From Antedon mediterranea (Eukaryota; Echinodermata; Crinoidea; Comatulida; Antedonidae): a stretch of DNA of 64,000 bases. The position numbers and the translations under genes were made by a program. The stretch lies in NCBI RefSeq assembly GCF_964355755.1, contig NC_092673.1:4779001-4843000 (forward strand). The letters run 5' to 3'. Numbering within the stretch: the stretch's first letter is position 1; every line of letters starts with the position of its first letter. Below are positions 1 to 64,000 of the stretch, piece by piece. The notes beneath the pieces are model-generated. The model was not told the origin of the DNA. It made no database searches and saw nothing but the letters and a program-made list of their open reading frames with translations.

Positions 1-216
1 ATATAGGCCTACCTTCTTTGTCAAACTAGTTTGATAGTGTAGACAGAGCTTAAAACTCAACTAGTTGTTGTGATGTAATACTGTTTGTATTGCACATTGC
101 TGATATACTACTTTATATTTAGAAGTGAAGAAAAGATTTTAATTGGGACAAAAACTAAGCAGGAAATAAATTTTGAAATTAAGAAGCCAGTTTTACTAAA
201 GCCTTTGTTAGCCTAC

Positions 217-3200
217 CTGATAATAAACCAAGTCTGGAGTATTTTCATCCGGTGTCCATACGAACTCAACCGGTTCTGACGGAGTAACACATTCTTCAGT
301 TAATGTCTCGAAATACTCGGCAAAAGTGTCGGAATTATCTGCCTGGTCTTCACCATTACTAACATACGCACACAATGAACCATCTAAAAAGATAAATAGG
401 CATACAATTATCACCGTCTTTATTACGCAGATTATGAACAAATTAGCGAAAGTTAATATTTCTGTATTTATAATTTGGCAAATGTGTTTTGGATATTAAC
501 AATTTGCGATAATATACTTACTGAATGGACCAGCATAAATTTCCAAGTCACCCTAAAAAGAAATGAAAATATTCTATATTTAATCATAATGTAAACTAAA
601 GGCTTGGAAGGACATTCACAGATTTCCCCACATGCTATAACTCAGAATTTAAACAATACTACACACGGTAGGCCTAGATATAAGAAAATCTGCGTCATTG
701 AAAACTAACGTCCCAACCGAGACTCTTTGCTAGACCTTAAGTTGCTACTATAATCTTTTTCATGAGTTTGAAGACAGGGATTTTCCTTGTTCATGTGGTC
801 TCAGAGCAGTGTTACTTTAAGTAAAAGAAAGACACAGCAACAGTAGCAGACAGAATCATTGGTAAAGACTTTAGCATAAACAGTATAGTTATGTAGTCTG
901 TTTATTGTCTTTTTTATGTTAGTCCACCAGTCGACGTTTCGATTTTTGACTAAAAATACAGTAGTTCAAGCTCAAGTAGTATATACGTATGAAACGCCAT
1001 GTACCAAAATGTTACTAATATTAAGTCCAAACTCCGTCTGGAACCCAGACTAACAGTATAGTATGATTACCGGGATTTCATTTGAAGACAATGATGCCAG
1101 TCCACCAGCAGCGTCGTTCGTGATGTAAACCGGGTGATAATCGGCTGGACGTGCAGGATTGGAGCCACCGAATATTCTAAACGTGTAGTTAAGGCCTCGT
1201 TGAACCTTCAGTTCGGGAATGAGTACTCCATTAATGTACAGGGCAATACCCCACCCCGCATTACCTGAAAGAAAATATTTCAATAAGGTTGAACCATTTT
1301 GTATGATTAATATGTAGTGGTATTGGCGTGACGACGACATTATTGATGGCATTGTTGTTCACATAAGAGAACGACGACTGCCGATCAAAGTATTTTCCAC
1401 TGTGCGCATGCGATGATATTCGTTCGTTAATTGCATCCCCACCCGGCCCCGACACTTACCCGTGACGGCAGTGTATCCTCTTTCACCACCCGATGGACCA
1501 ATCTTAACATCAAACGTGGTTATAGTTGGTGGAAGTGTATTAGCAGCCCATGGTTCCAGAGCTGGTGGCTTGTCTCCCGGTGCTAAAGGCTGACACGTAT
1601 TAGAAGCACCTCGACCAAAGTTAATCTGCTTACCATTTCCATTGCTGCCACCTGAAATAGTATTTATATTAATAAACGTTCGGATCGGTTCTCACTTGGA
1701 CGTAACGTAACCACGTAGGCGCAACGCAAATGAAATGGTAAATCGCAAGCCAACGCGTCTTGATTCATCAAATTACTTTCTGTTCATTTACATCATTTTG
1801 TTGCGTCCAATGAGAACCAATCTCTCCGATAAAACCATATTGTATTTTAAACCAAACACTATATATGGGTTTGTGACGCATTGCTTACTATACATTAACA
1901 CCAGTATTGTAGGGCTACAATACCAATAATTCTAGGTCTCATGCTTTGTCATAGAGATATTATGCCTAAACAGTTAGTATTTATCCAGAATCGATGTGCA
2001 CCTGCATTGTACAAATATTAAAATTTAACACAAAACATTTCCACGAACCAGCTTTATGTAAAAACCTATCATTACATTGATGTATTAATATTCATATTTA
2101 CATATTATATAACACCTAAATAAATTCCTGTCATTTGATAGGACGAATGTGGGTCACATGGCGTGCAATAGTACGCACTATTAAACGATCGTTGATATAT
2201 AACCTTTCATCATTCACCTCATGCCATTATTTGTACCATTACACTCATAAACATTCATTATTTGTATTTACCTGTTGGCGTCCTCGTTGCATGTTTAACC
2301 GCACGGCCATCTGGATTAATCGGGCCAATTGCCCATGATATATAAACACTACTATCCACAGGAATAACAATATCAGTTGCATCGCCTGAATGGTAAAAAC
2401 AAGACTTTCATTGCTTGCTTCATCTTATAATTACCGAAGTGGTATTAGGCCGCATCGGTTTTAATTAATTAAAGCCCCATTCCCTACGTTTTTTAGATCT
2501 AATTTAAGATCACAAACTATATTTAATGTAAAAATAATACTATATGGTCCTATTGTGATAACTTTTTTCGTCTTTAAACGGTTAAAAATGTGAAAAATAA
2601 GTCGATTCTAATAATTATAGCGGCCCGCTATAAATCCCAAAATGCATTGCGCGCGGATTGATATTTTTGTTTTTCACCTGTAATTCGCCCACTTTTCGAT
2701 CGATCGTGAGGCCAAAACAAATGGAAGACTCCTAACTTTTCAGCGAAAATACCGGGTTTTCCCCAATTTGTATCAACGGAGTCTGGCAAAAATAGAAAGA
2801 CAATTAATGCAGCAACTATACAACGTCAGGCTAGGTATATAGCTCGCGTACGATGTTCGTACGTTACCGATGTTTACCAGCTAGGCCTACAAAACTAAGC
2901 CTAGCTAGGCTAGGCCTAAGACCGTCCACGAGAGGTCGATCGCCGCGAGCTACTTAGGTAGTGCATTGTTTCTCACTTTTTATCATAATTTACCATAAAA
3001 CGTACATTTAAGACAAGGAATGACATGGTTTAATGTTTTTAAAGTGATATATATGTATTATTTTCCAAAAAACGTCCAAAATTGCAGGGAAGGGGTCTTT
3101 AATGATTTGAAGTGGATTGTTTTACGAACGTCCTTGTTAAACGGATTTTTTAAAACTCCACAATAATCCGGGAGAGATAATTAACAACTGCAGTATTGTT

Positions 3201-6200
3201 ATATTTTGTTTCTTTGGACGCACCTTCACAAGCTGAAGTTTGCCACTGATAAAAAAGTGTATTGCCAATAAATTATTATTATTATTATTATATGCACAAA
3301 TTAAAGTAAGTTCATATTAAGAGATTGTCTTTTCTTACAACCATACGGTAGGCTTATTTGGCATGGAGGAACTCAAAAGATTACCTAAAAAGGCTATCAA
3401 ACCACGCGATATGAAACACTGTAGATTTATTATCGTTTCCTTATTTAGTCAGGGCCTAACTAAACTCTTTCCCGTTTGTATTTTCCACTCTAATAAACAA
3501 GAGATATTTCCGTTAAACCCGAAATAATAATAATAATAATATCACTGTAAATGACGCACCTCATTTTCCCGCTTATTTCGTTATTGCATTAACTTATCTT
3601 TAATTGAATTTTAGTTAGGCCTAGGTCGGAATAGTTATGAGAATACCACCTACCTGTATTAAGCTGTCTTGTGTATTTTATAGATGTAATACCGTCTTTT
3701 ACAGACCCTTCCACATTAGTAACACTATCCGATCCAAGGTTGCTTGACTCTGTATCAGCACAAGCGCCATTACCACCAGAACACTAAAGAACATAATAAA
3801 TGATAATTATTATATCATATCCACTAGTAATATTAATTATACTTTGCTTGACTCTGTATCGGCACAAGCGCCATTACCACCAGAACACTAAAGAACATAA
3901 TAAATGATAATTATTATATCATATCCACTAGTAATATTAATTATACTTTGTTTATATGTTAATAGACGTTTTCGTGCATTATTATTCAAACGTGGTATAC
4001 AGACTTGTATAATACCCTATAGTAACAACAAATATAGCGAAATAAGAGCTGCAGTAAACTACAATTACTGGAGGCAAACTATTGTAAGTTCTCTTTAAAT
4101 AACACTTGTTCATTTGCATAAATTACCTGTGCGTAAGCGTTTAAATTATAATCCACGGCTCGACCTTGCGTCCCGTCAAACCAAGCAACTGTGACGTCAG
4201 AACCGACCATACTTGTCATCGAGTCAGATCCACTAAGACCAAACGCCATATAGGTGTCGGTATCAACCACTCCCTTCAATTCAATGTCAATTGATTGGCC
4301 AGTAACTTGCCAAAATACTTGAAAAGTATCGCTTAATTCTTCACAATTTTCGAGAGATGGTTCTGGCTGAAATATAAATAAATAATAAACAATAATAAGT
4401 CATCTGAACAGACACGAAGTCTGGATGATACATACACACTGAACGATGTATGATGATATCTAAATTGTAGGCCGGCTGGTTTTTTGGGGGTTTTTTTTGG
4501 TAGAAAAAATGTGACTCCACAATGACGGAACACTATTAATATTGAAAGAAACATAATTAATAAATAGCAGATTATTAAATAAGTTATTATAAGTTAAGCT
4601 GTGGTACTCAAAAGTTACTGATTTACAACTTAATCTGAGTTGTAGTCATTACGATACCAATGTAAATGTTGTAGCCTAATCATTATATTAATCAAACTAT
4701 AACAATCAAGTCATATGCCCTCCTCATTATGTATGAGTGGGTTCCAACTCTAGGCCTTACTGATTAACTTCAATTTTGTTTGCTTTGTTTGCAAATGTCG
4801 TATTGAAAATTTGAGTTGAATCAGTATGACATATACGGTACGGTAAATAAATGTATTATAAATTCATACTGTAGGCTGTTGAACTTGTGGAATACCACTT
4901 GGTGGAACTGAAAGTGAACCTGGGACATCAACATCTCCGAAGTTCTGCCTGGCGATTTCACACCACAGGCCGATGTGACCAATATCAAAAACTGTCAGTA
5001 CACCGTCAAATTTTATTGTTATATCTTCACCGTTGTATCTTCTAAGTACCGTGGTTTTACTGAGAAGTAGAATTTACATTATAAATAAAATGTATATGCC
5101 TATTTATTTATAAGCCTACACACTTAGTAGAGGTCAAAGAAAAAGAAGATTCATATTATAGGTTAAATGCGATAATAATCGCCAAAGAATAAGTCTAGGC
5201 CTAAATAGGCCTACATTCCTAAACGGCTCGGGAATCATTATCAAACAGAGGGATAGCTACAGGAGGAACACATTATTTTGTATTGTTGTCGATGGAACAC
5301 GCAAGAATCTGAGCACACCATATTCTGTAGTCGGCCTATCTTTCTGGTACATTCCGTTAAATTCCGTATTATAGTAAACAAGCAAGTGAGTAACATACTA
5401 TACTATGGAAATGTGTACATGCAATTTACCTTCCATTCTCATCTGGGACACGATACCCTGATGTACCTGGTCTTGTTCCTTCACCAACCCAGAAATATGC
5501 AGCTAACAAAAAATAAACACAAATTAGTAGGCCTAAATCGTTTTATTTTTACACTGTTTGTAATGCACTGTTATTTTTTATTCATGTGCCGTATGAGCTT
5601 TTACTTGTAAAAGTTTTTTTTTTATAATTTCAAGTTTTAGCAATGTTCAGCAGGGAGTGGCATCGGGTTTGATGTTGCTTTTAAAACATATTTTTAAATA
5701 TATCTGATTTAATGTCATGTCAATGATAAAAACAATTAAAATTGTTGTATGATAAGAATTGTATTGTTCTTGATGCAGATCATGACATCGTCAGATTTTT
5801 TAAAATATTAATTTCATCGTAACATAATGATTATCTACCTATAGCTCTAGCCTCTCAATGGCCAGATAATATAAGGTGAATTTCAATTAAGCGATTCTCG
5901 GTGCTGTAGTCCTATGTATAATAATGTATATAGACCAATCAAAGGCACATTCTAATACATGCGAACATGTAGGTTACACATGTAATTGAGTTTAAAATCC
6001 GAACACAGCCTAAGATGGATTTGCTTTATGCTTTATAAGCCGTATTGTAGTTATACATTATACGCAAAGTGTGGGCATATGGAATCATAGTTAACTGTTT
6101 TAACTAACCTGGTCCGCGCCCGTCGTAATCTAGATTGACAAACTTCACGGTCTGCGAATCCATAATTATGACGTCATCAGCGTGTACGTCATGAACTCGT

Positions 6201-9200
6201 GGGTTGAAACCAAGAACGCCGAGAGAAAACGGAGCCGGCGGTTGAAAGTTTGACGATATAATGATTTGTCCAAAGTTTGCCTATACAAAGTAAAATAACA
6301 CATGTAGTATTCCTACTAATTCTAAAAGTAATCTGTTGTAGTATTGAAACAATAAAAACACCAATACAATTTTAAGTAACGTTCTTTCTTTGATACAATT
6401 CGAGAAGTATACGTATATTTTAGTAGATCTACCTATTTTCTCGGATCAATGTAAAAGAACGTAATATTATGAAGTAATGAATACAAAAAAAGTAATATAA
6501 AATTATCTGGAACCAACTGAATTTCAAGAAAATATAATAGGCGGAAACAATATTAATCTCTACACTATATTCATAGTCCTCTCCTCACTATTTAAACATC
6601 CTGGATCCGCCAGGAGTGGAGTAAAGCATTTACACAGTTAGTATTTATTGAGTTCTTTTGCTATAACCTTTCTCCGCCAAAAACGGAGGCTTTCTCGCCA
6701 TGTTTACACTATGGCCAAGGGTTTTATACATTTACGTTCACATTGAAGTTCTGTTGGTTTCACGGGATGGAAGACGCACCCGAGGTGTGTGACTTTTGAA
6801 TGAAAAGTTTCACTGGCCTCGCGCAAGTAGGCCTACAACAAATGCCCAAACATATTATATTTTACTAGCGAAGTGATCTCACCGCAAATAGACGACACCA
6901 AATAGAAATCCAGTTATAATCTGTTATCACACGACCCGCTGGCAATCTGAGTATGATGTTGGCGTTTGTGTATGCACCCAACGGATTGTCACTTTTAAAA
7001 TACAATAAAGCATTGATTATTATGTTAAATACAAAATTATATTTTTGCGGTACACCATGTATACTAAGCTTGAATCGCACCGTAAGTGATTTGACCAATC
7101 TCAAGCGATGACATATTCGCTGTCGCTTGTCATTGATCAACTCGCTTGCGTTGCGTCTACGTTCTTGTGTTGCTATAGTGGGAACCAAGCTTTAGTTCTG
7201 AAAAGAACTGTTTCAATCAATAAAACAAAAAAACAATTTTATGCTAGTCTTAAATAGTAAAGATAAGCTTGGACCACTTGGACGCAGCATAAGAACGTGG
7301 CGTAAAGCTAGTGGTATAGCTGGCTAATGCTAATGGTACCGGTAGTGATTATGTCCATTATATGGGCACACACAATTTTGTTGTCACATAAAGTGTATGT
7401 GTATAGTGTAGACAGAGCTTTACAAATCCATCCATCCATTCTTGTTGCCTTCTTAGGTACACCATGTTCTTAAACAAGGGACACGTCTTCTGGAGTAATG
7501 GAAAATTAGGAGCGAATATAAAGTAGAAAAGTCTTAACATACTGTAGGCCTACCTTCCATTTTCATCAGGAATTATTTCTCCACCCGAAGATGGATTAGA
7601 TCCACTTACACCGGCCCAAAAAAATGCATCTATAAATAAAAGAGGAACAGACAATTATTAAGAGGAACGGTAATATAATGAGTTCATGTGCAGTAAAAAA
7701 TGGCAGAGGTCCAATTAATTCAAAGAAAACGATATTAAACACAACGTTTGTATCTACGATCTATAGGAAAAAAAACTAGAAATAGTTCGAATACTATAAT
7801 CCTCATGTTTTTATAAAGCTCTGTCTACACTATCAAACTAGTTTGACAAAAAGGTGTGAAGTGCCCAAATATGATAGTGATATGTCCAAATACGGTAGTG
7901 GTATGACATCATCATGTCCATATATGGGCACATCACATTTTTTTCACATAAAGTTTGATAGTGTAGACAGAGCTTTAAATACAGTAAAAACTAAAAATTC
8001 ATGATGATTTATAATGGTATTTATTCCCCAATTTTACGTTTCAGAATAACGTTCATTCCTGAAGAAAACAATGTTTTAAGACAAATAATAAGAATTCATG
8101 CGACTCTATTGTTGGAAGTGACGCAAAAAATATGTCATTGTTGAAACATATAGGATACTTCAGTTTCGGAAGCACCATTTATTGACACAATGTCAAGGGC
8201 CTTTGAAGTTCTATAAAAGGTAATTAGGGAAATACAAAACTGCTTAATAATCTGGTATAACATTATAATACGGTTTGAAGGGCAAATTTGTTTGCTGGTT
8301 TAAATTGTTAAAAACAGTTTAGAATTAGTTTTGTTGGTTTCTGTCATCAAAAGTATTAAACACTGTATTAAATACTGTAATTGAAGCATTTAATAGAAGA
8401 GGGTGACATTTTCACTTATTATTATTATTATGTGGCCTAGAACCAATATACACACCTGGTGCTGTTCCATCATAGTTAAATCCTCTCACCCATAGTGTTG
8501 TGCTATCAATGGCATGGACACTACCAGAAACGCGATGAGCAAAAGTAGTAAAATCTCCTATTTTCTTGCCAAAATAATTGGCAAATTCCTGTGCATGAAT
8601 AACTTTGAAGGAAAAAATAAATACAGTATTATTTTAAGCAAATTATACAGTTTAATAAACTAGAATTTATATATTTATAAAAAATCAATAAACGTATAAG
8701 CCTAAATGACATAACATTTTGCTTAATGAAAAAGTATCGCAAAGTAGCGGGAAAATAACGCCCGCAGCCTATATGCATTTATAAGGAAATAGCAAACAAA
8801 CATAAAAGTCACATGTTCAAATAACGTTTCTTCACATAGAATCTCTAATCGACCCATGTGGCCGTGTCATTCAGTATCGTTTCCGTGACGTATGTATCAA
8901 TATAATTAGTAAAAGTGCATTGCTTTTGTCAAATGAGGAACCTGTGTTAATGTATTCCAACCAACCCGGCATCCAAAGCCCCTGATCATAACTGGGCCCT
9001 CTGGGAGACCTATCTTGTGACTGAGGGTCGCCCAATAAATTCATCTTCTTTCCTTCTTTAGTTCAACATTATAAAATCACGTCTTTTACTTATCATCTAG
9101 CACACACTGAAGCTGTCTACACTATCAAACTAGTGGTGTGATTTTTTTTTGTCACATTAAGTTTCAAAGTGTAGACAGAGCTTTCATAACATCAGGGAAG

Positions 9201-9665
9201 AGTGAAATTACAATAGGCCTACTTCTCTGATTACATAAACACAATTTTTGGCCTAAATAGTATGACTGTGTCGTGTTCCCGGTCATGAATCGTAAACAAA
9301 ATAAGCCTTGCCTACTTTCATATCTTTGAGTATCAGAAATACCATGCCATGGAGTAAAGAATTTGTCTTTACTCCATCATCCATGGGAATACTGTACTTT
9401 ATCTTACTGACAGCTTATGGAAAGTAAGAGTGCATAGAATGGTTAAAAACTTCCAGAATACCTCAGAAGAGAAACTGTCTGAAGAATACGACCATGTTTG
9501 AATCTTATTCTGATCGATACAGATAATAATATACACTCAACCAATTGTATTTTATATACCCTTATACATAGCATAAGTTAGCCCTACGTGTTTACGATGA
9601 ACAATACAAAACCTACCTGTAAACAAACTCGATACTATGACAATCACCAAATTAAATTTCTCCAT
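217..9665 (-). CDS. Skeletor/Knickkopf-like DM13-DOMON secreted protein (5' part, 14 exons)
   Basis: Coding exons, in transcript order: 9665-9617, 8602-8456, 7629-7554, 6991-6883, 6280-6109, 5502-5430, 5059-4870, 4366-4127, 3783-3654, 2385-2272, 1651-1460, 1264-1071, 552-522, 383-217. All junctions are GT-AG and phases agree, giving 628 codons; the last donor at 217 shows that the gene continues left of the window. Residues 1-16 (MEKFNLVIVIVSSLFT) form a signal peptide. Two DM13 domains follow (about 20-127 and 128-245), each with the pattern DYDG-GP...YFW/FFW...GEGT-like...P-EN-GR and ending in a WC pair (Cys123, Cys242), the proposed redox cysteine of DM13. A DOMON domain covers about 275-435 (WFDG, AIGP, H). 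The region 450-628 carries IGPSGGERGY-AVTG, GWGI-YINGVLIPE, AGPF and TPDLVYYQ, as in Skeletor and Knickkopf C-termini. Fly relatives organise cuticle or spindle matrix; the role here is unknown, probably extracellular and redox-related. Confidence 0.86.
1679..1750. repeat. Fold-back family B remnant
   Basis: GGTTCTCACTTGGACGTAACGTAACCACG followed by GGCGCAACGCAAATG is a degenerate single arm of family B (full copy at 10417-10600), lying in intron 10 of the Skeletor-like gene just upstream (transcript sense) of the 1651 exon. Confidence 0.5.
2471..3100. mobile_element. 630-bp non-autonomous DNA element, copy 1
   Basis: Nearly identical to 13955-14584; I see five substitutions and no length change. 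Imperfect terminal inverted repeats: the left end is AAAGCCCCATTCCCT and the complement of the right end is AAAGACCCCTTCCCT. Both copies are bordered by TTAA, as for piggyBac or Kolobok targets. There is no transposase frame. It lies in intron 9 of the Skeletor-like gene. An internal inverted motif, CGTACGATGTTCGTACG, and several AGGCCTA motifs are present. Confidence 0.75.
3213..3292 (+). repeat. Retroelement 3'-tail-like fragment ending in (ATT)n
   Basis: The motifs TTGGACGCACCTT, TGCCACTG and CCAATAAA run straight into an ATT microsatellite. The same arrangement occurs at 14725-14797. A polyadenylation-like AATAAA followed by a short tandem tail is typical of 3' ends of non-LTR retroelements, but no reverse transcriptase was seen. 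Confidence 0.4.
3741..3948. repeat. 104-bp tandem duplication spanning a splice acceptor
   Basis: Unit 1 is 3741-3844 and unit 2 is 3845-3948, with one visible A/G difference. Read on the minus strand, each unit contains intron sequence, the acceptor CTTTAG and the first 43 nt of the DOMON exon that starts at 3783. The copy at 3845-3948 lies in the preceding intron and so forms a decoy acceptor plus partial exon upstream of the real one. Confidence 0.9.
7060..7194. mobile_element. Fold-back family B, degenerate copy
   Basis: The right arm (CGCTTGCGTTGCGTCTACG ... AGTGGGAACCAAGCTTTA) is well preserved and the left arm is eroded. The centre has the family motif TTTGACCAATCTCAAGCGATG. It lies in intron 3 of the Skeletor-like gene, about 70 bp upstream of the exon at 6991-6883. 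A further single-arm scrap is at 7265-7310. Confidence 0.6.
7818..7975. mobile_element. Fold-back family A, full copy
   Basis: Terminal inverted repeats GCTCTGTCTACACTATCAAA... and ...TTTGATAGTGTAGACAGAGC enclose a centre with repeated 'cccaaatatggtagtgatatg' and 'tccatatatgggcacatcac' motifs. Most family A copies are flanked by TA, often inside TTAA. There is no coding capacity. It lies in intron 2 of the Skeletor-like gene. Partial copies nearby are at 1-54 (cut by the window edge) and 7340-7424 (right half only). Confidence 0.8.
9111..9184. mobile_element. Fold-back family A, internally deleted copy
   Basis: Only about 74 bp: both terminal repeats survive, but the central tandem motifs are gone, leaving a nearly bare hairpin. 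It lies in intron 1 of the Skeletor-like gene. Confidence 0.65.
9617..9665 (-). CDS. Exon 1 of Skeletor-like gene (signal peptide)
   Basis: ATG at 9665 opens a 16-codon hydrophobic leader, MEKFNLVIVIVSSLFT, and the exon ends in phase 1 at ACAG|GTAGGT. The next exon (8602) begins TT, giving Val at the junction, then ..HAQEFANYFG. This is the only ATG found with a leader and a donor in the correct phase, so it was chosen as the start. Confidence 0.8.
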
Positions 9666-10416
9666 TTTGTAAATATCTGTCGTATGAACAACACCAGTCT
9701 GTAACACTTGTAACAATAGCACCAACTATTATAGTCAGTCATACGTCATGCATCAATTGTTTAAATACCTGTTATCTGATTCGTCGGTAAAACCAAACAA
9801 ATAATCTAACGTGACTAAGCAAAACAAATGCAGAAAAGATACGCCTACCAGAACAATATGGTAATTTATTGTCAATAAACAAGAAAATAAATATAATATT
9901 TGTTACAATCGTATACCAGTTATATATAAAACTAAATATTTCTTACAAAAAACCGCTCACCTTTTTTGACGTAACACTTTTAAACGATTGTTCTTTCTTC
10001 ATTAAATGATGCTTTTTTTAAAATTGATATTCTATTTAATAATTTAAGAAATAATGATTTAGGCCTATTATGAAATATTTTTGTTTAAAAATCAGTAGTA
10101 AACATTTTGTGTAACGTAAAGATAGTCTGAAATTAGCAAAACACTATAATATTAACTGCCTAAGGATGTTTAAAAAAAATGTAATTTCCACAATTAATGG
10201 CTGTTTTTCACTAAGCTCGTAGTTTTAGTATCAGTAAAAGTATGATCAACATAAATAGACAATTTTGAGAAAAAACATTTTACGTAGGCCAATGATCAAC
10301 ATTGCATTTAATAACTGATCACTTTCTTATTTTACTAGTTACTAAGATCAATAACTTCCCTTTGAAATACTATCTCAGTGTAAGTGAATCCATTTACGAG
10401 AAATCCTTAATTCTCT

Positions 10417-10600
10417 AAAGCGTGGTTCCCACTAGCGACGCAACACAAGGACGTAACGCAACGCAAGGGAATTGACCAATCACAAGCGATGGCTTATTCG
10501 CTTGTGATTGCTAACTGTCTATAACTTCGCTTGTCATTGGTTAAAACGCTTGCGTTGCGTTTACGTCCTTGCGTTACGTTCAAGTGGGAACCAAGCTTTA
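10417..10600. mobile_element. Fold-back family B, well-preserved copy
   Basis: The ends are AAAGCGTGGTTCCCACTAG and AAGTGGGAACCAAGCTTT with flanking TA. Arms carry GACGCAAC / GGACGTAACGCAACGCAAG and their complements, about 45 bp each. The spacer has CAATCACAAGCGATGG-type motifs. It is non-coding and probably a Tc1/mariner-like MITE, judging by the TA target. Confidence 0.75.
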
Positions 10601-11459
10601 TATCAAGCCTCATTCGCCAAACTACTGTAGTTGATGAGCCCAAATATGGTATTGATATGACATTGTTGTATGGGCAGGGAGATACAGTAGGCCTACGCAA
10701 TTCAATAAAACTTTATTATCCCAAACTTCGGGGGAATTTCATTTGCTGTTATAGACCAAAGATTCATAAACAAGCACAAGCACAAAACCAAATAGTACAC
10801 CAATAACATCAGGTTCATATTTGCACAGCATTGTCTTTTTAGAGTACCATTGTAGGATATAACTGCAGTAGAAATAAATGATTTATTATATCGCTCAGTG
10901 TTTATTTTTCTCATGATCTGCAGGAGGACCAACATTTGAGAGTATTTGGAACGAGAATGAATTTATCCTTCATGATATTTCTAATCTTATTTAAAATAAA
11001 GTCGTTTTTAAACAATCCAGTGGTGTGACTTGATTGCTTATAATCTTACTGGCTTGGTTAGTGATTCTATTTTCTTATCACTTTCTCTCAAAGAATTTTC
11101 ATGACATAATAGAATACTTTGTACAATGGATTTATAATAAAGAATTGATTTTATCATCAACTTTTTTTTTATCTTTTGTGGTTAACCACCACCTTTATTC
11201 ATTCAATGTTACATAAAAAACAATTACAGAACTCATATTATAAGTTTACATTATTTTCTGCCTATTTTTTTGTTATGTTATCTATTGCATATTTAATAAA
11301 AAGTTGTTTACTTATGAAACGTTAGTTATCATAATTTGTGTGTCTTTCAGTTTATATATTTGTATATACATATAATATCAATACATTCACACGCATATAT
11401 ATAGAAATACGTCATACTATATATCAAATATAATATAATTAAAGAATAATAATTTTTAT

Positions 11460-11612
11460 CTAATTTTAACAATTTTTAGCCTCTTAACTTTTCGTGTGTG
11501 TTTTTGTAAATTGTATTTTATATTTTTGTATTTTGCCAGTTTTCAAATCACATTTCTGTTTTTTAAATGGACAATAAAGTATATATGACTATGACTATGA
11601 CTATGACTATAA
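11460..11612 (+). repeat. Retroelement-like 3' tail with (TATGAC)n
   Basis: An AT-rich stretch ends in GGACAATAAAG followed by ATATGACTATGACTATGACTAT. An AATAAA-type signal plus a short tandem tail resembles CR1/L2-like LINE ends. No reverse-transcriptase frame was seen. Confidence 0.4.
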
Positions 11613-11999
11613 ATCCAAAGGCAAATTTCTGAAAAAAATGACAATGCTGTGGGTATCAGTGGCTGGATCTCAATGGAGATACAAAAAAAAAGCGCGAAAA
11701 GCTAAATCAAAACGATAAAGTAAACAGCCAGAAAAGTTAGCAGAGCTTTCGGGCAAACACTAGCCCTTCATCAGTGCAAGTGAAGGAATTTGGATAACGT
11801 CATAGCATAAAATATATATATATACATACACACACTTGCACTGATGAAGGGCTAGTGTTGCCCGAAAGCTCTGTTAACTTTTCTGGCTGTTTTACTTCTC
11901 GTTTTGATTTAGCTTTTTGCTTTTATTTTGTATCTCCATTGAGATCCAGCCACTGATACCCACAGCATTGTCATTTTTTCAGTAATTTGCCTTTGGATT
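11609..11999. mobile_element. Long inverted repeat with CTGATGA...GAAA hairpin motif
   Basis: Two arms of roughly 190 bp (about 11609-11815 and 11826-11999) are reverse complements: ATCCAAAGGCAAATTTCTG at the left mirrors TTTGCCTTTGGAT at the right. Each arm holds 'cactgatgaagggctag...gcccgaaagctctg', a short hairpin bounded by CTGATGA and GAAA. This recalls the hammerhead ribozyme motif reported in Penelope-like retroelements. A broken relative lies at 25941-26240. No coding sequence is present. Confidence 0.6.
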
Positions 12000-13817
12000 A
12001 ATATACACATATATATATATATATACCCATACAATATATACACATATGCATACAATTAACATTAAAACCAAGAACGATAAGAAATATACACAAATATAAT
12101 AAATTAGACCTATACGGGCATAAAAAAACCTATAAAATATCATAAACTTTAAAACTTCAGCCTTATATTTAACACGGAAATCAATTACCATCTCTTTAGT
12201 TTTATTAATATTAAAATCTAAGTAATGTACATGAATTAATATTGATTTGGTATTACTATAATTACTATCTTCAAAACTGCAATATAAAAGGACACACACT
12301 ATACAAAGTTCAATTTTCATTTAAAAACTTTACAGGTTGTATCTATTTTCTTGTTAATCTCAGATTTCCAAAATTTGCTAAAATAGCCTAATTGGCAATG
12401 TTTAAATTTATTATTTTCAAATGATTTTTCCCTTTCGAAAAAGATAAATTTTTAAACAATTTTTCTTGAATATGCCATTTTAATGTCACATTATAATAGT
12501 TATCCATTTTGAAAAACAAAACATCAAAAACAAAATTATTTACCTTAAACAAACTGTGATTAAAGCAAAAAATAGATGGGACAGCAAATGGATTTTTGGT
12601 TAAATATGACCATTTACTTTGTAATTTTATAAATTAATGAAACATTATTTTCTTTCGGTTTTTTTTCTACGAAAGTGATTAACTTAAAACTACAAAATAA
12701 CCTATTCAAAGTCTGATTTAATTAATCTTTATTTTTCATGTTTTGTAGGGACAATTTTTAAATAGTTTTTTAATGATTTTTTTAGTTTAAACTTTGTAAA
12801 TATAGTGTAATTTTAGTACGTTACATTTAAAGGTCTAGAGATTTGGGTTGGGATAGATTACTCACGAACACGACAATATTCACACGGAGTTTAGTAGATT
12901 ATGCTATACTAATATTAACAACCACAATAACAATATGGTGCATAATTGTATTAGGTCATGGAAAGCGTAAGAAAGAATAATTAGGTTAAAGTATTGGTAC
13001 GGCCAGACTGCTTTAAAAAAAACCACAAACAAAAATTTGTATAGAAAGTAACAACATTGCATGAATTGCATATTTCGTTGATGAAAACGCGTTAAACGCA
13101 ATAAATTAATTATGCGTTATAACGTCTTCTTGGTTTTCCCCCAGGTCATAGGTTATTTTAATAATATAGGCGCGAGATTGTTGTTGGAGGTGAAAGATTG
13201 ACTTTTGCTAGGCCTGGAAAATGTATCAGAACAAAGTTATTTAAATTTATATTGGCATTTTTGTGTCAAATACACGTCATCTACGATTTCAGCATAGGTA
13301 AAACTACATTGTTTTAGAGCTTTGGGATCGGGAATTCGATCACACTCGTGTGAGTGAGGCACGGCAACAGTAGAGAGAGAGAGGGGTAGGCTATGTGGAG
13401 CCAGCACGAGAAAGCCGGGATTCATTATTATGCTAGGCTAGGCCTAGGCTAGTTAAGTCTAGTTATGAATTCTCACTGAATAATAATTACTACAGACATT
13501 ACTTCCTTCTTTTCGCAATGTGGTATTTGTCAGAGGCCCTACTAGCCTACACACACAGGCAAGCCTAGCTACTAATTAGAAATAAGCTAGGCCTGGCCTG
13601 GCTAAAAAACTAAAGCCGAGAGGCCTAATCATAAAAATGAGGCCTAACCTAGGCCCTATAGCTGACAGTCATTTACCATTTTTAAAGAGTTCTTCCAAAC
13701 ATCCCATCCTCACAGTCTCACAGATTTCCCAAATGCTTATTTATACTGTACAATATGTTTATGTTTGAATAGCCTACGTTAATACTGTATGTTATATTTT
13801 TAGATTGCCTAAAAAAT

Positions 13818-16800
13818 ATGAATTCAGCAGAAGCACAGCCTTCCTCTAAGACGAGGAATGAACGTGTGATGCGAAGGGAACATGTACGCAAGGAAGAAGA
13901 AAGTAAGCTTGTTTAAATCATTGACATAAAAGTTTTGATCAACTTGTTAATTTTAAAGCCCCATTCCCTACGTTTTTTAGATCTAATTTAAGATCACAAA
14001 CTATATTTAATGTAAAAATAATACTATATGGTCCTATTGCGATAACTTTTTTCGTCTTTAAACGGTTAAAAATGTGAAAAATAAATCGATTCTAATAATT
14101 ATAGCGGCCCGCTATAAATCCCAAAATGCATTGCGCGCGGATTGATATTTTTGTTTTTCACCTGTAATTCGCCCACTTTTCGATCGATCGTGAAGCCAAA
14201 ACAAATGGAAGACTCCTAACTTTTCAGCGAAAATACCGGGTTTTCCCCAATTTGTATCAACGGAGTCTGGCAAAAATAGAAAGACAATTAATGCAGCAAC
14301 TATACAACGTCAGGCTAGGTATATAGCTAGCGTACGATGTTCGTACGTTATCGATGTTTACCAGCTAGGCCTACAAAACTAAGCCTAGCTAGGCTAGGCC
14401 TAAGACCGTCCACGAGAGGTCGATCGCCGCGAGCTACTTAGGTAGTGCATTGTTTCTCACTTTTTATCATAATTTACCATAAAACGTACATTTAAGACAA
14501 GGAATGACATGGTTTAATGTTTTTAAAGTGATATATATGTATTATTTTCCAAAAAACGTCCAAAATTGCAGGGAAGGGGTCTTTAAATAAAATTGAAGAA
14601 AAGTTTCAATTACGATAATTTAAGAAAATTCAGGAATTGCCTTAAAAATTACTTCAATATCTAATTACTATAGTATAAGTAAAGGAAAGCCAGAATTACA
14701 AAAATTATTTCATTTTAAGTCATTATTTGGACGCACCTTTATCATCAAAGTATGCCACTGTTGTAAAAGTGAAGTTTCCAATAAATTATTATTATTAAAT
14801 TACAAACATAATTATGCCGTGCTAAATAATAGATAGAATAGAAACAAGTGACGATTTGCTGGCAATATAAAAAAGAAAAATAGCCTATTTTTTTTTAGAC
14901 TAGTTTTATATTTATAATTCTTCCAGGAGAGTTTGAGGGCATGTCTAAAGAAGAGGAAGATCAGATTAAGGTGTGATATTAAATTATATTGTTACTACAA
15001 AATGATATTTGGTATAAATACATGATTATTTAGTATTTAGACAAATTACAATTATTCAAATTTATGTTATATGTTTTTGAATATTCTGTGTCATTAACTT
15101 GTATTTGAATGTACACCTTGATGACTAGTGAAAACAAGTTTTTTTTGGCTATTATTACTTAAACTGTATTGTTTATCATCAGTATTGCTTTACTGTCTTA
15201 AATTTCAGCAAGCCATTGCGCTGAGTATATTAGATAAAAATGGACTGGGCGAGGAGAACGAAGTCTCACCAACGTCCGAGGAGGACAAAGTCTCACAAAC
15301 GTCCCTAGTAAGTAAAATTTGTGTGGCATACTTGAACTAAAGTGCTTAGATGTGATTTGATTATGTTCAATGACTTTTATTTTTTATTTCATAATCTTTT
15401 AATGCATTGTTTTTTTTTTTTGGCATCACATTTGTTGTCTATTAACCGCAAGGTGGATTATTCCACAGTGAACAAATTGTCTACATTTAGTGCTCAATTT
15501 GATCGGGATTGCTTCAATGATGTAAATATTTGCCGTAATTTGATTCAGGGGATTAAAATTATACTTGTAACTATGTTTGGTTAAAAAAGTGTTCACATAA
15601 AGCGTGGTTCCCACTAGCGACGCAACACAAGGACGTAACGCAACGCAAGTGAATTGACCATGGAGCTATAAAATTTATAGCTCCATGAATTGACCAATCA
15701 CAAGCGATGGCTTATTTGCTTGTGATTGCTAACTGTCTATAATTTCGCTTGTCATTGGTTAAAACGCTTGCGTTGCGTTTACGTCCTTGCGTTACGTTCT
15801 AGTGGGAATCACGCTTTAATAGACGTTCTACTATATTTATTTAATTAATGCAGCAGATTAAACACAATTTATAGAGAAATAAAAAGAAAGTTGTTGATAA
15901 GTTATAAAGCTGATTGATAAAAATAATTGATCTATTTAGCCAGTAGACAGAGATCTTAAATTTGCTGTTGTTTAATTCAGGGGGTAGCCCTATTAAATGT
16001 ACATTTTGTTGGGTCCTAAAAGTGTCCCCATAATAAAGGTTATACTATATTTATTTAAGTTTGAAAGCTAATTTGTATAAATCATTGATCTATTTAGCCA
16101 ATAGATGAAGATCACACAGAAAAAAACACCATAAATTCAGGTCAACAATTGTCTGATTCGCAAGTTAGCGATGGATTTGGTGATAACGCAGATGAAGTTG
16201 GAAACGTTGATAAGCACGAGCAAGGTAACATTAAAGAGAAAGACGACAATAAAGATGCGCAAGTTAGCGATGGATTTGGTGATAACGCAGATGAAGTTGG
16301 AAATGTTGATAAGCACAAGCAAGGTAGCATTGAATTGGACGAGAAAGATGACAATAACGACCAATCAAAGGATGACTTTACATTTCCTTATTCGGTTGAA
16401 TCACACAGCTCACCAAAGCAACAAGAGGTTGGTGACAATAAAGGGAATGGTGACAATGTCGAGGATGGGGACAACAATGGACGTTGTGACAATGATAAGG
16501 ATGATGACAACAGTGATAATAGTGACAAAACTGATATGGATTATGAATGTGGTAGAAGTTCTCCACTATTTGAATCTGAACCTGATATTTGTTTGGTATA
16601 TTATCTATTTCTTTCACTTTGTACACAATAATAATAATAAGAATCTAAGTATTTTTTTTTTTTACCATATTTAATGAGCAGCAGTGTCACAAGACAAACA
16701 TATACACAAGATGCTCTACATAAACAAAGTCTTATTACAAGTCTTTGGGAGTGGAGTTGTAAAATCCTGACATATGACAGGACTTGAACCTAGGATTGGT

Positions 16801-19800
16801 AGCCAAGGATCAAAACCACCAAGCCACATCTCCACTCCTAAATGAGATTTAACATAAAGTATACTACTCAGGCATATACCTACACGACCTTCAACAAAAT
16901 ATTATGGAAAACGTGCCTTTTCCTGGTCTTTGGAGCGCCCTTTCCAAACTCAATCAGGAATGCCGAATCGCACCACATTCAAACTACTCATCCAATCCTA
17001 CCTTTTCAATTTGCACTTTCAACATTAATTAATTTTTGTGCTTTTTACATTGATAGTTCAGCGCTTAGAGGGGCCCTGCATTTTGCGCTGTGTAAATCGA
17101 ACATTATTATTATTAACTACTTTCGTATTTTTAAAATCAAAATCATTTTTTTGAAACAATATGATTGAATGACTTTTTTTTGTTAATTTAGGTTGAAGAT
17201 GAAGATATGACCCAGATTTCTCACCAATCGAGTATTCATAGGTAAATTATGTAGATGTTTAAGAATCTTCCAACTTTATTCACATCATACATTAAAAACA
17301 AACAGTACATTATGTGAAAACAGGCCAAAATCAGCTGACTGGCATACTACTACTATAATGCACGGTCTTCAAACAATATTCACTAATGGTTTTTAAACTA
17401 CACACTGCATTGACCCTTTGCACTCTTACAACAATCCTGTCATGGAGTGACAATCAGCATTTTCTACACTCAAATTGTCACTATGCTATTTGAATAATAT
17501 TGATTTATAATGAAAATGTAGTGCACTGCTGTGGTGGGACTATTGTATTTATCTTAAGTTCATATACACTACATTTATGAGAATGCTGTCAAATAAATTA
17601 AAGATAAAAATGATTTTTTTAAAGCGATATTAAATTTCTTTACAGTGAAATGGATATCTTCGCTGTACGGAAGGACAGACTAAGTTTAAAGAAACGTAAA
17701 AGGGAGCCAGTTGACACAGAACAACCCAGGAAAACACCAAAACTTGAAACTAGTGTTCATAATAAAAAGGAGGAGGAATCATCTGAGATTTTTCCATCAT
17801 CAGAACCATACATACCTTTAAAATGTGTGGATAAAAGGTAAAAAAACTATGCATTTTGATGTAGTTTTAATTTTGTTATCTTGTGTCTTCTGCCCCATGG
17901 TTCCATTTCCAGTTAGTTTCACTTAGCTATAAATTCATGCCACTATTTGGATAGCTTTAAATTTATAAGTGGTCAGATGTTTTGGCCTACTCTGACGTAA
18001 TTTTGTACTTTATACTAGGTACATTGAGAAGTAATTCTCAGGTGGGGCTCAAACCCATGACCTCCAGATCACTGGCGTTCATACCTCTAGACCACCAAGC
18101 TTGCGCTGATGGCTAGGGGTTAGATTCGAGCCCGAGTAAGCAGCAGGTACTTTACCAACAGACTATTGCTGGACCTCAGACATAAGCCCATGGGAATATT
18201 ACAGTTTCCTCACTGAGTCTTAGCTGACTTAATTTACCTTTTATTGTTTATTTAAAGAAATCAAGAATATAATATATATTGTAACAGAATTGTTCTTTTT
18301 CTTTTCATATTTTTCTTCAACATCATCAATAGACCAGTAAGTCTGTTATTTTAAATTGTATATTGTTTAAAAAGAAATATAGTTTGTAGGATTTCTATAT
18401 TATAATAGCACTAACCCAAAATTGGTTACTCTATCTTCTAAACTGCATGATACTATTGCCGAACAATTACTTTGCGATGACTGACAATTCGTGGCCAATT
18501 TTGTCTACGTCACAATCAAGTCACATGGTTGGTGGATGGATAATGGCTAGTATTATTCATTCAATCTTTTATTTCGGAATCTCTATGTAATTGCGTATTA
18601 TTTATTTAATTTTGATTAAGTATATATTTCTTTTGTTTATTCAGATTTTAAAGAAATTAAAACCATTATATGCTCCTGACAATGCAAATGCCAACGATTA
18701 CACTTCAATTATTCTTACTATGTTAAACAAACAACTACAAATATTTAGAAGTGCTCAACGTGAACTCTCCAAATTTGCCGCTATGGGGTCACCTGTTCAA
18801 GTCGGCCCATTTATGAGGGGCTGCCTGAAATATCGTAAACGTTCCGAAAAACCGTTTGTCTTTTTTGACAGTAGTGATGATGAACCTGAAGAAATTAATA
18901 AGTCGGGAAAAACTGTAAAATCTCAAAGTGACGCGCTAGGGGAGAATAATCGTAATGTGAATTCTGCTCGGAAACGACGAACGCAAAGCGTAATACACAA
19001 CACGTCCGATTCCGATTTTGAAACCGAGCCAAAGAAACCAAAATTAAGTAAGCAACAAAAAAATCCAGAAAAAAGCGGTCTTGATATTAAGAATGAAGAA
19101 ATTCTTGACGATGATGTTTTATATGCAGGAGAAACGCAACCTTTTTTTGAAGATGACATAAATGAACAACTTGATGATTCACTGTTAAATGACAGTCCAG
19201 TTCAAATTGTGAGTGTGGAGTCTGACCAGGAAACGGATGATGGTCAAGATGCAGATGGACAATCGGGACAACCTTCAGGTCATATAGACTCACAAAATTT
19301 AGACAAATCAACTGAGAATTCTGAAGATAAATCCTCCAATGATTTAAAATTAAAATCTGATAATTTTGTTGATGATGATGCAGTATTGGATGATGTAATT
19401 GAATCAATACTTGAGGATGATAAAGAACCTCATCAAAATGAAAATGAACCCAAAAAACACTTTCAGGATGGTAACGATAGTGACGTGTCATCTGGATCTG
19501 GACCTATTGTGATAAGAGAGAAGCGACCAGACAATTCTCAAGGCTTTTTTGCGCGCAAACGTCGAGCTGATACCGGTGCTTCCACAAGCAGAGGTCTAAG
19601 GTCAAGGCCACGTGAACAATCTCCTGAAATTCCATTAAAAAGTCAACGTAGTGAAAGCCCATCTTCAAAACTAACAAATTTTGATATAGATAAGGTTAGA
19701 AATGAAAAATCTAAAAATACAGTAGAACCACTTCTATTCAGGGGACACTTTCCAGATGTTGTCCCCTTAAGCTTGGTTCCCACTAGCGACGCAACGCAAT

Positions 19801-22800
19801 GACGTAACGCAACGTAAGTAATTTGACCAATCACAAGTGATGGATTATTCGAACAGTGGCTTGTCATTGGTCATCAAGCTTGCTTTGAGTATACGTCCTT
19901 GCGTCGCGTCTCTAGTGGGAACCATGCTTTATTAGGGGCTCTAATCTATCATTACTTTAAACCAATTAATACTTTCCTCTCACATATTATTGATATTTAA
20001 AGCTCTGTCCACACTATCACATTAGTTTGACGACAAAAAAAAGTGTAATGTGCCCAAATACAGTACAGTAGTGATATGACATCATCATGTCCATATATAG
20101 GCACATTTTTTTTCACATTTAAGTTTGATAGTGTAGACAGAGTTTAAGTTTGTATTTATTTTTTCTAGAATGGTATTGCTTGTCCATTGTGCAATGTTCT
20201 CTTTCATCCAGACATGATTTTACGACATGCATCAGAATGTAATGGTCCTGTAGAAGAAGGTAAATAAATAAGACAAATTTAAAATCAACTAAAGCAGAGT
20301 TACTGATAAACATTTTTATTAAATTGATATTTAAAGTGATATTTACAATAATTTTAACTGTATTTGAATTATGATTTTAAATACTTTAGAAACTACAAAT
20401 AAAGAGACTGAGCCTATTGAAATAACAGAAGTGTTAAATTCTGAAGATGATAACTCGACTGGCAGCCAAATGGAGCATGACCATACAGGTGGTTGGGTGT
20501 TCAGGTACGGTAGTTTTAAAGGTAGACACTAACTTATTGTAGCTATGGGTAATAGGTGCAGTAGCTACAGAAACCAAGAATATGGTTTTGTATCATAATG
20601 TATGATCACAAAAAATATATGGTATGCCGGAATTTGATTATTTGTTGACACATGAATTAGGACGATGACTTTCGTTTTGTAAGCTTCATACATATTTTCT
20701 TTGTAGCCTACCACATGTCAAAAAGTCTATATAGTACACTGTTGATTCATCAGTTGCCTCTTTTATTTGTACAAAACAAAAAACCCTGAACAGCTCATAT
20801 ACTTTATTAATTTTGAAACATCTCGCTACGGCCCTGTCATAAATTCTTATTGCCACATGTTTTCTTCAATTGTTACTATCACCACAACACTGATTTTCGA
20901 TTTTCTTTTTAATTCCTTTTACAGTGAAGCAGTAACAACTCCAGTAGCCAAATATGGTAGCAAAAAGAAGACAATATTTAAACCTGCTGAAGAAGGTATG
21001 TAATTGTCCACCTGCTTATTAAATACATAATTGATTCAAATAAACATAATGTTTTAAAATAAATTAAATCATTTTAATATGTTTTTTTATTTCACAGGAG
21101 ATGTATATAGAATCTCTAGTAGTAGTGATGAAGATATATTACCATCAAGAAGGTAAATATTATATTTTGTAATGTTATAGTATGAAGCCTTTTCTACACT
21201 ATCACACTTTGACAAAAAAATGTAATGTGCCCATATATGGACATGATGTCATAACACGGGAATATCACTACCATATTTGGGCACATCACACTTTTTTTTG
21301 TCAAACTAGTTTGATAGTGTAGACAGAGCTTTAGACACGTTTAACTACCATATTTGGGAATATCACTACCATATTTGGGAATATCACTACCATATTTGGG
21401 AATATCACTACCATATTTGGGCACAGTATGAGTAGTTGAATGATGAGAAATACTGTACAGTAGGACAGCCTGATTCTGTCTTCCAATGAATAAAAATATA
21501 CTCCCCATTCAATAAATACAAAAGTGTTATTACAGTGTATCTTTACTAGCACACCTACATTTCCAACGTAAACTTTGTTCAATTAATCCTCTGCTTCCAT
21601 CTTGAATGTCAAAGGTTAGACGAGAGACTAACTAAAAACTGTAGCGCTTGGTTTTTGGTTGTCGAGTAGGACAGTTATTAACCAGCCATGCGTTGCATAA
21701 AATTCTAAAAGATGTTTACAAAAAAACCATAGAACCATTCAATAGAGCGTGGTATGAAATTAACCAATCAAATTGCAAGGATAAACTCAAGTGAAGTTTA
21801 CTATTACAGTCCTATTAACTGGAATGAACAATCACAATTTATGATCAGTTTTTAGAAAAATACCAGCACACCAATGAACTTTACAAGTATGATAGATAAA
21901 ATTTTATGAGAGCAAGACAAATTGTAATATAAACCTTAACTTCAATCAGGTTTTATTGCAAATTTAATTTTTATTGGCATTGAATCATACTCTTGTAAAG
22001 GGGGCACCTTTAGAATCCAATAATCTTAATGTTGAGAACAAACAGAATGATAAACTCAAAGAAATTCTATTAAAGTAACACTTACAATTCATACAACAGC
22101 CGCAATAAAATCAATATTTATATCTTTTTTAAAAACACTTTTGTAGAACATCGCACGACAACATCAGCAGTGGTCCAGACCATATTGATCAAGTTGTGTC
22201 TGATATGGTTGGTAGAAAACAGATGTCAATAAGTGTGCCAAAAGCAACTAAAAGACAAAGAACTAAACAACAATCAAAGAACAGGTAACCAGTAGACATT
22301 CATACTTCAATGTGCCCTAAAAGCTGACCAGATTGTTCAGTAATTTAGGCAAATTACCAAGGATACAAAGTCATTTCATTCGCTGTCCTCAACAGTGGTA
22401 ACCCTTTTCGCAAGATGATCTACACAAAGTCATAAACGTTTTGGAAGTGGAGTTATATTTTAATTAAAGACAATCTTGGCATCTTACAGGATTTAAAACC
22501 AAGACCCTGGGATTGGTAACCAACCATCTTCATTCAACCAACAAACCAACTACAACTCAATTCAGTGTCTAGGATTGCTAAACAACTCTCTAGTTATTCC
22601 TTATGCACCAGGGGACATTGGGTACAGTAAATACACTCAGTGGCATACCGCAGAGGCATGGTTTAGGAACCCTAGGTGGCACTCCAAGGCTTGAGGCAGG
22701 GCTTTTTTACCTTTTTTCGACATATTGTAATGCCTCTTTTTCCTCTGGGCACTGCCCCATAAGCTCCGGAGCCACTGGGTTTAGCCAGTGAGCGCTCATA

Positions 22801-23868
22801 GCTCATAGCAGTTACACCACTGTATACACTGTCTGTGGTACATATTTTTGCGGTAGTGTCTGAATAATCTATTTCTCACCACATAGGGTCAAAGAAGAAG
22901 CCATGGAAACTTGTTTTATGTGCAAGAAGCTTGTACCAAAATCTGAGTACCCTGAACATGTGAACGCAGAACTTGAAAAGCAGAACATGGAAGAAAGCTT
23001 ACACGTTGAAAGTCAGCAACCGTCTACTTCTATAGGTGAAAGGTATTATGTTTACAGTATGACACAGTTCTGTAGATAAGTTAATTAGTTATTGTCATGA
23101 CCATAAACATAGGTGAACATGAATACGCCACACAATGTTATACAGTACATAAAAGTACCACACATACCTACTGTAACTTTAGACACTAAAGCTCTGTCTA
23201 TAAAACTTTATGTGACAAAAAAATGTGATGTGTCCATATATGGACATGATAATGTCATATCACTACCATATTTAGGTATATCACCATATTTGTGTACATC
23301 ACACATTTTTTGTCAAACTAGTTTGATAGTGTAGACAGAGTGCACTAGCACCCTAAGCTAGGGGCTTGTGGTATTATTAAGTGGTGTTTAGGGGCAGGAA
23401 ATTTTTTTTTTTTTCATTTTTTAAAATGACTGATATATTTCTTCATGAAGGGTAAGAAAAACTGCTAAAAGAAATACAAGAAAAAAAGAAAAAATAGAAG
23501 ACGACGAAGAAAAGGAAGAGGGTGATCTTGACGATCTCATCGCGTTCAGTCACAAAAAAACACAGGAGGACGACGGGGATTATGATGTTGAAGATGATGT
23601 TGAAATAGATGAATACAGCGACAACGAGGATACGCCAACGGGTGGAGAATTCGACGTTAGCGATTCTCCGATCAAAGCTTTCCGTAACATAAAAAACATG
23701 CCTTCTGGTTTCATAGACTATAACAATCAGTTTAATAACAAACCAAAGAGGGGAGGGCAGGTTAATGAAAAATCATATTTCCCGACGACATCAAAACCAC
23801 AGTCTAGAGGTCGGAGGAAAAGAGGTGGAAGAGGGAGAGGCGGTGGACGCTTCCGCAAGAAAAAATAA
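13818..23868 (+). CDS. UIMC1: RAP80/UIMC1, BRCA1-A complex ubiquitin-binding subunit
   Basis: Exons: 13818-13902, 14927-14970, 15209-15307, 16098-16595, 17192-17241, 17646-17837, 18333-18336 (microexon), 18645-19694, 20169-20259, 20390-20504, 20925-20995, 21098-21152, 22147-22284, 22887-23042, 23451-23868. The total is 3066 nt, 1021 residues (human about 719). Residues 37-52, EEEDQIKQAIALSILD, form a textbook ubiquitin-interacting motif (Ala45, Ser49). Residues 330-362 (KPLYAPDNANANDYT..., ...AQRELSK) match the conserved RAP80 segment ending PDG-DPNQYT in human. Zinc finger 1 is C679-x2-C682-x11-H694-x3-C698. A second starts C840-x2-C843-x11-H855 but lacks the last ligand. The C-terminus has SDSPIKAF and an Arg/Gly/Lys-rich tail, both as in vertebrate RAP80. 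The family brings Abraxas-BRCC36-BRCA1 to K63-ubiquitin at DNA breaks. Only one clear UIM is seen where human has two. An untranslated first exon is likely upstream of 13804. Confidence 0.9.
13955..14584. mobile_element. 630-bp non-autonomous DNA element, copy 2
   Basis: Same length as 2471-3100, with about five differences, TTAA borders and no coding capacity. It lies in UIMC1 intron 1. Confidence 0.75.
14725..14797 (+). repeat. Retroelement 3'-tail-like fragment, second copy
   Basis: TTGGACGCACCTTTATC, TGCCACTG and CCAATAAATTATTATTATTA match the arrangement at 3213-3292. It again lies just downstream of a 630-bp element, although the intervening bases do not look alike. Confidence 0.4.
15599..15818. 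mobile_element. Fold-back family B with inserted small palindrome
   Basis: A full-length family B element (AAAGCGTGGTTCCCACTAG ... AGTGGGAATCACGCTTT, TA flanks) in UIMC1 intron 3. At about 15659-15687 its left half is interrupted by the palindrome ATGGAGCTATAAAATTTATAGCTCCAT, bordered on both sides by GAATTGACCA, which looks like a small target duplication. Confidence 0.75.
16098..16595 (+). CDS. UIMC1: UIMC1 acidic exon with 33-residue internal duplication
   Basis: This exon encodes a low-complexity Asp/Asn/Glu-rich segment (residues 77-242). A 99-bp unit beginning CAAGTTAGCGATGG at 16161 repeats at 16260, giving the peptide QVSDGFGDNADEVGNVDKH twice. The start at 16098 (after TATTTAG) is preferred over the acceptor at 16140, because only 16098 keeps phase 0 with the previous exon. 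Confidence 0.8.
16675..16845 (-). mobile_element. tRNA-derived SINE
   Basis: On the minus strand the head reads GGAGATGTGGCTTGGTGG (A-box-like TGGCTTGGTGG) followed by the B box GGTTCAAGTCC. The body (ACAACTCCACTCCCAAAGAC, AGCATCTTGTGTATATG) is shared with 28469-28640, and a decayed copy is at 22400-22530. It lies in UIMC1 intron 4. Confidence 0.65.
17057..17115 (+). repeat. Retroelement tail with GCGCTGTGTAAAT and (ATT)n
   Basis: AGCGCTTAGAGGGGCCCTG ... GCGCTGTGTAAATCGAAC runs into an ATT microsatellite, a form common at 3' ends of invertebrate SINE/LINE copies. It is short and truncated. Confidence 0.35.
18005..18215 (-). mobile_element. tRNA-derived SINE, second type
   Basis: The minus strand reads GGTGGTCTAGAGGTATGAAC, then a B-box-like GGGTTTGAGCCCC, a tRNA-like head unrelated to the SINE at 16675. 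The adjacent plus-strand GGTTAGATTCGAGCCCGAGT may be a second decayed tRNA-like unit. It lies in UIMC1 intron 6, just upstream of the predicted microexon. Confidence 0.45.
18333..18336 (+). CDS. UIMC1: UIMC1 4-nt microexon (predicted)
   Basis: ACCA lies between a long pyrimidine tract ending CATCAATAG and the consensus donor GTAAGT. The exon before ends in phase 2 (..AG at 17837) and the exon after must be read in phase 0 (ATT TTA AAG at 18645). Joining them directly gives AGA TTT TAA, a stop. Including ACCA gives AGA CCA ATT and keeps the conserved frame. It is inferred from phase and splice signals only. Confidence 0.6.
19769..19931. mobile_element. Fold-back family B copy
   Basis: AAGCTTGGTTCCCACTAGCG ... 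CTAGTGGGAACCATGCTTT. It lies in UIMC1 intron 8, just after the exon that ends at 19694, so a continuous reading frame runs from the exon into the element. A scrap of another repeat (AGTAGAACC ... GGGGACAC, about 19721-19768) lies between them. Confidence 0.7.
20000..20146. mobile_element. Fold-back family A copy
   Basis: AGCTCTGTCCACACTATCA ... TTGATAGTGTAGACAGAGT, about 147 bp. It ends only 23 bp before the zinc-finger exon at 20169, so its right arm nearly touches the splice acceptor region of UIMC1. Confidence 0.75.
21184..21332. mobile_element. Fold-back family A copy followed by 21-bp tandem array
   Basis: The element carries the usual ends. Directly after it, 21343-21424 repeats ACCATATTTGGGAATATCACT about four times; this unit derives from the element's own internal motif. 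It lies in UIMC1 intron 12. Confidence 0.75.
22640..22767. mobile_element. Possible small CAGTGGC-ended element
   Basis: CAGTGGCATACC at the left and GGAGCCACTG at the right form short terminal inverted repeats of the CAGTGGC type seen in hAT-like and other DNA elements. No clear target duplication and no coding capacity. It lies in UIMC1 intron 13. Confidence 0.3.
23190..23342. mobile_element. Fold-back family A copy
   Basis: AAAGCTCTGTCTATAAAACTT ... CTAGTTTGATAGTGTAGACAGAG. It lies in UIMC1 intron 14, about 110 bp before the last exon. Confidence 0.75.
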
Positions 23869-26800
23869 ATGATGCTTTTTATATGGTACTGTTTTTCCTT
23901 ACTGTATCACATGAAACAGTGAAAAGGTTTACATAGAAAAGTCTGCCTGTGGAATCTGAACATGCCTTTTTTTGCTTTTAGGATTTTTTTTATTGAAACC
24001 CTACTAGGAAATGGTATAAATACACATTACTTTTAAAAATATAAAAAATTTAGATGCAATCAATTAGTTTACATTGCAGTATTATGTTGATTATGATAAT
24101 GTGTTAAAACATGTATGATGGTGCTATCCCCTACATGATATGATTGTCATGGTCTGTTATTGTCCATGGGTGCTTGACCGACTTTTCTTATCTCCATTTA
24201 TGTTATCTCTGATAAATTGGACAAAAAATACATAAAGTAATATGTAAAACAGAAGATCAGGATGATGATTAAGCAAAATAACGATGATTAAAAACGCAGA
24301 GAACATTTTAAATTTTAATTGGGTCTATACGATCGAATTGATTATGTCATCTTAGGAAAAATTAAAAGGAAAAATTTCTAAATTCATATAAACTAGTTTT
24401 TAAAATTGTGTTAAAAAGTCTTTGTTAAGCTCTTGTCTACACTATCGAACTTTATGTGACAACAAATGTTTGTGCCCATATATAGACATGATGATGTCAT
24501 CACTACCATATTTGGGCACATCACTACCATATTTGGGCACATCACTACCATATTTGGGCATATCACTACCATTGGGACCATCACAAACTAGTTTGATAGT
24601 GTAGACAGACCTTTAAACTTGTTCAATTATTAAAATGTTTATAAATTACAAATAAATTTATATTGTAACAAAAGACGAAAGGATGTTTTAGTATGCGTAT
24701 TTTGAAGACGTCGAATTGATATACCGTAATACAGTACCTTCAATTTTTTATTAACCTGTTGTCAGTACGGGTCGCCCTCTCGATGTCGTATTGAATATTG
24801 TGACGTCACACATTAATAGTATTTCGTATTTCAAGAGTTAGCCGGTCAAACGCATCGATGCAGTATGCAAGTTACGCCTGCCATGATCACTTGAATATAC
24901 GCGACCTTAATCATACCTATTGATAATATGAATGGGCTTTCACATTTACCGTCTTTGATTTGGAAATCTGGTAAGTAGACATCTGTGTACTGAACTAATT
25001 TTAATTAAATATAGCTCGACCAATTCGATCACTTTATAGACGCGCGCGTGTAATGTGTATGCCTATACTTTATTGATATAATTAAATCGTAGACTTATTT
25101 AATAATAAAAGTTTTAATTCTAGTCAAAATAAAGCCAATCGCTGTGATCACAATCATCGTAATAATAATATACTTATTTATAAGTTATCCGAGGAGTATA
25201 AATTTACCGGGTTTCCATTTTAGATAAATCTCCTACATAGACCGTCCACTAAAAGTTCTGAATAATATCAATAATGTGCTAATTGTTTGTATTACTGTAT
25301 AGAGACTTTTACCCGAACATACCAGGATTGAAATTTGCTGTCAGCCTCGCCTTTTCCGCCTCATTTCAGCACGCTTTAGTTAAGCTTATGATGTAATACC
25401 AGCCAGTAAAAGTAAATTGTGTTCGATAAATGATCAATAACTAATATTATACGAATATGATTTATCAAGTACATCTTATATATCGCCTGGGACGGGACGA
25501 CGCTAGATAAAACATTATGTATACAACAATTTGGAAGTTTGGAAACGAGGCCTTGTTAAACATGGCCTATATACACTCTTTTAAATTAAGAAGAGTTTAT
25601 AGGCCTACTCTAATTTTCAGACATTTTCTAATTAATTTCGACTATTAAATTTCTATCCAATTAATCAAATTGGAAAAAAAATAATTGGTGAGAATGTCTG
25701 TGCTCTTACTACTACTGTACCTTGTTGGCAATTAAGCTACGTTTATTTAGGACATGTAATTATACGATTTGCCTTTTTATATTGCGTGGAATTGGAGTGG
25801 GGAGAGTGGGGGTGTTTGTGGTTAGATTAATAGTAGTGAACGGACTATATTTCATAATGAACTACAGGAAATACTATTTGTGATTGAGTAGGCCCTAATG
25901 ACGGTCTTATATAACGTATACTGAGTTAATATGTTATACATCCCAAGGCAAATTACTGAAAAAAATGACAATGATGTGGGTATCAGTGGCTGGATGTCAA
26001 TGGTGATACAAAATAAAATAAGCACTGACAAAATGACAATGCTGTGGGTATCAGTGGCTGGATGTCAGTGGAGATACAAATAAAATAAGCAAAAAGCAAA
26101 ATCAACACGATAACAGCCAGAAAAAAATAGCTTTCGGGTTAGACTAGCTCTTCATCAGTGCGAAATCAAATAAAAACAAAACAGCGAGAAATAATAGCAC
26201 AGCTTTCGGGCAACACTACATGTCAGCGCAATATACAATATACAATATCATCTATATAAAACTATGCAAACGTTGAATATTTACTATTTGCACGTTTTAA
26301 TATCGTCAAGAGAGACTGTACAAAAATAGAATATTAGAAAGTGCGTATTTGCTCGCTATTCACAAACGTATGTGTGTATATAAACCTGAGACACGTCACT
26401 AATGGGTAGAAGTATTTGCATTTACTGTTAAAGCATCAGAACAAACCAAATTGGACACAAACTACCTATTACAGTTCTATTTTGACATTTCGAGAAACAC
26501 TATTTTATTACGTGGTGAATTAGGCCTAATGTTCTGCAAAAGACATCACGGTAATGAAGCGAAATAAAGTCATATTTATAGCAAAGTAGTGACGATGGGT
26601 AAAAAGCAATATATTGAGAATCGTGTTGATTTAAGATATCGTAAACATACATCATCACAATATAATATTAGTGAATGACGGCAAGAATAATATGATTATT
26701 AGGTAACCAGACAGTGCTCATCAACATTGTAGGCCTATGTCTGCGAGAGTCGTGTTATATAGGTAGAGATGGTCTCAATTTGCATCATCAACATTTAAAG

Positions 26801-28126
26801 CTCTATCTATACTATCAAACTTTATGGGACAAAAAAATGTGATATGCCCATATATGGACATGATGATGGCATATCACTACCATATTTGTGCATATCACTT
26901 CCATATTTGGGCACATCACATTTTGTTGTAACAAAAGAATAAAAAGGCGCACCAGTACAGATTTTATATAGACCTACACAAATTAATATCATTGTATTGA
27001 CGTCATATTAGACACTCAATACTAATTGTAAACTAAATTTGATTAATTTAATGGGTTGGTATTATTGTTAACAATTATCCCATTTAGTAAACCTAATTAC
27101 TAAGTCATCTGTGTGATTTCACTACAAAGCCCACGTTCACTATAAACACGCTACGATTGCAATAGGCCTATATGTAAAGATGGTACATTTCGTGCGCATG
27201 ATGCACATTCGCATTGCACACGTCACGCATCGGGTTTAGATTCGTCACGTCAAAACTCAAAATGTCCTATCCTATCCTACCTTTCTAAATTATCTCTCGA
27301 CTCAGATTTGAACCAATGACACTTGAAAGCAATGCTTACACTCAGTCTTCTCAAAAAACATATTCTAAATAAAGTTAGATAAGTATGTATATTTTATTTT
27401 TGTCAATTATTTAATATATTCCAAATTTTTTTATTCAGATTTTTAATTCTCATGTAATTTATTTTATTTATTGGCTTTTGTTTTCCTGTAACTTTACTGT
27501 TATTGTTGTATTTTGTGTATTGTATCTGTTCTGAGGGTCCCAAATAATCAGCAATTGCTGGATGGATCACCCTCATTAAATATGGTTCAAATAAAATAAA
27601 ATAAATAAGAATTGCTAAAGGCCCTGTTCTAAAAACTGTTTTAATGAACTTCTGGGGAGCAGCCTAATCAACTGAAGTGTTTTAATTTAACATTGCGTGA
27701 AGGTTCATTACTTCAGCTCAAACACTTGCAATAAAGACTATACAGTACGGTATTAAATTGTAATATTAAGTTATAGTAGGTATATTCTTTTCACTCAAAT
27801 TTAATCTAGCCAGCAACGCAATATCTCTGTTATTAGACTACTTGAATACCGGACCTTTCTAGTATTGATTGTACATGGCGTTCGTGTTTAGGGTTTCACT
27901 TGAGTTATGTCACTACAGTGCTTTACCTTTATTAATGAAAGTCCAATTATATCGCACAGCTATCTGTATAACGTTCACCACCTAAGTATGATGCATGCTG
28001 AGTGGGTGTAATGCATAATAATATAATGTGACTCTTGAATGTGCTTTCTGAACCAAACTTAGAGAGATCATTCAATTCAGTTATTGCTATAGAGCGGGCT
28101 ATAGAGTTTTGTTAGAACGTTTTAAC

Positions 28127-28285
28127 GTTTGATAGTGTGGAAAGAGCTTAAAAGCTCTTTCCACACTATCAAACGTTGTGCGACAAAAACAATGTGTAGT
28201 GATGTGCCCATGGACACGGATGGTATCATAGCACTACCATATTTGGGTACATCACACATCATACTAGTTTGATAGTGTAGAGCCT
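28127..28285. mobile_element. Fold-back family A copy joined head-to-head with a half copy
   Basis: GTTTGATAGTGTGGAAAGAGC (28127-28147) is followed at once by AAAGCTCTTTCCACACTATC, so the end of one copy abuts the start of the next. This makes a near-perfect palindrome of about 48 bp. Both ends share the variant CTTTCC instead of CTGTCT, showing a common origin. Confidence 0.7.
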
Positions 28286-28468
28286 TGGTCATTAATCGGA
28301 ATCACTTGAATTCATAATAAGCAACAAGACACAAAACAGCTGAAAGAGATTTTATCGAGATGAAATTGAGGAAGACATTTTCGAATATCAAGATGTTAGA
28401 TTTAACAATGGTGAGGATGACTCTTCCCCGATACCATGATTATAAGGATACCGTAATAATCATGATGA

Positions 28469-28640
28469 TGAGTGGAGTTGTGGCTTGGTGGTTATGATGC
28501 TTGGCTACCACTCCAAGGGTCCTGGGTTCCCGTCACATGTCAGGATTTTTTCTAAGGTCAAAATTACAACTCCACTCCCAAAGACTTAAAGAGCATCTTG
28601 TGTATATGTTTGTCTTGTGAACCTCTGAGGTTCCTAATGC
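28469..28640 (+). mobile_element. tRNA-derived SINE
   Basis: GAGTTGTGGCTTGGTGGTTATG (A box), CTGGGTTCCCGTCAC (decayed B box), then ACAACTCCACTCCCAAAGAC and AGCATCTTGTGTATATGTTTG, as in the minus-strand copy at 16675-16845. Confidence 0.65.
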
Positions 28641-29691
28641 AGAAGAATCAGTACAGATTTTATAAACCTACAAAAATGAATATTTTAGTGAGATGGTATT
28701 AAAACAAATTGGGGAAGACATTTTCGAATATCAAGATATAGGCCTCAGAGAAACAGTTTGAATAATGCATTGTTTGTAAACACGGAGAGTTGTAACATTT
28801 TAATACTATGAATTAAGAACACAGTTTTATAGCTCATACAAATTCATGTTCACGATTTTCAGAAGAGATTAAAATGATAATTACGGATATTATGCGCCAT
28901 AAAAATGCAAAAACAACATAGTGTATATTACAGTTTTAATAGTTTTGATCAGGACCAACCGAAAGAATATCATAATTATGTCGGCCTAATGATGTAAACA
29001 GAACAATTTTGTTAATTATTCTTTGTTTGAAGCAAATTAGTGAAGAATAAAAAATAGTTTATCGCAGAAGCATGGCAAATCACTCAAATCATTATTATTA
29101 CTTTAACCGTGTAAACAATGTAATGGAAGTATAATATACAAATATAGAGGAACCAAAATATACGCCCTATTCGTACGGTTCTCAGAATATTTTTTTCTAA
29201 ACCTGCGCGATGAAATGACCACTAAGATATCATGATTAGTACCTGTACCAATATGTCGGATGTCCTGTTGAAGGAAAGTGAAAGGAAAGTAAGACCGCCA
29301 GAAGACCAAAAGAAACTGGATAGACCAAATAAAAAAAATATTGAAAAGGAAAAACATGTAGACTTTAGCACAGTAACAAACCATCCTTCCCAAAACAGAC
29401 AAATATGGACAAAATCGTGGAAAGCGTAATGTCGCAATGGCGGAAAACGTTCAAGACATTTTGTGAACAAACTTTGACTGCTCGTCATTACCGTAGCATA
29501 GACCGTTGTATAGACAGGTTTTTACTGTAAGAATTACTGTAGGCCAATTTTATTGATGGTATTTTTACCCTGTAATATTATTATTACGGCACCAATAGCT
29601 CATTAATACTCCAGTAATACATGCAAAGTAATCATAATAACTATTATCTTAAATAGTATGTATTAATATTGCAGGTTACAAAGGTTACTAA

Positions 29692-32600
29692 ATGCTGATG
29701 GCAATGACGGCCTCAGTAACCCGGATGCTGAATAATCAAGTACGGGTTGTCAGCTACATGGCTCTTGTATACCTACTAGCATCGTATGTAAATTGTCTTC
29801 CCACATCTCTACGTCCAGCGACAGGCAAGTTATAACAATCAACATGTGTATTAATTTTTTTTAATATAGCATGATGATTCTTATGGTTAATATATAGATA
29901 ATGTTTGTTCAATTTTGTTAGGGTCATGTTTTAAGCAATTGTGCTTATTTTGTATCCTATTTCAATATCATTTTTATTGTATTTGTATATGTTTTTATTT
30001 TGATTTTGGAATAAAAATGTCGATGATTGATGTATTACTTTATTGATTGATAAACGATGTACCTCGACTCTTTATCCGAATGCAAGATAACTATGGAATG
30101 TTGTGTTTTTCGTTGACATACACTTTATTTTTGTACTATAGAAAAACCTAAAATTAGTTACAGTTTATATAGCCTAGTATGATAATAATGTAATATATTA
30201 AGGCCCCAGTTATGGTCACCATGCATTAATTTTCTCTCTCATGTCGGGGATCATATTACATATTACAATCACAGCATATATCGTAAATGCATTTCATATT
30301 CCATGCAGAGATTAATATTGAAAACAAATATTGTAATTCTCAATCATGTTTATCGTTTACTTTCAATAGAGGATGAAGCCGGATCATCACCGGATTATAC
30401 ACCAGTCTATGGCACCACTGAATATCAGGTAAATTTGTAAGCCTAACATTACGAATAAAGATCAATTTTAAATCGGAGATCCTATTGATTGAAATAGCTT
30501 GTTTTGCTTACACAGGTAATACGTTGCTGTTTACATTTTTACTCTATAGTTCACTATGTCGGTCGGTCGGTCTGTCGGTCTGTCTGTCGGTCCGGTATCA
30601 CTATGCGTTTTAGCACGCGACTTATGGCTGTTGGCCTTGTTAAGTTTCACTGTGTATTGCGACGCGACGTTCATGTCAGGGATCCAGCATATAGGAGCTA
30701 AATATTTCAAAATTGATAAATACGATCCGTTGGGTTGCAGAAAAATAAAAATTTATTTTATATTTTTTAATAAGGAGAAGGGGACGGGCCTAAATCCGCG
30801 CCTGCATGTTCGAGGTGCATATTATAAATACGGTGCTTATTTTAAAGAATGCATTTGAAAGAAGGCCTAGGATAAAAAAGGCCTAGGATCAGAGGATGAA
30901 TATATTATGATTTGATCTATAATACATAACCCTATTTTCGGGATCCAGCAAAGTGTCTCCTTAATAGGGGTATCCCAAATGAGTGGTTCATCTGTAACAA
31001 AATCATTTAACAGTTTTCTGTCCAATCATAGAGATATTAGTGAATTATAATTGCATAATGGTCCCGATCTAGGAGAAAGTTTGATCTCTCAATCATCAAC
31101 TAACAGCCTGCCTGTTAATAAGAAGCTTTTTATCCTACTTAGCATGCCTAAGGTAACATGTATTAGTACAGCTTTGAGCGAACCAGCCACTTAGTATTGA
31201 CAACATGTCAATCCGATATTTTTGTATCACGAATTTGTTTTGTTTGCAAATAATGATGTTCGGCGCAATTGAATCGATATTTCCCGCGATCCATTTACAA
31301 TTGAGTGGCCACACATGTTGCCAACATAGGCCTACATTTAACCAATATACCACATGAACACATGTGCACTTTAAATATTTACCTTTAGCCTATAATCCAA
31401 AGTATAGTTTGTCGTGGTTGTCGACGATTTACACGGCAGTATGTTCCTTAATTAGAATCTCTAGGCCTACTGATTCTTCACTGGTAAGCTAGGCCTACCG
31501 ATACACATTGTGTGCAGTTTACGCACCTGAGTAATATGTTAATTATCATCGCCACCGTTAAACAACATTCCTAAGCCTAATTATTGCAACCAATGTCGTT
31601 TACATTAGCAGAATTAGTGTAAAAGCGTTAATACTTTATCCACTTTAAAAATGTTACCACTGAAATGTAAGCTGAATCAGACGGTAACAAAATGGAAATT
31701 GTACATTAGAGCAGATAATTCAGAAGTAACGGCATCTCATTTTACCAATACGTGTGACGTAATTGTAGTATGAATCGTGCGTAGGCCTACTACTATAATC
31801 ATACTAGAAAACAATCGTTATCGTAAATTTGAACAGAACACGAGTTTTGTCGTAACTATAGCCATCAATTTATTGGTAAATTAAAGTGTGAAACCAATTT
31901 TTTTAAAGTAATATACCTTTTAAATTAACGTTATATTAATATATCGACAAAATGACAATCAAGAGCTGGAATATGTTAATTATTTATTAATTATGGGTAA
32001 TTTCCATACTATTTTTACGTTTTATTAATGAGTTATCTTGCCAGTGCAATGAATAAATTGTTGAATTTGATTTGAATATTTAGACCTGCGATCAGACATG
32101 TTTAGATATTTGCAATATTTATGTTAATCTTTTTTTTAGTAGATATGTGCAACTGTTTAGCTAGACGTTTCTAGTCAAATCCTTTGCCGGTGTGCATTAA
32201 AAAAAAATAATAATGCACGGCAGGAAAAAAAAAATATCGTAATAGGCAGGAAGTTAACTAATAATCGTGCGGCTTTGGAGCGTGTCATAGTTTAATTACT
32301 AACTCATCTATCAACGTAAATTTATTTCTGAGATTCGTCTGCCAACAAGAAATGACAACAAACACCCACGCCGACTTATACACCGCCGTCTCTACATCAA
32401 TATAACTCATTATTTAACACATATTTATATAAATATATATTACAAAAAATACTGATAACTAGTACGCCATGCATGGTGACGTCAACATCATACAGCTGCC
32501 GTGAAAATGACTAAAATGCAAACTAAAGCTGGTTCCCACTAGGACGCAACGCAGGAACGTAAGCCACAACACACGCGATCGAATTGATCAATCAAAAGCG

Positions 32601-33389
32601 ATTGATTATTCGAACTGTCGTTCGTGATTAGTCAATTCGCTTGTGTGGCGGCCTACGTCCTCGCGTTGCGTCCTATAGTGAGAACCAAGCTTTAACTAAT
32701 ACGCTGTTTGGGAGAAACTTTTCAATTTGCATAAATATGCAAATTAGCTATTTGTTTTAGAACTTACCTTAATTAAGTTTAAATGTCATCCTATATTGAA
32801 GAGGAGTGAAGAAAACTGGTGTAGTGTAACATGTTCTACCCGTCTCTTTACCGCCCGCACTCCTACGGCAGACGACACGTCCGTGCAAATAGCGCCCAAA
32901 TTACACCAGCCTTTTTATTTAACGCTCTGTCTACACTATCAAACTTTATGTGACAACAAGTGTGATGTGCCCATATATTGACATAATGACGTCGCTGCAC
33001 TACCATATTTGGGCATCACACTTTTGTTGTCAAAGTAGTTTGATAGTGTAGACAGCGCTTAAGTTTATTAAATATGCATGTTAAACCAAACAAATATTTA
33101 TTTTTAATAGGACGATGAAGATATAATAACAACAACAACAACGGATGACATGGATTACAATACAACAATTGAAAAGAAGACGGAAGAAACAACTACAAAA
33201 CGCTCTCGCTTTATTACGCCATTGCTATTCACAGACTGGACGCTTCTAGTTATTCTAGCTGGAGTTGAAGTTCTTGCCTATCTTTTTAGTTTAACTATTA
33301 TTTACCTTTTGAAACATTCTGGGAAGAATTCTGCACTTCCTATTGGAAGAAGGAAACCATTGTATAGGACAATCTCATGGAAATTTTGA
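29692..33389 (+). CDS. Small single-pass membrane protein, unrecognised (3 exons)
   Basis: Exons 29692-29824, 30370-30428 and 33111-33389 join in phase to 156 residues. The first ATG (29692) follows an in-frame TAA; in-frame ATGs at 29698 and 29704 are alternatives. An acceptor-like TATTGCAG before 29674 suggests a 5' untranslated exon. Residues about 16-40 (VVSYMALVYLLASYVNC then LPTSLRP) could be a signal peptide or anchor. The middle is short, acidic and Thr-rich (DDEDIITTTTTDD). One strong membrane segment follows (WTLLVILAGVEVLAYLFSLT...), then a short basic tail (GRRKPLYRTISWKF). Intron 1 begins GCAAGT, a GC-AG intron. I recognise no family. The model rests on phase agreement, splice sites and the membrane segment; another gene structure is possible. 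Confidence 0.5.
30544..30600 (+). repeat. GTCG/GTCT simple repeat
   Basis: About 40 bp of GGTCGGTCTGTC-type repeats in intron 2 of the small membrane-protein gene. It explains the Ser/Val/Gly/Arg-rich frames found here. Confidence 0.8.
32525..32694. mobile_element. Fold-back family B copy
   Basis: AAAGCTGGTTCCCACTAGGACG ... CGTCCTATAGTGAGAACCAAGCTTT, diverged arms, in intron 2 of the small membrane-protein gene. Confidence 0.65.
32921..33061. mobile_element. Fold-back family A copy
   Basis: TTAA then CGCTCTGTCTACACTATC on the left; GATAGTGTAGACAGCGC then TTAA on the right, so both borders read TTAA. It ends about 50 bp before the last exon of the small membrane-protein gene (33111). Confidence 0.75.
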
Positions 33390-33847
33390 TATAAGGCTCT
33401 TTTAAATAATCATTGAATTATTGCAGAAATGGTATTATGAAGGATAACAATGTTGGAGCGATATTGCTTCATCCGTCGGCGGGACCGACAGAACAACAGA
33501 ATAGCTTTACTGAAATGTTTTTAAACACGTAGTCACGCCATGTAAGCTACAAATGCAACCAGAAAAGATCATAGTCATGCTTTGAATATTATTATGAAGG
33601 AATAATGTGCAGTAATGGAGATATAATTAACGATTGCTTAAACTGTAAAACATGTACATTGCGAACAAAATTAAAAAGACAACTTTACATAATGCAAATT
33701 TTGAATAATCATTTTATTTAATACGATCAAAGGAAGGCCGATAAACCCACGTTTGGAACATAAATCTTGAAAAACATAATTAACGCTATTGTTTTGTCGG
33801 TTGGCCATCTTACATTTGTTTGTAGCGTCGGCGTTATAATGAGGCAT

Positions 33848-34200
33848 CGTAAGGTTCGGTTCCCACGGACGCTACGCGAGGACGTAAGCGTAATTTGACC
33901 AATCACGACGCGATAGATTATCCGAACTCTGTCGCTTAAACTTGGTTCCCACTAAAACGTAACGCAAGGACGTAAACGCAACGACGTAAACGCAACGCAA
34001 GTGTGTTTACCATTGACAAGCAACAATTCAAATAATCCATCGCTTATGATTGGTCAATTCACTACGTTGCGTTACGTCCTTGTGTTGCGTCTCTAGTGGG
34101 AACCACGCTTTATGATTGGTCGACTCATTGCGTTGCGCCATGCTTCTGTGTGCGTCCAAGCATGGACCTATGATTATAGGTCCATGGTGAGAACCAATAA
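33848..34200. mobile_element. Cluster of family B arms with second small palindrome
   Basis: A left arm (33848-33935), a complete element (about 33936-34112) and a further right arm (34113-34200) lie end to end. The last arm is interrupted at 34170-34195 by CATGGACCTATGATTATAGGTCCATG, a palindrome resembling the one inserted at 15659-15687. Confidence 0.65.
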
Positions 34201-34569
34201 TATTCAGTTCTAAATTTATATATAACCGTACGTACAAAGTATGAACAGACAATTGGAAAGTACGAATTTATCGGTATTCCTTTTAGAGTGCAATCTACGT
34301 ATTGTTTATAATGTAAATACTAAAATCTTTAAAAAAAAATAGGAAGCAACATAGATATACTGTATTAGGATAATTATAACATCATATTTCCGTTAGATCA
34401 AAATCTCTTTTTAAATGGGGCCGGGTGTTCAATTACAATATAATCACTTTAAATAAAGAATTTTCTATATTTATCTGAATACAGAAATATGGAGAGAATC
34501 TTTAATTAGAGGAGAACTTATTTTAGGTCTACTATAACGATTTTATATTACTTTACTTTTTGTCTACTA

Positions 34570-35042
34570 CACTGTAAAAATAATGTTTAAATCTTAAACA
34601 TGTATTTTGTACTCACTTTTTCCACACGTTTAACGTTTAGATATAAACATGTTTAGGTTCTCAATACATTCTAAACATGTAGTCTGTATCCAACTCAACA
34701 CATCAGTGACGTATTGATTGTTAAACATGTGGAGCAATATAAAGACACGTTTAGGTTTTAAACGTATTTAATTTGCCATGTGTGGAGCTCATGTGTGGAG
34801 CTTTTTCCCTTCATAGTAAAACCATATGCACGCAACGCTAAACACGTATCTAAACATGTTGACTGAACATAATAGTGACATGTTGACTGCTAAACAAGCG
34901 GAGGAAAACAACATTTAGCTACAAACACGTATAGGTTTTAAACACACTAAACATCATTCTAACTACGTGTTTAAAAGCTAAACGTGTGGAAAATGTGTGT
35001 ACAAAATAGGTGTTTAAGATCTAAACATTTTTTTTTACAGTG
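34570..35042. mobile_element. 473-bp MITE with CACTGTAAAAA ends
   Basis: CACTGTAAAAATAATGTTTA at the left mirrors TAAACATTTTTTTTTACAGTG at the right. Both sides are flanked by TA. The interior is built of TAAACATGTTTAG-like palindromic motifs. The unoccupied target GTCTACTATAACG can be read just upstream at 34527-34539, because the host sequence is locally duplicated; this confirms a TA target duplication. There is no transposase. Confidence 0.75.
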
Positions 35043-37167
35043 TATAACGATTTTATATGAACATAATAACTGGAACAAGCTCTACCGATTAAAGCTATGT
35101 GGCAACGAATAATATTGACCCAAGAACAAATACATTTTTCTAATGACGTAAAAGAATACAATAAAAATACTAATAACAAATGTGAAGGTATGAAATTTAA
35201 ACCCTGACCTTAGAATAAATGAGCTTTATCATCCGGAAATTATAAAAATTATAGCCAAGGCGGTTAGGAGCTTTACATGTTTGGTACGAACACATTTATG
35301 ATGACGTATTATGCAATTAACTTTTATTATTATTGATGTTTGGTTATATAACGAACGTTTTTTTGTTGTAAAACTGCCATAATTTAAATGTCATTTGTGT
35401 GGGGGACTTAAGGCAATCGGCATAATAAAATCTATCGTATTTGACAGTATTTTAATTGCAATTATTCTCTTTTCGATTCAGGTCTTCGTTTGCATTTTAA
35501 ACAAACCGAAATATATTACGTTGGTTCTAACTCGGATAGGCATGATTTGGATACGGTTAAATTCGTTCTAACTACGTCTGAACCGTGCAAATCAAATGAT
35601 GTTTCGTGTCTGAATAATTATTAATACAATGTATTAATGAATATTTGTTTTGTTTTATCTGATTTCTAATGAATTAGGTCAAGAGAAATGTATTCGGAAA
35701 GCGAGAGGAAACGTTTTTGTTTTATAGGCCGTAACTTTATCTGATCTTGAATGAATTAGCCCAAGAAATAGATTTGAAAGCGAGAGGCGTACGTTCATAA
35801 AATAAGTATTATGCACTTGTAATTAGGCCTACAACCTATCGAATTCAGGTTAGGTTTCCGGAAGAATTAAGTTAAGTTTTACTGGTACTTGTTGTAGTGT
35901 TCTGTTACTACGGAGTCAACATGGTCTGTTTCTGCGAATGTTTTCTTTATGAAAAGTTTGTTTTTAAACATTTCGCAAAGCATTGGGTTACCGGGCTCAA
36001 CGTTTTCTGTCTTTCCAAACCCCCTTCCTTCCCATCCCCCTATTCTCCTGTAAACAAACAATCCGCGCTTATAAATAAAAACAATCTTTTACACGCTGAT
36101 CTCCAGACTTAAACTTTGTTTACTACATGATTAAGAATCAACATTTTACCGTGAAAATATCTTCGACTGTTTCGGGTCGTTAATGTAAAAAAAAGAAGAT
36201 TGATTGAAGGTACATAAGTGTAATGAGTACAAAAAACAGTCACAAATGGTTTGGAAATATATCGTATCTTGCTACTAAAACTTGATTTCCAATGGTACAA
36301 TAAGACAAAAACATCCTATTTTACGTCACACAATGCTTTTAAAATAATACATGCATTTGTGTTTACTGTGTTTTTCACACAAAAAAGGATAAATAAAATA
36401 ACCTTTACATGCCATCTTCTCAGTGACATCAATCAATCCTTATACTTATTATAAAAAATATGTACACTAATGAATGACAAGTAGTAGTAGTTGGCAATGT
36501 ATATGGAAAAGCAATTTCGGATGGAGTTCGAGTAATTAATATCCGTTATTTCTACTTCTTGGGTAACAAAAGAACACGTTGAATAGTAAACCCTAAACCG
36601 ATAAATAACCAACCAACCCCAGTCTACGTTCTTTTTGCGATGAAGAGAATAAATTGTTTGGTCAAACAACGTTCATGGTCAGATACGTTATCCATTATAT
36701 TTCTTCGTAACAAAAGACTACATTTTAAATAGTAAACCCATTACCGACAAATTTAATTAATGTGAATAGTAATATCATAGTTTTACAAGCCAACAAACAT
36801 GCCAAAATTACGTTTATTATGGAGGAACTTATCCTAATTGTGGCAACCTTTTAATATAAGGGGACACCTCTATTAAAGGGACACTTTCATGTGAAATGAA
36901 CAAGGAGCATCGTTTCAACACTACAGCCACCCCATATTCAGGGGACACATTATTAAGTGCATGCTTTCTTTCTAGGAGTCGTTTTGTCAGAGCTACAGTA
37001 CAGATACGTCTAAGGTTTTGAGCTACCAAACATCATGTAAAACAGTGTGCTATACAATGTTATTTCTTTATTTTTACACGACCTCAAAGATCAATAATGC
37101 ATTTGTAGAAATATACAATGTAAAATTAAAATAATAAAAAAATTAATTAGTATTGTAAGTGCTTAAT

Positions 37168-37455
37168 TCGTTTTCTGTCGTCTGTTTTTGATTTGTAACA
37201 AAGACTAAATCTATTTTCTGTCAGTTTGTGTTATTCGAAGACTAAAATAGCCTTGAAATGTTTAGGCCTACCTACTGTAGACCTTACTGATTCTATTTTC
37301 TGTCGTCTGTTAGTTTTTGTTATGGAAGACTAAAATAGTCAGGGAATTTTATCTCCTCCATACGCTGATCGATTCTATTTTCTGTCGTCTCGTATTTTGA
37401 TTTGTAACGAAGACTAAAAAGTCTTGAAATGTTTACCTCCTATACACTGATTCTA
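37168..37455. repeat. Degenerate ~82-bp tandem repeat
   Basis: CTATTTTCTGTCGTCTG recurs at about 37171, 37210, 37294 and 37375, each followed by GAAGACTAAAATAG-like and CTTGAAATGTTTA-like blocks. Units differ by indels. It is non-coding. Confidence 0.6.
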
Positions 37456-38560
37456 TCAACAATAATTAATCATTAATTGACCGGTGTGGACGTACTAGTA
37501 GTATTGAGGGATTTATAATCAACAGTCTCGCTTAATGAAAAGAACCTGTCGTCACACTGTGTACTGTATACTGAACATGCTTCATATCCATCGATTAATC
37601 AGGCAACATTTTTTAAAGTTATTAATTAATTGGACGTGGCACTCTAGTAAAGAAACAATCACTGTGTAAAGTGTCATATCTCCACTTGGTCAGTCCTCGG
37701 AGGGAACGGCATTGTTGTCATAATATCCAATATCGATGGTCCAGCATAATTAACAATTTCATAATAAGCGTAACCAAAACAATTATTGTAAACTCGCTCA
37801 TTTGACATGCAAATTATTTCAAACAAGAAAATACACATAAATATGGATTTACTGGTATTTTTTGTATCTGTCCGGTATTGGCATATTTCTCGTGTGAAGT
37901 ACATGTGGAAAATTCAGTTCGCAATTATTTGTTTAAATTTGTTTGAACAAAACGAAACCCAATACAGGACAATGGTAAGACAACACAAGAATGAAAGGTT
38001 ATATTATATGAAAATATTAATAGGCCTATGTTGCTGATAGTGAATATACAATTCCTGAAATTGTACTCGACGAAGGGATTGAGACTGTACTGACCCCACC
38101 CCCATTCTCTGTACTGTACTTATGAATTTATCCAGTATAGGAATATTTGGTAATACAACATGACTATCTACGACCTAACATTTAACCTAACCATGATACA
38201 TGCAACATATGTGATACAGATTTGATGCTGTATTACAAAATATTCCTTGATACTGGGTAGATATTGTAGTATGGAGAGATACAGCAGAATCGGGTAATTG
38301 AACGCTGCATGCCTTGGAATGGTTTTTTATTGTACAATAACACATAACCGACCAGTAATCTTATGCCAAAAATAGCAAAACGATCGAATAATAAATACAA
38401 CAAAACGATTTTTAATAACATAATTCATATTAATGAGATGAACCATAATTATTCTAATTCTTTATATTATTATCTATCTGTACGTACGTACATAACTGAC
38501 AAACAATATTATATACCGTTGAAAATAATGCGCTGAAATAACATCTAAATACCCATACCT

Positions 38561-39000
38561 TAAGCTTGGTTCCCACTAGAACGTAACGCAAGCAAGCCAT
38601 CGCTTGTGATTGGTCAATTCACTTGCGTTGCGTTACGTCCTTGCGTTGCGTCGCTAGTGGGAACCACGCTTTATATTTGGTCACATTAGAGACGCAACAC
38701 AAAGGACGTAAGCGCAATATAAAGCGTGGTTCCCACTAGAGACGTAACGCAAGGACGTACGCGCAACGCAAGCAAGTTGACCAATGACAAGCCACTGTTC
38801 GAATAATCCATCGCTTGTGGTTGGCCAAACCCCTAACGTTGCGTGACGTAGGTATTTGCGTTGCGTCGCTAGTGGGAACCAAGCTTAAGTGATTTGATCA
38901 ATCACAGGCGGTGGATTATTCAAACTGTCGGTTGTCATTGGTCAATTTGCTTGCGTTGCGTCTACGTTCTTGCGTTGCGTCTCTGTAGTGAGAACCGATC
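38561..39000. mobile_element. Array of family B fold-back elements
   Basis: One element at 38561-38673, an arm fragment (38674-38720), a second full element (38721-38886) and a third right-hand part (38887-39000). The repeated ends CCCACTAG and CTAGTGGGAACCA mark each boundary. It suggests repeated insertion into existing copies. Confidence 0.7.
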
Positions 39001-39489
39001 TGTAGTTACACACAACTCCACTATTTGGAATACCTTGATCAACGTATGAAGTATTACAAATACGTTATGTAATTAGCAGTAAGTGTTTAATGGTATCTAA
39101 CCTATAATTTATATCCGTAAATTACATTATTGTTCAAACGATTAATTTCAAACTTCAGTGCTTGGCAATTGATACAAAAATTCCAGTCAATTTAGTCGAG
39201 TACAGAATGTGTGCAGTGAAACCTAACTAATTACAAGGTAATGGTAAGGAAGGCCAAAGCGATGGGTGAATTTAGTTTGCTGATTTCTGTTCGATGATGA
39301 AATGGAGGAAGCATCCAAATCCATTACCGCATTCCAGTTTGAGCTTCATTAACATTAAGATCTTATCAGCAAATCTATTCTTGTCTTGTAAATCTTTTCT
39401 TGTACAGCGTTATTGAGGGCGATCTTCATATAATAAATAATCATATTATTCTTAATTTCGAAATTCAGGATGGAAGTTATTTGTTTTAC

Positions 39490-40270
39490 TGTTAATATGT
39501 GTCCCTACCACGTCATTTGTTTTGTTGTACATGTGTCCCTACCACGTCATTTGTTTTGCTATTGTGCCTGTGTCCTCATCACGTCATTTGTTTTGTTGTT
39601 GTACCTGTGTCCCTACCACGTCATTTGTTTTGTTGTACCTGTATCCCTATCACGTTATTTGGTTTGTTGTGCCTGTGTCCCTACCACGTCATTTGTTTTG
39701 TTGTACATGTGTCCCTATCACGTCATTTGTTTTGCTGTACCTGTGTCCCTACCACGTCATTTGGTTTGTTGTACCTGTGTCCCTATCACGTCATTTGTTT
39801 TTTTGTTGTCCCCGTGTCCCTACCACGTCATTTGTTTTGTTGTACCTGTGTCCCTATCACGTCATTTGGTTTGTTGTGCCTGTGTCCCTACCACGTCATT
39901 TGTTTTGTTGTACCTGTGTCCATATCACGTCATTTGTTTTGCTGTACCTGTGTCCCTACCACGTCATTTGGTTTGTTGTACCTGTGTCCTCATCACGTCA
40001 TTTGTTTTGTTGTTGTCCCTGTGTCACTACCACGTCATTTGGTTTGTTGTACCTGTGTCCTCATCATCACGTCATTTGTTTTGTTGTTGTCCCTGTGTCC
40101 CTACCACGTCATTTGTTTTGCTGTTGTGCCTGTGTCCCTACCACGTCATTTGTTTTGTTGTACCTGTGTCCCTACCACGTCATTTGTTTTGCTGTTGTGC
40201 CTGTGTCCCTATCACGTCATTTGTTTTGTTGTACCTGTGTCCTCATCACTGTATTTGTTTTGTGTCCTCA
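39490..40270 (+). repeat. 34-bp minisatellite, about 22 units
   Basis: The unit CCCTACCACGTCATTTGTTT + TGTTGTACCTGTGT repeats about 22 times, with 34-37 bp variants (extra TGT, CTCATCACG versions). The unit length is not a multiple of three and has no stop in any forward frame, so all three forward frames stay open across the array and each gives the same Cys/Val/Pro-rich cycle (CPYHVICFVV...). I regard the frames as a by-product. Confidence 0.9.
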
Positions 40271-41189
40271 TTCATTGTATGCATAACAACAGCCCAGTAT
40301 GCATTCTGCAGTATCACAAGTGTCCAAACACCCCACACATAAATAAGTTTATTAATTATTTGTTTAAAAAGAAATATCATTTTGATAGACAATATTTCAA
40401 AATTATTTTTTGTGCGAGCAAAAGAATAGTTAATATGATTTCATATTGCATATTAATGTTTGTATATCAAAATGTTTTTATATCCTCAGGCTTGCATTTG
40501 GAAATATATGTCATAGACTATGAATCTATGAAATAACATACAGCATTCTACATTATGAACTCATAAATACATTACCATTGCATTTAATTATGTTTACTTA
40601 AAGTCTGATATTTGATCCTACGCTTTAGAAAATTAATATAATGTTATGAAATTAATGCCTTTGACATTTCAAAAAACCATAACGCAATGTGAAATCATTT
40701 TCACGCTGTATAATAGGATAAGTCTACATATATGCACACTGGCTAATTATAGACTACTACACTAGTCATGGTACGCAAAATAAAATACTCATCAATCATG
40801 TTTTTTATACAGTCATCATTTTATTTTGAACACTTGTTTAAAATGCATGAAAAAGAAGCTGTATATGTAGAATTGCATGTACAGTTGTACACAACTTGCA
40901 ATACATTTATGCATAGCAACTTATAATTAACAAATTAAAATACAAGAAATATCTTGTATGAATTTAGTGAACCATTTAAGCTGATATTTGAAAATCAATG
41001 AACACAACTTTCAACAAGTAAAACAAATATTGATGAGTGATGTAAATAGACCTTATCATCACCATTTTTGATAATTAATTATTTTAATGTTGAACTTTGA
41101 CACAGTAAAGTAAATGTCATTGCTTGGATGGGATATGTATTTTATTACAAATGATTAATTACATTTCTTTCTGTCAACTCAACAGTTTT

Positions 41190-41580
41190 ATACAGTATGT
41201 AATTTAATAATTGAATTAATAAATCCTATTACTGTAATGATAAATATTACATTGTAATAATTTACAGAGTATGTAATTTAATAATTTAATTAAAAAATCC
41301 TATTACTGTAATGAGAAATATTACATTGTAATAATTTACAGTATGTAATTTAATAATTGAATTAATGAATCCTATTACTGTAATGAGAAATATTACAATG
41401 TAATAATTTAAAGTATGTAATTTAATAATTGAATCTTATATTATAAGAATAAATCTTATAACTGTGACAAATATTACATTGTATTAATTTACGTATGTGA
41501 TTTAATAATTGAATCTTATTTTAAGAACAAATCTTATTACTGTAATGATAAATATTACATATTGTAATAATGTTAATAAA
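41190..41580. repeat. AT-rich ~70-bp tandem repeat, about 5 units
   Basis: TATGTAATTTAATAATTGAA followed by ATCCTATTACTGTAATGA and TATTACATTGTAATAATTTA recur from 41203, 41275, 41344, 41416 and 41487 with small indels. It is non-coding. Confidence 0.75.
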
Positions 41581-43154
41581 GTTAAATTAATAATAATAAT
41601 ATGATATATAAAAATGAACCATCAACAGACTATTACACATTCACAAGTATCTTACGTGCAATGATAGCTTATGGCAAGCTTTATCGCGACAATAGAAGTC
41701 TAACATGCATAATGACTCTTGCTAAGCTGTGAAAAGTTCACCTAATTTTATTCAGAATCTACAGTATACATTTTATCTGGTATAATGGATATTTTTCAGA
41801 AATAAAGTTTATTATGCAGATAGTAGTATGCAGATATGTTTTATTTTGTTTGATGAAATTCCACAAAAAAAAAATATTCTGTATATGAACGAGAATAGTC
41901 TCAGGGGGCTTAGGCACGAAATTTGGACAAAATTAGGAATTGTAATAAATAAGTTTTGTGCCTGAAGTGGGTGTGAGATACGTGAGGATGGGATTATATT
42001 CGGTTATATAATGGTATATATATTTTTCTGTGGCATTTATACAACAACACAACAGTATCTGTGATTTGCACATCTGGACCCATCACTTATTTTTGTCACA
42101 TAAAGTTGGATAGTGTAGACAGAGCTTTATCATAATTTCCTTAGTACTAAAAATTGTTTAAGAGAATTAATTGACTTGTTTGTAATTAGCAGATGTTTAC
42201 TGTACATTGCTATTACATCTTGATATGGTGACATTGACGTATCCGCTCTAGTACAAATTATTCCGTTTGATGAATGCGGTAATTAGTATTAAACTTAGTC
42301 AACACTCGCTGTACTAAACAAATGTACGTAAATATCTTTATTTCTAATTGATAAATTGTGTTGGCAAACAATCACCCACTCAAATTGTATCTATCTATCT
42401 TGATTCATTTGTACTGTTGTGAATAACATGTGATGTCATTCATATGCTAATATTTAGTCTATTCATTTTGTTGTGATTTAAGCAAGGAAGAATTAGTTTG
42501 TTCTAAGATATTCATGACGATGTGTAGTCTAATTAATTTGCCAAGAAGCATACATATGAATTTTCACATTGTTTTGGTGTGAACCTATCTTGTAGCATTA
42601 ACGATAGAATTTGATATTACAAATTCAGAATAGTCTGATATGAATTTGTCAGATTCATAACTTGCACTGAATGACCCCAAAATTATGGGTCAGGCAGATT
42701 TACAAACACACTAATTGACTATGCCCATTTATTTGTCAATGCTTTAAACTATAAAAAGACCAAACAATGATAATACAACAGTTTAAATTCATTACAATTT
42801 GGGTGAAAGACTTATGATTGCATAAACACGAAGGACAATTCCAAATAAATTATTTTTTCCACATCCCAGGTTTTAAAAATAATTTTGGGGCATTTTGCTA
42901 ACTATACAAACAAAATATTAAAATTTGAAAGCTAAATAATGATATCGTTGTGTTGTAACATTACTGTTTAATGGCTTACATTGTGCATTTTAATAAATCC
43001 TGTATAAGATCCAAATTAATAACGAGAAAATTGTGGAATTATGAATATTACAACTTAATAAATATATAAAATGTACAAAAATATAAAATAATAGTTGGGA
43101 AGCTTTCTGGATGTCACAGAAAAGCATTGTATAAAAAACTGTGTATTAAAATGA

Positions 43155-43340
43155 AAACGGGGAAATATGAGAGGGATTGGCGAGTAAACTGAGAAGAGAG
43201 AGAAGATGAGGTAGAGGGGAGAGATAGTTGGAAGAGGGGAGAGAGAGAATGAGAGTGAGAAGGGAGAGCGGGGGGAGTATGGGAGGGAGAAGACTAAGGG
43301 AGAACATAAGAGAGGGAATAACATAGGGAAGAGAAGAGAT
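43155..43340. repeat. Purine-rich (GA) tract
   Basis: Almost pure G/A on the plus strand for about 180 bp (GAGAGGGAG-type). The complementary frame gives Ser/Pro/Leu-rich translation of no significance. Confidence 0.8.
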
Positions 43341-46300
43341 AAGGTGGTTTTATTCCTGAAGTCAATTTAGTAAGATTACTGTATAGACTTTAAAAACAAG
43401 CTGTTTATTTATTTTAGCAAGGACAGAGAGCTTATGTAAACAAATAAAACTTATTGATATTAAATTAATCTCTACCAAACTAATTTTGTATAAAAAACTG
43501 AATAATAAACTAAATATGGTAAACAAATCTGCCACTAATTATTATTATGAAAAAAACAATAGACAACCAACATGTTTTGATAGATAGTATATGAAAATAT
43601 TGGCAAATGGAACAATATTGTATTATTTATTATAATATAACAAAAATAAATGTGATATAATGGCATGAATATCGTAATAATTTGGATTGAGTATAGGTAA
43701 TATCATCATGTATTAAGAAAATAAATTATTGTATTTATTGGTTTGTAGACAAAGTTATTGCTTTTTATTGGACAAAATAAAATGATCAAAAAACTAATAA
43801 CATTTCTTCAAGAAATAAATTTATCCACAGTAGTAGTTAGTTTGAGTTGATTGGCTGCCTTTTCTCATTTATTTCTAATTTGTAATAATATGTCTTTAAC
43901 AAATCCTGTGTGCTTAGACAATACTGAAAGCATTCATCTATGTGTGTTCTTGCAAACCTATTATTACAACACTTAGTACGCTCATAACTTATGAGTTAGA
44001 TTATTGGCTACTCTTGTAACTAGCTACACTATCATTAAATCATCAAAATACTGATAGATTCAAACACTAGAAGATCCACTGAATAAATCCAGATAAAACA
44101 ATACAAGATTCTTGAAAAGTTGAATTCTCAACATTTGTTCTGTCTCTTTATTTTGAGTTACACTCATATTACTGATAATAGATTCAAATTTTATTCTAAT
44201 TCTGCCATCATCCAAGGGGGAAAAAACAAGATATTTTAAAAGTATGTTTTGGTTGTCGATTTAAACACACTCCTCATCTGAATTAAGCAGCTCTATACTT
44301 TCTTCGCTAGGATATTCTTTTTAACATTAATGAAAAATAGTTCTCTTTCATACACAATACAACCAATTGATTTTCCCCAAACTATTATATGCCCATATAT
44401 GGCAATAATATGGCCAAGACATGATCAAATAGATTTCTGGCAAAGTAGTTTCTTTCTTTAGATTTACATTTAATAATTGTAAATTAAAATATTCCAATTT
44501 GTATGGTTGTTATTGATGGATGTTAACCATCCTATAATGTAGAATATGTGGTTTTAAAATTAAGAAATAAAACACAGGGAATTTCAGTTCTCCTGCTGCG
44601 ATAATGAAATTTCAATGAACATACACTAAATTTAGAAATAAAACAACAAATAAATAATCTTAAATTATGAGGGTATTAAAAGTGAGCATATCAATTTGTT
44701 GTATTATTTCAATTTAATTTGTTGTAAAGGCTTATGGTAACATAAAATATGCATTAAAACAAATAATTGCATTACCATAATATTTCTATATTAAGCGCTA
44801 CTGTACACTCAGAGGAATAAGTGAAACTTGCATACATAATGTTGGTAACGTGAAAACTATGAGAAAAATATATACAGTATAAGAATTTTATTTGAAAATC
44901 AATACAGTATTATGAAATGCAATACATTTTTCTAAATATCTTGGCAATTAAAGCTACCAGTAAATCCTTTATAGCAAAAAGCCACACACTGTTGATATTT
45001 TATTTTCAACCATCATTAATTTATACTTTGTCATTACTATTGTCATCTTAACACTTGAAATATCAAATTTGAAACAGCAAAGGTAAGAATTGAATGCAGA
45101 GCTGGTGCAGAAAAAGAGGTATTTGCAGAGGGTAGAGAATTCTATTGAGGTGGCCACAACCAAATAAATGAAATTGGTTGATGTTGTAAAGTATCACTTG
45201 TCAGTGTGAATAACATTAACAGTAGATACTAGACAATGTAACTAGAACTTAAAAGTTAGAGGACACCTTTGGGAACCAAAAAAGTGTCTCCTGGCCTTAA
45301 TATGGTGTTCAAATAATAGAAAGGGTTTGTTGTAGTTTTAAAACCCTTTTCATTTCACAGGATAGTGTTTCCCTAATAGGGATAACCGCTAAATAGATGG
45401 AAGGGGAGGGGGTGGAGAAATTGGGTAGGGGTGTTCTAACAGCCAAGGTACAAGTATAACCTAGAACTAATATTTTAAAAAATGGAAACAGAAAAGTATT
45501 TCATTAAAGTTCAAATATTCAAAATTTAATATAAATTTCATATAATGCTGTTAAAGAATCATATTGGAAAATCTAATATGAAAATTTAAATCCTCATGAA
45601 AGAAAGTTATTTCAGAACTGAAGAACTCATTATTACTGCAAAATCAATTCACGTTCTTCATGCAAGTCAGACACATTACTACTGGGAGATTTTGTGATAT
45701 ATAGGCCTAGTTCAACTGCAAGCTGTAACAGAATAGCAAATGTGTTTTTATCTAATGAAATATAACATATGTATTTGTTTACTGAATAATAAGAAAGAAA
45801 TCAGAAATGTGATTATTTCGAATAAATTGAAACTGGACATCTAATTTTGAAACGACACGCAAGTGAGGCATATCTACTTTCAGACCAGCCAATCTTTAGT
45901 ACTGTATCATAATTTGTACCATATCATAGGCAATTTTTGGGATACAGTGTCACATGTGATACACAATAGATGCTGTATTACATGGTGTATGATACAAGAA
46001 AAATATTTTCATATAGATACTACTACTAGACTTAGACTGTAATCTGATGGAAAATTACGGTCAGCCTTTGATTAAATTACCATTTGAGTACTGTATTCCA
46101 ATTCTCATCTCAAATTTCCAATTAAGTATGTAATTTGTTTGTAATTTATGCAGATTTATTAACCTTGAAGGCAAAAGAAATAAAACCTTTAAAACAATAG
46201 TTCATCAACATATTATACTACTAATCGGTACAGAATTAAGATTTTTTGTGAAAACACATTTAAAATATAATAAATTGTCCATTTTATCAAACTTAAAAAA

Positions 46301-47019
46301 TGCCTCATTGAGGTACTGTAGGCCCTTACTAAATGTTGTTTACCAAAAAAAAAAACTTTCATAGTTTAAACCGACATATTATTAAAAAAACAACAATCAC
46401 ACCCTATACAAAACCTATTTATCAACAATTGTTAACTACAAATATAGACGAAAGGTCTCACAAAATACAGATCAACATATATATATATTTTTCAAATTTC
46501 ACTGGTAAACTTGCTAGAAATCCCTTCTCTAAATTCTGAAAATCTGCACACTCCAACACACTTTGTCTTGTCCTCCGAGCAACTCTCAATTTCTCCACTC
46601 TCTCTTTCTCCTTCTCTAACTATTAATTATTTAAATTAGGTTACTAAATCTCAAATTGTCCACTTTCCCTACCAAAAACTATACACCACTTTTCATATAC
46701 TCCACATTTATTTAAATTTAATATTCTAGAAACTGGTTAACATTTTGCTTATTCCTTATTTTAAGTAACCCTGATTTACCCTACTTTTATTATACATTTA
46801 TTTTAATTTATCTATTAATTACTATAATGTAACAAATTTATTGTGAAAAATACAATTTCTTATCAAATTCTCAAATCATGTTATTCATTTCAAACAAATA
46901 GGATGTCACAAACCACTTGATGGTAATTTTTAATAATTGTTTTTAATGGTAATTTTTTAATGATGTTTCTATTTTATAATTAAAGATTTGAATTAAAACA
47001 ACATCTGTTTAATAAAGAA

Positions 47020-47320
47020 AATTTAAATTTAATTTTGAACACAAAAAGTTGGTGTACAGAAAATATTTTAAAGTACGTATTCATTAACACTTTCTTTGAA
47101 AAATGTAATTAATTATGTCAAAATGAGACAGATCGGATCGTTTGCATCAGAACTTGGTGTAATAAAATTTAAATTTAACCCACACAAAAGTGGGTGTACA
47201 GAAAATATTTTAAAGTACTTATTCATTAACAACAGTTTCTTAGAAAAAATCTAATTAATTATGTAAAAATGAGACAGATCGTGTCGTTAGCATCAGAACT
47301 TTGTGTAATACTAACTACAA
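47020..47320. repeat. ~140-bp tandem duplication
   Basis: GTGTACAGAAAATATTTTAA and GAGACAGATCG...TCGTT.GCATCAGAACTT occur in order twice (about 47053 and 47193), diverged by several substitutions and indels. Confidence 0.75.
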
Positions 47321-47519
47321 CCCAGATTAATATTTATCTACTTAGCATACTCTTCATTAATCTTATCTTTACCCTCGAGATATATCCATACATCAACAAC
47401 AGAATTATGAACACCTTATAAAGTCTCCTGATAATCACAGCCTGTGATTATTAATAATGAAATCATTCAGATAGTGGACGCTGATGTCTTGGCAATGATT
47501 CTGATTCAGAGAAGTAGTA

Positions 47520-47740
47520 GGCACTTAAGTGAGATATTTTCAAAGTATCAAATACTAAATTCAACTAAATACTCAGATATCAAGTATTTTACTTAAGTGA
47601 GATATTTTCAAAGTATCAAATACTAAATTCAACTAAATACTCAGATATCAAGTATTTTACTTAAGTGAGATATTTCCAAGTATCAAATACTAAATTCAAC
47701 TACTGTAAATACTCAAATATCAAAGTATTTTACTAATAAG
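47520..47740. repeat. ~69-bp tandem repeat, 3 units
   Basis: ACTTAAGTGAGATATTTTCA, AAGTATCAAATACTAAATTC and CAGATATCAAGTATTTT recur three times from about 47524. The first two units are nearly identical and the third is diverged. Confidence 0.8.
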
Positions 47741-47809
47741 TTGATAAATATTTAAGAATTTTTTAAGTGGTATTAAGACTTTCTACATTTTAAAAGGAAG
47801 AGTTTCTCT

Positions 47810-47952
47810 TAAAGCTCTGTCTACACTATCAATGTATGATTATGACAAGTGATGTGCCCATATAAGAACATGATGATGTCATCACTACCAAATATTATTT
47901 GGGCACATCACACTATTTTCTTGTCAAACTAGTTTGATAGTGTAAACAGACT
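47810..47952. mobile_element. Fold-back family A copy
   Basis: TTAAAGCTCTGTCTACACTATC ... CTAGTTTGATAGTGTAAACAGA, directly after the 69-bp tandem repeat region. Confidence 0.7.
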
Positions 47953-49436
47953 AAGTGTAATTGTTGAATACGACCACTGAACAGCAATCAAATAGACATT
48001 TAACAATTTCAAAAGTAGATATGCAACATTCCTTAAAATGACTTTTAATATTAAAATGTATTAAATGTATTCACAAGGTCATGTGATGAAGAAAAGGTTA
48101 TGTTGAAAATGAATGAGAATTTTTGTAACAGAAAAGTGGTAATTAAAAATATAGAGAGACTCAAAGGTTCACTTTTGGAAGAAAAAGAAAATTAGTGTTG
48201 GTATATTGGTATTCTTTAATTAAGTGACCAAGAAAACGGGTTCTTTATTATTTTCCAAATTGCATCAATAAAACTAAATGACAAGACAGTCATTCAGATT
48301 GCGCATACATTTACATTAATGATTACATTAATGATCACATAGATGCAACACAGTTAATACTAGTTGAATGCTAGATTGACAAATCTTAATATCCATCTCA
48401 ATAAATTGTTTTATACAGTATGAAACAAGCATATTAATTCCTCTATTCGAAATGATAATTTAAAATATTGATAATGATATGATAACATTATTATTTATTT
48501 ATCAATTTCTACAAGATTCATACAAATTTATTAATAGGATTGTCTGAATCTATGATGAATCTTCCAGTTTAATGCATTTAACCTTAAATGCCAGAGAATG
48601 TTAACTACGCCAGTACAGCGAAGACTCTAAGGTTTCCTACCTACAGGCAATAAGCAATTAATTCTGAATATTATCGGAATTCTACATTTCTTTAATCCAT
48701 TCCTTGTTTTAAACATTTTGACTACGAAAAAGAAATATGCTTATTATTGTATTTATCATATTTCTTGTAATTAAGTTTTTATTTTATTTTTTTTTAATGT
48801 ATTCTATACAGTTTATTATGAGGCCAGAAAATATACAAATATTTAATTTTTTTTAAGTAACACTTTATCCATTCCACATCATTTAATTTATTTTTTATAC
48901 ACAACACTAATCTGTTGATTAAGTTTTATTCAAATTTGTTATTTTCCTCATTTTACTATTAATTTTGTATAGCAAGAAAAGGCTAATAAGAATTTCCGTA
49001 TAAGGAAAAAAAGGAAAAATCTGAGTTTATAATTTATCAATGCATAAGGCCTCTGTGTACAATAGATAGCACCAACTTTTACCTACTTTATTACTAATTA
49101 AAGTAAACTATATTATACCTTCATCTTTTTCCTATGCCTTTTGTCTCATATAGCAAATGTAAAACATTACAAAGGCTGGATTTTTAACACTCCTACATAA
49201 AAAATAATATTAAAAGTGGCAACTACTTTCTGCAGACAAAGAAAAGTTTAATTACTTAAAATACGGAATTATTCATGCCAACAATAACATTTTATAAACA
49301 ATAATTATAATTTTCATTCTGTATATCAAGACAATTGAAGGAAAAAATTGTTTAATACAGTAGAACCTTTATTATGGAGAAAATTGAATAGGGGTGGTCG
49401 AGGTGTAACATATATTCACCTTATTCCACAGTAACT

Positions 49437-49568
49437 TAAGCTCTGTCTACACTATCAAACTTTATGTGAAGTGTCCATATATGGACATGATGACAACATA
49501 TCACTACCATATTTGGGCACATCACACTTTTTTTTGACAAACTAGTTTGATTATGTAGACAGAGCTTA
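49437..49568. mobile_element. Fold-back family A copy with clear TTAA borders
   Basis: TTAA+GCTCTGTCTACACTATC at the left and GTAGACAGAGC+TTAA at the right. This is one of the cleanest copies for defining the element ends. Confidence 0.8.
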
Positions 49569-50584
49569 ATAGGGGGTTCCAGCGGGTATGTTCAACTGTA
49601 TTTTAGTAAGTGAATAAAAACATTAACTTCCATAATTAGCCAATGGTATTAGCCATAGATAATACAGCCTTAGTGGGCAACAAACCTCACAAAAACTCCT
49701 CCACAATTCTCTAATAAAATATCCTGCTGCATTTCAATTAAATACATCGATCTTAGAATGAAATGTCCAGACATGAGACAGATCATAAACTTACAATCAA
49801 TGATGCTAAAATCTCTCGACAGAATTTAATCGCAATAAAACATTGAATCCAAACATATGCACGACACAGTTCCATCATCATCAATCCTTAGTTCCATCAG
49901 CAAAGACATTATTCTGACATAATTATATCTATTAACATAGGAACAATGTGATTTAGATGGTAAAACCACCTGAATAAAGATAACTGGAGGAGTTGACTGA
50001 TAATACAATACTACCATTATATATAAACAAACTATTTAAACTTCAACGCATTTAGAATCGTGTGTATGTTTGTTGTAAATGTATGACATTGTATACGTGG
50101 AAGCTATCACCTACACATTAAAATGAAATTTGAATCTGTAATATATGTAACGTAATAAATACAAAAACGCAGTTGTTTTGAACTATAATATGTAAAAGAG
50201 GTTTAGTATTAATTACTGTACAACAATAATTATAAAAAAAGAAGCAAAAGAATGTAAAAATGTATCTAGTATTATTTACTGTAAATATATTTTACTTTGA
50301 AAAAATAAGAATTGAAAGGAACAGTAGGAGAATTTTGTATAATTTATTGCTTGATATATGCATAAACTTGGCTTAAGACCAACCAATGGCATGTGTTTTG
50401 GCAAAGACAGATACATCTCATTGTATAACTATATATAATTATGTACAGTATATATCAAATGTTATACCATTCCTTTACAGTAACAGTTGGATTATTCTTC
50501 TACTCATAAAATAAAAAGAATGACAATTCATTACAAGACTTCATTGACATACAACATGTGTTGTGCAACAACAAAAACAAATCT

Positions 50585-50738
50585 AAAGCTGTATACACTA
50601 TCAGTATCAAACTAGTCTGACAGAAAAGTATGGTAGTGATATGCCCAAATATGGTAGTGATATGACATCATCATGTTCATATATGGGCACATCACATTTT
50701 GTTGTCACATAAAGTTTGATAGTGTAGACAAAGGCTTT
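50585..50738. mobile_element. Fold-back family A copy
   Basis: CTAAAGCTGTATACACTATC ... TTTGATAGTGTAGACAAAGGCTTTAG, both ends flanked by TA, with the central 'aaatatggtagtgatatg' motif twice. Confidence 0.75.
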
Positions 50739-52069
50739 AGGAAGAAGTAGCAAACATAAGTACAAAGTTGTGGGTTGATATATATACTGTATTTATACAG
50801 TAATATTCTTTGTAGTTTAATATAATTGTTATGTATTTCATGTTTGTTGTTTGTCTGTGTTCCCTCCAGTAAATAATTTAAACTGGTGTTTGGGAACAGA
50901 AATAATAAAGAAAAATTAATATTTATGTTGTTACGTGATGTGATTTGTTTTCATCTATACATATAAGATGTAAACAAATAAATAATCCCTGGGTTTTTTT
51001 TTCACCTACCCATAAAAAAACAAAAAATAGGTAATAACAAAAAATAAATACATTTTCGCAGGGGATCAGTTTCTGATACTGTATCTGTATCAATGGAAGG
51101 AGTTTATTAATGACTCTATTGCACTCAGAATTGAAGTAAAAGGGGTTACAGACAAACATATATCAGATATGTGAAAAGTATTTTAAAATGGATGTATTTA
51201 GGATTGTAAGGCTAACATTAGTATAATGAACATTTGATATTGGTATGATATTGGCATTATTAGTGATAAAGACATTATTGTCAAACTATACACCTGCCTG
51301 CATACAAACACACCTCATATCAGTACTCGCACTAAATACACCCTAGGCCTAAATGTATTATATCTCATTAAATAAAAGGATACTAAGGATCCTTTTATCA
51401 TCAGAAATAAATCACAAAATACTATTCCAATTTAAAGTGATTTCCAGACAGTAGTGCCTAGTATCGTACCTTACTTTATGACTTATAATAATGTCAGTAT
51501 TAATTAATCTAACTAAATGAATTTATACTACCATATTGAGCACTACATAGAAAGTACTATATGAGAATATACCTTCTCACTGAGTAAACTTAAAAGATTG
51601 GTAAAGAATCACTTCTTATATACAAAATGTATGTATATAATGGTTGAGCAGTGCTAGTCTAAACTGTATTTATAGATACTAGTAGTTGAATCTAATTAAT
51701 AAGTAATTAACCTATATTGTACATGGTACTAAACCTATTCCTCTGGTAATAAACTCATAACACTATTAGTAATGACATTAGTCTCTTGGTAGTCCCTTGG
51801 TAATGACCTATTTTAAATTGTTAATGACCCAACTCAATGACTTATTTCCAATCTAGTTTCATGCTTCAATAAGCTAATTACTTTTAGATCTTTTATTATA
51901 TCAAAAATATTTTATTGAACTTCAAAAAATTATTTAATTGAATTCTTGTAGTTGAGCGTGAAATTATTTCAATTCACAGCTCAATTTTGATATTACAGCA
52001 TTTCTTCAATTTGTGAATAAATCATAAATTATACATTTTCAGCAAAACAAAAAAAGGTGCTAGTTTATT

Positions 52070-52265
52070 TCTTTAATTATTTGACTTATTCAATTTTTTG
52101 ACTTATTCAATTATTTGACTTACTGTATTCAATTGCTTGACTTATTTGACAATTGACAATTATTTGACTTATTCAATTTTTTGACTTATTGAATTATTTG
52201 ACTTATTCAATCATTTTACTTATTCAATTTTGTTACTTATTCAATTATTTGATTTAGTCAAGTTT
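52070..52265. repeat. ~16-bp TTGACTTATTCAATTA tandem repeat
   Basis: About eleven imperfect units of TTGACTTATTCAATTA, with variants such as TTACTTATTCAATTT. It is non-coding and AT-rich. Confidence 0.8.
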
Positions 52266-53425
52266 TTTTTTGTTATTTTCATTTATAAGGTCACTTGGAC
52301 TAAAAACAAAAAAGGACACTTTTACTTTTAAATATAAGTCATGAGGAATAAAGCAATAGCGGATCAATAGATAATATATGCATTATATATTACATTTGAA
52401 AACATTAGTCAACTGCTTTAACCACACGACAAATAACAGGTTCTCTTCTAAAGAAACTCATTTCTCTCATTTTAGAAACGTTATTAGTGTTTTATTCCTG
52501 ACTATTTACAAATAGTTTTTTAACAGTAGGTTCTGATTGCTGTATATTACTTTTACAGATCAGCTAAAATCCACTGTCAAACTTGACCCTACTTAAATGT
52601 TTTGGCATCAATGCAAAGCAAGTTTGAAAACCACACGTGACCTCTGACCCAATTGTGTGATCGGGTTTAACTGAACCGTATAAAAAAGTATTCTTCAGTT
52701 AGAGGGAGACATGCATTTTTTTGTACAAATTGTAATTTTTGTGTTCATATTAAATATTTTTAAAATATGTCATATGTAGATGTTGTATGAATTTTTATTT
52801 ATGGTTTGATAAATAACAATTCTATCAATGAAGGTTCATTCCGCATTGGATAAATATCTTCAATTTCAACGATGTGTTGAATTCCGGGTTGGACATAACT
52901 AGTTTCATTTTCAAAAATTGTTTATATTTTCTGAAAAGGTGTGGCTTGTTTGTGTCAGTATAGTAGTTTGTTTTCGTGCTTTCGAACTCTGGTAAATAAC
53001 CTGCTTGAGTGCAGACATAGAACTACAGATTTTAACCAGGATTGAATAGTGTGGTGTTATAATTATTACAAATATATTCCACTTGCAATAAATCATTGCA
53101 GTTCCCTATTATTAGCATAATAAGTACAACACTTGTGTGTATACCATCTTACTAAAAATGGTTTATGCAGCCAGCCTTTATTAGAGAAAATGTTTTTCTC
53201 CAGACATATTATGCCTAAGGCTGCGTTTACCCGAGATCCAAATAAAAAACTAGAACAGCACTTTAGATTCATTAATAAATCAGTGATGCTGTTCCAAAAA
53301 AAACAATAATAAATATCCATAATCAATAATAAATTAAAGTGTTCTATCTATATTTTTATATATATACATTTATATAATCATTTTTAATAAACAAAATAAA
53401 ATAATTCTCCTAATTTAAGCCTTCG

Positions 53426-56400
53426 TTACCTGGGTTTGGCCTTAATATTAATTGGTAAAGACCTACAATTGTTTCTCTCCATTGTCTTGACAACGGGTAT
53501 TGGTTGACTAGATGTTGCCAGTTTTGAGACAGGAGATGATGAGGGAGATGCTTTCTTGGCTTGCCTCCCCTGGCTACTTCTCATCAACTTGGGTTTCTTC
53601 CTCAGGGCAAAGATACCTTTCTTGATAAGTGATGGTTCACTCTGAAAGTATTTATTAAACCACAAATATTATTTCTTTCTTTCTAATTTCATAAATCAAA
53701 TTCATTAAAAAATTGTGTATCTTTCTATTAAAAAAAAAATACAGTGGAACCCATGTTCAGGGGCAGCCCTATTAAGGCAACAGCTTTCCTGTAAAACAAA
53801 TGAGGGGCAATACAGCCAGCCAATAATCTGGGTCTTGAAGGTGTCTCCTTTTAATAACGATTCTACTGTATATAAAAATGAAACCAAAATTAAGAATGTC
53901 TACATTAGGACTAAAGCTCTGTCTACACTATCAAACTTTATGTGACAACAAATTTGATGTGCCTATATATGCACATGATGTCATATCACTACCATATTTG
54001 GGCACATCACACTTTTTTTGTCAAACTAGTTTGATAGTGAAGACAGAGCTTTACACACTCTAAAATGATATGCCTGGTATTTCAATGCTTAACATACCTT
54101 AATTGTTTGAACCGTCTGTGTTGGGACTTCCTTTGCGGGTTGGGTTTGGACCGCAGAGGCAGCAGGAGCACCTCTGTCTACTTCCACGGTAACAGGAATT
54201 GGTAAGTCGCTAGAAAACAAAATAACTTCATTAATTTCCTATAAAAATAAGTGGCACTAATATGTTACATTTGTAGTTTAAATAAGCACTGATGATAGTT
54301 TTTAAAAACCAATTAACTGGTTTAGTCTCAGTACACTTGTTACAGCTCCTAATTCCAATTCTTGTACATAATCAAAGATGAATCACAATACATAACTTAT
54401 GAACACAAAACCCTGTAGATGATAATACAATTAAATATACCTGGCATAACCATGAAGAAATGGACAACTTTCAGCTTTGTAACATGTAGATTCCTCCCAG
54501 AAGCGACATGTCGTTGTGCTAAGATCATGCGAGAAGCGACAGTCACCCTTACGACACTTTCCTTCCAGATAGAAGCTACACGGCTTTGGTTGAAGCCCTG
54601 AAGAAACGAAAAGGTTAGTTATAAACAAATGGAATGTTATAAGCTTGAAGTGACCCTAGCAGTAGAGGGTTAGCTTTAGTTGATGTATACACCTGGTAGT
54701 CATAGTCGTACAAAGTGAGATAATATAAGATAGGGAGCTTGCGATTTACAATGAGCTAGGAGCTATTTACTAGTTTTAAAAGATGACATAAAAGAAAATA
54801 ATACAATGCAATAAAATAATGATATAAGGTCAGAGTTTGAAGGCATATGCCCTGAATGATGAAGAAAAATATCTTGTACTAGAGCCTATGCATTATTGTC
54901 ACTCAAAACTTAAATCCACTGTGTAGGGGAATTGAGGGAGGAAGCACATCCTAATCAGGGCCGTAGCCAGGATCTGTCAAGGGGGGGGGGGAGGGAGGAC
55001 ACTGCCCCGCCCCCCCCCCCACTCATTTTTTAAAATGACATCCCTAGATGACCGGAAATGGTACTCTCGCACATAACATTCATGATAAATGGCACATCTA
55101 ATTGGTCGGAAAAGACACTCTCATGCAGCAACCAATGAGCAAAACCGTCGTATTCATAGTTTTTTTCTCCTCCTCACACACGTGGGCTATTTAATCGCCG
55201 ATTGTTATGATCATTCATACGTCTAAGTGAATCCCCGAAAAAAGCACACTTTGTGTGAGAAGGCAAATTCAATGCTTATTATAGCTCTATCTATATTTAT
55301 TTACAGAAATTTGTTGAGGATAAATATTAATCAATGTAAATAAATGATATTGATGCAGTTGAGTAGCCTACGTATCGGCTGGTAGCCCTAGAAAAAAATA
55401 ATCGGATGCTATAATGTAAACTACAGTACATGATACCATAGATATTATAGTGTAATATATTAATATTCACTATAATCCTCTATGATGATGATACACGTAC
55501 TATACTTCATAGCCACACATTTTTTATGTCTTATTTTCTTTTTATCTTCTAATAGTAATCCACACTCTAATAGTAACCCTTCTTCTAATAGTAACCCACC
55601 TTATAAGTCAATCTATAATAATAATCCACTACTCTAAAGCCCCTTTCTCACAGATGTGCCTGCAATATACCGGTACAGTGCTGGCGTCGTGCCGGTATCG
55701 TTATCGGCATATACCCATTCTCATCGGACTATCGTGCCGGAAATATAACCGGTATATACCGGCTTTCTGTGAGAAAGGAGTCGGGCATATTCGGCCAATA
55801 AAAAGTCTCTGACAAAATAATTATTGAGGGCGCCCTTTATTGTTATTATTTTTGTCTAGCGATGATATGGCGGCGAATGTTAAGTTACAGATTATTATCT
55901 TCCTTTATAGCATATTTATGCAATACATGCTATGTACAGTATATTGTGCATATATTATACAGGTATAGCAATTAATTTGCCGTCATCGGCAATCTGTAAA
56001 ACACCTTAGAAGGCTGTAGGCCTACAATTTACAAGGCGACGAAAGGTCAGGCACCAACAAACAAAGAGCTAATGCTGGCCTAGCCTAGCGGCCTATATAG
56101 ATTATGCTACAAATTTCTTCTTGTCCCCTTATTTTAAGCAGCTCTCTTATCTCATTATCCCTCCAGTTCGACATTATTATTGTTAATTGAATTGAATAGG
56201 CGCCAAAGTGATACACTTGACTGCGCAAGGTGTCAAAGCCTCGACGGGGGGAACCCCGGAATATAACGGCAATACGTTCTCACAGAATGCCCGTCTGGCA
56301 TTGCGGGGAATATCCCTAGAATATTACTAGGTCTAAAGCAGGTCATGTCGATGCCGGCATGGTGCCGGCATGATGCCAAGACGACCCGTTCTCACAGAAA

Positions 56401-59400
56401 ACCATACCGGCATGGTAATGGTATATTCCCGCAATATTCCTGGCACACAACTCTGTGAGAAAGGGGCTTAATAGTAACCCATGGGGTTAATATTATAGTC
56501 ACAAAAACTATTGACAAAATTACATTATGAATTGAAGACTGGTCGTTTATGATGCAGCCGTATTTTGAAAATAAGGAGATAATGCATGTTGATCTCGGGA
56601 GTGGGGGAGGATTGAGTGTTTTTGAGTTTATAAAATAAAGTTAGAGTTCAAACAAATTTGTTTATTCGTACTGGTTTATTATTTTGCTATGATTTGCTGA
56701 CTGATTAGTAATAGTAACCCACTACTCTAATAGTAATCCCCCTTCTAATAGTTACCCACCCTTAAAAAACAATCAAAGAATAATAGCCCAGGGTTACAAT
56801 TAGAAGATTTACGGAATAGGCCTACTTTATGCATGCTGACTGCCGTGACCTAAACAATAGGTACGCGTTAGTCTGGCGGTGTCCTTTGTACGAATCGTTC
56901 GTGCACCAGCTCACTGTATGAGTACGATACACACGTCAATATCATGTTACATCCAGGGATTTCAAGGTTCAGAGCTGCGGCGTTTGCTTTCGTATTGTAC
57001 GCGGCGTACAACTCCATAGGTCTGAACCAGGATCGGCAATTCATTTTGCAACTCTTGGAAATTTACAGACACGTATCGCTCGACGTACGCTCATACAGCG
57101 AAGAATGTATCGAGTTATTCAAGAACGAGTTTACAAATTTTTCAATTTACGAATAACATTTTGTACTGTGTGGAGCACGTATTTGGAGGATTTTCAGAGA
57201 TGAGGGTGAGGGGATGGGGGTTCGCAGTCGGTTAAGGGGGTTCGCTGTAAAGGGGGGTTTGCCCGAACCATAAACCCCCCCTGGCTACGGGCCTGCTAAT
57301 TTCTCTGTATGTACCACATAACTAGTTCTTACTGTATATTGCAAATATAAATCTATAATTTCTAGTATGAAAGCCAAGCCCTAATTATTCAACCTCAACA
57401 TTTCTTACTGTTCTTTATTCTTGTCTTTTTCTTATATCCATGGCCATTGGTTGCCCGCTCTTCACTTTCCTGTAACCATTTCTCTTCAAGATCACAAGAG
57501 AATACCACTTTCTTGGGCATCTTGTGTTCCTCAATATTTGGTACAAAAACATCATCTTCATATGGAAATATCTATATAAAATATAATGAGTATTTTTGAA
57601 AGTGGATGGTTAAAATGGATATATATATTAGACTGCACAAAAGTGAATGCAACTTTTTTCTTCTTTTTTAGTAGCAAGCTTTTTTTTCAGAACAGAAGGC
57701 AGAAATTTACTAAATCTGCATATTAACTGTTCTGTTAATATTGGGATTGTATTTTTGTATTTGGTTTAACTTCCAAAAATGAAAGCTGGTTAATAATAAC
57801 ATAGGTATTTCAACATTGTAATTTGTATTCAAATTGACTGTTTGTCTTTACAAAGATGATGTAGAATTTAAAAGTAAAAAAAGATAAATTAACAGTACCT
57901 GTTGATCATAGTCTGAATTGACAGTTGGATCATATTCACCTCCACTGCTAAACCCATAATTTGTATCAGGATCGATATCTCCACCACCAGTCTGAAACCA
58001 CATTGCATGCCTCGGGCATGGCTGGCCAATGTCAACAACGTTAGCATTACCACCAACATTGGTTCCTTTACCACACAGACAAGGTAAATCTGTCTGGTCA
58101 TCTTTATGAAGATCGAACACTTCACTCATGTACTCTGCACCTGTCAAGTATGGAGGAGTTCTTGTTTGAAAGTTTGTTGGAAATGATGCAGAGATGATAT
58201 CTGGTTCTCTTGTTTGTTCTGTATAGTAAGAACTGCCTTTAGGATAAATAGTTCTTGGTTGATTACCGTCAGATAGGTATCCTGCTTCTGAAATATCCCA
58301 CTTGCCTATCTTTTCTAGATATCTTTTGGTGCAGTCCATCGATAGTTGATGTTTAGTTGTGTTGGACATAACAGGTTTCGATGTAGAGTACTCTATTCCA
58401 TCAAACGATGGTAACAGTGCATTGCCTTTGTCGCTGTTGAAATTCTCATCTCTGGCCACGGGCGAGTCTTCGGAAGAAAAACTCTCTCTGATTGGTCTGA
58501 AATGTGTTTTCGGTGAGATTAGCAGATCTTCAAACTCTCTGCGACTTTTTTCGTGAGGGCTCATAGCGTTTCTGTGTCTTTCAAAACTACTGCCAAAACC
58601 AATTGGCTGACTCTTTAAGTTTCTGATAGGTTCAGGCTTTGTAATAGCTGGTTTGATGGTTGTTAGACTGCCACATAAGCTTTCAGAATCACTGGCACTT
58701 TCAGTTGTTTTTGGTGTTGTTGAAGGACACCATGGGATGAAATCATACTCAGCCTCTGATGCCTCTTTCATCTCTTGCTCAAACGATACCGGTTCATTAA
58801 CCTTTGACTTGATATTACAAGCCGTTTTCAAACTTTGAGTAAGTTCCAAAATATTCTCAGTCTCTTTCATAACCTCATCAAATAGTTCTTGATGAGTGTC
58901 CCCAGGATGCAATTCAGAGTTATCATCCTCTTCAACATGTCCTCCAGATCGTGCAAAGTCAAACCGTGACGAGTTCCTCCTCGAAGTAACGAACACTGGG
59001 CTGTCAATACCAGCATCTTCACTGCAGAAGGCTCCTCCGGTATCACTGTTATAATCAAGAGCAGAGTTCCTTCGTGATGACGAAATAGAACTAACACTGC
59101 TTGATTTTCTTTGCACTTGAGATATATGCTGTCGTCGTGTGATAACAGCATGATGCAGAAGTTTAGAATCTAACTGTGCTTCTTCGTTAAAAGGAGTATC
59201 CCAAAGATCACGCAAACTGTCATCGTATGGACTCTCTGTCCTGCTACTACAAACACTATTCAATTGACTATTATTATGGCTAGAATAAGGGCTACCATAC
59301 ACACCACCTTCAATAAACTTAGTTTTTCTCATTAGTTTACTCAGTCCAACCCCATGGTGACCACAATCCCAGGTCACAATTTTCGGTGGTTGAACACAAG

Positions 59401-61407
59401 ACTCCTGCATATCATAAGTAGACCACATGGCATTGTTCACATCTCGACCCGATTGCTGAACGGGCTGATATCCACAGTTTAATCCGGCTGTTGGTTGGTA
59501 GGCATCCTGTGTTGGATGGGTAACAAATGCCACTCCATTTTCATCTTCAGATGAGTAGTGCATGAAGTTAGTAGTGTAGTCAGCTCGCGACCAATGCTGC
59601 TGTTGATGTGTAGTGTTGCATCCTACTAGTGCCATTGACATTTTCACATGTTCGTGATCATGCTTATGATCACAGATTTGAAGTAGGCTATCTGATAACG
59701 AATCCGACGCAAAAGACCTGTTTGACCTTGCGTCATCTTCGATATTTTCATTAGCTCCAGTAAAAATGGTCAGAGATGTCACAGTTTTTTCATCTCCTAC
59801 TGTTGCCATCTCACTGCAGCTTTCCGTATTCCATGGATTAGTGGTAACCTTTGGTTCGTCCGACTTCCATATGTCTGCTAAATGAGACCTGGAACCAAGC
59901 AGCTCTTTCATCTGTGAGCTGTCTTCATCTCCATCATTCTCACCCTCATTTTCAATATTTCTGTCAGGCAATTTAAATCCCAAACTATCACCCATCACAA
60001 AACTCAATGGCCTCGGAGTATCACCGAAACCTTTCGATCCAATTCTTGGTAATGTATTGCACTTAAAATTTCTTGCACTGCTATTTCTTAAACCATCTCC
60101 AAAACCTTCCAAACCAGTAAAATCTTCTCGCTTCCTATCTATAGGGAGGTCTTCTAAGACAGCCATCTCATCAATAATTTCCTTACATAGACTTTCTGTA
60201 ATAGAGCTGACAGCATCCTCTAATGTACTGTCATCCGTGGTCTCACCCATGACTGGACTGGTTCCCTCGGAGCGATAGACTGTTTCAAATTTACTTTTCT
60301 CAGATGTTGTACTAAAGACATCCATAACAGGGTCCACATACCAGCTAACATCTTCAGCATCGGATTCATAAGGAGTTTCTCCTTCCTGTTTCAACAATTC
60401 CACTTTCGTTTTATCTTTCCTTTCTTTTACAGGTAAATTTTTTTTGTTTGCTTTTAATTCTTTTCCATTATTTCGTGGCTTCTTCCTATGTTTGACGGTG
60501 TTTTTCTGTAAATCATGTTTATAATTACAATTGTCGCTATCTTGGATAGAGACGTTTGGCAAGCTCTTCGGCCGTCGCTGAAGATTAGACTCAACCGGCG
60601 AATTGCTGTGACGTGATACTGAAGCTGATTTACTTTTCGTTTCCTCTTTTTTCGATAGCTTTTCAGCAAATGTTGGTGATTTTTTCTTGTTATTTTTCTT
60701 GTAAAAACTTTCATTCCAATCTGTGTCTGTGTGTAGAGAAGGGAATGCTTCGAAGTACCTGTAAAGAACGTGCCAAAAAGATGAAAATTAGCAGTTATTT
60801 GATTTGATTTATTTTGATACTATGCCATATATGTTGATCTTGTGATAAAAAAAATCTTGAATAAGAACAATAAACTCAGACTGTAACCTTACTTTTTTGA
60901 AAAGGTGTAGGATGTAGCTTTTGAGTTGGCCCTTCCCACAATTTTAACAAAATGAGAAAGACTAAAAGTCAATTAGGTCTACCATCAAATATTCCATCTA
61001 CATTTTTAGAAGGATTTAGATTGATATGTCATAGGTATGAGTATTCTAGACGTTGATTTCAGTTCTGATGATGAGAATAGTATTCGTCACAGTATTTTAA
61101 TTAAGTTTTCCTGTTCATTAAATGCATTACAATTTTGATTTTAACTGTTTATTGATGGTATCATACATGATAGATGATAATGTAGATATAATAAACCAGG
61201 TACTGTATGTATAATATGAACTTAATATCTTTCAAACTACTATAGCACTTACTTCATTGCTTTATTTTCATCCTTTGAATTGCTTTTTTTGTTTTCTTTT
61301 TTGACTTGTTTTTTTTTCCCGTTTCCATTTTCTCGCTTGCTTTGTTCATCTTGAAGTTTCTGTAGTTTCTGACACAACTCCTCTACCAAACCCTCAATAC
61401 CACATTC
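53426..61407 (-). CDS. KIAA0232: KIAA0232-like protein with C-terminal tandem CCCH zinc finger (5' end missing)
   Basis: Exons in transcript order: 61407-61253, 60758-57899, 57571-57409, 54597-54441, 54209-54098, 53641-53426. Phases agree and the frame ends in TAA at 53426, giving 1220 residues in this window; earlier exons are missing. Landmarks shared with vertebrate KIAA0232 are: GIEGLVEELCQKL; KYFEAFPSL; SWYVDPV...SEKSKFETVYR; EGGVYG; ISPKTHFRPI; and an acidic GGEYDPT stretch near the vertebrate C-terminus. Unlike the vertebrate protein as I recall it, the chain goes on for about 230 residues. These include two CCCH fingers (CX7CX4CX3H in CSFYLEGKCRKGDCRFSH and CX7CX5CX3H in CRFWEESTCYKAESCPFLH) and a basic Ser-rich tail ending NIKAKPR. 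Function is unknown; the fingers suggest RNA binding. The 2.86-kb exon is Ser/Asp-rich and probably disordered. Confidence 0.85.
53912..54051. mobile_element. Fold-back family A copy
   Basis: CTAAAGCTCTGTCTACACTATC ... TTTGATAGTGAAGACAGAGCTTTAC with TA flanks, in the last intron of the KIAA0232-like gene. A scrap of the AGTGGAACC/GGGGCAGCC repeat precedes it (53742-53870). Confidence 0.8.
54441..54597 (-). CDS. KIAA0232: Tandem CCCH zinc-finger exon of KIAA0232-like gene
   Basis: One exon encodes both fingers, each of the CX7CX4-5CX3H type, spaced by about six residues (DLSTTT). All eight ligands are present. It joins 57409 (phase 1, AAC A|) to 54209 (phase 2, GCC AG|C) without a frame break, which supports it as part of the same transcript rather than a separate gene. 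Confidence 0.8.
55545..56770. repeat. Interrupted (T)CTAATAGTAACCCAC array
   Basis: Units of about 15-20 bp (CTAATAGTAACCC, variants with AATCC) occur at 55548-55636, resume at 56469-56482 and again at 56708-56770, all within the 2.34-kb transposon. The nested element splits the array. Confidence 0.65.
55638..56468. mobile_element. ~830-bp nested element with AGCCCCTTTCTCACAGA ends
   Basis: AGCCCCTTTCTCACAGATGTGCC at the left mirrors GGCACACAACTCTGTGAGAAAGGGGCT at the right. Both sides read TAA, a 3-bp target duplication typical of PIF/Harbinger. Removing the element and one TAA restores CTACTCTAATAGTAACCC, a unit of the surrounding array (compare 56704-56722). The interior is rich in CCGG/GGTATA palindromic motifs such as TATACCGGTATA-like stretches; no transposase. 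Confidence 0.8.
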
Positions 61408-62567
61408 CTAAAAAAAGAAAATTATAATATATTTATTTCAAATAACATACTGTACTGTAGAGTAATAAAAGCCTAAAAACATGATACACAAATGCAAATT
61501 GTTAGTTTCACATTTAAAGGACACTCCTCTATCACCAAAATACAATCTACATTGACTTTTGGTTCCTCATTTTATTAAATATGAAATACGAATAAAATGT
61601 TTTGCTATCAGAATGCACACAATGTTATTTAAAATTCAACTTTCATAAGATCCGTAGCCTACTATTTACATAATACACAATACAATATAATCATTATGTG
61701 GCTCTTTGAAATTGGTTTGAAGGGAAATACCCTAAAATCTTTTGAGTTGGAAAGTTGGAAATCAAACATATTCTGGTATTTGAACAGTATCCGTGTACAG
61801 TAGTTTATTCTTGCATATAATTATAAGTTGAGTGACAAATGCAACAGAATATCCCCTAAAAATGTTTTAAAATATATCTTCTGTTTTATTTTACAATCAG
61901 TGCTTTATTTTTGTCCATCCGATAAAAAAAATGTATTTACCGTATACAGCAGAACTAAATTCATATATACCTATAGTACAGTACAATTTATAACCCATAT
62001 GAGCAAAACTGACAAAAATAATTATATAGTGTTTTGTCAATTTTACAACAAATTAATTCATTTATAGTAAACGAAGGCCAGCTTTAAACTACTATTAAGT
62101 ACTAGTCACAATAAGAAGGCCAAGTTCGCTAGTAGTAGGAAGGGATTATGTTAAAAACCCAAGAGGGACAAAAGGGTTTTTACAAAGGAAATATGATTAA
62201 TGGGTTGAAATGGGATAAAATTATTTCCCTTGTTCAGTAGTTTTACAAATGTCTGGGTTTTAGTGTACAAACAAATTGTACTATTTTTATTTATGAAAGT
62301 AAACAATGAACTATTTTCAATTACTGTAAATTCTTACTGTATAAAATCATATTGAAAAAAAAAATCATTCCTATTATATTACTAGAGTAAAAATAAGACT
62401 GTTTGGCTGTCTACAGTACCTGTGTAATAGTTGTGACAATTTAAAATTTGTAATCCCAGACCTATTGTGATTTTTCTCAAGGTAAGCACAAAATATTCTA
62501 TTATTACTCAATTGTACACGTGACTACGTAAATGTATATACAGGAGGGCTAAAAAAAGTGGTCCTAA

Positions 62568-62721
62568 GTACAAAAATCATTCAATTCAAGTACATTTTCT
62601 ACTGCATGCACAGAGTTCATTTCAGTACCAACAAAGCCGTTAAAGTACAAAAATCATTCAATTCAAGTACATTTTCTACTGCATGCACAGAGTTCATTTC
62701 AGTACCAACAAAGCCGTTAAC
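62568..62721. repeat. Exact 77-bp tandem duplication
   Basis: GTACAAAAATCATTCAATTC ... CCAACAAAGCCGTTAA occurs twice in direct succession (starts at 62568 and 62645) with no visible difference, so it is recent or an assembly artefact. Confidence 0.85.
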
Positions 62722-63839
62722 CAACACTTACCGCAGTTTATTTATTACTTCAGTAGTACATACATAGGCAACAATAACATTGCCAACAAACATCACAACA
62801 TACACACAAATTAAACATGTGGCACCTCCTGTTATTTGAAAGCATACTTTGCAATATACAGTCCATAAAATAAGTCTCAACAGCTGTCTACTCTGTATAA
62901 TGTGTTTTCACATTCAGTAATCAAATATATCAAACACACAGTATACATCATTTAATACATGTATTATTTATTAAGCATACCACATCATGATTTTAAAATC
63001 TGTTCCTAATCGGACAAGTTAATTAACAGTCACTTTCTATTAGGGTAAATAATCAGCTACAAAACAATCTTGGTTGCAACACAGCTAGACAATGTACAAT
63101 ACTGAAAATTCCTGCTCTAAAAAATATTTGACATCTTACAGAATCAAAGATTACGATTATATTATTGTGTAATCACAAAGCCGCAATTAAATTCAATGAC
63201 CTTGGTTTAAAACGCATACTGTAGTATTCATTGAATACAAAAAGCATAACATGGTGCATAACAATGTGTAAATTCTGTAATTCTCAACAACAATAAGTAC
63301 TCAGAAAGCAAGACTATTGTGACATACTGTAGAGAAGTCACATTTGAATCGGGAAATAAAACGATTCTAAAAATGCAGTCGGCTATCAAATACATCCTCT
63401 GAATACTAGGAAATAAAATAAATGAACCAGTAAATTAAAAACAAACAAAATACAACTCAACAGAACTGTTTATCAATTATACAGTACAATAATTGTGATC
63501 TTGAGGGACATACTGTACTGTACAGTACATATACAGGGAATAATTTCGCCAGCAAAAAGCTATACAGTACAACTAAACAGTACCTTACTGCAGTGCTACC
63601 GAGTCACTCACAAAATTGTGTAGCAATTTTAACATTAAACATAACATTTATGTTCTAGACCCAGTTTCATTAGACCTTAATAAACACAATTTATTTATTT
63701 ATTATTGAAATAAGCAGTATGGCACACATTCTATTAATGTTTTATGATTTAAGTTTACTACAGGCATTTACTGTAGTACTGTATTGCATAATAATGTTCA
63801 AAGGCTAAGTACAGAATATTGGTGATTACATAAACTTAC

Positions 63840-63870
63840 TACTTTAATGGAATTTGCCATAATGTTCTCT
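63840..63870 (-). CDS. KIAA0232: Possible upstream exon of KIAA0232-like gene
   Basis: On the minus strand CATCATAG|AGAACATTATGGCAAATTCC leads to the consensus donor AAAGTA|GTAAGT at 63840 and could join in phase 0 to the exon at 61407. It would give ..ENIMANSIKV-ECGIEGL. The peptide has only weak resemblance to the vertebrate segment before GIETLVEELC. Confidence 0.25.
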
Positions 63871-64000
63871 ATGATGATGCTCACTGTTTGTTATGATACT
63901 CATAGCACATTCGTAATTCAACTTCAAAAGTTGACAGCAAAAAATCAAAATATGAACGAATTAATATATATATTTTTTGTACAGTAATTAAATAATAATT

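Follow-up and report, generated by a model that had tools for sequence, protein, structure and literature searches.

A candidate 4-nucleotide exon that would keep the reading frame of a crinoid UIMC1/RAP80 gene

How a reading frame is carried across an intron whose flanking exons do not fit each other is the question raised by a gene of the crinoid Antedon mediterranea, located in a 64,000-nucleotide stretch of NC_092673.1 (positions 4,779,001 to 4,843,000; this whole stretch is the window below, its first letter is position 1, and the features of the gene are all on the + strand). Exon 6 ends in phase 2 at 17837 and exon 8 opens in phase 0 at 18645. Without an intervening piece the reading is ...VDKR-F-stop after 324 residues, the stop codon being 18649-18651. 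These phases and the quick stop on direct joining had been pointed out in a preliminary description of the same DNA and all hold in the letters. That description went on to propose that the frame is kept by a microexon of four nucleotides, ACCA, at 18333-18336.

That the gene is the animal UIMC1/RAP80 orthologue, as already suggested, is borne out by two parts of the predicted protein, exon 8 and the C-terminal half, both of which match solved RAP80 chains. Exon 8 (18645..19694) matches chain 9sqy_I over the Abraxas-interacting region (E 4.3e-4), with further matches to the solved chains 9smn_E (E 0.0015) and 6gvw_E (E 0.0081); 9smn_E had also been reached at E 0.0031 with an earlier, chimeric query. 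The match of the C-terminal half to 9sqy_I (E 5.6e-6) takes in the first zinc finger in one stretch and the second finger with the tail in another, and the C-terminal zinc finger CxxC...HxxxC with the tail of UIMC1/RAP80 is present in that match. Tandem UIMs close to the N terminus are a feature of UIMC1/RAP80. Pfam gives a single UIM match here (E 0.043, 14.1 bits), below its cut-off of 21. When the second finger (22887-23042, CFMCKKLVPKSEYPEHVNAE) is aligned, the final Cys found in the solved chain (HVDSC) is seemingly absent. For the SUMO-interacting motif of UIMC1/RAP80 a candidate, ICLVEDED, lies by eye across the exon 4/5 junction.

On rebuilding the model with ACCA included, the previously reported sum of 3066 nt over 15 exons, divisible by three, was reproduced, with a 1021-residue protein and a single stop at its end. 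Exon 1 as modelled is 13818..13902, with its ATG at 13818; a UIM-like motif begins in exon 2 (14927..14970) and is completed in exon 3 (15209..15307); exon 4 (16098..16595) encodes an acidic linker; exons 5 (17192..17241, ending in phase 2) and 6 (17646..17837, 192 nt, phase 2 to phase 2, with the basic stretch KKRKREP) follow; and exons 9-15, introns included, occupy 20169..23868 and encode the zinc finger(s) and the C-terminal tail. The frame of exon 1 is, by eye, open upstream as far as the AG before 13804, and an additional coding exon upstream of exon 1 is possible. Within exon 4, at 16155-16320, QVSDGFGDNADEVGNVDKH is nearly duplicated in frame, with another long open frame overlapping there. 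The exon 8 frame is open beyond its donor (19695-19802) and runs into a repeat, so that an extension of exon 8 there would be repeat-derived; similar sequence is seen by eye at 15600-15820 (TTCCCACTAGCGACGCAAC). Searches of the genome for a second copy or retrocopy, with exon 6 DNA and with exon 8 protein, each gave only the self match, single matches being no proof of absence of further copies in an assembly that may hold masked stretches. A search for relatives as possible contaminants in bacterial and archaeal contigs gave 92 pattern matches, none of them confirmed.

The need for an additional piece between exons 6 and 8 can be considered separately from its identity. Coding scores, for which the training set was this gene plus a second open reading frame of the window, both hydrophilic and probably disordered, are +92.8 bits in frame for exon 4, +7.1 for exon 5, +99.1 for exon 8 and +20.3 for exon 6, the last set against -12.5 and +2.8 in its other two frames. 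Two other arrangements were discarded. Exon 6 as a separate terminal exon was rejected because neither AATAAA nor ATTAAA, the only two signals sought, is present between 17762 and 18655. A direct exon 6-exon 8 join was rejected because its best in-frame donor, at 17664, has 0.8 bits, and each of the model's 14 donors, ACCA's included, scores higher (3.1 to 10.4 bits). Given the coding scores of exons 5, 6 and 8, the missing poly(A) signals and the weak direct-join donor, the best reading is a single gene in which one more piece, 1 mod 3 in length, should be spliced in, and from the sequence the need for such a piece is well supported. To this extent the earlier proposal stands; that the piece is ACCA alone is more likely than not but unproven, as longer frame-keeping exons have the same donor.

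ACCA itself is as had been described. The letters at 18331-18342 are AG, ACCA and GTAAGT; a pyrimidine-rich tract (18289..18327, with 31 pyrimidines in 39 positions) lies upstream; and four nucleotides, being 1 mod 3, are the right length of filler, completing an Arg codon and encoding Pro. An AG before and a GT after a very short segment, as a microexon (internal, 30 nt or shorter) has, are thus present. The donor is ordinary (6.8 bits) and is preceded by CCA, not AG. The two flanking introns would be 495 and 308 nt. Within the tract there is a branch-like TTCAT, whose A at 18307 is 26 nt upstream of 18333, and no other AG occurs between 18288 and 18330. The branch-like motif is weak evidence, since several of the other exons lack a usable one: among the 13 others, exons 5, 6 and 14 have no yTnAy in range, and at exons 8 and 9 the only such sites have an intervening AG. 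SRRM3/4-type neural microexons have UGC between tract and AG, and TGC is absent from 18289-18332. The ACCA site with its upstream tract, allowing up to three mismatches, has one match in the genome, the gene itself.

A scan of the intron for pieces of 1 mod 3 with open frame and non-negative splice scores yields seven options: 79 nt (18258-18336), 49 nt (18288-18336), 13 nt (18029-18041), 4 nt (18333-18336) and three weaker ones. The donor after 18336 is common to the 79-, 49- and 4-nt options and the 13-nt option lies in a repeat, for which reason an end at 18336 is firmer than a start at 18333. That some exon ends at 18336 is, in our judgement, quite probable; that the filler is the 4-nt ACCA exon is somewhat favoured, though unproven, these gradings being judged and not computed. 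In a ranking of whole paths that contain no internal exon or a single one no longer than 300 nt, the 13-nt exon in the repeat has 49.7 bits and ACCA 48.6, a gap of 1.1 bits, and with an assumed exon-length prior ACCA is third, after two in-repeat exons and before the 49-nt and 79-nt forms. GC donors, admitted with a fixed 7-bit penalty, are absent from both lists of the 12 best paths.

How good the ACCA acceptor appears depends on the model used to score it. With a fixed 20-nt matrix (splice matrices here combine textbook frequencies, given a weight of 15, with 13 of the gene's own introns) it has 2.3 bits, the weakest of the gene's 14 acceptors, the others having 3.7 to 13.5; 24% of background AGs equal or exceed it, as compared with 0.03% to 15% for the 13 other acceptors. 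The background is 14 arbitrarily placed stretches, among which there may be real exons, and in its segments of intron length 4-nt candidates as good as ACCA by the fixed matrix are found in 23 of 336, rising to 113 of 336 for exons of 1-25 nt and 176 of 336 for 1-298 nt. The alternative model combines a core from -4 to +1 with the best pyrimidine tract within 45 nt upstream and, having been written after the tract had been seen, is post hoc; with it the ACCA acceptor scores 16.2, which places it first among the intron's 41 AGs and also among the 14 acceptors of the gene. That value is attained by 15 of 13,666 background AGs, and equally good exons occur in none of the 336 segments at 4 nt, in none at 1-25 nt and in one at up to 298 nt. 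For the 13 other acceptors it is the fixed matrix that gives the better separation from background (geometric mean 0.017 versus 0.047 for the movable tract). The AG before 17913, in the same intron, is second of the 41 with a movable-tract score of 14.1, exon 8's own site having 11.4. Nothing suggests that the 17913 site is used, and its high score means that a strong tract is not sufficient for an exon.

The reading that survives best beside the 4-nt exon, though unlikely, is a 79-nt exon, 18258-18336, that starts from an ordinary acceptor and shares its donor with ACCA, which would be just its last four bases. Exons of 4 nt are very rare and long exons far commoner, and a length of 79 nt is ordinary. 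Such an exon is open and 1 mod 3, and its acceptor, at 5.2 bits, is within the range of the gene's others, with a pyrimidine tract followed by aaAG and with branch-like CTGAC, TTAAT, TTTAC and TTTAT 15 to 31 nt upstream with no AG between. Its synonymous codon use is normal (+2.2 bits, as is that of the 49-nt form at +2.4), and hence the coding argument against the long forms rests on amino-acid make-up. On that side, the 79-nt exon would add RNQEYNIYCNRIVLFLFIFFFNIIN before the place of the final RP, with a hydrophobicity far above that of the rest of the protein (peak 14-residue hydropathy 2.63, the maximum elsewhere being 1.17), and the extra 75 nt have 20.0% G+C when the lowest other exon has 30.9%. 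Its 27 codons score -12.1 bits, a level that none of 994 windows of the gene (windows that overlap one another) reaches, while 23% of 892 open windows from the gene's other introns reach or undercut it. That 25 codons are open is unsurprising, as 4,209 of 19,838 background windows are stop-free. The exon would also contain the gene's strongest pyrimidine tract, 22.3 against 4.9 to 18.8 for the 13 other acceptors, and would carry an AG shortly before its own donor. The preliminary description had named usage of a longer frame-keeping exon as what would tell against the microexon; 49-nt and 79-nt candidates of this kind exist in the sequence.

A more elaborate reading, which we regard as a long shot, makes history of the same facts. 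The acceptors at 18258, 18288 and 18333 are all in phase and open, and the 4-nt exon might be what is left of a once longer exon, its acceptor having shifted downstream to a stronger pyrimidine tract; the animal may still use more than one of the three acceptors, and the choice between inclusion and skipping could then set the level of full-length RAP80, acting on this subunit of BRCA1-A as a decay switch coupled to splicing.

Equally improbable is that exon 4 and exon 8, both phase 0 at the junction, are joined directly, with exons 5-6 belonging to a separate truncated isoform. Skipping exons 5 and 6 and the microexon keeps frame and leaves 939 residues, and no donor of the gene is weaker than that of exon 4 (3.1 bits). 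However, exons 5 and 6 score as coding, as given above, and for the end of a truncated isoform 17762-18655 offers neither of the two poly(A) signals sought.

Recruitment of a short exon from the repeat within the intron, as 18029-18041 (13 nt) or 18019-18041 (23 nt, which goes with a weaker exon 6 donor at 17824), is very doubtful despite the best path score without a length prior and the first two places with one. The donor, CAG then GTGGGG, is strong at 9.2 bits, but the acceptor of the 13-nt form has 0.0 bits, a level reached by 45% of background AGs. The repeat itself (17970..18162) is SINE-like and probably tRNA-derived, a label given by eye. It is 89% and 87% identical to two aligned copies, and has at least 49 other copies, whose identity is 72-93% and for most of them lies at 78-88% across almost the full stretch, as judged from 40 scored of 832 first-look candidates, which gave 50 rows with the self match. 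Because of its location in a many-copy repeat, the 13-nt exon is not expected to be the original frame keeper; it would not explain how the frame was kept before the insertion.

Less probable again is the 49-nt exon, 18288-18336. It is open and 1 mod 3, with an acceptor of 5.1 bits, but the pyrimidine score of that acceptor is 2 when the 13 others have at least 4.9, it has no branch-like site without an intervening AG (the same holds for 5 of the 13 others), and its coding score of -9.5 bits is reached by just 0.1% of 1,004 windows of the gene, themselves overlapping. A misassembly or a local indel allele, within exon 6 or where exon 8 begins, could also produce the frame gap. Short A and T runs at both edges are in favor of this, but it is hardly credible for a chromosome-scale assembly (18 contigs, 354 Mb) in which the other 14 exons read through with no in-frame stop.

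Repeats and open frames are also found elsewhere in the window. A 34-bp / 207-bp tandem array at 39497-40263, with about 22 copies of the 34-bp unit, has all three + strand frames open. Tandem repeats of 21 bp (ACTACCATATTTGGG...) at 21344-21421 and 24498-24572 are hosted by what appear by eye to be mobile-element-like sequences with inverted ends, similar ones being present near 20000 and 23200. On the - strand a 979-codon open frame (57848-60787) has no Pfam match at E 0.01.

Very short exons as a general kind are known already, and the ACCA candidate can be set beside several. In plants, the RECQ3 microexon cluster is of size 4 and phase 2, and a 4-nt microexon in rice LOC_Os02g54020 is confirmed by RT-PCR, the annotation that omits it giving a truncated protein (PMC8831610). 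Both are of ACCA's length, but they are plant exons with RNA-seq support, whereas ACCA is an animal candidate read from genomic DNA. The 4-nt exon of Arabidopsis At2g39780, overlooked by EST aligners and described as having no part in alternative splicing, is likewise from a plant and EST-supported (PMC550657). In animals, 3-nt exons are reported for mouse Ncam and Drosophila TnT, and exons of 3-7 nt were 19 of the 104 microexons added by ce-TopHat in Drosophila (PMC8042270). These are at or near ACCA's size; those of Ncam and TnT, at 3 nt, cause no frame shift, whereas the 4 nt of ACCA would be needed for frame. Micro-exons of human brain, there defined as 51 nt or shorter, tend toward multiples of three; splice sites are reported to be stronger in the constitutive ones, which are also richer in T 5-20 nt upstream, whereas in the alternative ones T is scarcer close to the acceptor and more frequent farther than 20 nt upstream of it (PMC4317164). 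With regard to constitutive-type sites, ACCA has an ordinary donor and an acceptor that is lowest by the fixed matrix and highest by the movable-tract model. By eye its upstream layout resembles that of the alternative class (PMC4317164), which hints, weakly, at variable inclusion. Literature searches for microexon together with UIMC1 and for RAP80 in invertebrates found nothing, and among the papers listed for microexons in echinoderms none, judged by title, is about RAP80.

On the favored 4-nt reading, ACCA would be an ordinary exon, included constitutively in the mRNA by the spliceosome. The 18289-18327 tract would serve U2AF and the branch machinery, with the branch A perhaps at 18307, and the first AG downstream would be used, with U1 engaging GTAAGT afterwards. 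As both sets of factors could not occupy a 4-nt exon together, the 495-nt and 308-nt introns would be removed one after another. Inclusion would add Arg-Pro and restore the frame of the Abraxas-binding region and zinc finger. Skipping is predicted to give the 324-residue protein, ending before both, and nonsense-mediated decay is expected of the skipped mRNA, its stop being far ahead of later junctions. The on/off switch for the C-terminal half of RAP80 that was part of the original proposal would be only a consequence of frame.

If the 4-nt exon is real, automatic annotation is likely to break at this point, giving either a truncated RAP80 or two genes, in line with what has been described for microexons of plants (PMC8831610). 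As a required, not an optional, 4-nt exon in an animal, it would further test how splicing proceeds when an exon has no room for the factors of both its splice sites.
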